Positions 1 through 64,000 of a stretch of DNA of 64,000 nt are shown one piece after another. A model generated the notes under the pieces. That model had not been told where the DNA came from, did not search any database, and was given only the letters and a program-made list of their open reading frames with translations. Made by a program: the position numbers and the translations under genes. This DNA is from Polynucleobacter nymphae (GTDB taxonomy: Bacteria; Pseudomonadota; Gammaproteobacteria; Burkholderiales; Burkholderiaceae): assembly GCF_018882155.1 (NCBI RefSeq), contig NZ_JACVPA010000001.1, positions 1,488,001 through 1,552,000 of the forward strand, written 5' to 3'. How positions within the stretch are numbered: the first letter of the stretch is position 1; each line of letters begins with the position of its first letter.

Positions 1-315
1 GCCGGCAGCTGGCTTATCAGCTACTTGTTGATTTGATTGTGCAAACTTTACAAAATCACCGATCACTTCATCGCGTGGTGGGGCAGGTTGCTTAACGCAA
101 ATAAAAGGTTTGGCGCTTTTGGGGTGGCGGGTAGCTAAATAGGTTTCATAAATCGCAGTAGTAAAGCCGATACAAAAACTACGGGATTCTGGGCTTGCAG
201 GGAGCTTGCAATCGTTCACTAATTCTTGAGTGCTAAGGACTTTGATCTTTTCTTGTGCCTGGGCTAGGCTAGAAAATGCTGCCAGAGCAGCCAAAACAAC
301 GAGAACTTTCTTCAT
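1..315 (-). CDS. Rap1a/Tai-like secreted small protein (3' end off window)
   Basis: Reading from the ATG whose complement is at 313-315, the protein begins with a clear signal peptide (MKKVLVVLAALAAFSSLAQA, cleavage after AQA). The mature part has a Cys before a Ser-rich turn, then SFCIGF and later FICV. The C...FCxG pattern is that of the Rap1a/Tai family, which includes immunity proteins of type VI secretion amidase effectors and many periplasmic proteins of unknown role. 105 codons are visible and the frame is open to the window edge, so the C-terminus is missing. No effector gene is visible beside it, so an immunity role is not supported here. Confidence 0.7.
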   Translation of the reverse strand, partial: MKKVLVVLAALAAFSSLAQAQEKIKVLSTQELVNDCKLPASPESRSFCIGFTTAIYETYLATRHPKSAKPFICVKQPAPPRDEVIGDFVKFAQSNQQVADKPAAG

Positions 316-451
316 GAGTTACCCCTTAGGTATATGAAAATTCATCATAAACCATATATTGGGCTAGTTAGTGCACTAAATAAGTGCATTCCGCACTTAT
401 TTGGGATTATTTTTTCCCCATAATGATGCAAAAAACAAGAGGGGGAATTTG

Positions 452-1654
452 ATGGAAATTTTGAAAACAGGTAGCGATACTTTATTTATCTTGCTCGGTG
501 CCATCATGGTTCTGGCGATGCATGCCGGTTTTGCATTCCTAGAATTGGGAACGGTTCGTAAAAAGAACCAAGTGAATGCATTGGTCAAAATCTTGGTCGA
601 CTTTGCAGTTTCAACGATTGCGTATTTCTTTATTGGCTATAGCATCGCTTATGGCGTGAGTTTTTTCTCTGGCGCGGAATTGCTGGCCGAGAAAAACGGT
701 TATGAGTTAGTGAAATTTTTCTTCTTACTCACTTTTGCTGCTGCTATTCCTGCAATTGTTTCTGGCGGTATAGCAGAGCGCGCTAAATTTAATCCACAGT
801 TGATTGCCACATTTGTGCTAGTGGGTTTTATTTACCCCTTCTTTGAAGGAATTGCATGGAATCAGCACTATGGTATTCAAGCATGGATCAAGGGTTTGAC
901 TGGTGAAGAATTTCATGATTTTGCTGGCTCAATAGTTGTTCATGCTGTAGGCGGTTGGATTGCCCTGCCAGCAGTGATTCTCTTAGGAGCTCGTCGTGGC
1001 CGCTATACCAAAGAGGGTCAAATTTCTGCACATCCACCTTCAAGCATTCCATTTTTAGCCTTAGGTGCGTGGATTCTGGCAGTAGGTTGGTTTGGTTTTA
1101 ATGTAATGAGCGCGCAGACAATCGATAAGATCAGCGGCTTGGTTGCCATGAATTCATTAATGGCAATGGCTGGCGGCACACTCGCTGCTTGGATTGTTGG
1201 TCGCAACGATCCAGGATTCGTATATAACGGCCCTCTTGCAGGCTTGGTTGCTGTTTGTGCGGGATCTGATTTAATGCATCCAGTTGGCGCATTATTCGTT
1301 GGCTTAGTTGCAGGCGCATTGTTTGTGTACATGTTTACCTTGGTGCAAAACCGCTGGAAGATTGATGATGTTCTGGGTGTTTGGCCTTTGCATGGTCTAT
1401 GTGGACTCTGGGGTGGATTGGCTGCTGGTATTTTTGGAACGAAAGCACTGGGTGGTATTGGTGGCGTCACCTTTACAGGCCAACTGATTGGTAGCGCACT
1501 GGGTGTGAGCATTGCCCTGCTTGGTGGATTTTTGGTCTACGGAGCGCTGAAGGCAGTGCTCGGTATTCGGATGTCTCAAGAGGAGGAATATGAAGGCGCT
1601 GATTTAAGTATCCACCGCATTTCGTCCACTCCAGATCGTGAGCCTAATTGGTAG
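452..1654 (+). CDS. amt: Ammonium transporter, Amt family
   Basis: A 400-residue polytopic protein of the Amt/MEP/Rh family, which moves ammonium across the inner membrane. Family marks seen: AMHAGFAFLELGTVR near the N-terminus, the SGGIAERAKF loop, DFAGSIVVHAVGGW with the first pore histidine, and WPLHGLCGLWGG with the second. I start at ATG 452, just after a purine-rich GAGGGGGAA stretch; an in-frame TTG at 401 would add 17 residues without a better ribosome site. No signal peptide is obvious, and no glnK lies next to it, although Amt genes are often paired with glnK. The nearest downstream gene is an unrelated hexapeptide-repeat protein. Confidence 0.93.
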   Translation: MEILKTGSDTLFILLGAIMVLAMHAGFAFLELGTVRKKNQVNALVKILVDFAVSTIAYFFIGYSIAYGVSFFSGAELLAEKNGYELVKFFFLLTFAAAIPAIVSGGIAERAKFNPQLIATFVLVGFIYPFFEGIAWNQHYGIQAWIKGLTGEEFHDFAGSIVVHAVGGWIALPAVILLGARRGRYTKEGQISAHPPSSIPFLALGAWILAVGWFGFNVMSAQTIDKISGLVAMNSLMAMAGGTLAAWIVGRNDPGFVYNGPLAGLVAVCAGSDLMHPVGALFVGLVAGALFVYMFTLVQNRWKIDDVLGVWPLHGLCGLWGGLAAGIFGTKALGGIGGVTFTGQLIGSALGVSIALLGGFLVYGALKAVLGIRMSQEEEYEGADLSIHRISSTPDREPNW

Positions 1655-1699
1655 TTTTGCAGTCTTTATCTATGGCCTGATTCATACCTATAATGAGTC

Positions 1700-2224
1700 A
1701 TGGCTATATTTGAACTAGACGGAATGACTCCTCAGCTATCTGAGGGCGCTTGGGTTGCTCAGAGTGCTGAAGTAATTGGGAGGGTAGAACTCCATAAAAA
1801 TGTGAGCATCTGGCCTAAAGTCGTGATCCGTGCTGATAACGATCTTATTCAAATCGGTGAAGGCAGCAATATCCAAGACGCATCAGTCCTGCATGCTGAT
1901 CCTGGCTACCCACTCATTATTGGTAAGAACGCTACAGTGGGACATCAAGTCATGCTGCACGGTTGTCATATTGGAGATGGCAGTCTGATTGGTATCGGTG
2001 CCGTGATTTTGAACGGTGCAAAGATTGGCAAGAACTGTTTGGTTGGTGCCGGAGCTCTGGTTACTGAAGGTAAGGAGTTTCCGGATGGCTCAATGATTAT
2101 TGGCTCACCCGCCAAAGCAGTAAAGACATTAAGCCCAGAGCAGATTGCTGGCATTCTTGATATTGCTGGACGCTATGTCAAAAATGCACAGCGTTATATC
2201 AAGACACTTAAAAAGATTGCTTAG
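1700..2224 (+). CDS. Gamma-carbonic anhydrase-like hexapeptide-repeat protein
   Basis: A 174-residue left-handed beta-helix protein with a run of imperfect hexapeptide repeats (for example [49 protein letters not shown]). The histidines in VLHAD and in GHQVMLHGC sit where gamma-class carbonic anhydrases and YrdA/PaaY-type relatives bind metal. Length fits the family. The family contains true carbonic anhydrases and thioesterases or acyltransferases, so the reaction cannot be fixed from sequence. The gene stands alone, 45 bases after the ammonium transporter and convergent with the next gene. Confidence 0.85.
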
Positions 2225-2232
2225 GTTTTAAA

Positions 2233-3216
2233 CTAATCAACGCTGAGTTTGAGTTCTTTAGCCAAATTACTGTAGTCAACAATTTCCTTATTGATACGCA
2301 CCTTTAGTTCTCCGGGCGTACTTGGCATTGGTTCAATACCAAGCGCTTGCAGTTGTTTGCGCATCTCAGGATCGTTCAGCACGGTCACAATCGCACGATT
2401 GAGTTTATCAATGATGGCTTGATCGGTGCCTGCAGGCGCCATCAAACCATTCCAGGTGCCTACGTCTATTGCAACTCCAGATTCAATCAAAGTGGGTACG
2501 TTTGGTAGAACGCTAGAGCGTTTTGCAGTAGTAACTGCAAGCGCTTTTATTTTTCCATCTTTAATATGTGGAAGAGCGGAAGGAATTGTGTCAAACATCA
2601 CTGATACTTGACCTCCAAGTAAATCCACAACAGCAGGCCCACTTCCGCGATAGGGAATATGGGTTAAGTTGGCCCCAGTTTTGATTTTGAACATTTCCCC
2701 GATCAGGTGGTGAGCTGAGCCCGGCCCCACTGAGGCGTAGTCATATTTATCAGGATTGGCTTTAGTGAGCGCAACTAATTCTTTGATGTTATTAACGGGA
2801 ATAGAAGCATTTACCACTACAACATTCGGAATCATGCCTACGGTTCCAATAGGCACTAAATCTTTATCGATACGGTAATTCAGTTTTGGGAAAACAGATT
2901 GGGCGATCGTGAGATGCAAGGTTCCCATCAATATGGTGTAACCATCCGGAGTTGCCTTTGCAACAAAGTCTGCGCCTACCGTGCCAGATGCTCCAGACTT
3001 ATTCTCAATCAGAATCGATTGGCCAAGAACTTTGCCGAGCGCTGGGCCAAGATTGCGGGCCATGGCATCGGTACTACCTCCAGCAGGAAAAGGAATCACA
3101 ATTTTGATTGGACGGTTTGGGTAATCATTCTCTGGGGCAGAGATTGCATTAAAGCTTGGCAATAATGCAGCACAAATTGCAAGGCTGAGCCATTTGCGAC
3201 GATATAAATTTTTCAT
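2233..3216 (-). CDS. Bug-family (TctC-like) solute receptor
   Basis: A 327-residue periplasmic binding protein of the tripartite-tricarboxylate receptor (Bug) family, greatly expanded in betaproteobacteria. It has an N-terminal signal peptide with cleavage near AISA-PEN. The mature part opens with the family pattern YPNRPIKIVIPFPAGGSTDA, followed by ENKSGASGTVGADFVAKATPDGY. Ligands of the family are usually carboxylates or related small acids; the ligand here cannot be read. No tctA/tctB membrane genes are adjacent, which is common for orphan Bug receptors. It is transcribed towards the hexapeptide gene and lies downstream of an SDR on the same strand, with 29 bases between. Confidence 0.9.
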   Translation of the reverse strand: MKNLYRRKWLSLAICAALLPSFNAISAPENDYPNRPIKIVIPFPAGGSTDAMARNLGPALGKVLGQSILIENKSGASGTVGADFVAKATPDGYTILMGTLHLTIAQSVFPKLNYRIDKDLVPIGTVGMIPNVVVVNASIPVNNIKELVALTKANPDKYDYASVGPGSAHHLIGEMFKIKTGANLTHIPYRGSGPAVVDLLGGQVSVMFDTIPSALPHIKDGKIKALAVTTAKRSSVLPNVPTLIESGVAIDVGTWNGLMAPAGTDQAIIDKLNRAIVTVLNDPEMRKQLQALGIEPMPSTPGELKVRINKEIVDYSNLAKELKLSVD

Positions 3217-3245
3217 GAGCTACCCCAGTGATACTGAATTAAAAA

Positions 3246-4007
3246 TTAGCCTCTACCCACAAAAGGCATCTTGGTCGCCATGATAGTCATCGACAGAATA
3301 TTGGTTTCTAGTGGCAGTTGGGCCATATGCAATACTGCCTCTCCTACGTGATCTACATCCATGCGTGGTTCAACCTTGATAGATTGATCAGCCTGCATGA
3401 TGCCAGCAGCCATACGCTGAGTCATTTCGGTTGCCGCATTACCGATATCAATTTGACCGCAAGCAATATTAAATGGACGACCATCTAGCGCAATCGTTTT
3501 TGTTAAGCCACTAATTCCATGTTTAGTGGCGGTATAAGGCGCTGACATAGGCCTTGGAGCATGTGCAGAGATAGAGCCGTTATTAATAATTCTGCCGCCT
3601 TGTGGAGATTGCGCTTTCATCATACGAATTGCTTCTTGTGAGCATAAGAAGGCGCCACAGAGATTTGAATTCACAACATTCATCCACTGTTCGTATGTCA
3701 AGTCTTCCATCGGAATCGCTGGCGCACCAACGCCTGCATTATTAAACAATACGTCGATCCGCCCAAAGCGTTCTTTTAAGGCTGCAAATAATTTCCTGAC
3801 TTGCTCAGGCTTACCGACATCGCAAGTTACGGCTAGACAGTTTTCATTGCTGCCGCCAATATCGATAATTGCTTTCTCTAGCTTTTCTAGATTGCGTCCA
3901 GTGAGCACAACTTGATAGCCGCCTTTCAGAAGTGCTTTAGCTGCCGCTCTTCCAATGCCTACGCCAGCTCCAGTGACGAGTGCTACTTTATTATTTGTTT
4001 GTGGCAT
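3246..4007 (-). CDS. Short-chain dehydrogenase/reductase
   Basis: A 253-residue classical SDR. Seen are the cofactor motif [10 protein letters not shown], the NNAGVG motif, and the Ser-Tyr-Lys catalytic set in [10 protein letters not shown] and YTATKHG. I choose the ATG at 4007, preceded by AGAAAG; a TTG at 4025 in frame would add six residues. Family members oxidise or reduce alcohols, ketones or sugars with NAD(P); the substrate is unknown. It shares its strand with the Bug receptor downstream and the Lrp regulator upstream, so the three may form one unit, but the gaps of 29 and 39 bases do not prove an operon. Confidence 0.88.
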
Positions 4008-4046
4008 CGCTTTCTTTCTAATCAATGTCTTAGATAAATTCTATAT

Positions 4047-4511
4047 TTACTTGGGTAATGGTAAAGCAGTTTTATAGCGCACTTGTTTTAAGGCAAAGCT
4101 AGACCGAATTTTTTCAATTCCAGGTATTGGCGTTAGCTGTTCTAGGATAAATTTTTCCAGTGCACCCATATCAGCTACTGCCACACGGATCAGATAGTCG
4201 CTATCGCCAGTCATGAGATAGCATTCCATGACTTCATCGTGCTCAGAGATACGTTGTTCAAATTGCGCCAAAGCCTCTTTGGATTGCTCTTTAAGACTAA
4301 TCGAGATAAAGACATTTAAGCCAAGCCCCAAAATCTTAGGGTCTGCTAGGGCAACATAGTTTCGGATAACGCCTTTATCTTTCAGCGCCTTAACGCGCAT
4401 TAAGCAGGGCGAGGGCGATAGATGAACCCGCTTGGCTAGCTCCACATTGCTATGGGAGCTATCATTTTGTAATTCATTCAATATTCTGATATCTATGGGA
4501 TCTAGTTTCAT
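4047..4511 (-). CDS. Lrp/AsnC-family transcriptional regulator
   Basis: 154 residues, the usual Lrp/AsnC length. The N-terminal helix-turn-helix starts DPIDIRILNELQNDSSHSNV and is followed by the beta-alpha RAM ligand-binding domain (GLNVFISISL... VMECYLMTGDSDYLIRV). Such proteins sense amino acids or 2-oxoacids and often control a divergent neighbour. Here the divergent genes encode E2 and E1 parts of a 2-oxoacid dehydrogenase, across an AT-rich 135-base gap. From memory, the Pseudomonas putida mde locus also pairs an Lrp regulator (MdeR) with an AceE-like 2-ketobutyrate dehydrogenase E1 (MdeB). That supports local control by inference only. Confidence 0.92.
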   Translation of the reverse strand: MKLDPIDIRILNELQNDSSHSNVELAKRVHLSPSPCLMRVKALKDKGVIRNYVALADPKILGLGLNVFISISLKEQSKEALAQFEQRISEHDEVMECYLMTGDSDYLIRVAVADMGALEKFILEQLTPIPGIEKIRSSFALKQVRYKTALPLPK

Positions 4512-4646
4512 AAAATTCTATAAATAGTTAATTACACGATATATTATGCTGAAAAATATGATTTTTAGCCAATAAATAGCATCCTATTTTGTTTGTAATC
4601 CAACACAATAAAGCTATAAAGACACCCCTTAATTCTTGGAGGAGCT
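4512..4646. promoter_or_regulatory. AT-rich divergent promoter region, lrp-like / E2-E1
   Basis: The gap between two divergent genes is very AT-rich, as Lrp-type binding regions commonly are. A TATAAA at 4615-4620 could be a -10 for the rightward unit, but no convincing -35 lies at the right spacing. The rightward gene has a strong ribosome site at about 4638-4644. No perfect operator is seen; the regulatory role is inferred from layout. Confidence 0.4.
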
Positions 4647-5615
4647 GTGGGTATTGAGATGACGTTTCCTGGGGTCCAAAAAGATCAAGCCATGACTGCA
4701 CCTCAGTACTGGGCTGGCCCCTCGGCCAGAAAATTTGCCCGTGAATTTGGCGTCGATATTGCGCAGGTTTTGGGCAGTGGTCAAAGAGGCCGAATTACTA
4801 AAGAAGACATTGGGCAATTTATCAAGCGCTCAATGTTGGCAAGAGAAAGTTCATCTGCCCAAGTAAGTCATCCTAGTTTAGATTTTGACCTGCTGCCTTG
4901 GCCTAAGGTCGACTTTACCAAGTTTGGAGAAATTGAGCGCCAAGCTCGCAGCCGAATTCAAAAAGTTTCAGCTGCTAATTTAGCGCGTAATTGGGTAATG
5001 ATTCCGGCGGTGACCTATCACGATGATGCGGATATCACGGAACTAGAGGAGTTTCGTGCTGCATTAAATAAAGAAAATAAAAAAGATGAAGTGAAGATTA
5101 CTTTATTGGCATTCTTAATTAAGGCGGCAGTGGCTGCGCTCAAGAAGTATCCAACGTTTAACTCCTCTCTTGATGGCGAAGATCTCATCTTAAAAAAATA
5201 CTTCCATATTGGATTTGCGGTAGACACCATAGGTGGCTTGGTAGTTCCGGTAATTCGGAATGTGGATCAGAAGGGCATTGTGGAGATCGCACAGGAGACT
5301 GCTGCTCTAGCAAAGTTAGCACGCGAAGCTAAGTTAAAGCCAGACCAGATGCAAGGCGCTTCTTTTACGATATCTTCATTAGGTGGAATTGGCGGCACTT
5401 ACTGCGCCCCGATTGTGAATGCGCCAGAAGTAGCAATTCTGGCGGTCAATACATCTGCCATAAAGCCATTTTGGGATGGGGCGCAATTTGTTCCGCGCCT
5501 CATTTGCCCGCTTTCCATGACTGCAGATCATCGCGTGATTGATGGTGCTCTAGCAACCCACTTCACTGGCTACCTTACCCAGCTATTGGGCGATTTTCGT
5601 AAAGTTACCTTGTGA
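4647..5615 (+). CDS. 2-oxoacid dehydrogenase E2 acyltransferase lacking a lipoyl domain
   Basis: 322 residues. Residues about 22-60 form a peripheral-subunit-binding domain (GPSARKFAREFGVDI, then GSGQRGRITKEDI), which docks E1 or E3. Residues about 85-322 are the catalytic acyltransferase core and end with the active-site motif DHRVIDG (His295, Asp299). The oddity is the N-terminus: normal E2 proteins carry one to three lipoyl domains with an ETDKA-type lysine motif, and none is encoded here or just upstream. The start is GTG 4647 next to a GGAGGAG site; ATG 4659 is an alternative. Either way there is no room for a lipoyl domain. The AceE-type E1 gene follows after 34 bases, so the two are probably co-transcribed. 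Confidence 0.88.
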   Translation: MGIEMTFPGVQKDQAMTAPQYWAGPSARKFAREFGVDIAQVLGSGQRGRITKEDIGQFIKRSMLARESSSAQVSHPSLDFDLLPWPKVDFTKFGEIERQARSRIQKVSAANLARNWVMIPAVTYHDDADITELEEFRAALNKENKKDEVKITLLAFLIKAAVAALKKYPTFNSSLDGEDLILKKYFHIGFAVDTIGGLVVPVIRNVDQKGIVEIAQETAALAKLAREAKLKPDQMQGASFTISSLGGIGGTYCAPIVNAPEVAILAVNTSAIKPFWDGAQFVPRLICPLSMTADHRVIDGALATHFTGYLTQLLGDFRKVTL

Positions 5616-5649
5616 ATTTAAAGTATAAAAAGTTAAAGAGGAATTTTTC

Positions 5650-8301
5650 ATGAATGCTCCCGACATAAAAAAATATTTAAATCTTGAGCACGTTGATAAC
5701 GATCCAGCAGAAACTGCGGAGTGGAATGAGGCGTTTATGGATTTGCTAGCCTCAGGCGATAGTGCGCGGGCTAAATTCATTTTGGATAATTTGCTAAAGC
5801 TAGCCAATAAAAATCAAATCAATTGGGTACCTGATTTAGTGACCCCTTATGTCAATTCCATCCCCGTGGATGAGCAACCCCCATTCCCTGGAGATCTTGC
5901 AATTGAAGAAAAACTCGCTTCTTTGATGAGGTGGAATGCGCTCGCAATGGTTGCAAAAGCAAATGAAGCGTATGGGGAGTTGGGCGGTCATATTGCTAGC
6001 TATGCGAGTGCAGCAGATTTATTTGAAGTTGGGTTTAATCATTTTTTCCGTGCAAGAACCGAAGGTGGAGACGCCAAAGAGCGCGGAGACTTGGTTTTCT
6101 TTCAACCTCATAGCGCCCCCGGAGTCTATGCACGTGCTTATCTAGAGGGAAGGTTGACCAAAAATGATCTTGCTCATTACAGACGCGAGATTACTGCACC
6201 CGAATCTGGAGCAAGGGGTTTATCAAGCTATCCACATCCTTGGTTAATGCCTGATTTTTGGCAGTTCCCAACAGGCTCAATGGGGATAGGACCTATTAGT
6301 TCGATTTACCATGCGCGCTTTATGCGCTATCTTAGCGATCGAAAATTATTAGATTGTTCTACTAGAAAAGTCTGGGGTGTATTTGGTGATGGCGAGATGG
6401 ATGAGCCAGAAAGCATGAGCGCCCTGACCTTAGCTTCTAGAGAAAAACTGGATAACTTAGTTTGGGTAGTCAATTGCAACTTACAGCGCTTAGATGGCCC
6501 TGTTCGTGGCAATGGCAGAATTATTGATGAGCTTGAAAAGCTATTCAGAGGTTCTGGCTGGAACGTAATTAAATTAGTTTGGGGCAGCGATTGGGATGGA
6601 CTGTTTGCCAGAGACACTACTGGAGCACTAGTAAAAGCTTTTGCTCAAACCGTTGATGGACAAATGCAAACCTTTGCTGCAAAAGACGGCAGCTTCAATC
6701 GTAAAAATTTCTTTGGTCAAAATGAAGAGTTAGCTCGTCTGGCTCAGGGTATGACTGATGAGCAAATTGATCGGCTCAAAAGAGGCGGCCATGATTTAGT
6801 CAAAATCCACGCTGCCTATCAAGCTGCTGCTGATCATGTAGGTCAGCCAACGGTGATCTTGGCGCATACCAAAAAAGGCTATGGCATGGGTAACGCAGGT
6901 CAAGGAAAAATGACCACCCATAGTCAGAAGAAATTAGATGATGAAGCATTGATTGCATATCGCAATCGTTTTAATTTGCCATTAACGGATGAGCAGGCTA
7001 CTAGCCTCACCTTCTTTAGGCCTGATGAGAATAGTGAAGAACTGAAATATCTAAAAAATCAGAGAAATAAGCTTGGCGGTCAGCTGCCTAAGCGCTATTC
7101 AGAATGCGGGCAATTAAATATCCCAGATATTACTTCTTATGCAGCTTTTGCAATCAAGGCTGAGTCAAAAGAGATGTCAACGACGATGGCTTTCGTGCGC
7201 ATGCTTGGAAACTTGCTGAAAGATAAAGAACTTGGCCCTAGAGTAGTTCCAATTGTTGCAGATGAGGCACGCACATTTGGCATGGCCAATTTATTTAAAC
7301 AGGTTGGTATTTATTCTAGCGTTGGCCAACACTATGAACCAGAAGACATTGGCTCAGTGCTGAGCTATCGCGAAGCATTAGATGGACAGATTCTGGAAGA
7401 GGGCATTAGTGAGGCTGGTGCGATTGCAAGCTGGACTGCTGCAGCAACTAGCTATAGCGTACATGGCATCGCAATGTTGCCTTTCTATATCTATTATTCG
7501 ATGTTTGGTTTTCAGCGTATTGGTGATGCTATCTGGGCTGCTGCTGATCAACGTGCCAGAGGATTTTTATTGGGCGCAACCTCTGGTAGAACAACATTGG
7601 GTGGTGAAGGTTTGCAGCATCAAGATGGCAGTAGCCAGCTCGTTGCAGCAACCATCCCTAATTGCAAGGCATATGACCCCGCTTTTGCAGGCGAGTTAGC
7701 AGTAATTATGGAACAAGGTATGCGCGACATGCTGGTCGATCAAAAAGATTTGTTCTATTACATTACTCTCATGAATGAAAACTATGCTCAGCCTGATCTG
7801 CCTGAGAACGTAAATGAGGGCGTGATTCGTGGTTGCTACAAATTCAAGACGGTTAAGGCTAGTAATGGCGATACCAAGTCTAGTGTCACTTTGCTTGGTT
7901 CTGGCGCAATCATGACTGAAGTATTAAAGGCAGCAGAGATGCTTGCCAATGATGGCATCAATGTCGATATCTTTAGCGTGACCAGCTGGAGTGAATTATC
8001 TAGAGATGGCAAGGCAAAAGAGCAAGCAAGGCTGTCTGGTGAGTCTGATGTTGAGCAGGCATTTATTAGCCAAGCACTTACCGAAGGGCGTGGCCCGATT
8101 GTGGCTGCTACAGATTATGTGCACGCGCTCCCCGAAAGTATTCGTGCCTATATTCCTGAAGGCAGGGGGTATATTACGCTCGGTACTGATGGTTTTGGTA
8201 GAAGTGATACGAGGGCTGCATTGCGCGAATATTTTGGCGTTAATGCAGACAGCATTTATAGGGTAGCGAAAGAATCTTTGAAAAATAATCTTTTGTCTTG
8301 A
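5650..8301 (+). CDS. AceE-type homodimeric 2-oxoacid dehydrogenase E1
   Basis: 883 residues, full length for the homodimeric pyruvate dehydrogenase E1 family. The thiamine diphosphate/Mg motif is present (FGDGEMDEPE, then NCNLQRLDGPVRGNG), as is the transketolase-like region with GEGLQHQDGSS. The enzyme decarboxylates a 2-oxoacid and passes the acyl group to a lipoyl arm. The start has a GAGGAA ribosome site. Unlike the usual aceE-aceF-lpd order, its partner E2 is upstream and lacks a lipoyl domain, and no lpd is nearby. It may be a paralogue for pyruvate or for another 2-oxoacid such as 2-oxobutyrate (compare MdeB). Family certain, substrate inferred. Confidence 0.92.
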   Translation: MNAPDIKKYLNLEHVDNDPAETAEWNEAFMDLLASGDSARAKFILDNLLKLANKNQINWVPDLVTPYVNSIPVDEQPPFPGDLAIEEKLASLMRWNALAMVAKANEAYGELGGHIASYASAADLFEVGFNHFFRARTEGGDAKERGDLVFFQPHSAPGVYARAYLEGRLTKNDLAHYRREITAPESGARGLSSYPHPWLMPDFWQFPTGSMGIGPISSIYHARFMRYLSDRKLLDCSTRKVWGVFGDGEMDEPESMSALTLASREKLDNLVWVVNCNLQRLDGPVRGNGRIIDELEKLFRGSGWNVIKLVWGSDWDGLFARDTTGALVKAFAQTVDGQMQTFAAKDGSFNRKNFFGQNEELARLAQGMTDEQIDRLKRGGHDLVKIHAAYQAAADHVGQPTVILAHTKKGYGMGNAGQGKMTTHSQKKLDDEALIAYRNRFNLPLTDEQATSLTFFRPDENSEELKYLKNQRNKLGGQLPKRYSECGQLNIPDITSYAAFAIKAESKEMSTTMAFVRMLGNLLKDKELGPRVVPIVADEARTFGMANLFKQVGIYSSVGQHYEPEDIGSVLSYREALDGQILEEGISEAGAIASWTAAATSYSVHGIAMLPFYIYYSMFGFQRIGDAIWAAADQRARGFLLGATSGRTTLGGEGLQHQDGSSQLVAATIPNCKAYDPAFAGELAVIMEQGMRDMLVDQKDLFYYITLMNENYAQPDLPENVNEGVIRGCYKFKTVKASNGDTKSSVTLLGSGAIMTEVLKAAEMLANDGINVDIFSVTSWSELSRDGKAKEQARLSGESDVEQAFISQALTEGRGPIVAATDYVHALPESIRAYIPEGRGYITLGTDGFGRSDTRAALREYFGVNADSIYRVAKESLKNNLLS

Positions 8302-8355
8302 TGCCTTATGATGGCTTCACTATTGCCCATTACTGAATTGACTGGAGATTTTTAG

Positions 8356-9693
8356 ATGTCCCTTATTCAAAAGCTCAAGGCACGTGCTGCGAACAATAAC
8401 CCCGTGCGTGTGGGCATTATTGGCGCAGGCAAATTTGGTTCTATGTATCTCTCGCAGGTGCCGCGGACTCCAGGTATTCATTTAGTTGCAGTTGCTGATT
8501 TATCTCCCGCACATGCCAAAGAGTCTCTTGCTCGTGTAGGTTGGGATACATCTCGTTATAGCGCTACCTCATTACAGGATGCAGCTAAGACTGGCGCCAC
8601 TTTTGTGACTGATGATGCAGAAAAAATGATTGCTAGCGAGCACATAGATATTGTGATTGACTCTACTGGCAGCCCAGCAGCCGGTATTCGTCATGCCCTG
8701 CTCTGCTTTGATCATCGCAAACATATCATTATGGTTAACGTCGAGGCAGATGTTTTGGCTGGTCCTTTGCTTGCGCGTAAAGCAGCAGAGGCTGGTGTCA
8801 TTTACTCAATGGCTTCAGGTGATCAGCCGGCCCTCATTGCAGAATTAGTAGATTGGGCAAGAACGATTGGCTTAGAAGTAGTGTGTGCAGGCAAAGGCAC
8901 TAAATATTTACCGATCTATCACCAGTCCACACCCGATACGGTTTGGGGTCATTATGGTTTTTCTGAGGAGCAAGTTGCCGGTGGCGACTTTAATGCGCAA
9001 ATGTTCAATTCATTTTTGGACGGAACTAAATCGGCTCTTGAAATGGCCGCAGTATCGAATGCTTGTGACTTAATTCCCCCTAGCAATGGCTTGGAGTTCC
9101 CTCCTTGTGGAGTAGATGACTTGCCGCATATCTTCCGTCCAGTAAATGAAGGCGGCATTCTGAAACAAAAGGGAACTGTTGAAGTAGTGTCTTCAGTTGA
9201 GCGAGATGGACGTCCGGTATTTAGAGATTTACGTTGGGGTGTATTTGCAGTGTTTGAAGCACCGAGCCAATATGTGATTGATTGCTTTTCACAATATGGC
9301 CTGAAAACAGATAGCACTGGTAAATATGCAGCGATGTATAAGCCTTACCACTTGATCGGTTTAGAGCTAGGCATCTCGGTGGCAAGTATTGCTGTGCGAG
9401 GAGAAGCCACTGGAGCGACTGGTGACTGGAAGGGGGATGTGGTGGCTACTGCTAAGCGCGCGCTCAAGTCAGGCGAGAAACTCGATGGAGAGGGTGGCTT
9501 TACTGTTTACGGAAAACTCATGACTACTGCTGACTCTCTCAAGCTGGGTGCTTTACCTATTGGTTTAGCGCACAACATGGTACTCAATAAAGATATTCCA
9601 GCCGGCAAACCAGTGTGCTGGAGTGATGTAAATTATGACGCTACACAGCAAGCTATTCAATTTCGACGCGAAATGGAAAAAGTGTTTAGCTAA
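8356..9693 (+). CDS. NAD(P)-dependent homoserine-dehydrogenase-like oxidoreductase with SAF domain
   Basis: 445 residues. A Rossmann fold opens at about residue 18 (VGIIGAGKFGSMYL), with a dehydrogenase-like middle (DSTGSPAAGIRHAL, MVNVEADVLAGP). The last quarter resembles a SAF domain (LPIGLAHNMVLNKDIPAGKPV). Proteins of this build are often annotated as SAF-domain oxidoreductases related to homoserine dehydrogenase and occur in catabolic clusters; I do not know the substrate. It follows the E1 gene by 54 bases on the same strand, with its own GGAG ribosome site, so it may belong to that unit. It converges on the LysR gene. Confidence 0.8.
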   Translation: MSLIQKLKARAANNNPVRVGIIGAGKFGSMYLSQVPRTPGIHLVAVADLSPAHAKESLARVGWDTSRYSATSLQDAAKTGATFVTDDAEKMIASEHIDIVIDSTGSPAAGIRHALLCFDHRKHIIMVNVEADVLAGPLLARKAAEAGVIYSMASGDQPALIAELVDWARTIGLEVVCAGKGTKYLPIYHQSTPDTVWGHYGFSEEQVAGGDFNAQMFNSFLDGTKSALEMAAVSNACDLIPPSNGLEFPPCGVDDLPHIFRPVNEGGILKQKGTVEVVSSVERDGRPVFRDLRWGVFAVFEAPSQYVIDCFSQYGLKTDSTGKYAAMYKPYHLIGLELGISVASIAVRGEATGATGDWKGDVVATAKRALKSGEKLDGEGGFTVYGKLMTTADSLKLGALPIGLAHNMVLNKDIPAGKPVCWSDVNYDATQQAIQFRREMEKVFS

Positions 9694-9709
9694 TTAATGG
9701 GCACTTGTT

Positions 9710-10606
9710 TTAGCTTGTGGCAACTCCCGCTTTTAAGCATAGCCACTCTTTAAACAGTTTAATTTTTTGACTGTTTTTAGCGTTCGATCGATAGGATAAA
9801 AAATGAGTCCTATCGGTAGTGGGTAAAAAGATCCCTTTACCAAGTTCTACCAGCTCACCGCGCGAAATTTCTCTTTCCGCAAAGCGTGCGCTCTCCAGTA
9901 CGGCGCCGATGCCATCTACGGCGGCAGATACTGAGAGGGCTGCGCGATCAAATGACATCTTGCGGGTTGATGGGTTTTTTAGATGATTGATCTCAAACCA
10001 TTTCTCCCAGGTATGGAGATTTAAGGAAGACTCAATGAGCATTAGTCTGCTCATCAGCTCTTTTACTGGAATGCTGGCGTCAATGAGTTCAGGTGCGCAT
10101 AGGGGAATAATCTTTTCTTCACCTAAAGACAGAGAGGTGATACCAGGCCCTTCATGGGTAGATTGATAGGAGATGGCAATATCAATTTCTTGGTTACGCA
10201 AGAGATCAATTGGCTCTGCTCCAGAAGTGAGGCGAATAGTGATGTCAGGATTATTTTTAATGAACTCAGGAAGTCTGGGACTAAGCCACTTTGCAGCAAA
10301 ACTGGGTGAGCAGTGCAGAGCAAGAACTTGTGAACTTGGGGCGAGAGTTACTTCATTACATGCCGCCTCAATGACATCAAATACTCGGGAAAGAGAATCT
10401 AATAAACGCCGCCCTTCTGAGGTTGGCTCTACTTTGCGGTTTTTTCGTAAAAATAGCGACTTAGCAAAATAATCTTCAAGTTCTCTAATTTGATGGCTAA
10501 TCGCCGACTGAGTGAGGTGTAGCTCTTGAGCCGCCAAGGTAAAGCTTTCGAGGCGGGCAGCAGCCTCAAAAGCCCGTAAAAGAACATAACTTGGCATTTT
10601 TCTCAT
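9710..10606 (-). CDS. LysR-family regulator, GcvA-like
   Basis: 298 residues from ATG 10606 (MRKMPSYVLLRAFEAAARLE), matching the usual GcvA-type start; an upstream ATG at 10636 would add ten residues with no family similarity. The winged helix-turn-helix (SFTLAAQELHLTQSAISHQI) is followed by the periplasmic-binding-like effector domain. LysR regulators usually act on a divergent gene, here the class II aldolase-like gene starting at 10757. The 150-base gap is the likely control region. The effector is not recognisable. Confidence 0.92.
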   Translation of the reverse strand: MRKMPSYVLLRAFEAAARLESFTLAAQELHLTQSAISHQIRELEDYFAKSLFLRKNRKVEPTSEGRRLLDSLSRVFDVIEAACNEVTLAPSSQVLALHCSPSFAAKWLSPRLPEFIKNNPDITIRLTSGAEPIDLLRNQEIDIAISYQSTHEGPGITSLSLGEEKIIPLCAPELIDASIPVKELMSRLMLIESSLNLHTWEKWFEINHLKNPSTRKMSFDRAALSVSAAVDGIGAVLESARFAEREISRGELVELGKGIFLPTTDRTHFLSYRSNAKNSQKIKLFKEWLCLKAGVATS

Positions 10607-10756
10607 GTAAATATAATATACATGATTTATATTCATCTATCTATGAATAGTTATCGTTTGTCAAAAGCTTCGGGAAAGCCGATGATTACGGCTTAGTTAT
10701 CTTTTGAGTTTTCTCAAAACACCAAATTCGCATCAATTTTAGAAAAAGGAATTTAC

Positions 10757-11596
10757 ATGGCTGCAGTAATCGAGAAAGAACGTAAGTTAGATTTGGGCGG
10801 AAGAGAGTCCATTTATCAACCTGAAGATAAATCCCAGATTTTTCCTTACCAGCCAAAATTCAATAGTTTTGCAGAGGAACGTCAGCATCTTAAGGAGCGC
10901 TTAGTTGCAGCATGTAGAGCATTTGCTCTTGAAAAGTTTGACTATGGATTTGCCGGACATTTAACTGTGCGTGATCCAGAGCATCCAAATCTGTATTGGA
11001 CTAATCCAATGGCGGTGCATTTTGATCAAGTTAAAGTTTCTAACTTAATTTTGGCAGATCATGAGGGCAATATTTTGGAAGGCAAGCATGCATTAAATCG
11101 CGCTGGATTTGTGTTGCATGCAGCAGTTCATGAAAAGCACCCAGACATCGTTGCGATGTGTCATGCACATACAGTCTATGGAACAGCATTTGCAGCCCTT
11201 GGTAAGCCACTAGATCCAATTTCTCAGGATGCCGCAGCATTTTTTGAGGACCATATGGTTTTGGCAGAGCAGGCTGGACAAGTAGCGGTTGAAGATAATT
11301 CTGGCTACAACATAGCAGGCTCACTCAAAAAAGTGAAAGCCATTATTCACCGCAATCATGGCCTGTTAACCGTCAGCCGTCATAGTATTGAGGCTGCTGC
11401 GTTCTGGTTTATCGCTTTAGAGCGTTGCTGCAAACAGCAGATGATGGTTGAAGCTACAGGCATTAAGCCTGTGTTGTTGTCACCAGAAACCGCGCGCTAT
11501 AGCCGTGAACACGTAGGCAGTGAGTACATTGGCTGGTTGCATTTCCAACCTATCTGGGGTTATTTAAAAGAAAACCAGCCAGATATGTTTACGTGA
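10757..11596 (+). CDS. Class II aldolase/adducin-family protein
   Basis: 279 residues of the zinc-dependent class II aldolase/adducin family (fuculose-phosphate aldolase fold). Metal-ligand histidines are visible in MCHAHTVYG and in HRNHGLLTV, with a catalytic-type Glu in the EDHMVL region. Members split phosphorylated sugars, decarboxylate or act on unphosphorylated substrates, so the reaction is open. A good AAAAGGAA ribosome site precedes the ATG. It is divergent from the LysR gene. The protein has an extended N-terminus (about 45 residues before the domain), as in the adducin-like bacterial group. Confidence 0.88.
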   Translation: MAAVIEKERKLDLGGRESIYQPEDKSQIFPYQPKFNSFAEERQHLKERLVAACRAFALEKFDYGFAGHLTVRDPEHPNLYWTNPMAVHFDQVKVSNLILADHEGNILEGKHALNRAGFVLHAAVHEKHPDIVAMCHAHTVYGTAFAALGKPLDPISQDAAAFFEDHMVLAEQAGQVAVEDNSGYNIAGSLKKVKAIIHRNHGLLTVSRHSIEAAAFWFIALERCCKQQMMVEATGIKPVLLSPETARYSREHVGSEYIGWLHFQPIWGYLKENQPDMFT

Positions 11597-11680
11597 TTTT
11601 GAGATTTTTGCTTCTGAAAAGTATTGTTTGAGACATCTAGAATATTTAATCTCAAATAGAGCGATTTGGAGTTTGATGGC

Positions 11681-12787
11681 TTAGGGAATAGAAATTGAAA
11701 ATTTTGGTCGAGTTAGTATTTTAGATCTCATTAAGCTTTCTATTGCAGCATCAACAGCCTTGGACCAATTAAATTCAGACCTAACAATTGTGCTGGCTTT
11801 AAGAGCGCACTCGTTCCATTTTGATTGGTTTTTAACCATGCCAAGCATTTGGTCGGCTAAGTCGTTGTCATCAGCTTCAGCCCAATTTCCATAGTTCCCG
11901 CTATCTGAAGGCCAGCACCTTTCAAATATGAGATCAGAAATCGGAATAATTTTGTACTTAATTGGCAGATATAAATTGTCAATTCTTGATAAGTATTCAG
12001 TTTGGCCAGAATAATTAACTGCTGCACACGGTAGACCACAGGCTATTGCCTCCAGCAAGGTTAGCCCCCAGCCCTCAGCACGCGATGGGAGAACGAAGCC
12101 ATCGGCATAACTATAAAGAGCCAACAAATCATTTGTGTCTATGGCGCCCTCAATTATTTTTATATTCTTAAGCCCTATTCCTTCGACTTGATTTTTAAGT
12201 TCATTCCTAGCCCTTTCCTCGTCTGCAAAAAAATCAGCTTTGATTAATAACTCGACCTCGGGAGTTGTGCTAAATGCTTTTCTAAATGCTTGAAATAATT
12301 GATCATATCCTTTTCGCTGCTCATATTTTCCTAGCGCAAGAAAACGATAGAAACCGCTGTCATTAACATTTTTTTCGAAGGGGTGAAAAATATATTGATT
12401 TACACCCTCTGGCACTACATCAATTTTTTCTTGTGGCAAACCATTCGCAACTAGTATCTTCTTTCCCCAATTACTTGGGGTCCAAACTAGGTCTCCTTTT
12501 GAAAGTGCCTCAATATATTTACGAGGCAATAGATCAGATTCAAATATTGCCCACAAAATATTTTTTCCTTTAAAAAAAGGCATGCTGGAGTTGGAAGCAG
12601 TAAACCATATATTTATATCCTCTTCGGTGGTTTGGGAAACCGCTTCAATTAGACTGGATTGATTAGTAATATCCCACTCTTTAATCGTTTTATTGAAGAC
12701 CGAATATCGTCTAAGAGCATCAGCAAAAGATGAGAAATGTACCCCACCTCCTAAAATATTACGCTGACCGAAGAGGTTTATTTTCAT
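11681..12787 (-). CDS. Glycosyltransferase family 4
   Basis: 368 residues with a GT-B fold of the GT4 type. The family signature E-x7-E is seen in SRAEGWGLTLLEAIACG, preceded by the nucleotide-sugar region LALGKYEQRKGYDQLFQAF. The N-terminal acceptor half has the WTPSNWGKKIL pattern common in GT4 proteins. It should add a sugar from an activated donor to a surface glycan; donor and acceptor are unknown. Base use is more AT-rich than the flanking catabolic genes. With the GT2 gene upstream on the same strand it forms a two-gene glycan islet inside a metabolic region. Confidence 0.88.
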   Translation of the reverse strand: MKINLFGQRNILGGGVHFSSFADALRRYSVFNKTIKEWDITNQSSLIEAVSQTTEEDINIWFTASNSSMPFFKGKNILWAIFESDLLPRKYIEALSKGDLVWTPSNWGKKILVANGLPQEKIDVVPEGVNQYIFHPFEKNVNDSGFYRFLALGKYEQRKGYDQLFQAFRKAFSTTPEVELLIKADFFADEERARNELKNQVEGIGLKNIKIIEGAIDTNDLLALYSYADGFVLPSRAEGWGLTLLEAIACGLPCAAVNYSGQTEYLSRIDNLYLPIKYKIIPISDLIFERCWPSDSGNYGNWAEADDNDLADQMLGMVKNQSKWNECALKASTIVRSEFNWSKAVDAAIESLMRSKILTRPKFSISIP

Positions 12788-12914
12788 TTTTTATAAAGTT
12801 CAGTATTCACTAAAATAGGGTGCTAGTTTACTAATTCCATTATGTATCATTAATACTTTGTATAGCCATATGCTTGAAATTATGCTACTAATGTGGGGTG
12901 GTGATTTATATGAC

Positions 12915-13679
12915 TTACCAAGGCATTACACCAAAACGATTTACAAGACTCTCACACTCTTCTTCTGAAATATCTGAGTATTCGCTATTAGCCGCTATTT
13001 GCGCCATTCCTGAGTTTGAATGTACAAGCCGCCTTACCAGAGGATACGGAGATACATGTCGAGCGAGATTAGAAAAACTTAATACATTCATAAGCCACGG
13101 CCTTACTTCTTGCACATATCTCTTTTTTACGGGAGCTGTTGACTCAATCATATGAATTCTTTTTAACTTTGCTTCAGATAGCCTTCCCAGCCACTCATTA
13201 TCAAGATGGAATCTATAGCTTTCGTTAAACTCACCAACTATTTTTAGAGTTGATGCAGGCATAAACCATCCAGACGGCGTTGGAAAATCATTTACTCTAA
13301 TGAACTCGCCAGTTTCATCAAACTCTGCTTGGGTCGAGGAGACAAAATCACAAAGAGCTATTGCTTGCATTGCAAAATTTAGATAATCAGGCATCCATTG
13401 GTCATCATCTTCAAGAAAAGCGACAAATCCTTCGTGAACTTGTCTTATTGCTGCATTTAAGGCTTTTGCTTGCGAAGTTCCATCAGATTCAATGCATTGC
13501 ACTCCGAGAAGATCCGAAATGGCAGGTTCTAACCCACAGCCCTTATCGACTCCGATCAAAAAAGTAATTGCAAACTGATCTGCAATAGTCTGCTTCCGCG
13601 CTGATTCGGTTGCTCGTTGTATAAAAGAAATTTGTTTTTCTTGTTTTCGTGAGGGGATAATTATGGTGAGTTTATTCAA
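12915..13679 (-). CDS. Glycosyltransferase family 2
   Basis: 254 residues of the GT-A, family 2 type. The N-terminus LTIIIPSRKQEKQISFIQRA and the metal-binding acid cluster AFLEDDDQWMPDYL at about residues 90-103 are typical. The C-terminal third is divergent. The enzyme probably transfers a sugar from a nucleotide donor in the cytosol; substrate unknown. It lies 127 AT-rich bases upstream of the GT4 gene on the same strand. A 246-base stretch with no clear gene precedes it. Confidence 0.82.
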   Translation of the reverse strand: MNKLTIIIPSRKQEKQISFIQRATESARKQTIADQFAITFLIGVDKGCGLEPAISDLLGVQCIESDGTSQAKALNAAIRQVHEGFVAFLEDDDQWMPDYLNFAMQAIALCDFVSSTQAEFDETGEFIRVNDFPTPSGWFMPASTLKIVGEFNESYRFHLDNEWLGRLSEAKLKRIHMIESTAPVKKRYVQEVRPWLMNVLSFSNLARHVSPYPLVRRLVHSNSGMAQIAANSEYSDISEEECESLVNRFGVMPW

Positions 13680-13925
13680 GCAAGCCTTTCAGTCTCCATC
13701 GTTGTAGTCACTTATGTACTTAGAGAGTCTGTTTATGCGTTTTTGCTGAGAGCTCAAATGTAGCATATGTCTGATGCAAAGACATTAGGTATTTCTGCTG
13801 CCAGATTTTATGCCGCAAACGTGATGATGCTCTTGGTTTTACATAGGTCGGGGGCGGTCTAAAGTGAACAGCGGAATCTAACTATCAGCCCAAATGAAAA
13901 TGCCCCACATAAAACAGAGGAGTTT
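13680..13925. other. Intergenic stretch with no recognisable gene
   Basis: Lies between the GT2 gene and the GntR gene. It holds one 31-residue open frame on the + strand (13767-13862) without a ribosome site or known similarity, and no transposase remnant I can recognise. It may be decayed sequence at the edge of the glycosyltransferase islet. Confidence 0.4.
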
Positions 13926-14591
13926 TTAATTGCTCGAGAGTGCTTGCTCCAGCTGGTGGATCAGATTTTTCCTAGCGCGTATTGCATGTAACTCAGAAAG
14001 CTCAGCAGCTTTATGCTCGTCGCCGTTTTTGATTGCATTCGCAATAGCTTGATGTTCATCCCAAATCGCTGAGCGCTGCGAAGATTGCAAGACGGCACCC
14101 ATTACTCGGCGTAGATGAACCCAATGTAAATGAGCACTCTTGGCTATTAATGGATTTTCAGATGCTTCATAGATTGCACTATGAAAAGCCATATCTGCAT
14201 CGATCAATGCTCTGACATCGGCTTTTTCAGAAACTGCTCGGCCATGTTTAATCAACGCAGGGTCAATCACAGACTTCTTTTGTGCAGCAAGTTTGGCTGC
14301 TAAAGAATCTAGTGCACCTCGTACCTCATATAATTTATCGATCCACTCAATATTTAAAGCAGTGACTTGCAGTCCTCGTCCGGGCGCATCTTCCACAAAG
14401 CCATCATTTTTTAACATGCGCAAAGCCTGCAGGACTGGCAAGCGAGAAATATTCATTTGCTCGGCAATGTCTTCCTGAGTAATACGGGTGCCTGGCGGCA
14501 AAGAGCCGTCGCTAATGGCATCCAGTAAAGCCTTGTAAACCGCTTGAACATAATCGGTTCTTGCTGGGAGTTTATTTAGTTGAGAAAGCAT
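13926..14591 (-). CDS. GntR-family regulator with FCD effector domain
   Basis: 221 residues. The N-terminal winged helix (DAISDGSLPPGTRITQEDIA, then MNISRLPVLQALRML) is followed by the helical FCD domain with its metal-ligand histidine pattern (FHSAIYEASENPLI and the C-terminal ELHAIR). FCD regulators usually repress a neighbouring catabolic operon until a carboxylate binds. It is divergent from the Rieske oxygenase gene, and the space between holds a long near-perfect palindrome at 14653-14685, the likely operator for both directions. Confidence 0.92.
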   Translation of the reverse strand: MLSQLNKLPARTDYVQAVYKALLDAISDGSLPPGTRITQEDIAEQMNISRLPVLQALRMLKNDGFVEDAPGRGLQVTALNIEWIDKLYEVRGALDSLAAKLAAQKKSVIDPALIKHGRAVSEKADVRALIDADMAFHSAIYEASENPLIAKSAHLHWVHLRRVMGAVLQSSQRSAIWDEHQAIANAIKNGDEHKAAELSELHAIRARKNLIHQLEQALSSN

Positions 14592-14652
14592 CTTTTTAGC
14601 GTTCTGGGTGCCTGAAATGGGTATTTTTGGCCTGCGCCCCTGTCAAAAATAT

Positions 14653-14685
14653 TATATACTCTGTATACAGTATACAAAGTATATA
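14653..14685. promoter_or_regulatory. 33-bp near-perfect palindrome, likely GntR operator
   Basis: The core TGTATAC-A-GTATACA (14662-14676) is a perfect inverted repeat about one central base. The symmetry extends outward to 14653 and 14685 with a single mismatched pair. It lies in the 123-base gap between the divergent gntR-like and Rieske genes, just where an FCD-type dimer would bind. Binding itself is inferred. Confidence 0.75.
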
Positions 14686-14714
14686 TCAACAGTCAATCAT
14701 CAGGAGCCCCAGTA

Positions 14715-16271
14715 ATGACAGGCAAACAGGAGCAGGCGGAGAAAAAGGTCGGAGCATCTGCGGGATCTGCAACGCCAAAGAAATTAGTTCCCTATGGTGG
14801 CTATTACACCAATAAAGTTCCTGGGCACGATCCTGAGCTCACAGAAGTTGGCCCCGGCACACCAACAGGCGAGTACATGCGCAGCTTTTGGCATCCAGTT
14901 TGTATGTCAATTGAATTAACCGATACTCCCAAATTTTTAACTATCTTAGGTGAAGAGTTGGTAGCGTTCCGTGATGGCAGCGGCAGGATTGGTGTATTGC
15001 ACGCGCATTGCGTTCATCGTGGCGCATCACTCGAGTATGGTTTGATTCAAGAGCGCGGTATTAAGTGTTGTTATCACGGCATGCACTTTGATGTAGATGG
15101 TACTTGTTTGAATGCACCATTCCCCAAGGGTGAAGAAGCAGAGGCAAAAAAATATGCATGCTCAATTCAGCAGGGTGCTTATAAAGCTTTCGAAAGAAAC
15201 GGCCTAGTGTTTGCTTATATGGGCGCGCCCGATAAGGAGCCGCCATTTCCAGAGTGGGAGTCTGATTTCACAGTAGCCCCTGGTGATGAACTTGTACCCT
15301 ATAGCAATTTCCAACACTGTAATTGGTTACAAGTTCAAGATAATGCTGCAGACAATTTCCATACAGCTGAACTACATTCAGCAAAAAATGTGGTGGGCGG
15401 TCATTTTCAAGGGACAACGTTTGATGAAGTAGGTTCTCCTACAATGGAAGTGCATCCAGATATGCAGTTTGTGCCAATCCATGGCGGTCGAGGTTTAGCC
15501 TGCTCTGGCGCGCGTCGCGTCAATAACGATAAATTGTTTATTCGTGTTCAGCATCAAGTGCTGCCAAACCTGAGTTTGCATGCCTATACTTCTGAAGATG
15601 GTTCTAATAAGAAATTATTTAGCCGCTTTCATATCATCCGCTGGACAGTTCCAGTCGATGATGTAAATAGCAAGATGATTGGCTGGCGTGTCATGGGCCC
15701 CGGTATCGATACTCGCGGCATCGGGCAAAAAGAGCTAGTTGGCTATGAATCAATCGACTTTTTGGATGGCCAAGTTGCCTTGAGAAGAGCAGAGCGTTTT
15801 GGTAAGCATACGATTAACGACATTGTTGATATTCCTACTGATCATAGGGCGCGCTCTAATTACAAGATGGCTCAGTATGCACCCGGTGATTACGAAGCCA
15901 TCATTAGTCAAAGACCAATTGCAATTCATGCCCTCGAGAACCCTACTAAATTTGATGCCGGCCCTTACTTATTTAGAAAGATGTTACGTGATGCCGTTCG
16001 TGGCTCCAATCCAGCGGCAAGCGCAGAAGCCTTTGTTGAGTGGTTAAAGGAATTTGATGGCGCCCCTAATAGTTATTGCTCTGGCACTGTATTTGAACTA
16101 CCAATTGGTGCTACTACTGAAGAAGAAGTAGCACAAAGACGCTTTGTGGCTAAAGGTGTGATTGCTATTCTCACGGAAAGCGAGCAGTACAAAGGTAAAG
16201 AGCGAACTGACTTTGTGAAGCAAAAAATGGAAGAGCTTGAGCAAACTGCAAAAGCACAATTTAAGCATTAA
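14715..16271 (+). CDS. Rieske non-heme iron oxygenase, large subunit
   Basis: 518 residues. The Rieske 2Fe-2S cluster is ligated by Cys99-x-His101 and Cys118-x2-His121 (CVHRGAS ... CCYHGMHF). The mononuclear iron site follows as Asp213, His216 and His221 within NAADNFHTAELH. The long C-terminus suits the phthalate-4,5-dioxygenase-like oxygenases, which hydroxylate or O-demethylate aromatic acids using electrons from a reductase; the substrate is not readable. The ATG follows a clear AGGAG at 14702-14706. The next gene is a ferredoxin, but a terminator-like hairpin (16289-16318) separates them. No ring-cleavage dioxygenase is seen in the window. Confidence 0.92.
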   Translation: MTGKQEQAEKKVGASAGSATPKKLVPYGGYYTNKVPGHDPELTEVGPGTPTGEYMRSFWHPVCMSIELTDTPKFLTILGEELVAFRDGSGRIGVLHAHCVHRGASLEYGLIQERGIKCCYHGMHFDVDGTCLNAPFPKGEEAEAKKYACSIQQGAYKAFERNGLVFAYMGAPDKEPPFPEWESDFTVAPGDELVPYSNFQHCNWLQVQDNAADNFHTAELHSAKNVVGGHFQGTTFDEVGSPTMEVHPDMQFVPIHGGRGLACSGARRVNNDKLFIRVQHQVLPNLSLHAYTSEDGSNKKLFSRFHIIRWTVPVDDVNSKMIGWRVMGPGIDTRGIGQKELVGYESIDFLDGQVALRRAERFGKHTINDIVDIPTDHRARSNYKMAQYAPGDYEAIISQRPIAIHALENPTKFDAGPYLFRKMLRDAVRGSNPAASAEAFVEWLKEFDGAPNSYCSGTVFELPIGATTEEEVAQRRFVAKGVIAILTESEQYKGKERTDFVKQKMEELEQTAKAQFKH

Positions 16272-16288
16272 TCTATCAATCAGAAGAG

Positions 16289-16318
16289 ATGGGCTGCTAT
16301 TGCAGCCCATTCTTTTTG
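16289..16318 (+). terminator. Intrinsic terminator between Rieske and ferredoxin genes
   Basis: A perfect 9-bp stem (ATGGGCTGC / GCAGCCCAT) with a 4-base loop is followed by TCTTTTTG. It ends 17 bases before the ferredoxin start, so transcription of the electron-transfer partner may be partly attenuated. Confidence 0.8.
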
Positions 16319-16335
16319 TGGGGTGAGACAAAAAA

Positions 16336-16623
16336 GTGAATAAAATTTCAAGTGCAGACTCTGAAGAGTTAGTGATCGAGGTTCAGAGTACTGGCCAAAA
16401 AATAAGCCTCACAAGAGCCGAGTCAATCATTGATGCTTTAGCAAGATCAGGCATTGAGGTGCCTACTTCATGCCAATCAGGCTTATGTGGCACATGCAAG
16501 ACAAGATACATCAGTGGTGATGTAGAGCATGGAGATTGTATTTTGAGTGATGCCGAGCATCATGAGTACTTAACGCCCTGCGTCTCTCATATCAAGAGTG
16601 GAACATTGGTCCTTGATTTATAA
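16336..16623 (+). CDS. Stand-alone plant-type 2Fe-2S ferredoxin
   Basis: 95 residues with the plant-type cluster motif: CQSGLCGTCKTR gives C-x4-C-x2-C, and the fourth Cys is in LTPCVSH. The sequence resembles the C-terminal ferredoxin domain of phthalate-dioxygenase-type reductases (VanB/OphA1). Here there is no FMN or NAD domain, so a separate reductase must feed it. The start is GTG 16336. It probably passes electrons to the Rieske oxygenase just upstream. It overlaps the following reductase-like gene by 26 bases if that gene starts at GTG 16598. Confidence 0.88.
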   Translation: MNKISSADSEELVIEVQSTGQKISLTRAESIIDALARSGIEVPTSCQSGLCGTCKTRYISGDVEHGDCILSDAEHHEYLTPCVSHIKSGTLVLDL

Positions 16624-17557
16624 AACACAACGCTATCAAAAAATATATGTATTAGGTGCAGGCGCAGTAGGCTGCTTTTTTGGTGGCATGTTGGCTCGTG
16701 CTGGTCATGAGGTAACTTTTATCGCAAGACCTGAGCGTGCAGAGGCTTTGAATAGTTTGGGCTTGGAGATGGATTGCAAAGCATTTCATGAGACGATTCA
16801 AGTTAAGGCCAGCTCTGATCTATCTGATTTGAGGGATGCTGATTTAGTTTTGCTGAGTGTGAAGTCTTTAGATACAGAAGGCACGCTGACACAAATTAAA
16901 TCAGTTTTACCAAGCAAAGCGGTCATCTTAAGTTTGCAAAATGGCGTGGCAAATGTAGAGATTGCCTCAAAAATTATTACTAATCCAGTTTATGCAGCAG
17001 TAGTTTATGTTGCTGCAGGGATGATTGGTCAAAGTACTATGAAGCATCATGGCCGCGGTGAGCTCCTAGTTGGCAGCATTAGCGCTTCATCGCCTACTGA
17101 TGATGAAAATCTCCAAGAAATTTGTAAGCTCTTTGAAGGCGCAACTGTTCCATGTTCGATTGCTCCACAAATTCAAAGAGATATGTGGCTCAAGTTTTTG
17201 GTGAACTGTTCTTTTAATGCGATTTCAGGGATTGGTCAGATTTCTTATGGGGAGATGGTTAAGTCCCCCGGCATTGTCAAATTGATTAAAGAAATTACCA
17301 AAGAATTTCTTGCTATCGCTGCATTTGAGGATGTCAAGATTAGTATGTCAGAGGCGCTTGCAGCCAATGATTCGATTGCAACTACGATGGTTACGCAGAT
17401 TTCCTCAACTGCTCAGGATTTGGCCAAAGGAAAAATGACAGAGATTAATTTCTTAAATGGATACATTGTGGAATTGGGTAAACGCTATGGAGTACCAACA
17501 CCATATAACCAATCTGTATATGCTTTAGTCAAAATGATGGAATCCAAAATTAAATAG
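16598..17557 (+). CDS. ApbA/PanE-family (ketopantoate reductase-like) oxidoreductase
   Basis: About 319 residues. The N-terminal Rossmann motif IYVLGAGAVGCFFGG binds NADP, and the C-terminal helical domain keeps the family Lys/Asn signature (MWLKFLVNCSFNAISGI). PanE converts ketopantoate to pantoate, but relatives in catabolic clusters reduce other 2-oxoacids, so the role is open. The start is uncertain: GTG 16598 overlaps the ferredoxin gene by 26 bases, and TTG 16613 is also possible. It likely shares a transcript with the ferredoxin. Its last 8 bases overlap the convergent isomerase-like gene. Confidence 0.85.
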   Translation: MEHWSLIYKTQRYQKIYVLGAGAVGCFFGGMLARAGHEVTFIARPERAEALNSLGLEMDCKAFHETIQVKASSDLSDLRDADLVLLSVKSLDTEGTLTQIKSVLPSKAVILSLQNGVANVEIASKIITNPVYAAVVYVAAGMIGQSTMKHHGRGELLVGSISASSPTDDENLQEICKLFEGATVPCSIAPQIQRDMWLKFLVNCSFNAISGIGQISYGEMVKSPGIVKLIKEITKEFLAIAAFEDVKISMSEALAANDSIATTMVTQISSTAQDLAKGKMTEINFLNGYIVELGKRYGVPTPYNQSVYALVKMMESKIK

Positions 17558-18218
17558 TGGGGTTTGCTCCTTCGGCATCTATTTGCTTTTCCCAAGATGC
17601 ATCTATAAAAGCAGGTAGCTTCATACTCTCATTTAAGATTTTCATGAGAGTAGGGTAGGGACTCATATCCAGTTTGCTACTTAAAGCATTAAAAAGTTGT
17701 GGCACCAAGCAAACGTCAATTAGGCCAGGCTGATCGCCAAAGGCAAAACGGCCACGACGTGAATCAGTACTGAGCTGCTTTTCAACGCTCGCTAGCCCTA
17801 ACTTGATCCAATGCTGATACCAAGCATCCTTCACCTCATTATTTGCTCCAACTTCTTTGATCAAGTGGCGCAGTACCCGCAAGTTACTAATGGGGTGAAT
17901 ATCAATGGCCATATCCATGGCTATTGAGCGTACCCAAGCACGATCTATTGGTGAGCTTGGGAGTAAAGCCGGCTCAGCTTGAATTTCATCTAAGTATTCA
18001 ATAATAGCGAGCGATTGGTGAATCCTATTTTTTCCATCATCAAATAGTGGCACCAGACGATTGGGATTTTTATTCTCATAAGACTCGGACATTTGTTCGC
18101 CACCATTTTTGCCGAGGTGCACCGGAATGACTTCATAGCCCATGCCTTTGAGATTGAGTGCAATCCGAACACGAAAGGCCGCTGAGCTGCGCCAGTAGCT
18201 ATAAAGCTTAGGTTTCAT
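17550..18218 (-). CDS. maiA: Zeta-class GST, maleylacetoacetate isomerase-like
   Basis: 222 residues from ATG 18218. The N-terminus KLYSYWRSSAAFRVRIALN carries the Ser-rich active-site segment of zeta-class glutathione transferases, and length and C-terminal helical domain fit. These enzymes isomerise maleylacetoacetate or maleylpyruvate with glutathione during tyrosine, homogentisate or gentisate breakdown. No fumarylacetoacetase or ring-cleavage dioxygenase lies beside it, so it is an orphan here. Presence next to a Rieske oxygenase hints at aromatic catabolism, by inference. The gene follows the GGT-family gene by 4 bases and is probably co-transcribed with it. Confidence 0.82.
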   Translation of the reverse strand: MKPKLYSYWRSSAAFRVRIALNLKGMGYEVIPVHLGKNGGEQMSESYENKNPNRLVPLFDDGKNRIHQSLAIIEYLDEIQAEPALLPSSPIDRAWVRSIAMDMAIDIHPISNLRVLRHLIKEVGANNEVKDAWYQHWIKLGLASVEKQLSTDSRRGRFAFGDQPGLIDVCLVPQLFNALSSKLDMSPYPTLMKILNESMKLPAFIDASWEKQIDAEGANPTI

Positions 18219-18222
18219 AGAC

Positions 18223-19821
18223 CTAAAACGCGCTAACCGCCCCGTCACTACGAGGATCCCACCCGCCACGTAATGTGCCTGATGGATCGCGAATGATGCA
18301 ACCAGCATGACCTACTGTCTCATCAAAAGAGTCCAGCATCTCAATTTCATGACCCATAGCATGCAATTCTTTTGCAACCCATGGACTAAAGCGAGATTCT
18401 AATTTGAGACTATCGCTGGTTTGACCCCAAGTACGACCGAGCAACCACCGTGGACGACTAATCGCATCTTGTGGGTCAAGTCCATAAGTGGCAGTGCGGG
18501 TAAATAGAGCACATTGTGTTTGAGGTTGACCATCGCCCCCCATCGTTCCGTAAACCATTGAGCGACCGTCTTTGAATAAAGCCATGGCGGGATTGAGTGT
18601 GTGGAAAGGTTTTCGATAGGGCTCGAGATGGTTCAGTGTCTTAGGGTCTAAAGAGAAGCTGCACCCACGGTTCTGCCAATTGACGCCCGACTTTGGGAGC
18701 ACAATGCCAGCGCCAAACTCGTGATAAATACTTTGAATGAAAGAGACACAGTTACCATCGCCATCAATCACGCCCATCCAGATGGTATCTGCCGGACCTT
18801 TACCCTGACCCCAAGGTAAGGCTTTTTTAGGATTAATGTTCTTAGCCAGTTTTTTCAGAAATGCAGGCGATAAAAATGACTGCGCATTTTTTGTCATGTA
18901 AGCAGGGTCGGTTACGAACTGGTCGCGAATCTTAAATGCTTGCTTCGTTGCCTCAACGCAGTGGTGGACATACTCAGTGCTGTCTACCTTAAAGCGTTTT
19001 AAATTTAATTGGTCCAAGATGCCAATGATCATCAATGACACTACGCCTTGGGTAGGGGGAACCATGTTGTACACCTTACCCATGCTGTGCTTGAGCTCCA
19101 GTGGATCAATGAGTTTTGCATGATGTCGTTGAAGATCGCTTAAGCGTAATGGACTACCAATATCAGTGAGCTCTTTTGCCAGTAAATTAGCAAGATCACC
19201 ACGATAAAAATCATCCGTACCTTTGCTTGCAATCTGACTTAATGTTTTAGCTAGACGTTCTTGCTTAAAGATGCTGCCAACAGCTGGCGCTTTGCCATTG
19301 ACTAAGAAGGTTTTAGAAAAACCTGGAATAGAGCTAAGCTCCACACGCTTCTTAGCGGTTAAGCTAGATTGACTATAGGTAACTGGCACACCAGTTTCTG
19401 CGTAATGAATAGCATCAGCTAACAAGCGAGATAAGGGGATCTTGCCACCTAGACCTTGTTTAGAAAGTTTGTGTGCAGCACCCCAGCCAGAGATTGTGCC
19501 GGCAACAGTATTGGCTGCAACTGGTCCGCGAAACGGAATGGCTTTAGTAATGCCGCGCTCTGCATACCATTGCTTGCTAGCTAAGCCAGCAGCGGCACCG
19601 CAGGCATCAATACCACCCATCGCCTTACCAGGAGAGTGTATGACCCAGAAAGAGTCTCCACCAATCGAATTCATATGGGGATAAACGACAGCGATGGTTG
19701 CTGCTGCTGCCACCATTGCTTCTAATGCGTTACCGCCTTCTCTTAGAACCGCTAGTGCTGATTCAGAAGCAAGGGAGTGCGGTGCAACCGCCATCCCTTG
19801 AATACCCCACTTTGCCTGCAT
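18223..19821 (-). CDS. Gamma-glutamyltransferase-family N-terminal-nucleophile amidohydrolase
   Basis: 532 residues, the usual proenzyme length. These proteins cleave themselves before a threonine that becomes the nucleophile. Alignment by eye to the E. coli GGT cleavage site puts Thr346 (ADTIWMGVIDGDGN) at that position, so activity is plausible. The TIWMG context recalls the GGT-like amidohydrolases such as oxamate amidohydrolase (HpxW) more than glutathione hydrolases. No signal peptide is seen, so the protein is probably cytosolic, unlike classical GGT. GAGGGG precedes the ATG. The transporter genes upstream are on the same strand, 35 bases away, suggesting an uptake-and-hydrolysis unit. 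Confidence 0.87.
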   Translation of the reverse strand: MQAKWGIQGMAVAPHSLASESALAVLREGGNALEAMVAAAATIAVVYPHMNSIGGDSFWVIHSPGKAMGGIDACGAAAGLASKQWYAERGITKAIPFRGPVAANTVAGTISGWGAAHKLSKQGLGGKIPLSRLLADAIHYAETGVPVTYSQSSLTAKKRVELSSIPGFSKTFLVNGKAPAVGSIFKQERLAKTLSQIASKGTDDFYRGDLANLLAKELTDIGSPLRLSDLQRHHAKLIDPLELKHSMGKVYNMVPPTQGVVSLMIIGILDQLNLKRFKVDSTEYVHHCVEATKQAFKIRDQFVTDPAYMTKNAQSFLSPAFLKKLAKNINPKKALPWGQGKGPADTIWMGVIDGDGNCVSFIQSIYHEFGAGIVLPKSGVNWQNRGCSFSLDPKTLNHLEPYRKPFHTLNPAMALFKDGRSMVYGTMGGDGQPQTQCALFTRTATYGLDPQDAISRPRWLLGRTWGQTSDSLKLESRFSPWVAKELHAMGHEIEMLDSFDETVGHAGCIIRDPSGTLRGGWDPRSDGAVSAF

Positions 19822-19856
19822 TGCAAAACCCCTCTATTTGTTCTACTGTTTTTATA

Positions 19857-21302
19857 TTATTTATTTTCACGCAATTGCCGTTCGATCTCTGAACTAGAGT
19901 CTACCGTGATCTCATTTTGCTCGACGCCAGCCAATGGATCCACTGAGATTGCGTTAGCATCAACTGCAATAGCAGGTTTATCAATAAAGTAGGTCACTGT
20001 TTCTGGCACGAAGATGATGATCGCTACCAGAATCAGCTGTAGACCAACCCATGGTAGGGCTCCATAGTAAATATCGGAGCTCTTCACGGATTTTGGTGCT
20101 ACCCCTCTTAGATAAAATAGAGCAAATCCAAATGGCGGATGCATGAAGGAGGTTTGCATATTGGCACCGAGAAGTACGCCAAACCAAATCAAGTCGATTC
20201 CCAATTTTTGCGCCACTGGAGCAAGTAGTGGAATGATGATGAAGGCAATCTCAAAGTAATCTAAGAAGAAAGCTAGGAAGAAGACAAATAAGTTCACCAC
20301 AATTAAGAAGCCTACTTGGCCACCAGGTAGACCTGAGAGCAGATGCTCAATCCAGAGGTCACCATCAACACCGCGGAAGGCTAAGCCAAATACAGTAGAG
20401 CCAATCAGAATGAAGATCACCATCGCGTTGATACGCATCGTGGAAGTCATTGCATCCCAAACTAAAGTCTTTTGTAAGCGCCCATTCATAGCGGCGAGAA
20501 CTAGGGCTCCTACGGAACCCATAGCACCACCTTCAGTTGGTGTTGCTAGACCCATCAAAATAGTTCCGAGCACTAAGAAGATGAGGGCAATCGAAGGAAC
20601 AATACCCCAGAGGATTTTCTTGAATAACTTCCAATCAATTTTTGGGCGTGCTTCAGGTGGTAGTGCCGGTACGTCTTGCGGTCTAAAAATCGACAAGAAC
20701 AAAATAAATAAACAGAACAGAATGATTTGAATGATGGAAGGCCCAATAGCGCCTGCATACATATCACCCACAGACTTCCCTAACTGGTCAGCCAACACAA
20801 TTAAGACCAGGGATGGTGGAATCAGTTGGGTAATCGTTCCTGAGGCAGCAATCACACCAGTTGCCACACGCGGGTTATAGCCATAGCGCAGCATGATTGG
20901 CAAAGAGATTAAGCCCATTGCAATCACGGATGCGGCAACGGTTCCGGTAATCGCTCCGAGAATTGCGCCAACAATAATGACGGCATAGGCTAAGCCTCCA
21001 CGGATTGGACCAAATAGTTGACCCAAACCTTCGAGCATGTCTTCTGCTAATCCGCATTTCTCAAGAATCGCACCCATAAAGGTGAAGAAGGGAATCGAGA
21101 GCAATAAGTCGTTCGAAAGAATGCCAAAGACTCGGTCTGGAAGTGCTTGCAAGAAAGTGGGCTGGAACATGCCCATCTCGATACCGATAAATGAAAAGAA
21201 TAGGCCAACAGCACCAAGCGAAAATGCAGCTGGATAGCCAATTAATAAAAATACAATCAAGCCCCCAAACATGATGGGGGCCATCAAATCTTGGCTAATC
21301 AT
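19857..21302 (-). CDS. dctM: TRAP transporter large permease (DctM)
   Basis: 481 residues with a dozen or so hydrophobic segments and the DctM features FSLGAVGLFFSF, GTITQLIPPSLVLIVL and FDYFEIAFIIIPLLAPV-type loops. It is the ion-coupled transport subunit of a TRAP system in the inner membrane. The C-terminus has an unusual polar tail of about 40 residues after the last membrane span. The start codon overlaps the stop of the small-permease gene by four bases (ATGA), which indicates translational coupling. Confidence 0.92.
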   Translation of the reverse strand: MISQDLMAPIMFGGLIVFLLIGYPAAFSLGAVGLFFSFIGIEMGMFQPTFLQALPDRVFGILSNDLLLSIPFFTFMGAILEKCGLAEDMLEGLGQLFGPIRGGLAYAVIIVGAILGAITGTVAASVIAMGLISLPIMLRYGYNPRVATGVIAASGTITQLIPPSLVLIVLADQLGKSVGDMYAGAIGPSIIQIILFCLFILFLSIFRPQDVPALPPEARPKIDWKLFKKILWGIVPSIALIFLVLGTILMGLATPTEGGAMGSVGALVLAAMNGRLQKTLVWDAMTSTMRINAMVIFILIGSTVFGLAFRGVDGDLWIEHLLSGLPGGQVGFLIVVNLFVFFLAFFLDYFEIAFIIIPLLAPVAQKLGIDLIWFGVLLGANMQTSFMHPPFGFALFYLRGVAPKSVKSSDIYYGALPWVGLQLILVAIIIFVPETVTYFIDKPAIAVDANAISVDPLAGVEQNEITVDSSSEIERQLRENK

Positions 21303-21841
21303 TGGAGAGGTCTTTCGTACTTAGGATCGATTTGAATCATGCCAATAATGGCGGCATAGCGCTTGATGATTTCTGAAATTCCCTGGAGTGTTAATAAGAA
21401 AAAGCCCAGGGTAATTACGCCACGTACCGGCCAACGAATTAGGCCGCCAGGGTTGCTCGAGGTTTCATTTTGAATGACCGAAGTAATAAAAAATTCCCAA
21501 GAATAGTACCCAATGATGATGGTCATTGGTAAGAAGAAAATAATGCCGCCCAAAAAGTCTAACCACAGGCGAACTTTGTTAGGGTACATCGCATAGAGCA
21601 CATCTACACGCACGTGTTCATTGAGGCGGAAGGTGGTGGCAGCACCAAGCATCACCATGCCAGCAAATAAATACCACTGCGCTTCAAGCCAGCCGTTGGA
21701 ACTGACATTAAAGCCGTACCGAATCAGCGCATTTGCTGTGCTGACCAGTACGGCAATCAATACCATCCAACTTGCTAATACACCAAAACGGTCGTTTAAG
21801 CGATCAACAAAACTTGCAAAAACTAAAAATTGTTTTGGCAT
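21299..21841 (-). CDS. dctQ: TRAP transporter small permease (DctQ)
   Basis: 180 residues with four predicted membrane spans, including SWMVLIAVLVSTANALIRY, an LEAQWYLFAGMVMLG segment and GFFLLTLQGISEIIK. This is the DctQ pattern. It pairs with the large permease encoded immediately downstream (ATGA overlap) and with the binding protein encoded 20 bases upstream. Gene order P-Q-M is the normal TRAP order. Confidence 0.9.
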   Translation of the reverse strand: MPKQFLVFASFVDRLNDRFGVLASWMVLIAVLVSTANALIRYGFNVSSNGWLEAQWYLFAGMVMLGAATTFRLNEHVRVDVLYAMYPNKVRLWLDFLGGIIFFLPMTIIIGYYSWEFFITSVIQNETSSNPGGLIRWPVRGVITLGFFLLTLQGISEIIKRYAAIIGMIQIDPKYERPLQ

Positions 21842-21861
21842 ATCAGACTCTCAATAAGATT

Positions 21862-22947
21862 TTATTTGACTGGATTAGTCAACATGAAACTCATGAGAGT
21901 TTGCTCAGCAACTTTATTCCACAGCATTTGATCGTTGCGGAATTTTTTCCATGGTTCGTAAATCTTCTTGAACGATGGGTTCTTCGCCGCCTCTTCTTCA
22001 TACATATCAAAGGCAGCGGTAGAAGCTGCTTTCATAATGTCTGTGGAGTAAGACTGCAACTTAACACCATTTTTAATTAAGCTTTGCAAAGCGATTGGGT
22101 TTTTATAGTCGTACTCAGCCATCATGTCGATGTTGCATTCTGCGCAAGCTGAAATCAAAGCCTCTTGGTATTGCTTAGGCAGCTTTTCCCATTCTTTAAT
22201 GTTCACATACATGGAGTACATCGAACAAGCCTCCCACCATCCTGGGTAGTAGTAGTAAGGGGCGATTTTGTAAAAGCCCAATTTTTCATCATCGTATGGA
22301 CCGACCCATTCAGCGGCATCAATCACGCCTTTTTCAAGCGCAGGATAAATATCACCACCAGCGATTTGTTGTGGAATTGCGCCCAGACGAGACATCACTT
22401 CACCGCCAAGTCCAGCAATTCGCATTTTGAGACCCTTGAGGTCTGCAACAGTTTTCACTGGCTTTTTAAACCAACCACCCATCTGTGTTCCAGTGTTGCC
22501 GGCTGGGAAAGAAATAATGTTGTAGTCACGCAAGAACTCGCGTTGTAGTTTCAAGCCACCACCCCAATACATCCAGGCATTTTGTTGGCGTTGATTCATA
22601 CCAAATGGAACAGTTGTATCAAAAGCAAAAGTTTTATTTTTACCGACAAAGTAATAGCCAGCAGTGTGTGTGCACTCTACAGTTCCTTGCTGTACTGCAT
22701 CTACAGTGCCAAAGGCTGGAACAATCTCACCCGCGCCAAAAATACGGATTTGAAATTTCCCGTCTGTTAAAGCGGCCACCCTTTTAGAGATAAATTCACC
22801 ACCACCATAAATCGTATCCAAGCTCTTTGGGAAGCTAGAGGCACAGCGCCACTTCACTTCGGGCATAGATTGGGCAATTGCCGGTGCAGCCAATACTCCA
22901 GCAGCAGCGCCAAGTGCGGTCTTGCCTAGAAAGTCACGTCTTTTCAT
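21862..22947 (-). CDS. dctP: TRAP transporter substrate-binding protein (DctP, TakP-like)
   Basis: 361 residues with a twin-arginine-type leader (MKRRDFLGKTALGAAAG, cleavage near AIAQ). The domain matches the TakP-like group, whose best-known member binds 2-oxoacids: FGAGEIVPAFGTVDAVQQG, then MRIAGLGGEVMSRLGAIPQQ and AAEWVGPYDDEKLGF. A 2-oxoacid or similar carboxylate is a reasonable guess for the ligand. It is the first gene of the TRAP unit, reading away from the MHS transporter; the 335-base gap between them contains an inverted repeat. Confidence 0.92.
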   Translation of the reverse strand: MKRRDFLGKTALGAAAGVLAAPAIAQSMPEVKWRCASSFPKSLDTIYGGGEFISKRVAALTDGKFQIRIFGAGEIVPAFGTVDAVQQGTVECTHTAGYYFVGKNKTFAFDTTVPFGMNQRQQNAWMYWGGGLKLQREFLRDYNIISFPAGNTGTQMGGWFKKPVKTVADLKGLKMRIAGLGGEVMSRLGAIPQQIAGGDIYPALEKGVIDAAEWVGPYDDEKLGFYKIAPYYYYPGWWEACSMYSMYVNIKEWEKLPKQYQEALISACAECNIDMMAEYDYKNPIALQSLIKNGVKLQSYSTDIMKAASTAAFDMYEEEAAKNPSFKKIYEPWKKFRNDQMLWNKVAEQTLMSFMLTNPVK

Positions 22948-23282
22948 TTGAATTGCTCCTTATTGAATTTTGATGAGAGGGCATTTTTTGATACTGCCTT
23001 TTTCTTAACTTCTGGGTCTATTAAAGCGAATTACGGTCTGATTCCTCAAGGTAGTTTGCACCCGGATGCGCGAATATGCACTCTGATTGTGCATATTGCC
23101 ATAAAGGCGGGCTAATCCTTACTTTTATTATGGTTTAAGCGTGTTGTAGCCAATCCACATTCATCGGGAAAACCCCGAGCTAAATCGATGAGTAATTACC
23201 CTAAGTAATGAATTTCTTTGATTTTTTTCAAAGCATAATCAGCGGGTTGTTTTTTATTTAATAAAAATTTTAGGAGCTACTG
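22948..23282. other. 335-base divergent intergenic region
   Basis: No protein gene is visible. It separates the TRAP operon (leftward) and the MHS transporter (rightward). It contains the perfect 9-bp inverted repeat at 23073-23097 and a smaller CTTTGA-N6-TCAAAG repeat at 23216-23233. A TAGGAG ribosome site for the MHS gene lies at its right end. Promoters for both transporters must be here, but I cannot place a good sigma70 pair. Confidence 0.6.
23073..23097. promoter_or_regulatory. Perfect inverted repeat, candidate operator
   Basis: AATATGCAC, a 7-base spacer, then GTGCATATT. The arms are exact reverse complements, and the site sits near the middle of a gap between two divergent transporter units. 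It has no T-run, so it is not a terminator. The binding protein is unknown; no regulator gene adjoins. Confidence 0.5.
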
Positions 23283-24953
23283 ATGTCAACATCAACTAAA
23301 GCAGCCCCAATGACCGCCGCTGAGCGCAAAGTTATTTTTGCTTCCTCATTAGGTACGGTTTTTGAGTGGTACGATTTTTACCTGTACGGCTCTTTGGCTG
23401 CGGTTATTGCCAAGCAGTTTTTCTCAGGCTTAGATGCTGGCTCTGCCTTCATTTTTGCTTTACTAGCTTTTGCGGCTGGTTTCATCGTGCGTCCATTTGG
23501 TGCATTGGTGTTCGGACGTTTAGGCGATTTGATTGGTCGTAAGTACACCTTCTTAGTTACCATTGTCATCATGGGTGGATCTACATTTATTGTAGGTATT
23601 TTGCCTAGCTACGCAGCGATTGGCGTTGCTGCCCCAGTTCTCTTGATTGCATTGCGCATGCTGCAAGGTTTGGCTTTGGGTGGTGAGTACGGTGGTGCTG
23701 CTACTTATGTTGCAGAACATGCTCCTCACGGTAAGCGTGGTGCATACACAGCTTGGATTCAGACAACTGCCACTCTTGGCTTGTTCCTTTCCTTGCTCGT
23801 GATTTTGTTCACACGTGAATTGACTGGTCCAGACTTTGATGTTTGGGGTTGGCGCGTTCCTTTCATTGCTTCCATTGTTCTGTTGGGCATCTCAGTCTGG
23901 ATTCGTTTGTCCATGGCTGAATCACCAGCATTTACAAAAATGAAGAATGAAGGCAAATTGACTAAGGCGCCTTTAACAGAGTCATTCGGTCAGTGGAAAA
24001 ACCTAAAGATCGTGATCTTAGCCTTGTTTGGTCTGGTTGCAGGTCAAGCGGTTGTTTGGTACACAGGTCAGTTCTATGCTTTGTTCTATCTCACTCAGGT
24101 ATTGAAGGTAGATCCTAAGACTGCAAACTTATTGATTGCCGCTTCATTGGTCATCGGCACACCATTCTTTATTGTGTTTGGTAGCTTGTCCGACAAGATT
24201 GGTCGTAAAGTGATCATCATGGGTGGTTTGCTGTTAGCGATCATTCTGTACATCCCGAATACACCAGTGTCCTTGTTTAATGGCTTAACCCACTTTGCTA
24301 ACCCAGCGTTAGAAAAAGCGATGGCAACTGCTCCAGCAAGCGTTACTGCTGATGTGAGCGAATGTACTTTCCAGTTCAACCCAACCGGTACTGCGAAGTT
24401 CACTAGCTCATGTGATATTGCTAAGCAAGTGATGGCCTCTAACTCTGCAAGCTACACAACCATCCCTGGCCCAGCCGGTGGAGTTGCTGTTGTGAAGATT
24501 GGCGATACAGAGGTTCAAGGTTACACAGCCAAGGGTATGGCCCCTGCTGATTTGAAAGCAAAAGATGCAGAGTTCAAGAAAGCCATTCGTGATGCATTGA
24601 ATGCTGCTGATTATCCTGCAAAGGCTGACCCTGCTGCCATGAACTTGCCAGCAATTCTTGGTATCTTGGTCATTTTGGTGATCTTGGTAACCATGGTTTA
24701 TGGCCCAATCGCGGCGATGCTCGTGGAGATGTTCCCAACCCGCATTCGTTACACCTCAATGTCATTGCCATACCATATCGGTAACGGTTGGTTCGGCGGC
24801 TTGTTGCCAACGATCTCCTTTGCCTTGGTAGCGCAAAACGGTAATATTTACTACGGTCTCTGGTATCCAATCATCATCGCAGCGATGTCATTGGTAATCG
24901 GTATGCTGTTTGTTAAAGAAACTAAAGACGTAGATATCTATGCAAATGACTAA
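23283..24953 (+). CDS. MHS-family MFS transporter with large periplasmic insertion
   Basis: 556 residues; ordinary metabolite:H+ symporters have about 430-450. The MHS signature is clear (VRPFGALVFGRLGDLIGRK at 69-87, LGGEYGGAATYVAEHAP, SLSDKIGRK). Between the spans ending near 325 and beginning near 454 lies a soluble segment of about 125 residues with two cysteines (361 and 377), probably in the periplasm. Such symporters import carboxylates or osmolytes. The gene has a TAGGAG ribosome site and a strong terminator directly after, so it is monocistronic. It is divergent from the TRAP system. Confidence 0.9.
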   Translation: MSTSTKAAPMTAAERKVIFASSLGTVFEWYDFYLYGSLAAVIAKQFFSGLDAGSAFIFALLAFAAGFIVRPFGALVFGRLGDLIGRKYTFLVTIVIMGGSTFIVGILPSYAAIGVAAPVLLIALRMLQGLALGGEYGGAATYVAEHAPHGKRGAYTAWIQTTATLGLFLSLLVILFTRELTGPDFDVWGWRVPFIASIVLLGISVWIRLSMAESPAFTKMKNEGKLTKAPLTESFGQWKNLKIVILALFGLVAGQAVVWYTGQFYALFYLTQVLKVDPKTANLLIAASLVIGTPFFIVFGSLSDKIGRKVIIMGGLLLAIILYIPNTPVSLFNGLTHFANPALEKAMATAPASVTADVSECTFQFNPTGTAKFTSSCDIAKQVMASNSASYTTIPGPAGGVAVVKIGDTEVQGYTAKGMAPADLKAKDAEFKKAIRDALNAADYPAKADPAAMNLPAILGILVILVILVTMVYGPIAAMLVEMFPTRIRYTSMSLPYHIGNGWFGGLLPTISFALVAQNGNIYYGLWYPIIIAAMSLVIGMLFVKETKDVDIYAND

Positions 24954-24980
24954 GCATCTTTAGTCAGCAGTAAATAAGAA

Positions 24981-25009
24981 ACCCGACCACAAAATGGTCG
25001 GGTTTTTTT
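24981..25009 (+). terminator. Intrinsic terminator of the MHS transporter gene
   Basis: A 9-bp stem (ACCCGACCA / TGGTCGGGT), a 5-base loop and a run of seven T in total. It touches the 3' end of the convergent MOSC gene. Confidence 0.92.
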
Positions 25010-25619
25010 ATTCCCATAAATCTTGTTGATTACGATGTTGAAGTAGATTGCGATTTTGTTGGGCAATTGAAATTTCTCTTGCTCCAGGGACAACAGTGAT
25101 TTGCGCACCTGCGGCTAAGACACCAGTTTTAGTCACTCGCAGATACCATCCACAAAAGCCCGATTGCACCATTGCCTTGGAGGCGCCTTTGTAGCCCACA
25201 GTAGCATTGAACTTAAAGCAGGGTTCACGGAGTTTGACAACCACAAATTCGAGATCGCCAATAAATAGTTTGTCACCAACAAAGACTTCGGTTTCTAGTA
25301 GACCTTCAATGGTGAAGTTCTCCCCAATTGCACCGTGTTTTAGCAAAGTGGGTTTTTTCGTTTCACGAGAGAGCAGCTCATTCCAAAAAGCATAGTGCTC
25401 TGCTGGATAAACATAGATTGCTTTTTCGATTCCACCATGCACACTCAGATCAGCTTGCTCATCGCCTTTGACACCTAAAGAATGAATTTCCACGGAGAGT
25501 GGATTTTCTAAATTGCTGACACACTTTTTATGGATTGCTGAAGCAACCGATTTGTAGTCTGGGTGGTGATTACCAAACAGCGGTACAACCTTACCTGTGG
25601 AAATCGAGAGTAGTCTCAT
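25008..25619 (-). CDS. MOSC-domain protein, YiiM-like
   Basis: 203 residues with the MOSC beta-barrel pattern of the YiiM group (ADLSVHGGIEKAIYVYP, GAIGENFTIEGL, and the Cys-bearing REPCFKF). MOSC proteins bind the molybdenum cofactor; E. coli YiiM reduces N-hydroxylated compounds. The conserved Cys of REPC is present. The start is ATG 25619. The gene runs just after the repeat-protein gene on the same strand (14-base gap) and ends at the MHS terminator. Confidence 0.87.
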   Translation of the reverse strand: MRLLSISTGKVVPLFGNHHPDYKSVASAIHKKCVSNLENPLSVEIHSLGVKGDEQADLSVHGGIEKAIYVYPAEHYAFWNELLSRETKKPTLLKHGAIGENFTIEGLLETEVFVGDKLFIGDLEFVVVKLREPCFKFNATVGYKGASKAMVQSGFCGWYLRVTKTGVLAAGAQITVVPGAREISIAQQNRNLLQHRNQQDLWE

Positions 25620-25633
25620 GAATATAAATTCCG

Positions 25634-25954
25634 CTAGTAGCGACAGCGCGCATCACTTTTGTATTTGGTGAAATAGACGATTAAGTCAGCGTCTGATTTG
25701 TATTGGGTGTAGTAGATCACTGCACGCGCATCACTTTTATATTTTGTATAGAACCATACGCCTGGCTCATTATCACTAGAGTATTGGGTTTCATACACAA
25801 TGCAGTTAGCCTCAGACGGATATTTGGTGACAAATACCTTGGCATTGGCTTCCGAGGGATAGTTGGTGATGAAAATTTGCGCTGCGGATGCGTTTGAGGC
25901 AAAAAAACTACTCAAAATGGTCAAAATCAGGAATTGTGGGAGATGTTTTCTCAT
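25634..25954 (-). CDS. Small secreted repeat protein (DUF6150-like)
   Basis: 106 residues: a signal peptide (cleavage near ASA) and then six back-to-back repeats of 13-15 residues built on a hydrophobic-x-T-x-Y-x-S-D/E-A core, such as FITNYPSEANAK, FVTKYPSEANCI and YYTQYKSDADL. The alternating pattern suggests short beta-strands stacked as a roll. It resembles the family annotated DUF6150, from memory. Function unknown; the signal peptide puts it in the periplasm or outside. Confidence 0.75.
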   Translation of the reverse strand: MRKHLPQFLILTILSSFFASNASAAQIFITNYPSEANAKVFVTKYPSEANCIVYETQYSSDNEPGVWFYTKYKSDARAVIYYTQYKSDADLIVYFTKYKSDARCRY

Positions 25955-25985
25955 GACTCTATATTACGGTTTCTGGCTTAGGCCA

Positions 25986-26013
25986 TTACAGAATGGGGCA
26001 GATTTGCTACAAT
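25986..26013 (+). promoter_or_regulatory. Putative sigma70 promoter of the tRNA gene
   Basis: TTACAG (25986-25991) and TACAAT (26008-26013) are 16 bases apart. The -10 box ends 9 bases before the mature tRNA 5' end, a normal distance for a single tRNA gene. Confidence 0.6.
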
Positions 26014-26022
26014 CACACCTTC

Positions 26023-26099
26023 GGCGATTTAGCTCAGTTGGTTAGAGCGATGGAATCATAATCCACAGGTCCGGGGTTCGAATCCCTGAATCGCCACCA
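26023..26099 (+). tRNA. tRNA-Met (anticodon CAT)
   Basis: A 77-base cloverleaf with encoded CCA. The acceptor GGCGATT pairs fully with AATCGCC, the D arm is GCTC/GAGC, the T arm is CGGGG-TTCGAAT-CCCTG (one mismatch or wobble allowed), and the anticodon loop is ATCATAA. The fully paired first base pair argues against initiator tRNA. CAT may be elongator Met, the likelier reading, or Ile2 modified with lysidine. The outermost anticodon-stem pair (A-C) is unpaired. Confidence 0.93.
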
Positions 26100-26107
26100 A
26101 ATCTCAA

Positions 26108-26136
26108 GGCCATTGCCCGCCGGCAGTGGCCTTTTT
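26108..26136 (+). terminator. Intrinsic terminator after tRNA-Met
   Basis: A 10-bp stem (GGCCATTGCC / GGCAGTGGCC, one G-T pair) with a 4-base loop is followed by TTTTTCTT. Confidence 0.88.
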
Positions 26137-26159
26137 CTTAGGTTGGCTAGAATCGTCTT

Positions 26160-26693
26160 ATGGCTAAATTTTGGAACTTTGTTCTTTTTCAGGCAGGTTG
26201 GTTTGCTTGTATCTTGGGCGCTGCTCATCAGCAGGTCCTCTGGGCCGTGATCGGAAGCCTGACTTATATTGTTTTTCATGTCTGGCGCTCCCAGACCCCA
26301 AAACTGGAGCTGAGCTTGCTACTCAAAGTCCTATCTTTTGGGATCCTGACCGATAGCCTTTTGATGTATTTTGGAATTCTCGACTTTAAGGGCGCCTGGC
26401 CCTCTCCTTATCTATCACCAGCATGGATGTGGGCGCTCTGGCTTTTAGTAGCCAGCACCCTCAATAACTCCTTATCTTGGCTAAAGGACAAGCCTGTTCT
26501 AGGGGTAGTTTTAGGGGCGGTCTCTGGGCCTCTATCTTATGAGGCTGGGATTAGATTGGGAGCCGCAAACTGGGGTTCTGGGTCCCAAATCCTAGGTTTA
26601 GGGCTTATTAGTGTGGTTTGGGCAGTAGCGATGCCCCTTTTTTTCTATTGGGATCGCACCTCTATCAAACCTAGCCTAGTAAAAAATCTGTAA
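26160..26693 (+). CDS. DUF2878-family inner-membrane protein
   Basis: 177 residues, strongly hydrophobic with about five to six membrane spans. The pattern NFVLFQAGWFACILGAA at the start, then LLTD-type SFGILTDSLLMYFGIL and GPLSYEAGIRLGA, matches the DUF2878 family as I remember it. Function unknown. It lies between the tRNA terminator and the recA promoter, so it is probably transcribed alone. Confidence 0.8.
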   Translation: MAKFWNFVLFQAGWFACILGAAHQQVLWAVIGSLTYIVFHVWRSQTPKLELSLLLKVLSFGILTDSLLMYFGILDFKGAWPSPYLSPAWMWALWLLVASTLNNSLSWLKDKPVLGVVLGAVSGPLSYEAGIRLGAANWGSGSQILGLGLISVVWAVAMPLFFYWDRTSIKPSLVKNL

Positions 26694-26711
26694 ATTCCTT
26701 TAAAAAGTCGC

Positions 26712-26741
26712 TTGCAAATACTACTGTTTTTATATACAGTA
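26712..26741 (+). promoter_or_regulatory. recA promoter with LexA (SOS) box
   Basis: A LexA box TACTGT-N8-ACAGTA lies at 26722-26741, matching both half-sites of the E. coli consensus. It overlaps a likely sigma70 promoter: TTGCAA at 26712-26717, 17-base spacer, TACAGT at 26735-26740. LexA would block polymerase directly. The recA ATG is 71 bases downstream of the box. Confidence 0.9.
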
Positions 26742-26811
26742 ACTTCTAAGTTGTGAAACAGTAGATAAAACTTCGGGAAAAAGCCCAACATAAAGCGAAA
26801 AGGAAGAAAAC

Positions 26812-27903
26812 ATGGCCTTAGATGAAAAAAGAAAATCAGCCTCCTCAGAATTTGAGGGAATGAGCGGAGACAAACAAAAAGCATTAACAGCAGCTTTGGC
26901 ACAAATTGAGAAGCAATTTGGCAAGGGCTCGATCATGAGATTGGGCGATGCTGAAATCAGTCAAGATGTTCAGGTGGTATCAAGCGGTTCACTAGGCCTT
27001 GATATTGCTTTAGGAGTTGGTGGTATTGCACGTGGTCGTGTGATCGAAGTGTATGGGCCAGAGTCATCTGGTAAGACGACTTTAACTTTGCATGCCATTG
27101 CAGAAATGCAAAAGCTTGGCGGCACTTGTGCATTTATTGATGCAGAGCATGCCTTAGATGTGCAGTACGCGTCGCGTCTTGGTGTTGATGTAAACAATCT
27201 GTTGATTTCTCAACCAGACACTGGTGAACAAGCTTTAGAAATTGCTGATGCCTTAGTGCGCTCAGGCTCGATTGATTTGATCGTCATTGACTCAGTTGCT
27301 GCTTTAGTTCCAAGAGCTGAAATTGAAGGCGATATGGGAGATTCTTTGCCAGGCCTACAGGCCCGCTTGATGAGTCAGGCTTTACGTAAGTTAACTGGTG
27401 CAATTAAGCGTACCAATACAACAGTGATCTTTATTAACCAAATTCGTATGAAGATTGGCGTGATGTTTGGATCCCCAGAAACGACTACTGGCGGTAATGC
27501 ACTGAAGTTTTACGCATCCATGCGTTTAGATATTCGCCGTATTGGCAGCATCAAAAAAGGCGATGAGATTGTGGGTAATGAAACCCGGGTGAAGGTTGTT
27601 AAGAACAAGGTTTCTCCGCCATTCCGCGAAGCTATTTTTGACATCATGTATGGCGCTGGTATTTCTAGAGAAGGTGAAATCATTGATATGGGTGTTGAAG
27701 CTGATATCGTTGAAAAGTCTGGCTCTTGGTATAGCTATAACGGCGATCGAATTGGGCAAGGTAAAGATAATGTGCGCGAATTCTTGAAAGAGAATCCGGA
27801 GATTGCTAAAGACATCGAAGCAAAAATTCGTGCAAAGTTGGGTGTTAAGTCTGGTTCAGCAGTAGTAACTGATGTGCTGAGCGAAGAAGAGGAAGTTGAA
27901 TAG
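26812..27903 (+). CDS. recA: Recombinase RecA
   Basis: 363 residues, normal for proteobacterial RecA. Seen are the Walker A motif GPESSGKTT (82-90), the Walker B region [12 protein letters not shown], loop L2 with [16 protein letters not shown], and an acidic C-terminal tail. It forms the filament for strand exchange and for LexA self-cleavage. The gene sits behind a LexA box and is followed after 4 bases by recX, its inhibitor, with a terminator-like hairpin inside recX that should keep recX expression low. Confidence 0.99.
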
Positions 27904-27907
27904 TTCG

Positions 27908-28435
27908 ATGTCAGAGCTAGCTAGTAAAAGCAAAGAAAGAACTACGCAAAGCCCGAGTCTCAAAGCTCGGGCTTTGCGTCTTTTATCGCTCCGAGAATAC
28001 AGTCGCAAAGGCTTGGCAGCAAAGCTGGCAGAGTCAGAGGCGAGATGGGCCAAGCTAGGGGGCGAGCAGGCTGATGAAAGCTCAGAATCCACCGCAGTAC
28101 AAATTACAGCAGTGCTAGATGACTTTGAAGCGAGAGGATGGCTTTCAGATGAGCGTTTTGCTGAGGCCTTGGTGCGCAGACGGGGTGAACGCTATGGGAC
28201 GCGCAAAATTGCCGATGAACTGCAAAGGGCAGGGGTTGACGGGGCTCAGTCAGCGGCTCTCCTGCACTCCTTGCGGGAGAGTGAATACCAACGGGCTTAT
28301 GAGCTTTGGAACCGAAAGTATGGCCTAGTAGCTCAGGATCAGAAGGAGCGTGCCAGGCAATACCGCTTCTTGGCCTCTAAGGGTTTTAGCTCCGATGTCG
28401 TTGGAAAGGTGATTGGTGGGCAAAAGCCTGATTAG
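27908..28435 (+). CDS. recX: Regulatory protein RecX
   Basis: 175 residues of three-helix repeats typical of RecX (LLSLREYSRKGLAAKL, then DERFAEALVRRRGERYGTRKIADEL and RQYRFLASKGFSSDVV). RecX binds RecA filaments and limits their activity. I choose ATG 27908, four bases after the recA stop; TTG 27896 overlaps recA and adds four residues. The N-terminal 20 residues are poorly conserved and contain the hairpin at 27944-27984. An acidic insert (about residues 50-62) between the first helices is lineage-specific. Confidence 0.93.
   Translation: MSELASKSKERTTQSPSLKARALRLLSLREYSRKGLAAKLAESEARWAKLGGEQADESSESTAVQITAVLDDFEARGWLSDERFAEALVRRRGERYGTRKIADELQRAGVDGAQSAALLHSLRESEYQRAYELWNRKYGLVAQDQKERARQYRFLASKGFSSDVVGKVIGGQKPD
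27944..27984 (+). terminator. Terminator-like hairpin inside the 5' end of recX
   Basis: A perfect 14-bp stem (27944-27957 with 27966-27979) and an 8-base loop are followed by CTTTTA. It lies about 40 bases into recX. In E. coli an intrinsic terminator between recA and recX lowers recX expression; here the equivalent structure is within coding sequence. Termination strength is inferred because the T-run is short. Confidence 0.7.
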
Positions 28436-28623
28436 GGCAATTACGGATCGCGAATAGGCAATTGCCGCGTTGCAGCATGATAGACTTATGGAGTCGGTCA
28501 AGCCGTTCGCATTTATTCAAATTTGGCTAATTTCGCTATTTCTAGAGTAAGTATGGGATCAAGGCAGTATCGGTTTAACTAATCCTCATTGCCTACTAAA
28601 AAAGATACCGTTTCGGAGTAATT

Positions 28624-29793
28624 ATGAAAATTCACGAGTACCAAGGCAAAGAACTTCTGCGCCAATTTAATGTGCCTGTTCCAAACGGCATCCCCGCATT
28701 TAGTATTGATGAGGCAATGAAAGCTGCTGAAAAACTCGGCGGACCAGTATGGGTTGTTAAGGCGCAGATTCATGCAGGCGGTCGCGGTAAAGGTGGTGGC
28801 GTGAAGTTAGCAAGAAGTATGGACGACGTAAAAAAATATGCTTCTGAAATTTTGGGCATGCAACTCAAGACTCATCAGACAGGACCAGCAGGTCAAAAAG
28901 TTAATCGCCTCTTAATTGAAGATGGCGCAGATATCAAAAAAGAGTACTACTTCAGTATCGTTACAGATCGTGGCACACAAAAGAATGTGATCATGGCTTC
29001 GAGCGAAGGCGGCATGGATATTGAAGAAGTTGCTGAATCCCACCCAGAAAAAATTATCAAAGTATTTGTTGATCTATTGATTGGCCTAACAGATGCTGAC
29101 TGCGACATTGTTGCAAAAGGCATTGGCGTTCCCGAAGCTTCTATTCCAATGGCACGCGACGTATTTAAGAATTTATATAAGACCTATTGGGATACAGATG
29201 CATCCTTGGTAGAGATCAACCCATTAATCCTTGAAGGTAATGGCAAGATCAAGGCACTTGATGCTAAATTTAACTTTGATCCAAATGCATTATTCCGTCA
29301 TCCAGAAATCGTTGCTTACCGCGATATCGATGAAGAAGATCCAGCGGAGATTGAAGCTTCTAAATTTGACCTTGCTTATATTTCTTTGGATGGCAATATT
29401 GGTTGTTTGGTGAATGGCGCTGGTTTGGCCATGGCAACCATGGATACTATTAAGTTATTCGGCGGTGAGCCAGCCAACTTCTTAGACGTTGGTGGTGGTG
29501 CGACAGCTGAAAAAGTCACTGAAGCATTCAAGATCATGCTGAAGAACAAAAGTGTTGAAGCGATTTTAGTGAATATCTTCGGCGGCATTATGCGTTGTGA
29601 TGTGATCGCTGATGGCGTGGTTACAGCATGTAAGGCTGTAAACCTCACAGTGCCTTTGGTTGTGCGCATGAAAGGTACAAATGAAGAGCTAGGCAGGAAG
29701 ATTCTTGCAGACTCTGGTTTACCAATCATTAGTGCTGATTCAATGGCCGAGGCTGCTACCAAGGTAGTTGCTGCTGTTGCCAAAAACAAATAA
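28624..29793 (+). CDS. sucC: Succinyl-CoA synthetase beta subunit
   Basis: 389 residues, full length. It starts [20 protein letters not shown], the standard ATP-grasp beta-subunit opening, and contains the glycine-rich [14 protein letters not shown] loop and the [13 protein letters not shown] motif. With SucD it interconverts succinyl-CoA and succinate with nucleotide triphosphate formation in the citric acid cycle. GGAG precedes the ATG. sucD follows after 15 bases. As usual in betaproteobacteria, it is not linked to sucAB. Confidence 0.98.
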
Positions 29794-29808
29794 TTCAGGA
29801 ATTTCAAT

Positions 29809-30702
29809 ATGTCTATTTTGATTAATAAAAACACTAAGGTCATTACTCAAGGCATTACTGGTAAGACTGGTCAGTTCCATACTGAAAAGTGTCAAGAGTA
29901 TGCAAACGGCAAAAATTGTTTTGTTGCTGGCGTGAATCCTAAAAAAGCTGGCGAGTCTATTTTTAATATTCCCATTTATGGAACTGTTAAAGAAGCTGCA
30001 GCGCAAACTGGTGCTACGACTTCCGTCATTTATGTGCCGCCTCCAGGTGCTGCTGCTGCAATTTGGGAGGCGGTTGAGGCTGACCTTGATTTCGTGATCT
30101 GTATTACTGAAGGTATTCCTGTGCGCGATATGCTCGAAGTGCGCAACAAGATGAAAGCTAAAGAAGCTAAAGGCGGCAAGAAAACTTTATTACTAGGCCC
30201 TAACTGTCCAGGAATTATCACTCCTGATGAAATTAAGATTGGCATCATGCCTGGGCATATTCATAAGAAGGGTCGTATTGGTGTTGTAAGCCGCTCTGGA
30301 ACCTTGACTTATGAAGCAGTTGGTCAATTGACTGCAATTGGTTTAGGGCAATCTACGGCTGTTGGTATTGGTGGCGATCCAATCAATGGTTTGAAGCACA
30401 TCGACATCATGAGAATGTTTAACGAAGATCCAGAAACTGACGCCGTCATCATGATTGGTGAAATCGGTGGTCCAGATGAGGCTGAAGCTGCTCGTTGGTG
30501 TAAGGACAATATGAAAAAGCCAGTAGTAGGCTTTATTGCTGGCGTAACAGCGCCTCCAGGAAAACGGATGGGCCATGCTGGCGCATTGATTTCTGGTGGA
30601 GCAGATACTGCCGATGCCAAACTTGCCGTCATGGAAGAGTGTGGCTTCACAGTAACAAAGAATCCATCAGAAATGGCAGCTTTGTTAAAAGCTATGTTGT
30701 AA
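29809..30702 (+). CDS. sucD: Succinyl-CoA synthetase alpha subunit
   Basis: 297 residues. The CoA-binding N-terminus ([18 protein letters not shown]) and the active-site histidine motif [11 protein letters not shown], phosphorylated during catalysis, are both present. It partners SucC, encoded 15 bases upstream, with its own AGGAA ribosome site. A TerC-family membrane-protein gene follows after 49 bases and may be partly co-transcribed. Confidence 0.98.
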
Positions 30703-30751
30703 TTAACAGTTCAGAATAAGTAGTTAAAACATAAAAACCTAGGGAGACAAT

Positions 30752-31456
30752 ATGGATTTTTCAGCTTTTTCAGATGCCACCTTTTGGGCGGCACTTTTAT
30801 CAATCATCGTAGCCAATATCCTGTTATCAGGCGATAACGCAGTAGTAATCGCGTTGGCGTCACGTAACTTGCCGCCTGCTCAGCAAAAGAAGGCCATTTT
30901 TTGGGGTAGTGCAGCAGCGATTATTTTGCGCGTTGTACTAACAATAACAGCTGTGCATTTACTAGCCTTGCCCTACCTTAAGATTGTTGGCGCCATTTTG
31001 CTGCTCTACATTGGCGTGCAACTACTGGCAGATAGCGGTGAAGAAGAAGAGATGAAAGGTCATTCGAATATCTGGGGCGCCATTCGTACCATATTGATAG
31101 CGGATTTAGTGATGAGTTTAGATAACGTTCTTGCTGTTGCTGCTGCAGCACAAAAGGGTCCAGAAGAAACTCGTTTGCTTCTCTTAATTATTGGCCTTGG
31201 ACTTTCTATTCCTTTAATCATCTTTGGCAGTACTTTGCTCCTTAAGGTAATGGATCGTTTTCCAGTCATTATCACTTTAGGCGCTGGCTTATTGGGTCTC
31301 TTGGCTGGTGGGATGCTAGTTGAGGATCCGGCGATCAAAGAATCAATGCAAGCAGCTTTTGAAGATGCTCATATGATCTTTGAAGGTATTGGGGTTGCTA
31401 TTGTGATCTTATTGGGCACATACCTTAAGAAAAAGAATGCTCATAAAGAGGCGTAA
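30752..31456 (+). CDS. TerC-family integral membrane protein (YjbE-like)
   Basis: 234 residues with seven hydrophobic spans. The TerC family acid motifs in membrane segments are clear: LLSGDNAVVIALASR and LIADLVMSLDNVLAVAAA. Members of this family have been linked to metal-ion export (manganese) and tellurium resistance; no ter cluster is present, so metal homeostasis is the likelier role. The gene has a GGGAGA ribosome site and ends before a strong terminator. Confidence 0.9.
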   Translation: MDFSAFSDATFWAALLSIIVANILLSGDNAVVIALASRNLPPAQQKKAIFWGSAAAIILRVVLTITAVHLLALPYLKIVGAILLLYIGVQLLADSGEEEEMKGHSNIWGAIRTILIADLVMSLDNVLAVAAAAQKGPEETRLLLLIIGLGLSIPLIIFGSTLLLKVMDRFPVIITLGAGLLGLLAGGMLVEDPAIKESMQAAFEDAHMIFEGIGVAIVILLGTYLKKKNAHKEA

Positions 31457-31480
31457 GTTTCTTTCCAAAAAATCAGAATT

Positions 31481-31506
31481 AGCCGGCCCCCAAAGCCGGC
31501 TTTTTT
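31481..31506 (+). terminator. Intrinsic terminator after the TerC gene
   Basis: A 7-bp GC-rich stem (AGCCGGC / GCCGGCT), a 7-base loop and a T-run. It isolates sucCD-terC from the pilin gene. Confidence 0.88.
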
Positions 31507-31577
31507 ACGTGTAGTGCTCTTGAGAAGAAGAGGTTTAGACTGGATGATGAGGCATTTCACCTCAGGAGTCAGAAGAT

Positions 31578-32096
31578 ATGCAAAACTTAAGTAAAGAAAT
31601 TCAGAATCAAGGTAAAAGCCAGGAGGCAGGATTTACCTTAATTGAAGTTATGGTTGTGGTGGCCATCATTGGCATATTAGTTGCTGTAGCAGTCCCTCAG
31701 TATCAAGATTACATTGCCCGTAGTCGTATTGTTGAGGGTATGAATTTATCCTCCAGCGCAAAGCTTGCTGTTACAGAAGCATTTGCAAGTCGTGGCACTA
31801 TTCCTATGGATGAGGCTACAAATGGATCATTTACCTTTGGACCAACCCGTAGCGTCAAGTTAATAGAAATTACACCATCAGGAGCCATTGCGATTGACTA
31901 TCAGGTGAGCGTAGCGCCGGCAGGCAAGAATACATTGCATCTCATTCCAACAAATGAGCCAGATGCTAATGCCCCTAAACCACTTGATTTATCAAAACCA
32001 GAGGGGTCCACTTGGTCTGGCGGCTGGTCATGCAGATCTACAGAAACAAACCTGCTATCTCAGTTGCTGCCATCTGAGTGCAGGATTAGTAAATAA
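31578..32096 (+). CDS. Type IV pilin / PilA-like major pilin
   Basis: 172 residues. The prepilin peptidase site is GFTLIEVMVVVAIIGILVAV, with Glu5 of the mature protein present and a YQDYIARSRIVEGM helix after it. The leader is 18 residues, longer than the 6-7 of common type IVa pilins. Two cysteines near the C-terminus (in GGWSCRS and PSECRIS) probably form the disulfide-bonded loop of PilA pilins. AGGAG at 31564-31568 serves the ATG. No pilus-assembly genes are adjacent; instead two TPR glycosyltransferase genes follow, which makes the pilin a candidate glycosylation target (inference). Confidence 0.9.
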   Translation: MQNLSKEIQNQGKSQEAGFTLIEVMVVVAIIGILVAVAVPQYQDYIARSRIVEGMNLSSSAKLAVTEAFASRGTIPMDEATNGSFTFGPTRSVKLIEITPSGAIAIDYQVSVAPAGKNTLHLIPTNEPDANAPKPLDLSKPEGSTWSGGWSCRSTETNLLSQLLPSECRISK

Positions 32097-32114
32097 TAGT
32101 TTCTTATAAATAGG

Positions 32115-32157
32115 CAAAGATTGTTTAGTCAACTAAGGTTATTGAACAATCTTTGCA
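32115..32157. repeat. 12-bp inverted repeat downstream of the pilin gene
   Basis: GCAAAGATTGTT (32115-32126) and AACAATCTTTGC (32146-32157) are exact complements around a 19-base loop. There is no T-run, so it is a weak terminator at best. It could stabilise the pilin mRNA 3' end or bind a protein. Confidence 0.55.
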
Positions 32158-32246
32158 GTAACCGCAATCATTCAAAACTGCAATAGCATTTGACTAGTGC
32201 TCAGAGAAATTTAATTTTTTAGATGAAATTACTATAATGTCTTCCT

Positions 32247-33716
32247 ATGAATCCTCAAATTGGCTTTCTTCTAAATAAAACGCTGGAATCTCTTAGGGTT
32301 TCCAATTTAGATTTAGCTGAGCTCTATTTAAAGCAGGCTATGAGGATAGAATCGAATAACCCCCATGTATATAGGCTGCTTGGTGTTCTGTCTACAAATA
32401 GAAAAAAATATCCAGAAGCTTTAGATTATTTCAATAAATCTCTTAAATTTCTTCCAAAAAATTCATTAGCTTTGTGTAATTTAGGGAATGTTTTTTATGA
32501 TTTAAAAAATTATGAAAAGGCATTAGATATTTATGACAAATCGATCAAGCTTGATCCAAACTTTGAAGAAGTTTGGTCAAATAGGGGAAACGTTTTATTT
32601 GAGATGAATCGTTATGAAGAGGCTTTAGTAAATTATGATAAAGCAATCAACTTAAAACCCAGCTATGCTGATGCATGGTCTAATAAAGGCAACACCATAC
32701 GCCAGCTTGGATTGCCTGAAGACTCTATCATTTACTATGATAGGGCTCTTAGTTTGAAACCAGATCACCACGAAGCAGCATGGAACAAAAGCTTAGCGCT
32801 GCTTTTGCTAGGGGATTATCAGCATGGATTACCACTATACGAGAGTAGGTGGAGATCAAAGAGCATTAGTGAGATTGCAGAAAAACGCTCTTTTGATAAG
32901 CCTACTTGGCTTGGAATGGAGTCCCTGAATGGCAAAACAATTTTGCTTTATGGGGAGCAGGGTTTAGGGGACTTTATCCAGTTTTGCCGCTACGCTAAAT
33001 TGGTTGCTGATTTAGGTGCTAAGGTGATTTTGGAGGTGCCCCAATCCCTTGCAATAGTATTGACTGACTTGGCAGGAGTTTCAGAGTTAGTAATTAAGGG
33101 TCAGGAGCTACCCCCTTTTGATTTTTGCTGCCCACTTCTCAGTCTGCCCCTGGCATTTAATACCAATGTTGCTAGCATTCCCGCAGAAAATGCTTATATT
33201 GCGAGTGATTCAAATAAGGTATCTGAATGGGGTTCTAAATTAGGGCCAAAAACGAAAAAAAGAGTGGGTTTAGTTTGGAGCAGTATCTCTAGCTTTCAGC
33301 ATGATTCAAAAAGAAGTTTGCTACTGTCAGATTTTGTAAAGGCGCTTCCTACCGAAGGGTATGAATATATCTGTTTACAAAAAGAAATCAAAGATTGCGA
33401 TAAAGAATTTTTTAGAGAATATAAAAATATTCAATATTATGGCGACCAACTCAATGATTTTAGTGATACTGCCGCTTTAATTGAATGCGTTGATTTAGTT
33501 ATCAGTAGTTGTACTAGCGTTCCTCACTTAAGTGCAGCGATGGGTAAAGAAACTTGGGTTATCGTACCTTATGTACCAGATTGGCGATGGCTGTTAGATA
33601 GGGAAGATAGTCCATGGTACCCATCAGTGAAGTTGTACAGACAGTCAGCTATAAATGATTGGAGTGGTGTGCTGGAGAGAGTGCGAAAAGATTTGGCTGG
33701 TACCCTCTTAGGATAG
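32247..33716 (+). CDS. TPR protein with GT9-like glycosyltransferase domain (copy 1)
   Basis: 489 residues. Residues about 1-175 are five TPR units (for example NPHVYRLLGVL, EEVWSNRGNVLFEMNRYEEA, ADAWSNKGNTIRQLG). Residues about 180-489 form a GT-B, heptosyltransferase (GT9)-like domain with LLYGEQGLGDFIQFCRYAK, KRVGLVWSSISSFQHDSKRS and SSCTSVPHLSAAMG. Residues 171-489 are identical to the end of the gene at 57493. No Shine-Dalgarno is visible; a TATAAT at 32233-32238 is so close to the ATG that the mRNA may be nearly leaderless. The likely task is sugar transfer to a protein or surface glycan. Base use is AT-rich. Donor and acceptor are unknown. Confidence 0.85.
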   Translation: MNPQIGFLLNKTLESLRVSNLDLAELYLKQAMRIESNNPHVYRLLGVLSTNRKKYPEALDYFNKSLKFLPKNSLALCNLGNVFYDLKNYEKALDIYDKSIKLDPNFEEVWSNRGNVLFEMNRYEEALVNYDKAINLKPSYADAWSNKGNTIRQLGLPEDSIIYYDRALSLKPDHHEAAWNKSLALLLLGDYQHGLPLYESRWRSKSISEIAEKRSFDKPTWLGMESLNGKTILLYGEQGLGDFIQFCRYAKLVADLGAKVILEVPQSLAIVLTDLAGVSELVIKGQELPPFDFCCPLLSLPLAFNTNVASIPAENAYIASDSNKVSEWGSKLGPKTKKRVGLVWSSISSFQHDSKRSLLLSDFVKALPTEGYEYICLQKEIKDCDKEFFREYKNIQYYGDQLNDFSDTAALIECVDLVISSCTSVPHLSAAMGKETWVIVPYVPDWRWLLDREDSPWYPSVKLYRQSAINDWSGVLERVRKDLAGTLLG

Positions 33717-33763
33717 TTAGCTTAATTGAGCTGATTGATCGGCCCACTAGACTGGAGGCGATA
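32757..33763. repeat. 1,007-bp exact long repeat, copy 1
   Basis: Reading both stretches in full, I find no difference between 32757-33763 and 58243-59249 (same orientation, offset 25,486). It covers the whole GT9-like domain, the stop codon and 47 bases beyond. The ends fall inside a TPR codon run on the left and in non-coding DNA on the right. No terminal inverted repeats or transposase are present. Confidence 0.95.
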
Positions 33764-33841
33764 TCGTTTAAGGCCGATTGGGTAATTTTCATTAATCTTA
33801 AGTTGTGATCTTATTTCAGTGATAAGTATTTTGGCTTTAAA

Positions 33842-36415
33842 ATGCGTGCTATGAGTCCTCAACTTCAAAAACTTCTTCAGCAAGTTATTCAAGCTTTTCA
33901 GCGTGGAAATTTTACTGAGGCTGACTCAATTCTGAATGAGCTTCTGCAAAATGATCTCAATAGTGCCGATACTATTTTTCAATTTGGCATTTCATGTTTA
34001 AAAACGAATAGATTAGCTGAAGCATTAACTATCTTTCAATGCTTACAGCCCTATAAAAGTGGTGATGTAAGAATTCCATATAACTTGGGCTTTATTCATT
34101 CTCTGCAAGGTATGCATCAACTAGCATTGGATGCTTATGATTTAGCTCTTAAAATTCAGCCCAATGATGCTGAGACGCTAATTAATAAAGGCTCAACTTA
34201 TATCGATATCAAAAATTATATTTTGGCGCTAGATGCCCTTGATAAGGCAATTCAAATAAAGCCTAATATCCCAGAAGCTTGGTCTAATAAGGGTATTGCA
34301 CTAAGTAATTTAAATTTATATGAGGAGTCCATTCACGCCTATAACGAGGCTATTAAACTTAGTCCAAGATATCACGAGGCATGGTCAAATAAAAGTGTGC
34401 CTCTTAATAAGTTAAAGCGATTCTTAGAGTCTTCAGAGACATGTGATAAAGCCTTAAGCCTGAAGCCTGACTATGCCGAGGCTTGGTTCAATAAAGGCAA
34501 TACTCTGCACGAACTAAAGCATTATGACGAGGCGCTTACTCATTATGATAAAGCCTTAAGCCTGAAGCCTGACTATGCCGAGGCTTGGTTCAATAAAGGC
34601 AATACTCTGCACGAACTAAAGCATTATGACCAGGCGCTTGATCACTACGATAAAGTGCTCAGCCTAAAGTCTGACTATCACGGCGTTTGGCACAATAAAG
34701 GGGAAGTGCTCAACTTTCTTAAAAAGCATGCTGAATCAGCCTATGCCGAGGTTTGGTTTAATAAAGGCGCTACCTTACAGGAGCTCAAGCGTTATGACGA
34801 GGCTATAACTCATTATGATAAAGCACTGAGCCTAAAGACAGACTATATTGAGGCTTTGTTTAATAGAGGTGCCGCATTAAATGAACTGAAGCGTTATGAC
34901 GAGGCGCTTGATCACTTCGATAAAGTACTTAGCCTAAAGCCTGACTATCACGATGCCTGGCACAATAAAGGGGAAGCACTCAATTTTCTTAAGAGGCATT
35001 CTGAATCAGCTAAATCTTACCTCAAAGCTCTAGAAATTAAGGGCGGAGACTCTTATTTATTGGGTAAAGCTCATCACCAAATGATGCTTGGATGTGATTG
35101 GACAAATTATAAAAAGAATATTAACGATATTTTTCATTTAATTAATGAAGGAAAAATGTCCGAGCCTTTTGGTTTTCAAGGAATTTCAAATTCAGAGGCG
35201 CTGACACAAAAATGTGCTGAAATTTATTCAAATGATAGGTTTCCTGCGCTGGGTAATACGTCTGAATTTTCACAATATAAACATCATAAAATACGTATCG
35301 GTTATTTGTGTGGCGAGTTTAGGAATCAAGCCACCTCAATCTTAATGACTCGTATTTGGGAGCTACATGACAAATCCAAATTTGAAATTTTTGCTTTTGA
35401 TAATGGCTGGGATGATGGCTCAGACTATCGCCAAAGAATTGTAGGCGCCTTTGGTAATATATTTGATATATCGAAATTATCTGATTTAGATGCAGTCAAA
35501 CTGGTTCAATCCAATGAGATTGATATCCTTATCAATTTGAACGGATTTTTTGGTCTTTCAAGACAGGAGATATTTTCTTATAAACCTGCCCCAATACAAG
35601 TGAACTATCTTGGCTTTCCTGGAACTATTGGCGCTAAATATATGGATTACATCATTGCCGATAAAGTAGTCATACCAGAAGAGTCAAAAAAATATTATGT
35701 TGAAAAGCTTGTGTATCTCCCCAATAGTTATCAAGCAAATGACGACCAAAGAAAAATCTCTGATAGGAAATTTACGAGGAGGCAATTAGGTCTTCCAGAA
35801 GATGCTTTTGTTTTTGCTTGCTTTAATAACAATTACAAAATAACCCCATCTACCTTCGATTCTTGGATGAGAATTATGTTTCACGTTCGAGGAAGTATTT
35901 TATGGCTTTTAGCCGACAATCCAATTGCTAAGGAGAATTTGATAAAGGAAGCTGCTGCTCGAGGGATAGAATCTAATAGGTTGATATTTGCTGAGCGCCT
36001 ATCAATTGAAGATCATTTGGCCCGCCATGATTTAGCAGACTTATTTCTGGATACTCTGCCGTATAACGCTCATACAACCTGCAGCGATGCTTTATGGGCT
36101 GGATTACCGGTGCTGACAATAGTGGGTGACACTTTCCCAGGAAGAGTTTCTGCTAGCCTTCTGACTTCCGTAGGATTAGATGAGCTAATTACCTCTGGCG
36201 AAGAACAATATGAAGCTTTGGCGATTGAGCTGGCCATGAACCCCAAGAAACTTGCAGATATTAAATTGAAGTTGGCGAATAATCGTTTGACTACTCCTCT
36301 ATTTAACGCATCTCTTTTTGCTAAGCATCTTGAGGCTGCTTATATCAAAATGTATGAGCGCTACCAAAATGATATGCACCCAGATCATATACTTGTTGGT
36401 TGTGAGGTAGGCTAA
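33842..36415 (+). CDS. TPR protein with GT41 (O-GlcNAc-transferase/SPINDLY-like) domain
   Basis: 857 residues. Residues about 1-395 are some eleven TPR units, several nearly identical at DNA level. Residues about 475-850 are the GT41 catalytic part: IRIGYLCGEFRNQATSIL, PAPIQVNYLGFPGTIGAKYM, then LPYNAHTTCSDALWAGLPV and GRVSASLLTSVGL. Eukaryotic OGT glycosylates Ser/Thr of cytosolic proteins; bacterial members act on proteins such as flagellin or pilin in some cases. It lies 125 bases after copy 1 of the TPR/GT9-like gene. ATG 33851 is an alternative start; neither has a ribosome site. One TPR boundary near 34740 is broken (SESA-type helix joined straight to YAEVWFNKG), a sign of in-frame recombination. 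Confidence 0.9.
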   Translation: MRAMSPQLQKLLQQVIQAFQRGNFTEADSILNELLQNDLNSADTIFQFGISCLKTNRLAEALTIFQCLQPYKSGDVRIPYNLGFIHSLQGMHQLALDAYDLALKIQPNDAETLINKGSTYIDIKNYILALDALDKAIQIKPNIPEAWSNKGIALSNLNLYEESIHAYNEAIKLSPRYHEAWSNKSVPLNKLKRFLESSETCDKALSLKPDYAEAWFNKGNTLHELKHYDEALTHYDKALSLKPDYAEAWFNKGNTLHELKHYDQALDHYDKVLSLKSDYHGVWHNKGEVLNFLKKHAESAYAEVWFNKGATLQELKRYDEAITHYDKALSLKTDYIEALFNRGAALNELKRYDEALDHFDKVLSLKPDYHDAWHNKGEALNFLKRHSESAKSYLKALEIKGGDSYLLGKAHHQMMLGCDWTNYKKNINDIFHLINEGKMSEPFGFQGISNSEALTQKCAEIYSNDRFPALGNTSEFSQYKHHKIRIGYLCGEFRNQATSILMTRIWELHDKSKFEIFAFDNGWDDGSDYRQRIVGAFGNIFDISKLSDLDAVKLVQSNEIDILINLNGFFGLSRQEIFSYKPAPIQVNYLGFPGTIGAKYMDYIIADKVVIPEESKKYYVEKLVYLPNSYQANDDQRKISDRKFTRRQLGLPEDAFVFACFNNNYKITPSTFDSWMRIMFHVRGSILWLLADNPIAKENLIKEAAARGIESNRLIFAERLSIEDHLARHDLADLFLDTLPYNAHTTCSDALWAGLPVLTIVGDTFPGRVSASLLTSVGLDELITSGEEQYEALAIELAMNPKKLADIKLKLANNRLTTPLFNASLFAKHLEAAYIKMYERYQNDMHPDHILVGCEVG
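34444..34639 (+). repeat. Tandem 102-bp TPR-unit repeats within the GT41 gene
   Basis: Positions 34444-34528 and 34546-34630 are identical over 85 bases, offset by 102 bases, exactly one 34-residue TPR. After one C/G difference the match runs eight bases more. More diverged copies follow up to about 35000. The array has clearly gained or lost units recently. Confidence 0.92.
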
Positions 36416-36478
36416 CTAAATTAATAGACTTTTAAACTTAGCCATAGTTTTTTATTCTTCTAATTTCTTGACCAGTCT

Positions 36479-36958
36479 TTACTCTCCCAGCTTCCACTCT
36501 CCAGACTTACCACCACTCTTCTCTAAGAGTTTGACATCGCCTATAACCATGCCTCGGTCTACTGCTTTACACATATCGTAGATCGTGAGGAGGGCAACTT
36601 GGACTGCAGTGAGGGCTTCCATTTCGACGCCAGTGGGCCCCGTGGTTTCTGCCCTGACTTGACAGGCGATGCTGCTATCTTTTGAATTTGTTTGAAACTC
36701 AAGACTCACATGGCTTAAGGCTAGTGGATGGCAGAGTGGAATAAGATCGGCAGTTTTCTTTGATGCCTGTATGCCTGCGATTCTGGCAATACCTAGTACA
36801 TCCCCTTTTTTATGGGTACCTGCTTCGACCATTTTAAAGGTCTCGGAAAGCATGCTGATCTTGCCCGTTGCAATAGCAATTCTGTGCGTCGAGGCTTTAT
36901 CACCCACATTTACCATATGGGCTTGGCCACTTTCATCAAAATGAGTTAGTTTGTTCAT
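36479..36958 (-). CDS. moaC: Cyclic pyranopterin monophosphate synthase MoaC
   Basis: 159 residues, the normal length. Seen are the opening [15 protein letters not shown], the [17 protein letters not shown] active-site segment and [20 protein letters not shown] followed by KAVDRGM with the catalytic acid and base. MoaC with MoaA makes cyclic pyranopterin monophosphate, the first intermediate of molybdenum cofactor. No other moa gene is near. It is divergent from the M48 protease gene, with a 23-base gap. Confidence 0.97.
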
Positions 36959-36981
36959 GGGATAAGTTTTACCATATAGGG

Positions 36982-38682
36982 ATGCAGGATATAAAGCTCA
37001 TTAGAAAAACCTCGTTTTTGCAGCGCTTTTTGGCTGCTCAGCTGATGTTGGCCTTGTCATGTTCAGGGATTACACCTGCTTATGCTGCTACCCCTGTTGG
37101 GGATGTTTCAGTAGATGGCAACTCTGCAGCTGCCCAAAATATTGGTCGGGTGATGCAGTCTCCGGAGGCCAAATCTTCTAAGCTGCCCAATCGTAATGCC
37201 TTACAAAGCCAGCCCAATATTATTTTGCCTGATATGGGTGATCCTGGCGGGGACTCGCTCAGTCGTATTGATGAGCGGAAATATGGCGAGATGATCATGC
37301 GTCAGATTCGTCCTGATCCAGATTATTCAAATGATTTACCAATTTATGATTTTTTAAATCAAATGGAGCGCCGCTTACTGCAGGCTGCTAAACAATTGCA
37401 ACTTGGTGGTGCGAATGAACAAGGAAGTGGGGCATATAACTTTGAAGTATTTGCAGTAAAAGACAGTAGCATCAACGCATTTGCTTTGCCAGGTGGATTT
37501 ATTGGTTTTCATACGGGCTTACTTGTGAGCGCAGAAACAGATTCAGAAGTGGCATCTGTAATGGGCCATGAAACTGGACACGTATTACAGCGCCACCTTG
37601 CTCGCCAAATGGACAAACAATCTACTAATACCATGATTGCTATAGCGGGCATGGTACTTGGTGCTTTAGCAATGTCTCGCAATCCCTCTGCAGGCGCTGG
37701 GTTAATGCAAGGTGGCCAGGCAGTTGCTATCGACAATCAACTTTCTTACTCCAGAGATGCTGAGCGTGAGGCTGATCGTGTTGGCTTTCAGATTTTGGAT
37801 GCGAGTGGGTATGACGTAAATGGTGCCCCAGGTTTCTTCCAGCGCCTACAAAGAGCTACAGGCGTTATGGACAAAGGCGTCCCTGCTTATGTTCGAACCC
37901 ACCCTTTAACGACAGACCGTATCGCTGATATGCAAGATAGAGCAAGAAGGGTTGCTACGCGTAATGTTCCAACCTCAGTTGAGTTTTATTTCATAAAAGC
38001 TAGAGCACGTATGGAACAGTCAGGGACTTCAAGTGGTTTATACGATCTTAAAAATACCTTTGAAAGCTTGAGTAAGCAGCCTCAGGCTGGCAAGCAAATG
38101 GAGGGCTTTTATGGCTTGGCTCTCATTGCTCAACGTCAGGGTAAGGTAGATCAAGCAGAATCTTATCTACAGCAAGCACGCAATTTGGCACAAGCCGCTA
38201 GTGCTCCAGGCTCACCGATTCAGAGACAAAGTTTATCTTTGGATATCACCGCATCTGAATTGGCTTTAGCTAAAGGTAAGGGTGATGAAGCTTTGCAGGT
38301 TGCACAAGCTACTTTCCGCGCTTACCCTCAGTCTTATGCCGCTGGTGCTGCGATGATCAATGCAGACTTAGCACTTGGCCGTACCAATGATGCGATTACT
38401 TGGCTCAAAGCCCGTACCCGTCTTCAGCCTAATGAAGTTGTCTGGTGGAATCTGCTATCAAAAGCGTACGATCAGGCCAAGAATGTGCCAATGCGTCACT
38501 ACGCTCTTGGAGAAAAATACGCTCTTGAAGGTGCTTGGCCATCAGCAATCGAGCAATTGAAGATTGCCCGCTCTGCCAGCGGCTCTGACTACTATCAAGG
38601 TTCTAGTATTGATGCGCGTTTGCGCGAGATGCAAAGACAGTACCAAGATGAGCTAAAAGAGCAAGGGAAGATCCCCAGTTAG
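36982..38682 (+). CDS. Periplasmic M48 metalloprotease with TPR domain (BepA-like)
   Basis: 566 residues. A signal peptide ends near AYA (residue 35). The zinc site HETGH is at 196-200 and the third ligand lies in the READRVGF motif. The C-terminal half is helical TPR-like ([29 protein letters not shown]). This is the architecture of BepA/YfgC, which degrades or matures stalled outer-membrane proteins such as LptD. The third residue of the usual HExxH is kept as HETGH. The 3' end overlaps the convergent hypothetical gene by 4 bases. Confidence 0.92.
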
Positions 38683-39299
38683 GAGAGAAGTTGATCGCTT
38701 GGAGTTGCAATGAACCTAAAGCGAGGAGCTATCTCTCCTGAATGGATTGGATCTAAAGGCAATTGCTTACCTTGCCAAGTCCAGGATCCGCCAAAGCTAC
38801 AAGCCTCTTCACGTAACTGGGCTAATTGGGAAAAATGATCTAAGTCGTGATCATGCAAAAGCGCTAGGGTCTGACAATCTTCCTTGAAAAATTGATTTTC
38901 ATTTTTATAAATGAGCTGATTAACTTTTCCGACAATATAAATATTGCCGCTTTCATCGCTTAATGCACCGCTGGGTTTAATTGAGCTGTCACATTGAGTG
39001 ATGAGTTGCAAGCCATCAGTACTCGGTGTAATACGGACGATCCAGGGCGTGGCATCGAGCGTGATGAATACGCGCTGCGGCCCATTTTGAAAAAAGTATC
39101 TGCCCAAATGATCACAGACATAGTTTCTGGAGATAAATTCATTTAAAGCGATATGAGTAATAACTTGCCCAGGTAATTTATTCTGCTGTGCAAACGCATC
39201 ACGCATGCGCCATTGACCGCGCCGATCTAAAGCAAGCCAACCAAAGCAGTCAGGTAGATTAGGCCACTTGATGAGCGACCGCAATACTCGCTCATCCAT
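38679..39299 (-). CDS. Conserved hypothetical cytosolic protein (possibly DUF2946-type)
   Basis: 206 residues without signal peptide or membrane span. It opens MDERVLRSLIKWPNLPDCFG and includes FFQNGPQRVFITLDATPWI. I have seen similar proteins in Burkholderiales annotated only by a domain-of-unknown-function number (DUF2946 from memory, unverified). No catalytic motif is apparent. It lies 8 bases from the NTF2-like gene upstream on the same strand and probably shares its transcript. Confidence 0.7.
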   Translation of the reverse strand: MDERVLRSLIKWPNLPDCFGWLALDRRGQWRMRDAFAQQNKLPGQVITHIALNEFISRNYVCDHLGRYFFQNGPQRVFITLDATPWIVRITPSTDGLQLITQCDSSIKPSGALSDESGNIYIVGKVNQLIYKNENQFFKEDCQTLALLHDHDLDHFSQLAQLREEACSFGGSWTWQGKQLPLDPIHSGEIAPRFRFIATPSDQLLS

Positions 39300-39307
39300 A
39301 TCGATAT

Positions 39308-39742
39308 TTAATGCAAGCCGTGTGGTGTGGAGGGAGCATCAAAAGTTTCTTCGGTAGAGCGACTCGCATGTAGATGAGCAATACGCCAGCCTTGACTATC
39401 TTGTAAAAGCACTAGAGTGATATTCAGGAAGAATTCAGCCTCAATTTGATCGGGTCTTAGATGCACTGCTTCCGTAGTATCGTAAATAGCTGCGCCTGGG
39501 ATGGAGTGGCTGATGCAGGCAATGGGTTCTAAAAATAAGGGTTGTTTGAATAAAAGCCTTTCTAAGCCTTTACGAATTTCGGCATGACCACTGAGGCGAT
39601 GTCCCTCAGGAAGTACGCAAGTGATGGAGTCATCATCAAGCCAAATATCCAAAGCGCCTTTGACATCACGATTTCTTAGTGCTTCTCGCCAAGCATCTAC
39701 GACTTCATCAGCATTGTGAAAGAGTCTTGCAAGTTTGGTCAT
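39308..39742 (-). CDS. SnoaL/NTF2-like fold protein
   Basis: 144 residues with the cone-shaped NTF2 pattern: an N-terminal helix (DEVVDAWREALRNRDVKGAL), a DDDSITCVLPEG strand, a helix with HAEIRKGLERL, and a final strand ending WRIAHLHAS. Such proteins include isomerases, hydrolases and simple binding proteins, and no active site can be assigned. Same strand as the heptosyltransferase gene upstream (19-base gap) and the hypothetical gene downstream. Confidence 0.8.
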   Translation of the reverse strand: MTKLARLFHNADEVVDAWREALRNRDVKGALDIWLDDDSITCVLPEGHRLSGHAEIRKGLERLLFKQPLFLEPIACISHSIPGAAIYDTTEAVHLRPDQIEAEFFLNITLVLLQDSQGWRIAHLHASRSTEETFDAPSTPHGLH

Positions 39743-39761
39743 AACTTACTTTTCCGAGTAA

Positions 39762-40796
39762 TTATTTCAATCTATTGAGTGTAGCTAATACTTGTTCTGG
39801 CAGGATATCTTTTAGGCATCGTAAATGGCCTAAAGGGCACGCTCTTTTATGGCATGGGCTACAAGACATATTTAGCCAGATAATCTCAGCCCTGTCGGAT
39901 AAAGGGGGAGTATGGGCGGGATCGCTAGAGCCAAAGATAGCAACCTGAGGGATCTGGAGAGCTGCTGCAACATGCATCAACCCTGAATCATTACTTACTA
40001 CCGCCTTGCTCATTCCAATCAAAGCAATGGCCTCATCTAAGGAAGTATTGCCACACCAGTTATGAATATTGGCGGCATGCTTTGCATGGGCAGTAATTTC
40101 TTGGGCAAGAGCATGATCACTTTTGCTGCCTAAAAGAATAATTTGATGATTTGAGTTTTGCGTGATGAGCTTCTGTGCCAAAACTGCAAAGTGTTCGGTA
40201 GGCCATCTTTTAGAGGGCCCATACTCTGCACCTGGGCACATTACATAAATAGAGTCAGGATTGATATTGTTGTTTTGTAATTTGCGCTCTACCGATTGCT
40301 TTGCAGTATTGGAAACATGCAGTTTAGGGATTAGCTCAATAGATGAAAGAGGAGAGTCATCTTTTAGAAGTTGGCTTAATGCTAGATAGTGCCCCACCAT
40401 TTGTGGACGATTGATTTTGCTGGGGTTATCTAGGGCTAAATTAATCAGACCAAAACGCAACTCGCCACGGTAACCAATCCGAAAAGGAATATTAGCTAAC
40501 CAGGGAATGAGGGCAGATTTAAAACTATTCGGCAATACAAAACATGCTTGATAGTTTTTAGCTGCAATCTCTCTGGCCAATTGCTTGCGTAAGCCCCATT
40601 GCAGTTTTTTGTGCTCAAATTTCGCCTCAATGACTTCATGTACTTCGGAGCACGCACGATAGATAGGCGATACCCAATTACTGGCAAGGACATCTATTTT
40701 AGAATCTGGATAAAGTGCTTTGAGATTGGCTAGCAAAGGTTGCGTTGTTACGGCATCTCCGATCCAGTTTGGAGTAATGATCAGAATACTTTGCAT
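39762..40796 (-). CDS. waaF: Lipopolysaccharide heptosyltransferase II
   Basis: 344 residues of family GT9. It starts ILIITPNWIGDAVTTQPLLA, the WaaF opening, and has PGAEYGPSKRWPTEHFA and SNDSGLMHVAAAL, both diagnostic. WaaF adds the second heptose to the lipopolysaccharide inner core from an ADP-heptose donor at the inner membrane. The neighbours zinc-finger protein and ilvE are upstream on the same strand. Unlike the two TPR/GT9-like genes of the window, this is a normal single-domain GT9. Confidence 0.95.
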   Translation of the reverse strand: MQSILIITPNWIGDAVTTQPLLANLKALYPDSKIDVLASNWVSPIYRACSEVHEVIEAKFEHKKLQWGLRKQLAREIAAKNYQACFVLPNSFKSALIPWLANIPFRIGYRGELRFGLINLALDNPSKINRPQMVGHYLALSQLLKDDSPLSSIELIPKLHVSNTAKQSVERKLQNNNINPDSIYVMCPGAEYGPSKRWPTEHFAVLAQKLITQNSNHQIILLGSKSDHALAQEITAHAKHAANIHNWCGNTSLDEAIALIGMSKAVVSNDSGLMHVAAALQIPQVAIFGSSDPAHTPPLSDRAEIIWLNMSCSPCHKRACPLGHLRCLKDILPEQVLATLNRLK

Positions 40797-40842
40797 GGGT
40801 CGTATCCCGAGTCAGCGCCCCATGGCGAGGCGCTGATAAGGC

Positions 40843-41031
40843 CTAGTGTCCGTGGGGCTCAGTGCCAGGAATGAGATTGTACTCGGCGCCACAATACGGA
40901 CACTTCGCTTCCCCGGTTTTGGTAATGTCTAAAAAAACCCGTGGATGAGAGTTCCAGGCTGGAGTTTGATTGGTTGGGCAATGCAATGGCAGATCTTTGC
41001 CATCCACCATCACAACTTGAGCTTGCGTCAT
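40843..41031 (-). CDS. Small zinc-finger protein (CHCC type)
   Basis: 62 residues from ATG 41031, which follows AAGAGAA; an in-frame TTG at 41067 overlaps ilvE. The zinc ligands are Cys in LHCPTN, His in WNSHPRVFLDI and the pair CPYC, the zf-CHCC pattern also seen in the mitochondrial complex I subunit NDUFS6. The bacterial role is unknown. It begins 14 bases after the ilvE stop, so the two are likely one transcript. Confidence 0.9.
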   Translation of the reverse strand: MTQAQVVMVDGKDLPLHCPTNQTPAWNSHPRVFLDITKTGEAKCPYCGAEYNLIPGTEPHGH

Positions 41032-41045
41032 ATTTCTCTTCCTGA

Positions 41046-41969
41046 TTATTTCACGTAAGTGAGCCAAGATTTATATTTATCGCTTCTGCCATATACCGCA
41101 TCAAAATACGTCTTCTGTATTTTTTCAGTGATTGGACCACGCTTACCATCACCAACGGTGCGATCATCAAGCTCACGAATCGGAGTTACTTCAGCAGCAG
41201 TACCAGTAAAGAAGGCTTCATCTGCAGAGTAGATCTCATCACGGGTAATCCGTTTTTCGCGCAACTCAAGTCCAAGGTCTTTTACGATATCGATAATGGA
41301 ATCGCGAGTGATACCGTCTAAGCATGAAGCTAAATCTGGTGTGTATACGATGCCATCACTAATCATGAAAATATTTTCGCCAGAACCTTCCGAAACATAG
41401 CCTTCGGTATCTAGTAGTAAAGCTTCGTCATATCCATTGGCGGTCACTTCTTGATTAGCCAAAATCGAATTGATGTAATAGCCAGAAGCCTTAGCGCGCA
41501 CGAGTGAGGAGTTCACAAAGTGGCGAGTAAATGAGGAGGTCTTGACTCGAATACCTTTATTTAAGCCATCTTCACCTAAATAAGCACCCCATTCCCAGGC
41601 AGCGATTGCCGTATGAATAGTGTTTCCTTTAGGAGAAATACCTAGTTTTTCGGAACCAATAAAAATAATTGGGCGAATGTAGCAAGCCTCAAGCTTATTG
41701 CTGTTGACCACATCAATAATTGCCTTAGTAATCACTTCTGGGCTGTATGGCATGCTCATTTGAAAAATCTTGGTGCCATTAAAGAGCCGTTTGACATGCT
41801 CTGGGAGGCGGAAAATTGCTGTGCCCTGGGGGGTTTTGTAGGCTCGGATGCCTTCAAATACGCCCATACCGTAGTGCAGACTATGGGTTAGGACATGAAT
41901 ATTGGCCTCACGCCAGGGAACAAGCTTCCCATCGGACCAAATAAAGCCATCGCGGTCGGACATCGACAT
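41046..41969 (-). CDS. ilvE: Branched-chain amino acid aminotransferase
   Basis: 307 residues from ATG 41969, placed 8 bases after AAAGGTAG. Fold type IV aminotransferase marks are visible: DGFIWSDGKLVPWREA at the start, LVRAKASGYY holding the pyridoxal-phosphate lysine, and EGSGENIFMI then FTGTAAEVTPIRELD. It converts branched-chain 2-oxoacids and glutamate to leucine, isoleucine and valine. It is divergent from pgk and is followed by the zinc-finger gene and waaF. Confidence 0.97.
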   Translation of the reverse strand: MSMSDRDGFIWSDGKLVPWREANIHVLTHSLHYGMGVFEGIRAYKTPQGTAIFRLPEHVKRLFNGTKIFQMSMPYSPEVITKAIIDVVNSNKLEACYIRPIIFIGSEKLGISPKGNTIHTAIAAWEWGAYLGEDGLNKGIRVKTSSFTRHFVNSSLVRAKASGYYINSILANQEVTANGYDEALLLDTEGYVSEGSGENIFMISDGIVYTPDLASCLDGITRDSIIDIVKDLGLELREKRITRDEIYSADEAFFTGTAAEVTPIRELDDRTVGDGKRGPITEKIQKTYFDAVYGRSDKYKSWLTYVK

Positions 41970-42158
41970 TTTTTCTACCTTTTTGTATCTGGTTAATCGA
42001 GGCGCCAAGGGAGGGTTTATGGCCCAAGACCCAAAATGCGTCCAAGTCCCTATTGTAGAGCAGGCAGGGGACTACGTTGCCTGAGATCCTTTAGGGGATT
42101 TGGGCTAGACGATTTAGAATAGAGTATTCCCAATAAACCATTACATTTGCCCAATCCC

Positions 42159-43370
42159 ATGCCGGAACCCTTATTTAAAGTTAAACGTTTAAGTGAATTA
42201 GCCCAATCCGGCCAACTCAAGGGAAAGCGGGTTCTGATTCGCGCCGATCTCAATGTGCCCCAAGATGAAGCGGGCAATATCACTGAAGACACTCGTATTC
42301 GGGCTTCGATGCCTGCGGTGCAGATGTGCCTAGATGCTGGCGCAGCAGTAATGGTGACCTCTCACTTGGGTCGTCCTACCGAAGGCCAATTCAAATCTGA
42401 AGATAGCTTAGCCCCAGTAGCAGATCGCATAGCTACTTTGCTACATCGCAAAGTTCCACTGATTAGTAATTGGGTTGATGGAGGATTTCAGGTGCATCCT
42501 GGCGAAGTGGTTCTTTTGGAAAACTGCCGCTTAAATGTGGGCGAGAAAAAGAATACTGATGAGTTGGCTAAAAAGATTGCTGCTCTGTGTGATATTTACG
42601 TAAACGATGCATTTGGAACTGCACATCGCGCTGAAGCAACTACCAATGGTGTTGCTAAGTTTGCACCGGTTGCTTGTGCTGGCCCATTAATGGCAGCTGA
42701 GTTAGATGCATTAAGTCGTGCATTAGCAAATCCAAAGCGGCCATTAATAGCGATCGTTGCTGGCTCTAAAGTTTCCTCTAAGCTCACTATTCTTAAGGCT
42801 CTCTCTGAGAAGGTCGATGAGTTGATCGTTGGCGGCGGTATTGCAAATACCTTCATGCTTGCCAAAGGCTTACCAATTGGTAAATCGCTTGCTGAGCCAG
42901 ACTTAGTCAATGAAGCTAGAGAAATTATGGATCTTATGGAAAAACGTGGCGCGCATGTGCCCATTCCTGAGGATGTCGTAGTTGCGAATGAACTCTCCCC
43001 CTTGGCTCGTGCAAATCGCGTGCCTGCTGATCAAGTTGCCGAAGATGACATGATTTTGGATATTGGCCCTAAGACTGCTGCTCGTCTTTCCACCATGCTT
43101 GCGCACGCAGGCACGATTGTTTGGAATGGCCCATTAGGCGTATTCGAAATTGATCAATTTGGCGGAGGCACAAAAATGCTGGCTGCAGCAATCGCCCACT
43201 CACCTGCATTCTCGATTGCTGGCGGCGGCGATACATTGGCAGCGATTGCTAAATATGGTATTGAAAATCAAGTGGATTACATTTCAACTGGCGGTGGCGC
43301 TTTCTTAGAATTCTTAGAAGGCAAAACTTTGCCAGCCTTTGCAGTACTAGCCGAAAGAGCGAAAGACTAA
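42159..43370 (+). CDS. pgk: Phosphoglycerate kinase
   Basis: 403 residues from ATG 42159 (a TTG at 42147 is less likely). Family marks: [29 protein letters not shown], and the C-terminal GGGDTLAAI with [13 protein letters not shown]. It transfers phosphate from 1,3-bisphosphoglycerate to ADP. pyk follows 2 bases after the stop, and fba comes after that, giving a glycolysis/gluconeogenesis run on one strand. Confidence 0.98.
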
Positions 43371-43372
43371 AT

Positions 43373-44809
43373 ATGCTACGAGCAACAAAAATTATTGCAA
43401 CTCTAGGACCAGCATCTGAAAAGCCTGAGGTACTCCGCGACATGATTCGCGCAGGTGTTGATGTGGTGCGGATGAACTTTTCACATGGCACTGTGGCTGA
43501 TCATAAAGCGCGTCATGATTTAGTCAGAAGTATTTCTGCGGAAGTTGGCAAAGAGGTTGGCATCATGGCCGATCTGCAGGGTCCTAAGATTCGTGTGGGT
43601 AAATTTGCAAACAGCAAAATTCTTCTCAAAGAGGGCGAAAAGTTTATTCTGGATGTCACTTGCGAGCTCGGTGATCAAGGACGTGTAGGACTTGACTACA
43701 AAGAGTTGCCTAATGATGTGAAGCCGGGTGACCGCCTCTTATTGAATGATGGCTTGGTTGTACTACGCGTTGAGAGTGTTAAGGGTGGAGAAATTTTTAC
43801 GCTCGTGGAGCAAGGCGGCCCACTTTCCAACAACAAAGGCATCAATCGTGCCGGTGGCGGTTTGACAGCACCAGCACTTACCGAAAAAGATATTGCTGAT
43901 TTAGATGCTGCAATTGCGATGGGCGTTGATTTCTTGGCTATTAGCTTTCCAAAAGATGGCGCTGATATGGCGTATGCCCGTAAGTTAGCTGATGCAGCTA
44001 GTGCTAAATATGGTGTTGGCAAAGTGAGAACCATTGCTAAAGTCGAGCGTGCTGAAGCTATTGAACCTAAGGCACTCAAAAGCATTATTGCGCAAAGTGA
44101 TGGCATTATGGTTGCCCGCGGTGACCTTGCTATTGAGGTTGGAAACGCCGCAGTACCGGCATTACAAAAGCGCATGATTGATTGGGCGCGTAAGGCTGAT
44201 AAATTTACGATTACTGCAACGCAAATGATGGAGTCCATGATTAATGCTCCAGTGCCTACGCGTGCTGAAGTCAGTGACGTAGCCAATGCCGTATTAGATG
44301 GTACAGACGCTGTGATGCTTTCCGCAGAATCTGCTGCTGGCTCATATCCAGTGCAAACGATTAAAGCAATGGCAGAGATTTGTGTCGAGGCCGAGAAATC
44401 AGATCCAGTGAAATTAGATACCGATTTTTTAGATCAAACCTTTGCCCGCATTGATCAAACAATTGCCTTAGGTGCTTTATTTACTGCGCATCATTTGCAT
44501 GCAAATGCGATTGCTGCCCTGACAGACTCTGGCTCAACTCCAATTTGGATGAGTCGTCATAATATTCATGTGCCTATCTTTGCATTGACTTCAAAGATTG
44601 CGACCCAAAGAGCCTTAAGCACTTATCGAAATGTCACACCAATTGGCTTGGATTACACCAAGGACCGCGATACTGCCCTGCAAGAAGTAGAAGCTTGCTT
44701 GAAGAAGGCTGGTGCAGTTAAAAAGGGTGATACCGTAGTGTTGACCTCGGGTGAGCCGATGGGTGAACCTGGTGGCACGAATACTCTTAAGATTGTTCAC
44801 GTGAAGTGA
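43373..44809 (+). CDS. pyk: Pyruvate kinase
   Basis: 478 residues. ATKIIATLGPASEKPEVLRD, MNFSHGT, then IAKVERAEAIE and the signature DGIMVARGDLAIEVG, with TATQMMESMI after it. It converts phosphoenolpyruvate and ADP to pyruvate and ATP. It starts 2 bases after pgk, so the two are almost certainly translated from one mRNA. Confidence 0.98.
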   Translation: MLRATKIIATLGPASEKPEVLRDMIRAGVDVVRMNFSHGTVADHKARHDLVRSISAEVGKEVGIMADLQGPKIRVGKFANSKILLKEGEKFILDVTCELGDQGRVGLDYKELPNDVKPGDRLLLNDGLVVLRVESVKGGEIFTLVEQGGPLSNNKGINRAGGGLTAPALTEKDIADLDAAIAMGVDFLAISFPKDGADMAYARKLADAASAKYGVGKVRTIAKVERAEAIEPKALKSIIAQSDGIMVARGDLAIEVGNAAVPALQKRMIDWARKADKFTITATQMMESMINAPVPTRAEVSDVANAVLDGTDAVMLSAESAAGSYPVQTIKAMAEICVEAEKSDPVKLDTDFLDQTFARIDQTIALGALFTAHHLHANAIAALTDSGSTPIWMSRHNIHVPIFALTSKIATQRALSTYRNVTPIGLDYTKDRDTALQEVEACLKKAGAVKKGDTVVLTSGEPMGEPGGTNTLKIVHVK

Positions 44810-44855
44810 CTTGTACATTGATTAACTATTTATTTATATCTATTAAGAGAACATC

Positions 44856-45920
44856 ATGGCTTTAGTATCATTACGACAACTTTTGGATCATGCTGCTGAA
44901 AACGGTTATGGCTTGCCGGCATTTAACGTCAATAACCTTGAACAGGTCACGGCAATTATGGAAGCAGCCAATGAGGCTGACTCGCCGGTCATCATGCAGG
45001 CATCTGCTGGCGCGCGTAAATATGCTGGCGAAGCATTTTTACGTCACTTGATCTCTGCTGCTGTCGAAGCATACCCACATATTCCAGTTGTAATGCATCA
45101 AGATCATGGCCAAAGTCCGGCTGTCTGTATGGCGGCAATTAAGAGCGGCTTTACTAGCGTGATGATGGATGGCTCGCTTGAAGCTGATGGCAAAACGGTT
45201 GCCAGTTACGAGTACAACTTAGCCGTCTCCCAGGAAGTTGTGAAGTTTTCTCACTCCATTGGAGTTACTGTGGAAGCAGAGCTTGGAGTCTTGGGCTCTT
45301 TAGAAACGATGCAGGGCGACAAAGAAGATGGTCATGGCGCTGACGGCAAGATGACTCGTGAACAGTTATTGACAGATGTTGAGCAGGCCGCTGACTTTGT
45401 GAAAGCAACTCAGTGCGATGCTTTAGCGATTGCAATTGGGACTAGCCACGGCGCTTATAAATTTACTAAAAAGCCTACTGGTGATATTTTAGCGATTGAC
45501 CGCATTAAAGAAATTCATGCGCGTATTCCGAATACGCACTTAGTAATGCATGGTTCGTCTAGCGTCCCTCAAGAGTTACTTGCGGAGATTCGTGAGTTTG
45601 GTGGTGATATGAAAGAAACTTACGGTGTGCCTGTTGAGGAGATTCAAGAAGGTATTAAGAACGGTGTTCGTAAGATCAATATTGATACCGACATTCGCTT
45701 AGCAATGACTGGCGCTGTCCGCCGTTATCTCATGGAGAACCCCGGTAAGTTTGATCCCCGTGACTATCTGAAGCCAGCCCGTGAAGCTGCTAAGAAGATT
45801 TGCATTGCCCGCTTTCAGGCCTTTGGATCTGCTGGCCAGGCATCTAAAATCAAACCTATTCCTCTAGAGAAAATGGCTGAACTCTATAAGAGCGGCAAGC
45901 TCACTCAGATCGTGAAGTGA
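44856..45920 (+). CDS. fba: Fructose-bisphosphate aldolase, class II
   Basis: 354 residues, the length of the so-called Calvin-cycle subtype found in many proteobacteria. Zinc-site segments are visible: [20 protein letters not shown], and [12 protein letters not shown]. It interconverts fructose 1,6-bisphosphate and two triose phosphates. No RuBisCO or phosphoribulokinase genes are present, so this is ordinary central carbon metabolism. purC starts 7 bases after its stop. Confidence 0.97.
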
Positions 45921-45927
45921 ATTAAAG

Positions 45928-46824
45928 ATGCCAGCTTTGTATGCCACCTCTATTAAGTCATTACCTTTACTTTCTAAAGGTAAGGTACGTGATGTTTACG
46001 CCCTGGATCACGATAAATTATTGATGATTACCACTGATCGCTTATCTGCATTTGATGTAGTAATGGGCGAGCCGATTCCTGAGAAGGGTATCGTTCTTAA
46101 TCAGATGGCTAATTTTTGGTTTGATAAATTAGCGTCAGTCATTCCAAATCATTTAACTGGAATTGATCCTACTAGTGTTGTGACTTCTGATGAAGTTTCT
46201 CAGGTGAAGGGCCGTGCCGTAGTCGCTAAGCGCTTAAAGCCAATTTTGGTAGAGGCGGTAGTGCGTGGTTATTTGGCTGGTAGCGGCTGGAAAGACTATA
46301 AAGAAAGTGGCAAGGTTTGCGGAATTACATTGCCTGCTGGCTTAGAGAATGCTCAAAAATTACCTGAGCCGATTTTTACGCCTGCCGCTAAAGCAGAAGC
46401 AGGTGATCATGACGAAAACATTTCATTTGAGAAAGTTGTTGAACTCATTGGTGAGAAATTAGCCAATCAAATTCGTGAAATCAGTATTCGTTTATATAAA
46501 GAAGCCTCTGAATACGCTGCGACTCGTGGAATTATTATTGCCGATACCAAATTTGAATTTGGCCTAGATGATTCTGGTCAATTGGTTTTAATGGATGAGA
46601 TCCTTACTGCGGACTCTTCTCGCTTCTGGCCATCAGAAACCTATTATGTGGGCTCAAATCCACCATCTTATGACAAGCAATTTGTACGCGATTGGCTAGA
46701 AACCGCCCAAGTAAATGGCAAGTTATGGCCTAAGACTGCCCCCGCACCGCAGTTACCAGCGGATATTATCGAAAAGACAGCCCAAAAGTATCGTGAAGCT
46801 CTGAATCGTTTAACTCAGGGATAA
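45928..46824 (+). CDS. purC: Phosphoribosylaminoimidazole-succinocarboxamide synthase
   Basis: 298 residues, a SAICAR synthetase. Seen are [48 protein letters not shown] and [15 protein letters not shown]. It joins aspartate to CAIR in purine synthesis. The neighbours purE and purK act immediately before it in the pathway, so the cluster converts AIR to SAICAR. Confidence 0.98.
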
Positions 46825-46864
46825 TGGAGTACTCAGTAAATATTTAGGGTATTTGGAGAGGTAA

Positions 46865-47359
46865 ATGAGCAAGAAGCCAATAGTCGGAATAGTAATGGGC
46901 TCCAATTCAGATTGGGACACTATGCAGCACGCCGCTCAGATGCTGGAGCAATTTGACATTGCTCACGAGGCTAAAGTACTCTCAGCGCATCGTATGCCAG
47001 ATGATATGTTTCAGTATGCAGAAGATGCTCAGGCCAATGGCTTGCAGGCCATCATAGCTGGTGCAGGTGGTGCAGCGCACTTACCAGGCATGCTTGCTTC
47101 TAAAACCATTGTTCCGGTTTATGGTGTTCCAGTTGCCAGCAAATACTTGCGCGGTGAAGATTCTTTATATTCCATCGTGCAAATGCCAAAAGGTGTTCCA
47201 GTTGCTACTTTTGCGATTGGTGAGGCTGGTGCAGCTAATGCTGCCCTACATGTCATTGCTAGTCTCGCATTACATGATGCAGATCTTGCCAAACGTCTTA
47301 CAGAGTTTCGAGCAAAGCAATCTGATACTTCACGATCTATGAATTTGCCGGGATATTAA
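46865..47359 (+). CDS. purE: N5-CAIR mutase, catalytic subunit PurE
   Basis: 164 residues. The class I PurE pattern is clear: IVMGSNSDWDTMQHAA, VLSAHRMPD with the active-site His, then AGAGGAAHLPGM and GVPVA. It moves the carboxyl group from N5-CAIR to make CAIR. A GGAGAGG ribosome site precedes it. purK follows after 4 bases. Confidence 0.98.
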   Translation: MSKKPIVGIVMGSNSDWDTMQHAAQMLEQFDIAHEAKVLSAHRMPDDMFQYAEDAQANGLQAIIAGAGGAAHLPGMLASKTIVPVYGVPVASKYLRGEDSLYSIVQMPKGVPVATFAIGEAGAANAALHVIASLALHDADLAKRLTEFRAKQSDTSRSMNLPGY

Positions 47360-47363
47360 TTAC

Positions 47364-48548
47364 ATGGCAGATCGTCTGGAGCCCATCTTGCCGGGCTCGT
47401 ATTTAGGAATATTGGGTGGCGGTCAACTGGGGCGTATGTTTACTCAGGCTGCACAAGCAATGGGATATAAAGTTTGTGTTTTAGATCCTGACTCTGATAG
47501 CCCTGCTGGTTCAATTGCAGAAAAATTTATTCAAGCGGATTACACCAACTCAATTGCTCTAAAAGAAATGGCAGCTTTATGTGCGGCCGTCAGTACTGAA
47601 TTTGAAAATGTGCCAGCACAAGCTCTAGACGATCTAGAATCTCTGGGAGTTTTTGTAGCACCTCGCAGTAGTTGCGTCTCTTTGGCGCAAAATCGGATTG
47701 CTGAGAAGAAATTCCTAGCTACCTGGAAGTCTGAAACCAATATTGGTCCTGTACCCTATTTTGTAATCGAACATGATGCTGATATTGCGCATGTTCCTAC
47801 AGATCTTTTTCCTGGAATCTTAAAGACTGCTCGCATGGGTTATGACGGCAAAGGCCAGGTAACTATTGACGATACTGAAGGTTTGATTGCTGCATGGAAC
47901 CATTTTGAGCGTGTGCCGTGTGTTCTTGAAAAGCGTATGGAGTTAGATTTTGAGGTTTCTGCTTTAGTAGTGCGCGGTCATGATGATGTAGTTGTAGCTT
48001 ATCCAGTTTCTCAAAACATTCATCGTAGCGGTATCTTACATACCTCTACCGTACCAGCTCCATCGCTAAAGCCCGCGCAAGAGAAAAAGATTGTTGATGC
48101 AGCGAAAGCACTGATTCGGAAGATTGATTATGTCGGTGTTCTCTGCATTGAATTTTTTGTTCTTAAGAATGGCGAGATTGTTGCCAATGAAATCGCACCT
48201 CGTCCACATAACTCCGGGCACTACACTATGGATGCTTGTGTCAGTAGCCAGTTTGAGCAGCAAGTAAGAGCAATGGCTCGTTTGCCTTTAGGAGATACAC
48301 GACAATTAGCACCAGTTTCGATGTTAAATTTGTTAGGCGATCTTTGGTTTGAAGGCAGTGAAGATAAAGCAAGAGAACCCGCTTGGAATAAAGTACTTGC
48401 ACATCCTGATGCAAAATTACATCTTTACGGTAAATCCGCTCCTCGCATCGGCAGAAAGATGGGCCACATCAACTGCTTGGGCGAAGCATTGAATGAGGCT
48501 CGCCAAAATTGTGCTGCTGTAGCTACTGAATTAGGCATCGAGCCCTAG
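47364..48548 (+). CDS. purK: N5-CAIR synthase PurK
   Basis: 394 residues of the ATP-grasp type: GILGGGQLGRMFTQAAQAMG, then GYDGKGQ and EIAPRPHNSGHYTMDACV. It makes N5-CAIR from AIR, bicarbonate and ATP, feeding PurE. The next gene, the threonylcarbamoyl-AMP synthase, starts one base after its stop. Confidence 0.98.
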   Translation: MADRLEPILPGSYLGILGGGQLGRMFTQAAQAMGYKVCVLDPDSDSPAGSIAEKFIQADYTNSIALKEMAALCAAVSTEFENVPAQALDDLESLGVFVAPRSSCVSLAQNRIAEKKFLATWKSETNIGPVPYFVIEHDADIAHVPTDLFPGILKTARMGYDGKGQVTIDDTEGLIAAWNHFERVPCVLEKRMELDFEVSALVVRGHDDVVVAYPVSQNIHRSGILHTSTVPAPSLKPAQEKKIVDAAKALIRKIDYVGVLCIEFFVLKNGEIVANEIAPRPHNSGHYTMDACVSSQFEQQVRAMARLPLGDTRQLAPVSMLNLLGDLWFEGSEDKAREPAWNKVLAHPDAKLHLYGKSAPRIGRKMGHINCLGEALNEARQNCAAVATELGIEP

Positions 48549-48549
48549 A

Positions 48550-49644
48550 ATGTCCACCGATAGTACGCCACTGCAATCTTCTGCAGTGATCAATGAAGCA
48601 GTTCAGACTTTGCGTGATGGCGGTTTGGTTGCGTTTCCAACAGAGACTGTATATGGACTAGGAGCAGATGCAAGAAATCCAGAGGCCATTAACAAAATCT
48701 TCAGCACCAAAGGTAGACCAGCGAATCATCCACTGATTGTGCATTTAGCTGCGCCTGATAAATTTGATCAAACCCAAGTAGATTGGGTGCCATTAGTAGC
48801 GCCCTGGGTAAGAGATTTATCTGAAGATGCGTTAAAGCTGGTTAATGCATTTTGGCCAGGACCTCTAACCTTAGTCTTTAAAAAAGATAAGAGCGTTCTC
48901 AATAAATTAACTGGTGGTCAGGATACTGTTGCTATTCGTGCACCCGCACATCCAATGGCTCAGGAGTTATTAAGGAAATTTAAGGGTGGCGTTGTCGCAC
49001 CATCTGCTAATCGTTTTGGCAAAGTATCTCCAACTAGTGCTGCTGATGTACGTAATGAATTTGAGGATATTCTTGATCTGATGATCTTGGACGGCGGTGA
49101 CTGTGAGCTTGGGATTGAATCAACCATTATTGATATGTCTTCTGGTGATAAAGCTATTCTGCTTCGTCCAGGCGTAATAACTCCAAAAGAGATCTTTGCT
49201 AAGACTGGCATTAAGGTATACCAAGCTGGCGAGACAAAGCATGAGCGCCATGAGCTTGCATTGCCAAGAGTTTCAGGAAGCTTAAGGGCGCATTACGCAC
49301 CAAATACCCCATTGCGGCTCTATGCACCCGGTCGCGTTTTGGATGCGCTAAGCGAATTTCCGGATACGAAGTCTCGTGTGGCAGTTGCAGTTTGGGATTC
49401 AGAATCCTCTTTGAGTGAGGATGGTCATCCATCTGTTCATTTTGAAGAAGTGGAAGTACCAAGTGACAGCAGTGGTTTTGCTAATCGCCTGTATCGTTCA
49501 TTACGCGATTTAGATCAACAAGGTTGGGATTTAATTTTATTTCCTGAGCCACCCCCTGGTGAAGAATGGGATGGCGTTAGAGATCGACTTCAGCGTGCGT
49601 GTTTTGGCTCTGGACCATCTTCAAGCAGCCAAGATAGCAATTGA
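48550..49644 (+). CDS. Threonylcarbamoyl-AMP synthase (Sua5-type, two-domain)
   Basis: 364 residues. The N-terminal YrdC domain (GGLVAFPTETVYGLGADA, PANHPLIVH, VAPSANRFG) makes threonylcarbamoyl-AMP for the t6A37 modification of ANN-decoding tRNAs. A C-terminal Sua5 domain (from about residue 225) makes it longer than the single-domain TsaC. It begins one base after purK, so it lies in the purine transcript. Its last 55 bases overlap the convergent dacB, in a Ser-rich tail. Confidence 0.95.
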   Translation: MSTDSTPLQSSAVINEAVQTLRDGGLVAFPTETVYGLGADARNPEAINKIFSTKGRPANHPLIVHLAAPDKFDQTQVDWVPLVAPWVRDLSEDALKLVNAFWPGPLTLVFKKDKSVLNKLTGGQDTVAIRAPAHPMAQELLRKFKGGVVAPSANRFGKVSPTSAADVRNEFEDILDLMILDGGDCELGIESTIIDMSSGDKAILLRPGVITPKEIFAKTGIKVYQAGETKHERHELALPRVSGSLRAHYAPNTPLRLYAPGRVLDALSEFPDTKSRVAVAVWDSESSLSEDGHPSVHFEEVEVPSDSSGFANRLYRSLRDLDQQGWDLILFPEPPPGEEWDGVRDRLQRACFGSGPSSSSQDSN

Positions 49645-51134
49645 TCATGCGCCTCTAAACCTCTCCAAGCGTTTGGGTGATTGATAAATGAAGTCACTGC
49701 ATATAGCTTTCCAGATTTACTTATTACATAGCCTGAGATAGCGCGTACATCAGCAAGTGAACCCGTCTTAATCCTGGCCTCAGGCTTTTTCTTAAGATGT
49801 AAAAATTTACGCAGTTGTGTCATCAGACGACTTCTCATCGTGCCATCAGTGCCAGCAATCGGAAGACTGTTATAGAAAGCCTCTCCGACTGGCAAATTAC
49901 GTGCAGTAAATAAAAGTTGATTCATTTGCTCTGCTGAAATAGCCTCATTGCGTGATAAGCCTGAACCGTTTTCAATCACCAAGCCAGGAAAATCCAAGCC
50001 ATTTTGCTTGAGCCAACCCTGAATAACTAATTCTCCATTAAAAGTGGTGGCGGGCTTACCCATTTTTTCTAGGGCTAATGTCAAAAGAAGTTGGCGTGCC
50101 ATGACATTATTTGAATACTTATTAATATCAATCACATCATCGGCAAGATTGATCCCTTCAAACTGTAGAAGGAGTCGTGCAGCAAGAGGTACATTCCCAT
50201 TTTTTCCAATAGGTGCTTTTGTCCATGTGCCACCTGATAGTTCCCAGGCAGCAGCAAAGCCTTGTGTCAAAAAAGTATTGGCATCCAGGGCAACTACATT
50301 GTAGTTAACACCTTTACAGGTACTAGGAAATGCCCCTGAAAACTGTGCCACCACTAATTGATCAGTTTTAGTTGTGCCCTCAGGATCTAAATTAAAACGA
50401 ATATCACTTTTCCAGTTATCACAAGTACGATCAACTAACTGCATTTGATTATCAATTTTGAGTTGCGAAAGCGTTGGCGTATAGCTAATGTCGATAAATT
50501 CAGCCGAGCGTGATTTACTTAGCTGAAAAGAGAGAGTACGAAATGAATACAGCAATGGATCAGGTGGCACATTGTATGCACGTAGGGCCTCTCCATCGAT
50601 AGTGTTGTGCTCCATAACGCTAGGGGCATAAGCGCTTCGATCAAAGAATAAGTTGCCGTCAATCTTTTGAATGCCAAGTCCTTTCAAGGACTTCATCAGT
50701 TTAGCCAGCTCTTCGGGAATGAGTTTTGGATCGCCAGTACCCTGTAAATATAAATTTCCTTTGAGAACACCCTGACGAATCAGACCGTCAGTGTAGATAT
50801 TGGTTCGCCAGCGATATTGGGGCCCCAAAATATCTAAACCTGCAAGTGTTGTCAGCAGCTTCATGGTTGATGCTGGGTTCATGGCTTCGGCAGCTCGCCA
50901 ATCTAAGATATTTTTTGCAGTATTTTTTCCTAGTCGATCAGCTCCAATTTCTATTACTGAAATACTTACAGTGTCTTTTGGAATTTGATTGCGCTCTAGG
51001 CTACTTATAACTGCCTGCGGTAGGGTTATACGTGCTTCCTCAGCCTTCGCTGGTAACACGAAAAGGCAAAACCCAGTCCAGAGGACAGTTAGCATTAGAG
51101 AAATGAGATGAGGTATGGGCCGCTGCATTCCCAA
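49590..51134 (-). CDS. dacB: D-alanyl-D-alanine carboxypeptidase/endopeptidase (PBP4)
   Basis: 514 residues with a signal peptide (cleavage near AKA). The three penicillin-binding motifs are present: SxxK in NPASTMKLLTTL, SxN in KYSNNVMARQ, and KTG in RIKTGSLADV. The long insert between the first two motifs is typical of class C PBP4. It trims peptidoglycan in the periplasm. The C-terminus overlaps the Sua5-type gene on the other strand. Confidence 0.96.
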   Translation of the reverse strand: MGMQRPIPHLISLMLTVLWTGFCLFVLPAKAEEARITLPQAVISSLERNQIPKDTVSISVIEIGADRLGKNTAKNILDWRAAEAMNPASTMKLLTTLAGLDILGPQYRWRTNIYTDGLIRQGVLKGNLYLQGTGDPKLIPEELAKLMKSLKGLGIQKIDGNLFFDRSAYAPSVMEHNTIDGEALRAYNVPPDPLLYSFRTLSFQLSKSRSAEFIDISYTPTLSQLKIDNQMQLVDRTCDNWKSDIRFNLDPEGTTKTDQLVVAQFSGAFPSTCKGVNYNVVALDANTFLTQGFAAAWELSGGTWTKAPIGKNGNVPLAARLLLQFEGINLADDVIDINKYSNNVMARQLLLTLALEKMGKPATTFNGELVIQGWLKQNGLDFPGLVIENGSGLSRNEAISAEQMNQLLFTARNLPVGEAFYNSLPIAGTDGTMRSRLMTQLRKFLHLKKKPEARIKTGSLADVRAISGYVISKSGKLYAVTSFINHPNAWRGLEAHDQLLSWLLEDGPEPKHAR

Positions 51135-51177
51135 TAGGATAAACCCAGGGAGGCAGAAGGCAAAGCCATGTCCTTAA

Positions 51178-53634
51178 TTAATGGCTGGTATGCTTTGCCA
51201 TATAGGACTCAATGATCTGATTTTGCTCTTCCAGTAATTGAATGAATGCACTCACTCTGTCTGGCAAAGAGCCCTCAGTTGCTAAGCTTTCGCAGCACTG
51301 AACAAAGCGCTGAGCGCTCAGAAGTTGGGCGCCACCCTTAACCTTATGAATCATGCTTGCCAAGGTAGCTTCATCAACACTCTTAGTTGCAAGTATGGCA
51401 AGGGTTTCAATATGAACTTTTTTAATCTCTTCTAATATGACCAGAATATGGCTTGGATTTTTTTTCAAGAGATTGGAAAAGCACTCAAATGAGTATTCTC
51501 CAGGCACATCTACTACATTTTTAGCATCAACTATTTCTTGAGAAGTGAAATAACGAGTTAGCTCATTCTCTAATGTCATTAAGTTTAAAGGCTTGATAAG
51601 CACCCCATTCATGCCAGCAGCAAGAAATTGGTGTCGAGAATCTAAGGCATAAATATCTGCAGTAATGCCAATGATGACAATCTCATGATGGCCCAAAGAG
51701 CGAACGTGTTTTGCTAATTCTGAGCCCTGCATACCTGGGATAGATTGATCGGTAAGCAGAAGGTCGAAATGTTTCTTGGATAAGAGTTCAAGTGCCGTGT
51801 TTGCGCTTTCGCAAACCTGCACCTCGAGACCTAGGGCTTGCAATTGCAAGGAAAGAATTTGTCGACTCGCGGGGTGATCTTCAACTACCAATGCCTGAAG
51901 TAGGCGATTTTCATTCTGAGCCTGTTTAGAGACTAACCTCCGAGGAAATGAGTCTTCATCTGTAAGATTATTTTTGGATGCAGCAATACTGGTTCTGGGG
52001 AGCGCCACACAAAAATGAATATTGCTACCAAAGCCGGGCGCGCTTTCAAAATAGAGCTGACTGTTCATGGAGGTGATTAAATGATTGGTAATGGTGAGTC
52101 CTAAACCAGTACCATTTTGCTGATCTGTTTTACCTGAAACTTGTTCAAAAGCTTGAAGAGCGAGCTTAATTTCCTTAGTACCCATGCCAATTCCGGTATC
52201 AATGACTCTAAATTCAACCAACTGTCCCGCATGATCATCTGCTAGCACGCTGATTGAGAAATAGATCTCACCGTGATCGGTAAATTTAATGGCATTACTT
52301 AGTAAGTTTTGCAGAATTTGACGTAGTCGTAAGGTATCAATCATTAAGACAGCAGCAATTCGGGGGTCTTTGGAGGTATGTAGGGTCAGGTTCCGCTGGT
52401 TTGCCATGGTTGAGAATGCAGAATGAATGTCATCAATCAGAGTATTGAGACAGCAAGGCTCTAAATTTAAGGCGAGCTTGCCAGCCTCAATCTTGGAAAG
52501 GTCTAGCACTTGATTCAGAATGCCTAGCAATGATTGAGCCGAGGAATGGGCGCTCTTCAATAATGATTTTTCGTTTTCCGGAAATTGCCGACTACTCAGC
52601 AATAACTCTTGTACCCCCAAGATGGCATTCATCGGGGTGCGAATCTCATGGCTCATAGTCGCCAGAAAGGCAGATTTAGCGGCATTCGCCTTTTCGGCTA
52701 AATCTTTCGATGCAATTAAGCTTGCCGCCTCTTCTTCCTGAAGAGATTGCTTTTTTTGTAGACGCCACATTAAGAGACTGCCAAGCATCAATATAGAGAA
52801 GGTCGATAACCACGGAAGAGTGCTCCAATGAGAGTCTTTATTTGATGTGGAGTTGAAATCGCCAAATGCAACTAGTTGACCTGATTCAATGGGATCCAAT
52901 CCATTTAAAAAATAACTTAAGAGATTATGTAAGGGGGCGTCTTCATGAGAAATCATCCACCGATATGCAAAAGGCTCACGGCTGTATAAGCCATCTAGTC
53001 GAAGCTCTGGCTTATCGATTTTTTGGATTAGCTGATTAGCTAGTCGAATGGGCAATACTAAGGCCTCAATATCATTCTTGAGTAAATCGAAAATAAGTTT
53101 CTCGGCGTGGGAAGAAACACCGGCTTGAGATTGACGAGGTATTGGAGGACTTTCAAACCCGCGATCAAAATAGGCAATATTGGCAGGCGAAATGGATTCA
53201 ATTTTTTTAGGCCCCGTTGTCAGAATGGCATCATGCCCCCAAAAGATTGCCTCTGATAAAGAGCCAAACCTGAGGTATTCATCATTCATGGTTGGGGGAT
53301 CAATAATGAAATCGACTTCACCACTCGCTAGCTGATGAAGTCCTTCTTGCTCAGTTTTTCTCCACTTTGGTGAAAATTCTTGTCCCGTAAATTTCCCAAG
53401 TCGCTTGAGGAGACCGTAAAAGACCCCAGAATTCTTGTTATTCTTCTCAGCCTCTAAATAAGGCGCATATTTCTCATGAATGCTGAAGTTCACTATGGGA
53501 TGTTGATCGATCCATCGCTGTTCTGCTGGGCTCAGAGAATTGGCATAAACCATTCCATTGGCCTTATTCAACAACGGGCAAATGAGCAGTGACACACAGA
53601 CGATGAATCGATACATGCTTCTTTTAGCTTTCAA
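51178..53634 (-). CDS. BvgS/EvgS-like hybrid sensor histidine kinase
   Basis: 818 residues. Order: signal peptide or anchor (7-28), one solute-binding (SBP_bac_3-like) sensor of about 45-260, one membrane span (276-292), HisKA with His329 (MSHEIRTPMNAILG), HATPase with N447 and GTGLGLTI, a receiver with Asp629 (LLLTDQSIPGM), and an HPt domain with His763 (IHKVKGGAQ). This four-step phosphorelay chain is that of BvgS and EvgS, though without a PAS domain and with only one sensor lobe pair. It overlaps the response-regulator gene by 11 bases (or starts at ATG 53616 without overlap). The signal is unknown. Confidence 0.93.
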   Translation of the reverse strand: MKAKRSMYRFIVCVSLLICPLLNKANGMVYANSLSPAEQRWIDQHPIVNFSIHEKYAPYLEAEKNNKNSGVFYGLLKRLGKFTGQEFSPKWRKTEQEGLHQLASGEVDFIIDPPTMNDEYLRFGSLSEAIFWGHDAILTTGPKKIESISPANIAYFDRGFESPPIPRQSQAGVSSHAEKLIFDLLKNDIEALVLPIRLANQLIQKIDKPELRLDGLYSREPFAYRWMISHEDAPLHNLLSYFLNGLDPIESGQLVAFGDFNSTSNKDSHWSTLPWLSTFSILMLGSLLMWRLQKKQSLQEEEAASLIASKDLAEKANAAKSAFLATMSHEIRTPMNAILGVQELLLSSRQFPENEKSLLKSAHSSAQSLLGILNQVLDLSKIEAGKLALNLEPCCLNTLIDDIHSAFSTMANQRNLTLHTSKDPRIAAVLMIDTLRLRQILQNLLSNAIKFTDHGEIYFSISVLADDHAGQLVEFRVIDTGIGMGTKEIKLALQAFEQVSGKTDQQNGTGLGLTITNHLITSMNSQLYFESAPGFGSNIHFCVALPRTSIAASKNNLTDEDSFPRRLVSKQAQNENRLLQALVVEDHPASRQILSLQLQALGLEVQVCESANTALELLSKKHFDLLLTDQSIPGMQGSELAKHVRSLGHHEIVIIGITADIYALDSRHQFLAAGMNGVLIKPLNLMTLENELTRYFTSQEIVDAKNVVDVPGEYSFECFSNLLKKNPSHILVILEEIKKVHIETLAILATKSVDEATLASMIHKVKGGAQLLSAQRFVQCCESLATEGSLPDRVSAFIQLLEEQNQIIESYMAKHTSH

Positions 53635-54247
53635 TAATCTTATTCATGCGGCAAAACAAGATTAAGTCAGCAATATTATTGATGCCAAGCTTGTCAAAAA
53701 CTCTAGTCTTATAAGTTGCTACAGTCTTATTGCTGATATGTAGTATGTCTGAAATTTGCTGATTGGTATTCCCTTTTCCAAGGTACTTCATGACTTGTAA
53801 CTCGCGATCAGAAATCAGCGCTAATTTATCGTTGTCACTTAATGAGCTATTACCGTTTTTTCCATGAGTAAAAAAGTTATAACCCTGTGAGATGGCAACG
53901 CAGGCAGCTAAGATAACATCCGCCCCAGCAGTTTTATTGACAAAGCCGTGTCCGCCAAGCGATCGAACTCTGCCGCCATATACAGCTTCATCCATGCTGG
54001 ATAGGACTAGAACCCTGACATCTGGATACATCAAGCCAATACGCCGAATGACATCAAAGCCATCAGTCTTAGGCATATCGAGATCCAGAATCACCATATT
54101 GGGATTTACCTCTTTCATGGACCGAAGACATTCTTCCCCATTCTGGGCTTGTCCTGCTATTTCAAATAACAGCTGATCTTGCAACATACTTTTAAGAGCC
54201 ATCAGCATAGCCGGATGGTCATCTACCAACATCACGCGTTTTCTCAT
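53624..54247 (-). CDS. NarL/BvgA-type response regulator
   Basis: 207 residues. The receiver has MLVDDHPAMLMALKSML and Asp55 in VILDLDMPKTDGFD. The C-terminal LuxR-type helix-turn-helix reads ISDRELQVMKYLGKGNTNQQ then ISNKTVATYKTRVFDKLG. It should take the phosphoryl group from the HPt domain of the neighbouring kinase. Its ATG overlaps the stop of the EAL-like gene upstream (TAATG), so the three genes are translated in series. Confidence 0.95.
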   Translation of the reverse strand: MRKRVMLVDDHPAMLMALKSMLQDQLLFEIAGQAQNGEECLRSMKEVNPNMVILDLDMPKTDGFDVIRRIGLMYPDVRVLVLSSMDEAVYGGRVRSLGGHGFVNKTAGADVILAACVAISQGYNFFTHGKNGNSSLSDNDKLALISDRELQVMKYLGKGNTNQQISDILHISNKTVATYKTRVFDKLGINNIADLILFCRMNKIIES

Positions 54248-55089
54248 TACTTGTCTCCATTTTGGTTTGGTTGTGGATGAGGGTGCAGCGAAAAAATAGC
54301 CTTAGCGATACGGCTATCATTAATCTGGAGCATCTGATGGCGACTGAGTGGAGACATCATCAAGCCTCCATAGCAATGATCTATTTGGAGAGCAGCTACG
54401 TGCTCTAGGTCTTTTACAAGGCCGACATTACTTGCATAAATTTGTGTGGGTGAATAGGGCGACTGTCTTAGTTGGTTAATCACGCTAGTCGACAACGTCT
54501 TATCACGAAGCTGACTCATGTCGATGTGAATTCCTTCCATTTGCATTTCAGAAATCCAGTGCAACTGCTCTATGCTTCCTGAGAAACTCATGAAGTGGAG
54601 CAAGACACCTAGTCTTCGCATCCGCAACAAGCCCTCCTTGTAAGCATCGGCAATATCCGGTTCGGGAAGTGATGGAACTCCCAATGCAATAAGACCTACT
54701 GGCAGTCTTGAGTTCAGTATCAGATCACTCAGAGCATCGATATAAGCACTTGAGGCTATTGCATGTGTTGGTACCGTGAGAATGCCGGTAATAAAGCGAC
54801 CGCTACGATGCCAGTAAGAAATCGTATCTAGGCCTTCCATGAATAAGCGCAGTAATTGCATATCAGAGGCTGTCAGTAATGGTCTAAATAAAGAGCTGGT
54901 CAGTTTTGTTCCCTTGCAGTTAAAAATGGGTTCATGGCTAATCGCTTGTCGCTTGGACCAGGATTGGTGTTCTTCTAGAGCCTGGCTACTAATGCCAAGC
55001 CAGGGTGCGCCACAGGTGTCGCGTACTTCTTGGAAGGGTTTGTTCTTCCATGCCTTTACAAGCGTGTACAGCCGGGATTTCGGGCTCAT
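54247..55089 (-). CDS. Degenerate EAL-domain protein (probably without phosphodiesterase activity)
   Basis: 280 residues from ATG 55089 with GGAG seven bases before. The fold follows an EAL domain: a HEPIFNCKGTKL start, LLRLFMEGLDTISYWHRSG, a GVLLHFMSFSGSIEQL helix and HIDMSQLRD. The catalytic ExL near the start, the DDFGTG loop and the lysine of the KxD motif are all missing or replaced, so it is unlikely to cleave cyclic di-GMP. Such proteins often act by binding partners or the nucleotide. It is the first gene of the phosphorelay operon, coupled to the response regulator by a TAATG overlap. Confidence 0.72.
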   Translation of the reverse strand: MSPKSRLYTLVKAWKNKPFQEVRDTCGAPWLGISSQALEEHQSWSKRQAISHEPIFNCKGTKLTSSLFRPLLTASDMQLLRLFMEGLDTISYWHRSGRFITGILTVPTHAIASSAYIDALSDLILNSRLPVGLIALGVPSLPEPDIADAYKEGLLRMRRLGVLLHFMSFSGSIEQLHWISEMQMEGIHIDMSQLRDKTLSTSVINQLRQSPYSPTQIYASNVGLVKDLEHVAALQIDHCYGGLMMSPLSRHQMLQINDSRIAKAIFSLHPHPQPNQNGDK

Positions 55090-55238
55090 CAGCAATCTCC
55101 AATCGGTGACTGTCCAGTCTAGGCAGGACGGATTGGAGCGGTAAGGGCTTAAAGCTGATTTATCTGTAGGAAACGACTTACCAGCCTGTCCAAATTATAA
55201 ATAGGGCCTAAATCCCTAGTAATTTATGGGCTTTACCC

Positions 55239-55268
55239 TTGAAATCTCGTGATTTGCACCTATATAAT
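55239..55268 (+). promoter_or_regulatory. Vegetative promoter of groESL
   Basis: TTGAAA (55239-55244), an 18-base spacer and TATAAT (55263-55268). The preceding C gives CTTGAAA, also the -35 of sigma32, but no clear sigma32 -10 (CCCCAT) is present. The transcript would start inside the CIRCE element. Confidence 0.82.
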
Positions 55269-55294
55269 CAGCACTCCCTACACGCGAGTGCTAA
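55268..55294 (+). promoter_or_regulatory. CIRCE element (HrcA operator)
   Basis: TCAGCACTC, a 9-base spacer, then GAGTGCTAA: the canonical TTAGCACTC-N9-GAGTGCTAA with one mismatch. It directly follows the TATAAT of the groES promoter. HrcA repression is established for such sites; hrcA is not in the window. Confidence 0.95.
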
Positions 55295-55404
55295 AAATGG
55301 CTCATTTTTAAGTGAATCTACCTTAGTTTTCGTGTGAAGAGATTATAAAGCATTGATTTATATAGAAATTTAATTAGTTAACACTTACTAACATAGGAGA
55401 AGAG

Positions 55405-55695
55405 ATGAATTTGCGTCCCTTACATGATCGCGTAATCATTAAGCGTTTAGATCAAGAATCAAAAACTGCATCCGGAATCATCATTCCTGACGCTGCAGCA
55501 GAGAAGCCTGATCAAGGTGAAGTTTTAGCAGTGGGCCCTGGTAAACGCGATGACAGCGGTAAATTAAATGCACCCGATCTCAAAATTGGCGATCGCGTGT
55601 TGTTCGGTAAATATGCAGGTCAAACAGTTAAGGTCGACGGCGATGAGCTTCTTGTCATGCGCGAAGAAGACATCATGGCTGTTGTGCAGAAGTAA
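55405..55695 (+). CDS. groES: Co-chaperonin GroES
   Basis: 96 residues: [15 protein letters not shown], the mobile-loop region [18 protein letters not shown] and [15 protein letters not shown]. It caps the GroEL ring. It has an AGGAGA ribosome site. The mRNA leader from the promoter is about 130 bases. groEL follows after 28 bases. Confidence 0.99.
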
Positions 55696-55708
55696 TTTCA
55701 GTATTTAA

Positions 55709-57376
<1,668 letters not shown>

Positions 57377-57413
57377 TAGCTTTACCTCCTTAGCTTCCCG
57401 CTGAAGAAACGAG

Positions 57414-57445
57414 AGCGCCTGGTTCAAAAGACCGGGCGCTTTTTT
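57414..57445 (+). terminator. Intrinsic terminator of groESL
   Basis: A 10-bp stem (AGCGCCTGGT / ACCGGGCGCT, one G-T pair), a 7-base loop and a T-run. Confidence 0.9.
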
Positions 57446-57492
57446 GTTTGAGACGTACAATTTATTAAACACGAATTACCCTTAAATTGAGC

Positions 57493-59202
57493 ATGTCAGA
57501 ATTCGAAGATTTTAATGGCAAATATTGTATGAATAAAAATTTCTCCTCACAAATGCTAGAGATTATTAATCATATTAAAAATAACAAACTAAAAGAAAAT
57601 TCTGATCTTATTCTGTTATCAGTAAAAGAAGATCCCAGAAATCTAAATAATCTTTTCGAGCTTGGGGTCGATTGCGCTGAAAGCGGTAAGGTGAATGATG
57701 CATTAATAATCTTTGATTTATTAAAGGCATGCAATATTAATGACGCAAGAATTCCCTACAATTTGGGTTTTTTGTATACATTAAAAAATGACTATCAAAG
57801 TGCATTAAGGAATTTTCATGATGCATATAAAATTTCCCCAAATGATTTAGATATACTGGTGAATTATGCTAGCACTCTCCATGAGCTCAAGCAATACGAT
57901 GATGCCATCCTCATCTTCGATAAAGCGCTAACGCTAGATCCAAATTGTGCTCAAGCTTTAACAAATAAAGGGGTTACCTTATTTGAACTGAAGCATTTTG
58001 ATGAAGCACTCTTTATTCATGATAAAGCGCTTAGTGTGGAGCCTCACAATTATGTGGCGTGGTCAAACAAAGGGAATGCGCTAAGTAAACTAAAGTATTT
58101 TGATGAAGCTATTATTTGCTTTGACAAAGCATTAATTTTAAAGCCTGATTACTATGATGCATGGATGCATAAAGGGTCAACCCTTTTTGAACTCCAGCGT
58201 CTGGATGAGGCTATTGCCAACTTCAATAATGCATTAAGAGCAAAACCAGATCACCACGAAGCAGCATGGAACAAAAGCTTAGCGCTGCTTTTGCTAGGGG
58301 ATTATCAGCATGGATTACCACTATACGAGAGTAGGTGGAGATCAAAGAGCATTAGTGAGATTGCAGAAAAACGCTCTTTTGATAAGCCTACTTGGCTTGG
58401 AATGGAGTCCCTGAATGGCAAAACAATTTTGCTTTATGGGGAGCAGGGTTTAGGGGACTTTATCCAGTTTTGCCGCTACGCTAAATTGGTTGCTGATTTA
58501 GGTGCTAAGGTGATTTTGGAGGTGCCCCAATCCCTTGCAATAGTATTGACTGACTTGGCAGGAGTTTCAGAGTTAGTAATTAAGGGTCAGGAGCTACCCC
58601 CTTTTGATTTTTGCTGCCCACTTCTCAGTCTGCCCCTGGCATTTAATACCAATGTTGCTAGCATTCCCGCAGAAAATGCTTATATTGCGAGTGATTCAAA
58701 TAAGGTATCTGAATGGGGTTCTAAATTAGGGCCAAAAACGAAAAAAAGAGTGGGTTTAGTTTGGAGCAGTATCTCTAGCTTTCAGCATGATTCAAAAAGA
58801 AGTTTGCTACTGTCAGATTTTGTAAAGGCGCTTCCTACCGAAGGGTATGAATATATCTGTTTACAAAAAGAAATCAAAGATTGCGATAAAGAATTTTTTA
58901 GAGAATATAAAAATATTCAATATTATGGCGACCAACTCAATGATTTTAGTGATACTGCCGCTTTAATTGAATGCGTTGATTTAGTTATCAGTAGTTGTAC
59001 TAGCGTTCCTCACTTAAGTGCAGCGATGGGTAAAGAAACTTGGGTTATCGTACCTTATGTACCAGATTGGCGATGGCTGTTAGATAGGGAAGATAGTCCA
59101 TGGTACCCATCAGTGAAGTTGTACAGACAGTCAGCTATAAATGATTGGAGTGGTGTGCTGGAGAGAGTGCGAAAAGATTTGGCTGGTACCCTCTTAGGAT
59201 AG
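57493..59202 (+). CDS. TPR protein with GT9-like glycosyltransferase domain (copy 2, chimeric)
   Basis: 569 residues from ATG 57493 (ATG 57529 and TTG 57487 are also in frame; none has a clear ribosome site). Residues 1-250 are about six TPR units. Residues 251-569 are the GT9-like domain, identical to copy 1 at 32247. The N-terminus differs from copy 1 and instead resembles the GT41 protein: both have RIPYNLGF in the third unit, after LIIFDLL or LTIFQCL. So this gene is a mosaic. It lies just after the groESL terminator and is AT-rich. Function as for copy 1: probable transfer of a sugar, acceptor perhaps chosen by the TPR array. Confidence 0.85.
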   Translation: MSEFEDFNGKYCMNKNFSSQMLEIINHIKNNKLKENSDLILLSVKEDPRNLNNLFELGVDCAESGKVNDALIIFDLLKACNINDARIPYNLGFLYTLKNDYQSALRNFHDAYKISPNDLDILVNYASTLHELKQYDDAILIFDKALTLDPNCAQALTNKGVTLFELKHFDEALFIHDKALSVEPHNYVAWSNKGNALSKLKYFDEAIICFDKALILKPDYYDAWMHKGSTLFELQRLDEAIANFNNALRAKPDHHEAAWNKSLALLLLGDYQHGLPLYESRWRSKSISEIAEKRSFDKPTWLGMESLNGKTILLYGEQGLGDFIQFCRYAKLVADLGAKVILEVPQSLAIVLTDLAGVSELVIKGQELPPFDFCCPLLSLPLAFNTNVASIPAENAYIASDSNKVSEWGSKLGPKTKKRVGLVWSSISSFQHDSKRSLLLSDFVKALPTEGYEYICLQKEIKDCDKEFFREYKNIQYYGDQLNDFSDTAALIECVDLVISSCTSVPHLSAAMGKETWVIVPYVPDWRWLLDREDSPWYPSVKLYRQSAINDWSGVLERVRKDLAGTLLG

Positions 59203-59249
59203 TTAGCTTAATTGAGCTGATTGATCGGCCCACTAGACTGGAGGCGATA
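58243..59249. repeat. 1,007-bp exact long repeat, copy 2
   Basis: Identical to 32757-33763 as far as I can read. The identity begins within a TPR codon run (AAACCAGATCACC) and stops 47 bases after the stop codon. Sequence outside differs completely at the right edge and is only distantly related at the left. Confidence 0.95.
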
Positions 59250-59270
59250 ATTTAAATGGTTTTTAAAACC

Positions 59271-60005
59271 TTAAATGTCTTTTAGCGAAGACCAATCAAA
59301 CAAGGGCGATAGCCAAGCCGTCTCTGTGTGAGTGGCAAGTCCGGGTATAGGTGTCGCAATTCTTCTGCCACGCTGCTGAAGTGCCATAAAGGCTTGGTAG
59401 TCATGTGGATGATTTCCACCGCAGTACTCCAACCAAATTGGAAGATCTTCTAAAATTGTTTTAGCCTTAGCTGCAAAAGTAAGGGTTGTAGAGTTTGTAT
59501 ATTTCCAATGAGAGTTTGGGGTCAGGAAAATCCCTGTTTTTTCAACCCCTTCATCCGTAATTGCAGGATTGCCTCCATTAGCTGGCGGCATATATTTATC
59601 AGGATGATCATAAAGACTAATGTAATCAGCGCGGTTTAATCCTTCTAGCGTGACGATATTATTCATTTTCTGAGTATCAGTATCTAAGGCATTACTCTTA
59701 AATAAATAGTCATCTTCTTGAAAAACAACAATATCTTCCACCGATATTTGTTTTAAAAGTTGCAGTTGGAGTTTAAAACTTGCTCCATTAGAGCCAGTAT
59801 TTACCTCAAGTAAGTGCGCATTCTTAGGTAAATTTCCTATTAAAAACTTTTTAAGTTGGGCGTTAACATTGTCAGCAATTACGAAGACAGTATCAGAAGG
59901 GGTTGGGAAATTTTTGCAAAAATTTAGAAAGCAAAATTCTTTTGTAGCGATATCCAGCCGTTTCTTTTGATAGGAATTATCGCTAATTCTATAGAAAAAA
60001 TTCAT
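59271..60005 (-). CDS. Glycosyltransferase-like protein of unknown specificity
   Basis: 244 residues. An acidic FQEDDYLFK segment in the middle looks like the metal-binding DxD of GT-A enzymes, followed by HPDKYMPPANGGNP, a HWKYTNSTTLTFAAKA helix and a C-terminal HTETAWLSPLF. I do not recognise the family by name. It faces the TPR/GT9-like gene copy 2, 21 bases beyond the end of the repeat. The AT-rich base use resembles the TPR genes, which supports a shared glycan function. Confidence 0.6.
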   Translation of the reverse strand: MNFFYRISDNSYQKKRLDIATKEFCFLNFCKNFPTPSDTVFVIADNVNAQLKKFLIGNLPKNAHLLEVNTGSNGASFKLQLQLLKQISVEDIVVFQEDDYLFKSNALDTDTQKMNNIVTLEGLNRADYISLYDHPDKYMPPANGGNPAITDEGVEKTGIFLTPNSHWKYTNSTTLTFAAKAKTILEDLPIWLEYCGGNHPHDYQAFMALQQRGRRIATPIPGLATHTETAWLSPLFDWSSLKDI

Positions 60006-60183
60006 ATTAATAATGTATGGTTTTAATTATCCGAAACAAGAGGCTAACATTTTTATGCTGTGGGCTTGCCACTGCCATGGCGATTTCGTATTGAAACCAT
60101 GTTTTTCTATCCTAGCTTTACAGCAATTTGACAAGCCCTAATTTATTTCCCTAGAAAGCCTTACTAGCCAAGACACCTACGTC

Positions 60184-61551
60184 TCACGAAACAGCCTTGA
60201 CCATATCCTCAACAACCTTCTTCGCATCACCGAAGACCATCATAGTTTTATCCATGTAGAAGAGCTCGTTATCTAAGCCAGCGTAACCAGCAGCCATAGA
60301 GCGTTTATTGACGATAATGGTTTTGGCTTTGAAGGCCTCTAAGATTGGCATCCCAAAGATCGGGCTGCCTGGAGTGCGCGCAGCTGGGTTAACGACGTCG
60401 TTTGCACCAAGCACTAACACTACGTCAGCCTGACCAAAGTCACTATTGATATCTTCCATCTCAAACACTTGGTCATAGGGTACTTCAGCTTCAGCTAAGA
60501 GTACGTTCATATGTCCAGGCATGCGACCAGCTACGGGGTGAATTGCATACTTCACAGTAACGCCATGATGAGTCAATTTTTCAGTTAACTCTTTAAGAGC
60601 ATGCTGTGCGCGGGCAACTGCTAATCCATATCCAGGAACAATAATGACGGTGTCAGCATTTTCCATGAGGAATGCCGCATCTTCTGGCGATCCAGTTTTA
60701 TAGTTCTTAGGGGAGCCATCGTCAGCCCCGCCAGTAGCAGCCTCAGCACCGAAGCCGCCGAGCAATACGGCAACGATCGAGCGATTCATCGCCTTACACA
60801 TGATGTAAGACAGAATCGCACCTGAAGAACCCACGCAAGCGCCAGCAATAATCAAAACTGGGTTGTTCAAAGTGAAACCAATGCCTGCTGCAGCCCAACC
60901 AGAATAGCTGTTAAGCATAGATACTACAACCGGCATATCAGCGCCGCCGATAGGAATAATTAAGGTCACACCCAACACCAAGGCAATCGCACACATCGCC
61001 AAGAAAGCAGCGTGGCTATCACCCATGTAATAAGCAATGCCTGCACCAACCATAGAAATAGCTAGGATCAAGTTAAGCAAGTGTTGGCCAGAGAAGGTGA
61101 CTGGTTTACCGCTTACCTTGCCAGACAATTTGCCGAAAGCAATCACAGAAGCAGTAAAGGTAATCGCACCAATAAATGCGCCAATAAAGAGCTCAATTTT
61201 TTGGGCGCCAGTATGGGCTTGCGCGGGATTGAATACGGCAGCAATGGCAATCAAGACTGCTGACAAGCCTACGAATGAGTGCATCAATGCCACGAGCTCA
61301 GGCATCTTGGTCATTTGCACTTGTTTAGCTGCAATCATGCCGATAATTGCGCCGCCGACAACAGCACCAATGATGAGGCTAAAGACTGGCTTAAAGTCAG
61401 GAATAAAGAATGTCGTAATGACAGCCAGCAGCATACCAATCATGCCAAACATATTGCCTTGGCGAGAGGTAGTAGGCGAGGAGAGTCCACGCAATGCGAG
61501 GATGAACAGCACCGAGGAAATGAGATATGAAATTGCAGTTATGTTTGACAT
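60184..61551 (-). CDS. pntB: NAD(P) transhydrogenase subunit beta
   Basis: 455 residues. About nine membrane spans occupy the first 270 residues. A soluble NADP-binding domain follows (IIVPGYGLAVARAQHAL, HPVAGRMPGHMNVLLAEA, VLVLGANDVVNPA). It exchanges hydride between NADH and NADP+ while protons cross the inner membrane. It is the last gene of pntA-pntAB-pntB; the middle gene ends 33 bases before it. Confidence 0.97.
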   Translation of the reverse strand: MSNITAISYLISSVLFILALRGLSSPTTSRQGNMFGMIGMLLAVITTFFIPDFKPVFSLIIGAVVGGAIIGMIAAKQVQMTKMPELVALMHSFVGLSAVLIAIAAVFNPAQAHTGAQKIELFIGAFIGAITFTASVIAFGKLSGKVSGKPVTFSGQHLLNLILAISMVGAGIAYYMGDSHAAFLAMCAIALVLGVTLIIPIGGADMPVVVSMLNSYSGWAAAGIGFTLNNPVLIIAGACVGSSGAILSYIMCKAMNRSIVAVLLGGFGAEAATGGADDGSPKNYKTGSPEDAAFLMENADTVIIVPGYGLAVARAQHALKELTEKLTHHGVTVKYAIHPVAGRMPGHMNVLLAEAEVPYDQVFEMEDINSDFGQADVVLVLGANDVVNPAARTPGSPIFGMPILEAFKAKTIIVNKRSMAAGYAGLDNELFYMDKTMMVFGDAKKVVEDMVKAVS

Positions 61552-61584
61552 AAGTTTGGTCTCTATGTAGATCTTGTTCTAGTT

Positions 61585-61923
61585 TTATTTAGTTCCAGCC
61601 GCATCTGCTTTGGGTGTTTTCTTCTTAAACATCTCGAGCATGCGTCGGGTGACCATAAAGCCACCAAAAATATTGATTGAAGCTAGGAATACTGCAACTG
61701 CACCAATGATGCTAGTGAGGGTTATTTCATCGCCACCAATGACTTCAGTTTGCAGAAGCGCGCCAACAATAATAATTCCGGAGATGGCATTAGTAACGGC
61801 CATCAATGGAGTATGTAATGCAGGAGTAACGTTCCAAACCACGTGGTAACCAACAAAAATGGCCAATACAAACACAGTGATGTTTTGGACTGTGAGGATG
61901 CTTTGAAAAGCAGCGAGATCCAT
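61585..61923 (-). CDS. pntAB: NAD(P) transhydrogenase membrane subunit (alpha part 2)
   Basis: 112 residues with about three spans ([48 protein letters not shown]) that in E. coli form the C-terminus of PntA. The split alpha subunit is common in alpha- and betaproteobacteria. AAGGAAA precedes the ATG. Confidence 0.95.
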
Positions 61924-61951
61924 GATATTTCCTTAATCTAAATTTGTTCTA

Positions 61952-63082
61952 TTAGTTTTTACGGACAGCTTGACCATCACGACACATTAAGCAGGCAGTA
62001 ACGATATCGTCAGCAGCAGGAATAACCAACTTTGCGTCTTTATCAACAATGAGTTTCATGAAGTCGATCAAGTTACGTGCATAGAGTGCTGATGCATCTG
62101 CTGCAACCATGCTTGCAAGATTGGTATAGCCAACAATTTTTACGCCATTCACTTCAACAATTTTGTCAGCTTGAGTGAGTGGGCAGTTACCGGAACCATT
62201 TTCACCTTTACCTGCTGCAATATCAATCACGATAGAGCCGGGCTTCATATTGGCGACGGTATCACTGTGCAATAAGACTGGTGGCTTACGGCCTGGGATT
62301 AATGCGGTAGTAATCACAATGTCAGCTTGTTGAGCGCGCTCTGCAACTAAAGTGGCTTGACGTTTCATCCAAGCTTCTGGCATCGGGCGAGCATAGCCAC
62401 CGACGCCTTTAGCGATTTCACGCTCCTCATCAGTTTCATAGGGAACATCAACAAATTTACCGCCCAAGGATTCGATTTGCTCTTTAGCGGCAGGGCGCAC
62501 ATCAGATGCTTCAATAACAGCACCTAAACGTTTAGCAGTTGCGATAGCCTGCAAGCCAGCAACTCCGGCACCTAAAATGAGTACGCGAGCCGCTTTAACG
62601 GTGCCAGCGGCTGTCATTAACATTGGCATAAAGCGTTGATATTCATTTGCAGCAATCATCACTGCTTTATATCCAGCAATATTTGCTTGTGAAGACAAGA
62701 CATCCATACTCTGTGCGCGAGTAGTACGAGGCGCTGCTTCTAATGAGAATGCTGTTACACCTTGTGCAGCCATTGCAGCAATGTTGTCGTTATCAAACGG
62801 ATCAAGCATGCCGATCAGCACACTGCCAGATTGAATTTGCTTAAGCTCAGCCGCTTCAGGAGCGCGTACCTTTAAAACAATTTCTGCACCAAATGCATCA
62901 GCAGCACTGCCAATGGTGGCACCTACAGCTTCATATGCGGAGTCTGGTTGACTGGCCTGAACGCCGGCACCCTTCTGCATAAGGACGCTATGACCTTGGC
63001 CGATCAGTTTTTTTACGGTTTCTGGCGTGGCGGCTACTCGAGTTTCCCCAGGCCTTGTTTCTAGCGGCACTCCTATGCGCAT
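61952..63082 (-). CDS. pntA: NAD(P) transhydrogenase alpha subunit, NAD-binding part
   Basis: 376 residues. MRIGVPLETRPGETRVAATP at the start, then VLILGAGVAGLQAIATAKRLG (NAD site) and DIAAGKGENGSGNCPLT. It binds NAD(H) on the cytosolic face. The membrane part is the next gene, 28 bases downstream. A GGAGA ribosome site precedes the ATG. It is divergent from mnmA. Confidence 0.97.
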   Translation of the reverse strand: MRIGVPLETRPGETRVAATPETVKKLIGQGHSVLMQKGAGVQASQPDSAYEAVGATIGSAADAFGAEIVLKVRAPEAAELKQIQSGSVLIGMLDPFDNDNIAAMAAQGVTAFSLEAAPRTTRAQSMDVLSSQANIAGYKAVMIAANEYQRFMPMLMTAAGTVKAARVLILGAGVAGLQAIATAKRLGAVIEASDVRPAAKEQIESLGGKFVDVPYETDEEREIAKGVGGYARPMPEAWMKRQATLVAERAQQADIVITTALIPGRKPPVLLHSDTVANMKPGSIVIDIAAGKGENGSGNCPLTQADKIVEVNGVKIVGYTNLASMVAADASALYARNLIDFMKLIVDKDAKLVIPAADDIVTACLMCRDGQAVRKN

Positions 63083-63210
63083 GGCATGTCTCCAAAAGCA
63101 AAATTTTTAAAAGTCTATTTTATAGATAAACAGGGTAGGTTTTACCTATTTACTGAGTCCCCAGGTCTGCCGGCTATGGTTTTGCCTAAAATCCTGTGAA
63201 GTCTGGTTGA

Positions 63211-64000
<790 letters not shown>

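Follow-up and report, generated by a model that had tools for sequence, protein, structure and literature searches.

Three genes for proteins that join tetratricopeptide repeats (TPRs) to a glycosyltransferase domain lie at two sites of the window, the 64,000-nucleotide stretch of the Polynucleobacter nymphae genome analysed here. The first site, the pilin slot, is bordered on the left by a type IV pilin gene (PF00114; 31578..32096, + strand), whose product is a candidate acceptor, and on the right by moaC (36479..36958, – strand). Between these borders lie gene A (32247–33716) and gene C (33842..36415, + strand), the latter encoding an 857-aa TPR-GT41 protein (PF13844, 308 bits against a cut-off of 25). 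Gene B (57487–59202, + strand, 571 aa) occupies the second site, between groL on the left (55724..57376, + strand) and pntB on the right (60184..61551, – strand). Its open reading frame (ORF) opens with TTG at 57487 and ATG at 57493. The first-pass annotation began the gene at 57493, which is an in-frame ATG within the ORF, but the ATG at 57529, where alignments of relatives begin, appears the likelier start. The same slot holds a minus-strand ORF of 244 aa (59271–60005) that matches no Pfam family, even at E values as high as 1.

Genes A and B share a 1007 bp block at 100% identity (32757–33763 = 58243–59249, both on the + strand), which contains the last TPR, the whole GT9-fold domain and the stop codon (ending at 33716 in A and 59202 in B). 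At its left edge gene A reads ALSL|KPDHHEAAWNKS and gene B ALRA|KPDHHEAAWNKS; on the right the block ends 47 bp 3′ of the stop. On the 5′ side of the block, the TPR modules of the two genes (32247..32756 in A, 57529..58242 in B, both + strand), which are of different N-terminal types, show weak TPR similarity only (68% over 112 bp). The C-terminal kinship of B to the GT9-like gene A noticed at first pass is thus stronger than claimed, and the junction placed at the end of 58242 was close, its exact position being one base later, at 58243. In a scan of the window for exact direct repeats of at least 60 bp (inverted repeats left out), the A/B block was the longest; the one other repeat found measures 85 bp and falls among the TPR units that gene C has in tandem. 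Gene C carries closely similar 102-bp TPR units plus a 270-bp period at 34444–35010, and its repeat number may vary from strain to strain. The GC content of the A/B block is 41%, compared with 33–34% upstream. This step was discounted as a sign of foreign origin, since GT9-type genes commonly show a slight step of this kind (third-position GC step, mean 0.025, sd 0.046), and A and B rank 198 and 176 among the 231 family genes described below.

To place the junction in the protein, gene B was modelled from 57529 with AlphaFold2 (model m86f0de606233, pLDDT 91.8), using an alignment of 38 rows (the two window genes plus 36 of the 101 other complete GT9-type genes). In the model, eight TPRs precede a catalytic domain of alpha/beta type. 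The A/B block starts at model residue 239, in a loop between helices 225–238 and 243–255, which would put the junction exactly between the seventh and the eighth TPR. The C-terminal domain (model residues 292–557) matched the GT9 (GT-B) entry 3tov_B (Z = 18.2, rmsd 3.1, 251 residues). The best whole-chain matches by Foldseek were SPINDLY (SPY) and OGT, with poor superposition (TM about 0.3). Both A and B scored 12.7 bits against PF01075, under the cut-off of 22, whereas the control, a GT9 protein of the window (39762–40796), scored 197 bits. PF13844 was absent among the 21 Pfam families matched by gene B at E ≤ 0.001. From the fold match to 3tov and the PF01075 score below cut-off, we call the catalytic domain of A and B GT9-fold: by its predicted structure it has that fold, and by the curated profile it is no GT9 member.

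The window genes belong to a family that is widespread in the genus. Among 151 Polynucleobacter genomes, at least 81 carry the GT9-type domain and at least 110 the GT41 domain. In 180 regions taken in, including 160 of 162 planned further regions, we found 249 genes with a catalytic match, of which 232 were complete and had 80 or more residues ahead of the domain; removal of one duplicate left 231 complete TPR-glycosyltransferase genes (103 GT9-type, 128 GT41). The GT9-type and GT41 profiles never matched the same gene of this set. Slots were assigned by at least one anchor gene in the region taken: 20 genes fell in the pilin-moaC slot, 21 in groL-pntB, 91 in tatC-cytochrome b, 8, all GT9-type, in a flagellar cluster that includes homologues of FliR and FlgE, 4 at an FlhA-linked site and 28 at four other sites, with 59 unplaced. 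A few assignments rest on one anchor with possible paralogues (terC alone in L243 and L273; a 392-aa anchor alone in L126, L174 and L201). Occupancy is patchy. Among the best 30 pilin loci from 61 genomes, the window's own included, moaC was directly next in 12 and a TPR-glycosyltransferase gene in 4; among the best 30 groL loci from 61 genomes, again with the window's own, a TPR-glycosyltransferase gene was next in 3 and pntB in 2. A slot may also contain nothing, or genes of another kind, such as those for a GT2 protein (L087) or an alpha/beta hydrolase (L326). The window's pilin itself had a match in 61/61 genomes, though in some of them the match was weak or the matching stretch was interrupted by a stop. 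A PHROGs search returned only families without assigned function, and a literature search, covering few subscription papers, found no paper on this TPR-glycosyltransferase family in Polynucleobacter.

Neither part of the protein is clearly tied to its slot more closely than the other. The best partner lay in the same slot for 119/171 N-terminal and 112/172 catalytic parts; within the pilin slot the N-terminal part was the more faithful (13/20 vs 9/20), and within the groL slot the catalytic part (18/21 vs 13/21). One N-terminal cluster has 7 of its 14 members in the pilin slot (hypergeometric p = 2.9e-5, a significance inflated by relatedness). TPR proteins with distantly similar N-termini and other C-terminal ends were also seen, namely a methyltransferase by Pfam (L124 2557–4986, on contig 11 of the window's genome), a methyltransferase by likeness (L141 7159–9612) and a sulfotransferase (L159 6143–8365); the N-termini of these three genes are only 29–42% identical to those of the family.

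We then compared the N-terminus of gene B, roughly its first 125 residues, within this family. As the first-pass annotation had stated, it is related to that of the GT41 gene C: the two share FELGVDCAES.../FQFGISCLKT... and the motif RIPYNLGF, with 29% identity over 112 aa (67 bits, BLASTP). On the N-terminal tree, B and C fall together in a set of 19 genes, themselves included, of which 16 are GT41 and 3 GT9-type (starred branch, SH-aLRT 98), and C is a distant member of it. Gene A, which was likewise said to start differently, has its N-terminus in another N-terminal cluster. Among the 231 genus genes, the first 125 residues of B were matched best by GT41 genes of other species (84, 82, 80 and 80 bits; 38–42% identity), followed by a GT9-type gene of genome G168 (79 bits) and, lower, by gene C. 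The likeness extends beyond the TPR consensus, because B's N-terminus scored up to 97 bits against N-terminal segments of the family, whereas the family's inner TPR segments gave no score above 38.9 bits. Gene C was rejected as the donor of B's N-terminus, with about 30% identity and other GT41 genes scoring higher. The mosaic nature of gene B is nevertheless real: its N-terminus belongs to a GT41-associated set and its C-terminus is the block of gene A. In the groL slot of another genome (G051, L081 7866–9744), a 311-aa GT9-type ORF and a separate upstream 256-aa TPR ORF lie beside a GT41 gene; the N-terminus of the TPR ORF falls in the B/C set, nearest C's kind, and the arrangement has the appearance of a gene with B's layout that has been broken.

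Next, we asked how often N-terminal and catalytic parts are paired differently across the genus. Of 212 genes (the 231 less 19 for which no N-terminal match reached 60 bits over 90 residues), 49 had a closest N-terminal partner of the other catalytic class. As the full set includes draft genomes assembled from metagenomes, single-contig genomes plus the window were also run separately, and here the closest partner was of the other class in 31/96. Class changes on the N-terminal tree numbered 45 (shuffled mean 76), 15 of them forced by starred branches; the single-contig subset gave 24 (shuffled 34), 6 of them forced. Since these are quick trees of about 125 columns and poorly resolved, the forced counts are those to trust. 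Trees of the two parts conflict strongly, which favours the module exchange suspected at first pass. In topology tests on the 163 genes of the largest N-terminal cluster (fast trees, LG+G4), the N-terminal data rejected the catalytic trees for both the 74 GT9-type genes (delta lnL 1222–1493, 117 columns) and the 89 GT41 genes (delta lnL 2061–2294, 125 columns). As a control, the two halves of the catalytic domain were set against each other and were also rejected, with delta lnL of 381 and 1011 over 155 columns and, in the second set, 686 and 408 over 221–222 columns. Per column, the conflict was larger at the module border than between catalytic halves in both classes. N-terminal and catalytic trees shared 20/71 and 23/86 splits, compared with 30/71 and 30/86 for the catalytic halves. 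Because the catalytic half-domains conflict as well, less strongly per column, recombination would appear not to be confined to the module border. The conflict of the first with the second catalytic half hints at recombination between the two GT-B lobes too.

Individual genomes contain the corresponding mosaics. In G081, a groL-slot gene and a pilin-slot gene share an exact 916 bp with the junction EAFL|NKSL; in G073, two GT41 genes of one slot share 1368 bp exactly; and in G128, an adjacent GT41 and GT9-type gene share 623 bp exactly, from the start codon to EEA|, corresponding to 207 identical N-terminal residues. In the exact mosaics of these three other genomes the junction lies inside a TPR unit; recent copies have their junctions in TPR units. 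Older mosaics were found in G031 (96.5% over 1880 bp) and G107 (93.4% over 1597 bp). The rest of the 61 rows were set aside on reading as flank overlaps of neighbours, near-full-length orthologues or a near-full-length tandem pair (L277). Catalytic parts have also been swapped in place. In the groL slot, a GT9-type gene (L211) and a GT41 gene (L271) have a common TPR part up to residue 181 (72% DNA identity), and their 3′ flanks agree at 85% over 205 bp. In the pilin slot, L086 and L257 have upstream DNA and the TPR part in common (63% over 1271 bp), and L075 and L214 share 865 bp at 76%; each pair differs in catalytic class. N-termini thus occur on both catalytic classes many times, with cross-class N-terminal identity of 72–100%. 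Judging from these comparisons, the TPR and catalytic parts are separable in evolution and have been re-paired repeatedly in the genus.

The pairing found in each window gene seems to be older than the exact block, because each has a colinear relative. Gene A is colinear along its whole length with genes of G094 and G135 (L211/L090; 62–64% identity before the junction, 66–68% after). Gene B is colinear with a groL-slot gene of G168 (L282; 49% before the junction, rising toward it, 69% after), and since B's layout is thus present at the same site in G168, its pairing of N-terminal and catalytic parts is probably old. The recent event, then, is that one of the two genes received the catalytic half of the other by copying. 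The identities compared (68% against 69%) favour neither direction of copying. The proposal that three genes trade both ends as modules is thus supported for the catalytic half of A and B, a recent copy, and is not supported for the N-termini of B and C, which are about 30% identical and belong to an older pairing. These colinear layouts, and the near-equal identities, could also be taken to mean that A and B are old paralogues lately homogenised by ordinary duplication and gene conversion, the GT41-like N-terminus of B reflecting ancient TPR descent with no continuing exchange of modules. For the recent A/B event alone this stands as the best account. However, for the family we consider it improbable: the cross-class N-terminal identities, the in-place catalytic swaps in the groL and pilin slots, the 15 forced class changes and the G128 pair need exchange between genes of different catalytic class. 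An artefact of assembly, in which a collapsed or mis-joined repeat produced the A/B identity, might be suspected in a 23-contig draft where 1007 bp exceeds short reads. Yet both copies lie in one 1.67-Mb contig with different flanks, each layout has its colinear relative, and a similar event involving the same two slots is present in the single-contig genome G081, making an artefact very hard to credit.

We consider it likely that gene B belongs to a large family of cytoplasmic TPR-glycosyltransferases that is patchily distributed, occupies a few variable chromosomal slots and re-pairs its ends via TPR homology. The similarity of TPR repeats to one another, present in every gene, could provide the homology for recombination, by gene conversion or crossover, which would swap catalytic halves under a kept TPR part or bring TPR parts onto another catalytic half. 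In the window's genome, the latest such event would have copied the catalytic half of A or B onto the other, leaving the strain with two enzymes of presumably one sugar chemistry and different acceptor readers. From the junctions of the four exact cases, we infer recombination through TPR homology as the simplest mechanism.

What the enzymes modify can be approached from FlmG of Caulobacter crescentus, a cytoplasmic flagellin O-glycosyltransferase of 596 aa with N-terminal TPRs (1–313) and a C-terminal GT-B domain (309–596); flagellin is bound by its TPR part on its own but not by its GT part on its own (PMC7591256). By analogy with FlmG and OGT, we take acceptor binding to be the role of the TPR array and sugar transfer that of the C-terminal GT-B domain. 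The type IV pilin beside gene A is our best guess for the leading candidate acceptor, by position only. More broadly, and weakly, the acceptors may be surface proteins such as this adjacent pilin, the gain being rapid change of surface glycosylation. A genus-wide system of combinatorial protein glycosylation, in which two catalytic classes (perhaps also the methyltransferase and sulfotransferase ends) in fixed slots would allow a one-step change of the sugar on a surface protein, above all type IV pilin, is a tentative extension that we think rather unlikely. The enzymes might instead act on acceptors other than pilin or flagella, such as outer-membrane or secreted proteins, or serve as scaffolds for capsule or O-antigen synthesis, the pilin slot being simply a permissive site. 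Slots also by groL, tatC-cytochrome b and other genes, the other cargo of some slots and the position of relatives in other genera near ORFs with signal-peptide-like starts (read by eye) give this alternative some weight. Against it, a flagellar gene cluster contains eight GT9-type TPR genes, and pilin forms the left border of one slot, which fits filament acceptors; we hold it to be a sizeable possibility, short of an even chance, and it is compatible with module exchange. The products of these ORFs of other genera near TPR-glycosyltransferase genes (L117 3312–4115, L118 759–1775) are possible acceptors themselves.

Whatever the acceptors, exchange among TPR-glycosyltransferases may give freshwater bacteria a way to vary their surface. 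It also supplies many natural chimaeras with known junctions, made of what seem to be the same two parts as FlmG's. Pairs that carry one TPR part with two catalytic classes, or one catalytic half with two TPR parts, are ready to hand and would allow testing which half sets the acceptor and which the sugar, and their junctions mark tolerated cut sites for engineering. How specificity is programmed in protein O-glycosylation is described as poorly understood in the abstract of the FlmG paper (PMC7591256).

By its published layout, FlmG resembles gene B, which encodes 557–571 aa with eight TPRs and a GT-B domain. In contrast to FlmG's setting, profile searches of the window's genome gave no match to flagellin (PF00669; the control search found it in 4/14 known genomes) or to NeuB (PF03102; found in 9/14), so acceptor and sugar presumably differ from those of FlmG. 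The accessible part of the FlmG paper makes no mention of natural re-pairing of its halves (PMC7591256). A later paper reportedly deals with FlmG reprogramming. With OGT and SPINDLY (GT41), gene B shares the order of parts, a TPR array and then GT-B, and gene C is GT41 by Pfam; the catalytic domain of B, in contrast, is not GT41 by sequence and is GT9-like by fold. With GT9 heptosyltransferases it shares that fold, but it falls below their profile cut-off and carries a TPR array. Re-pairing of recognition and effector parts by recombination is known from the target domains of type I restriction HsdS subunits and from polymorphic toxins; here a TPR array that presumably reads the acceptor and a domain that transfers the sugar would be the parts exchanged.
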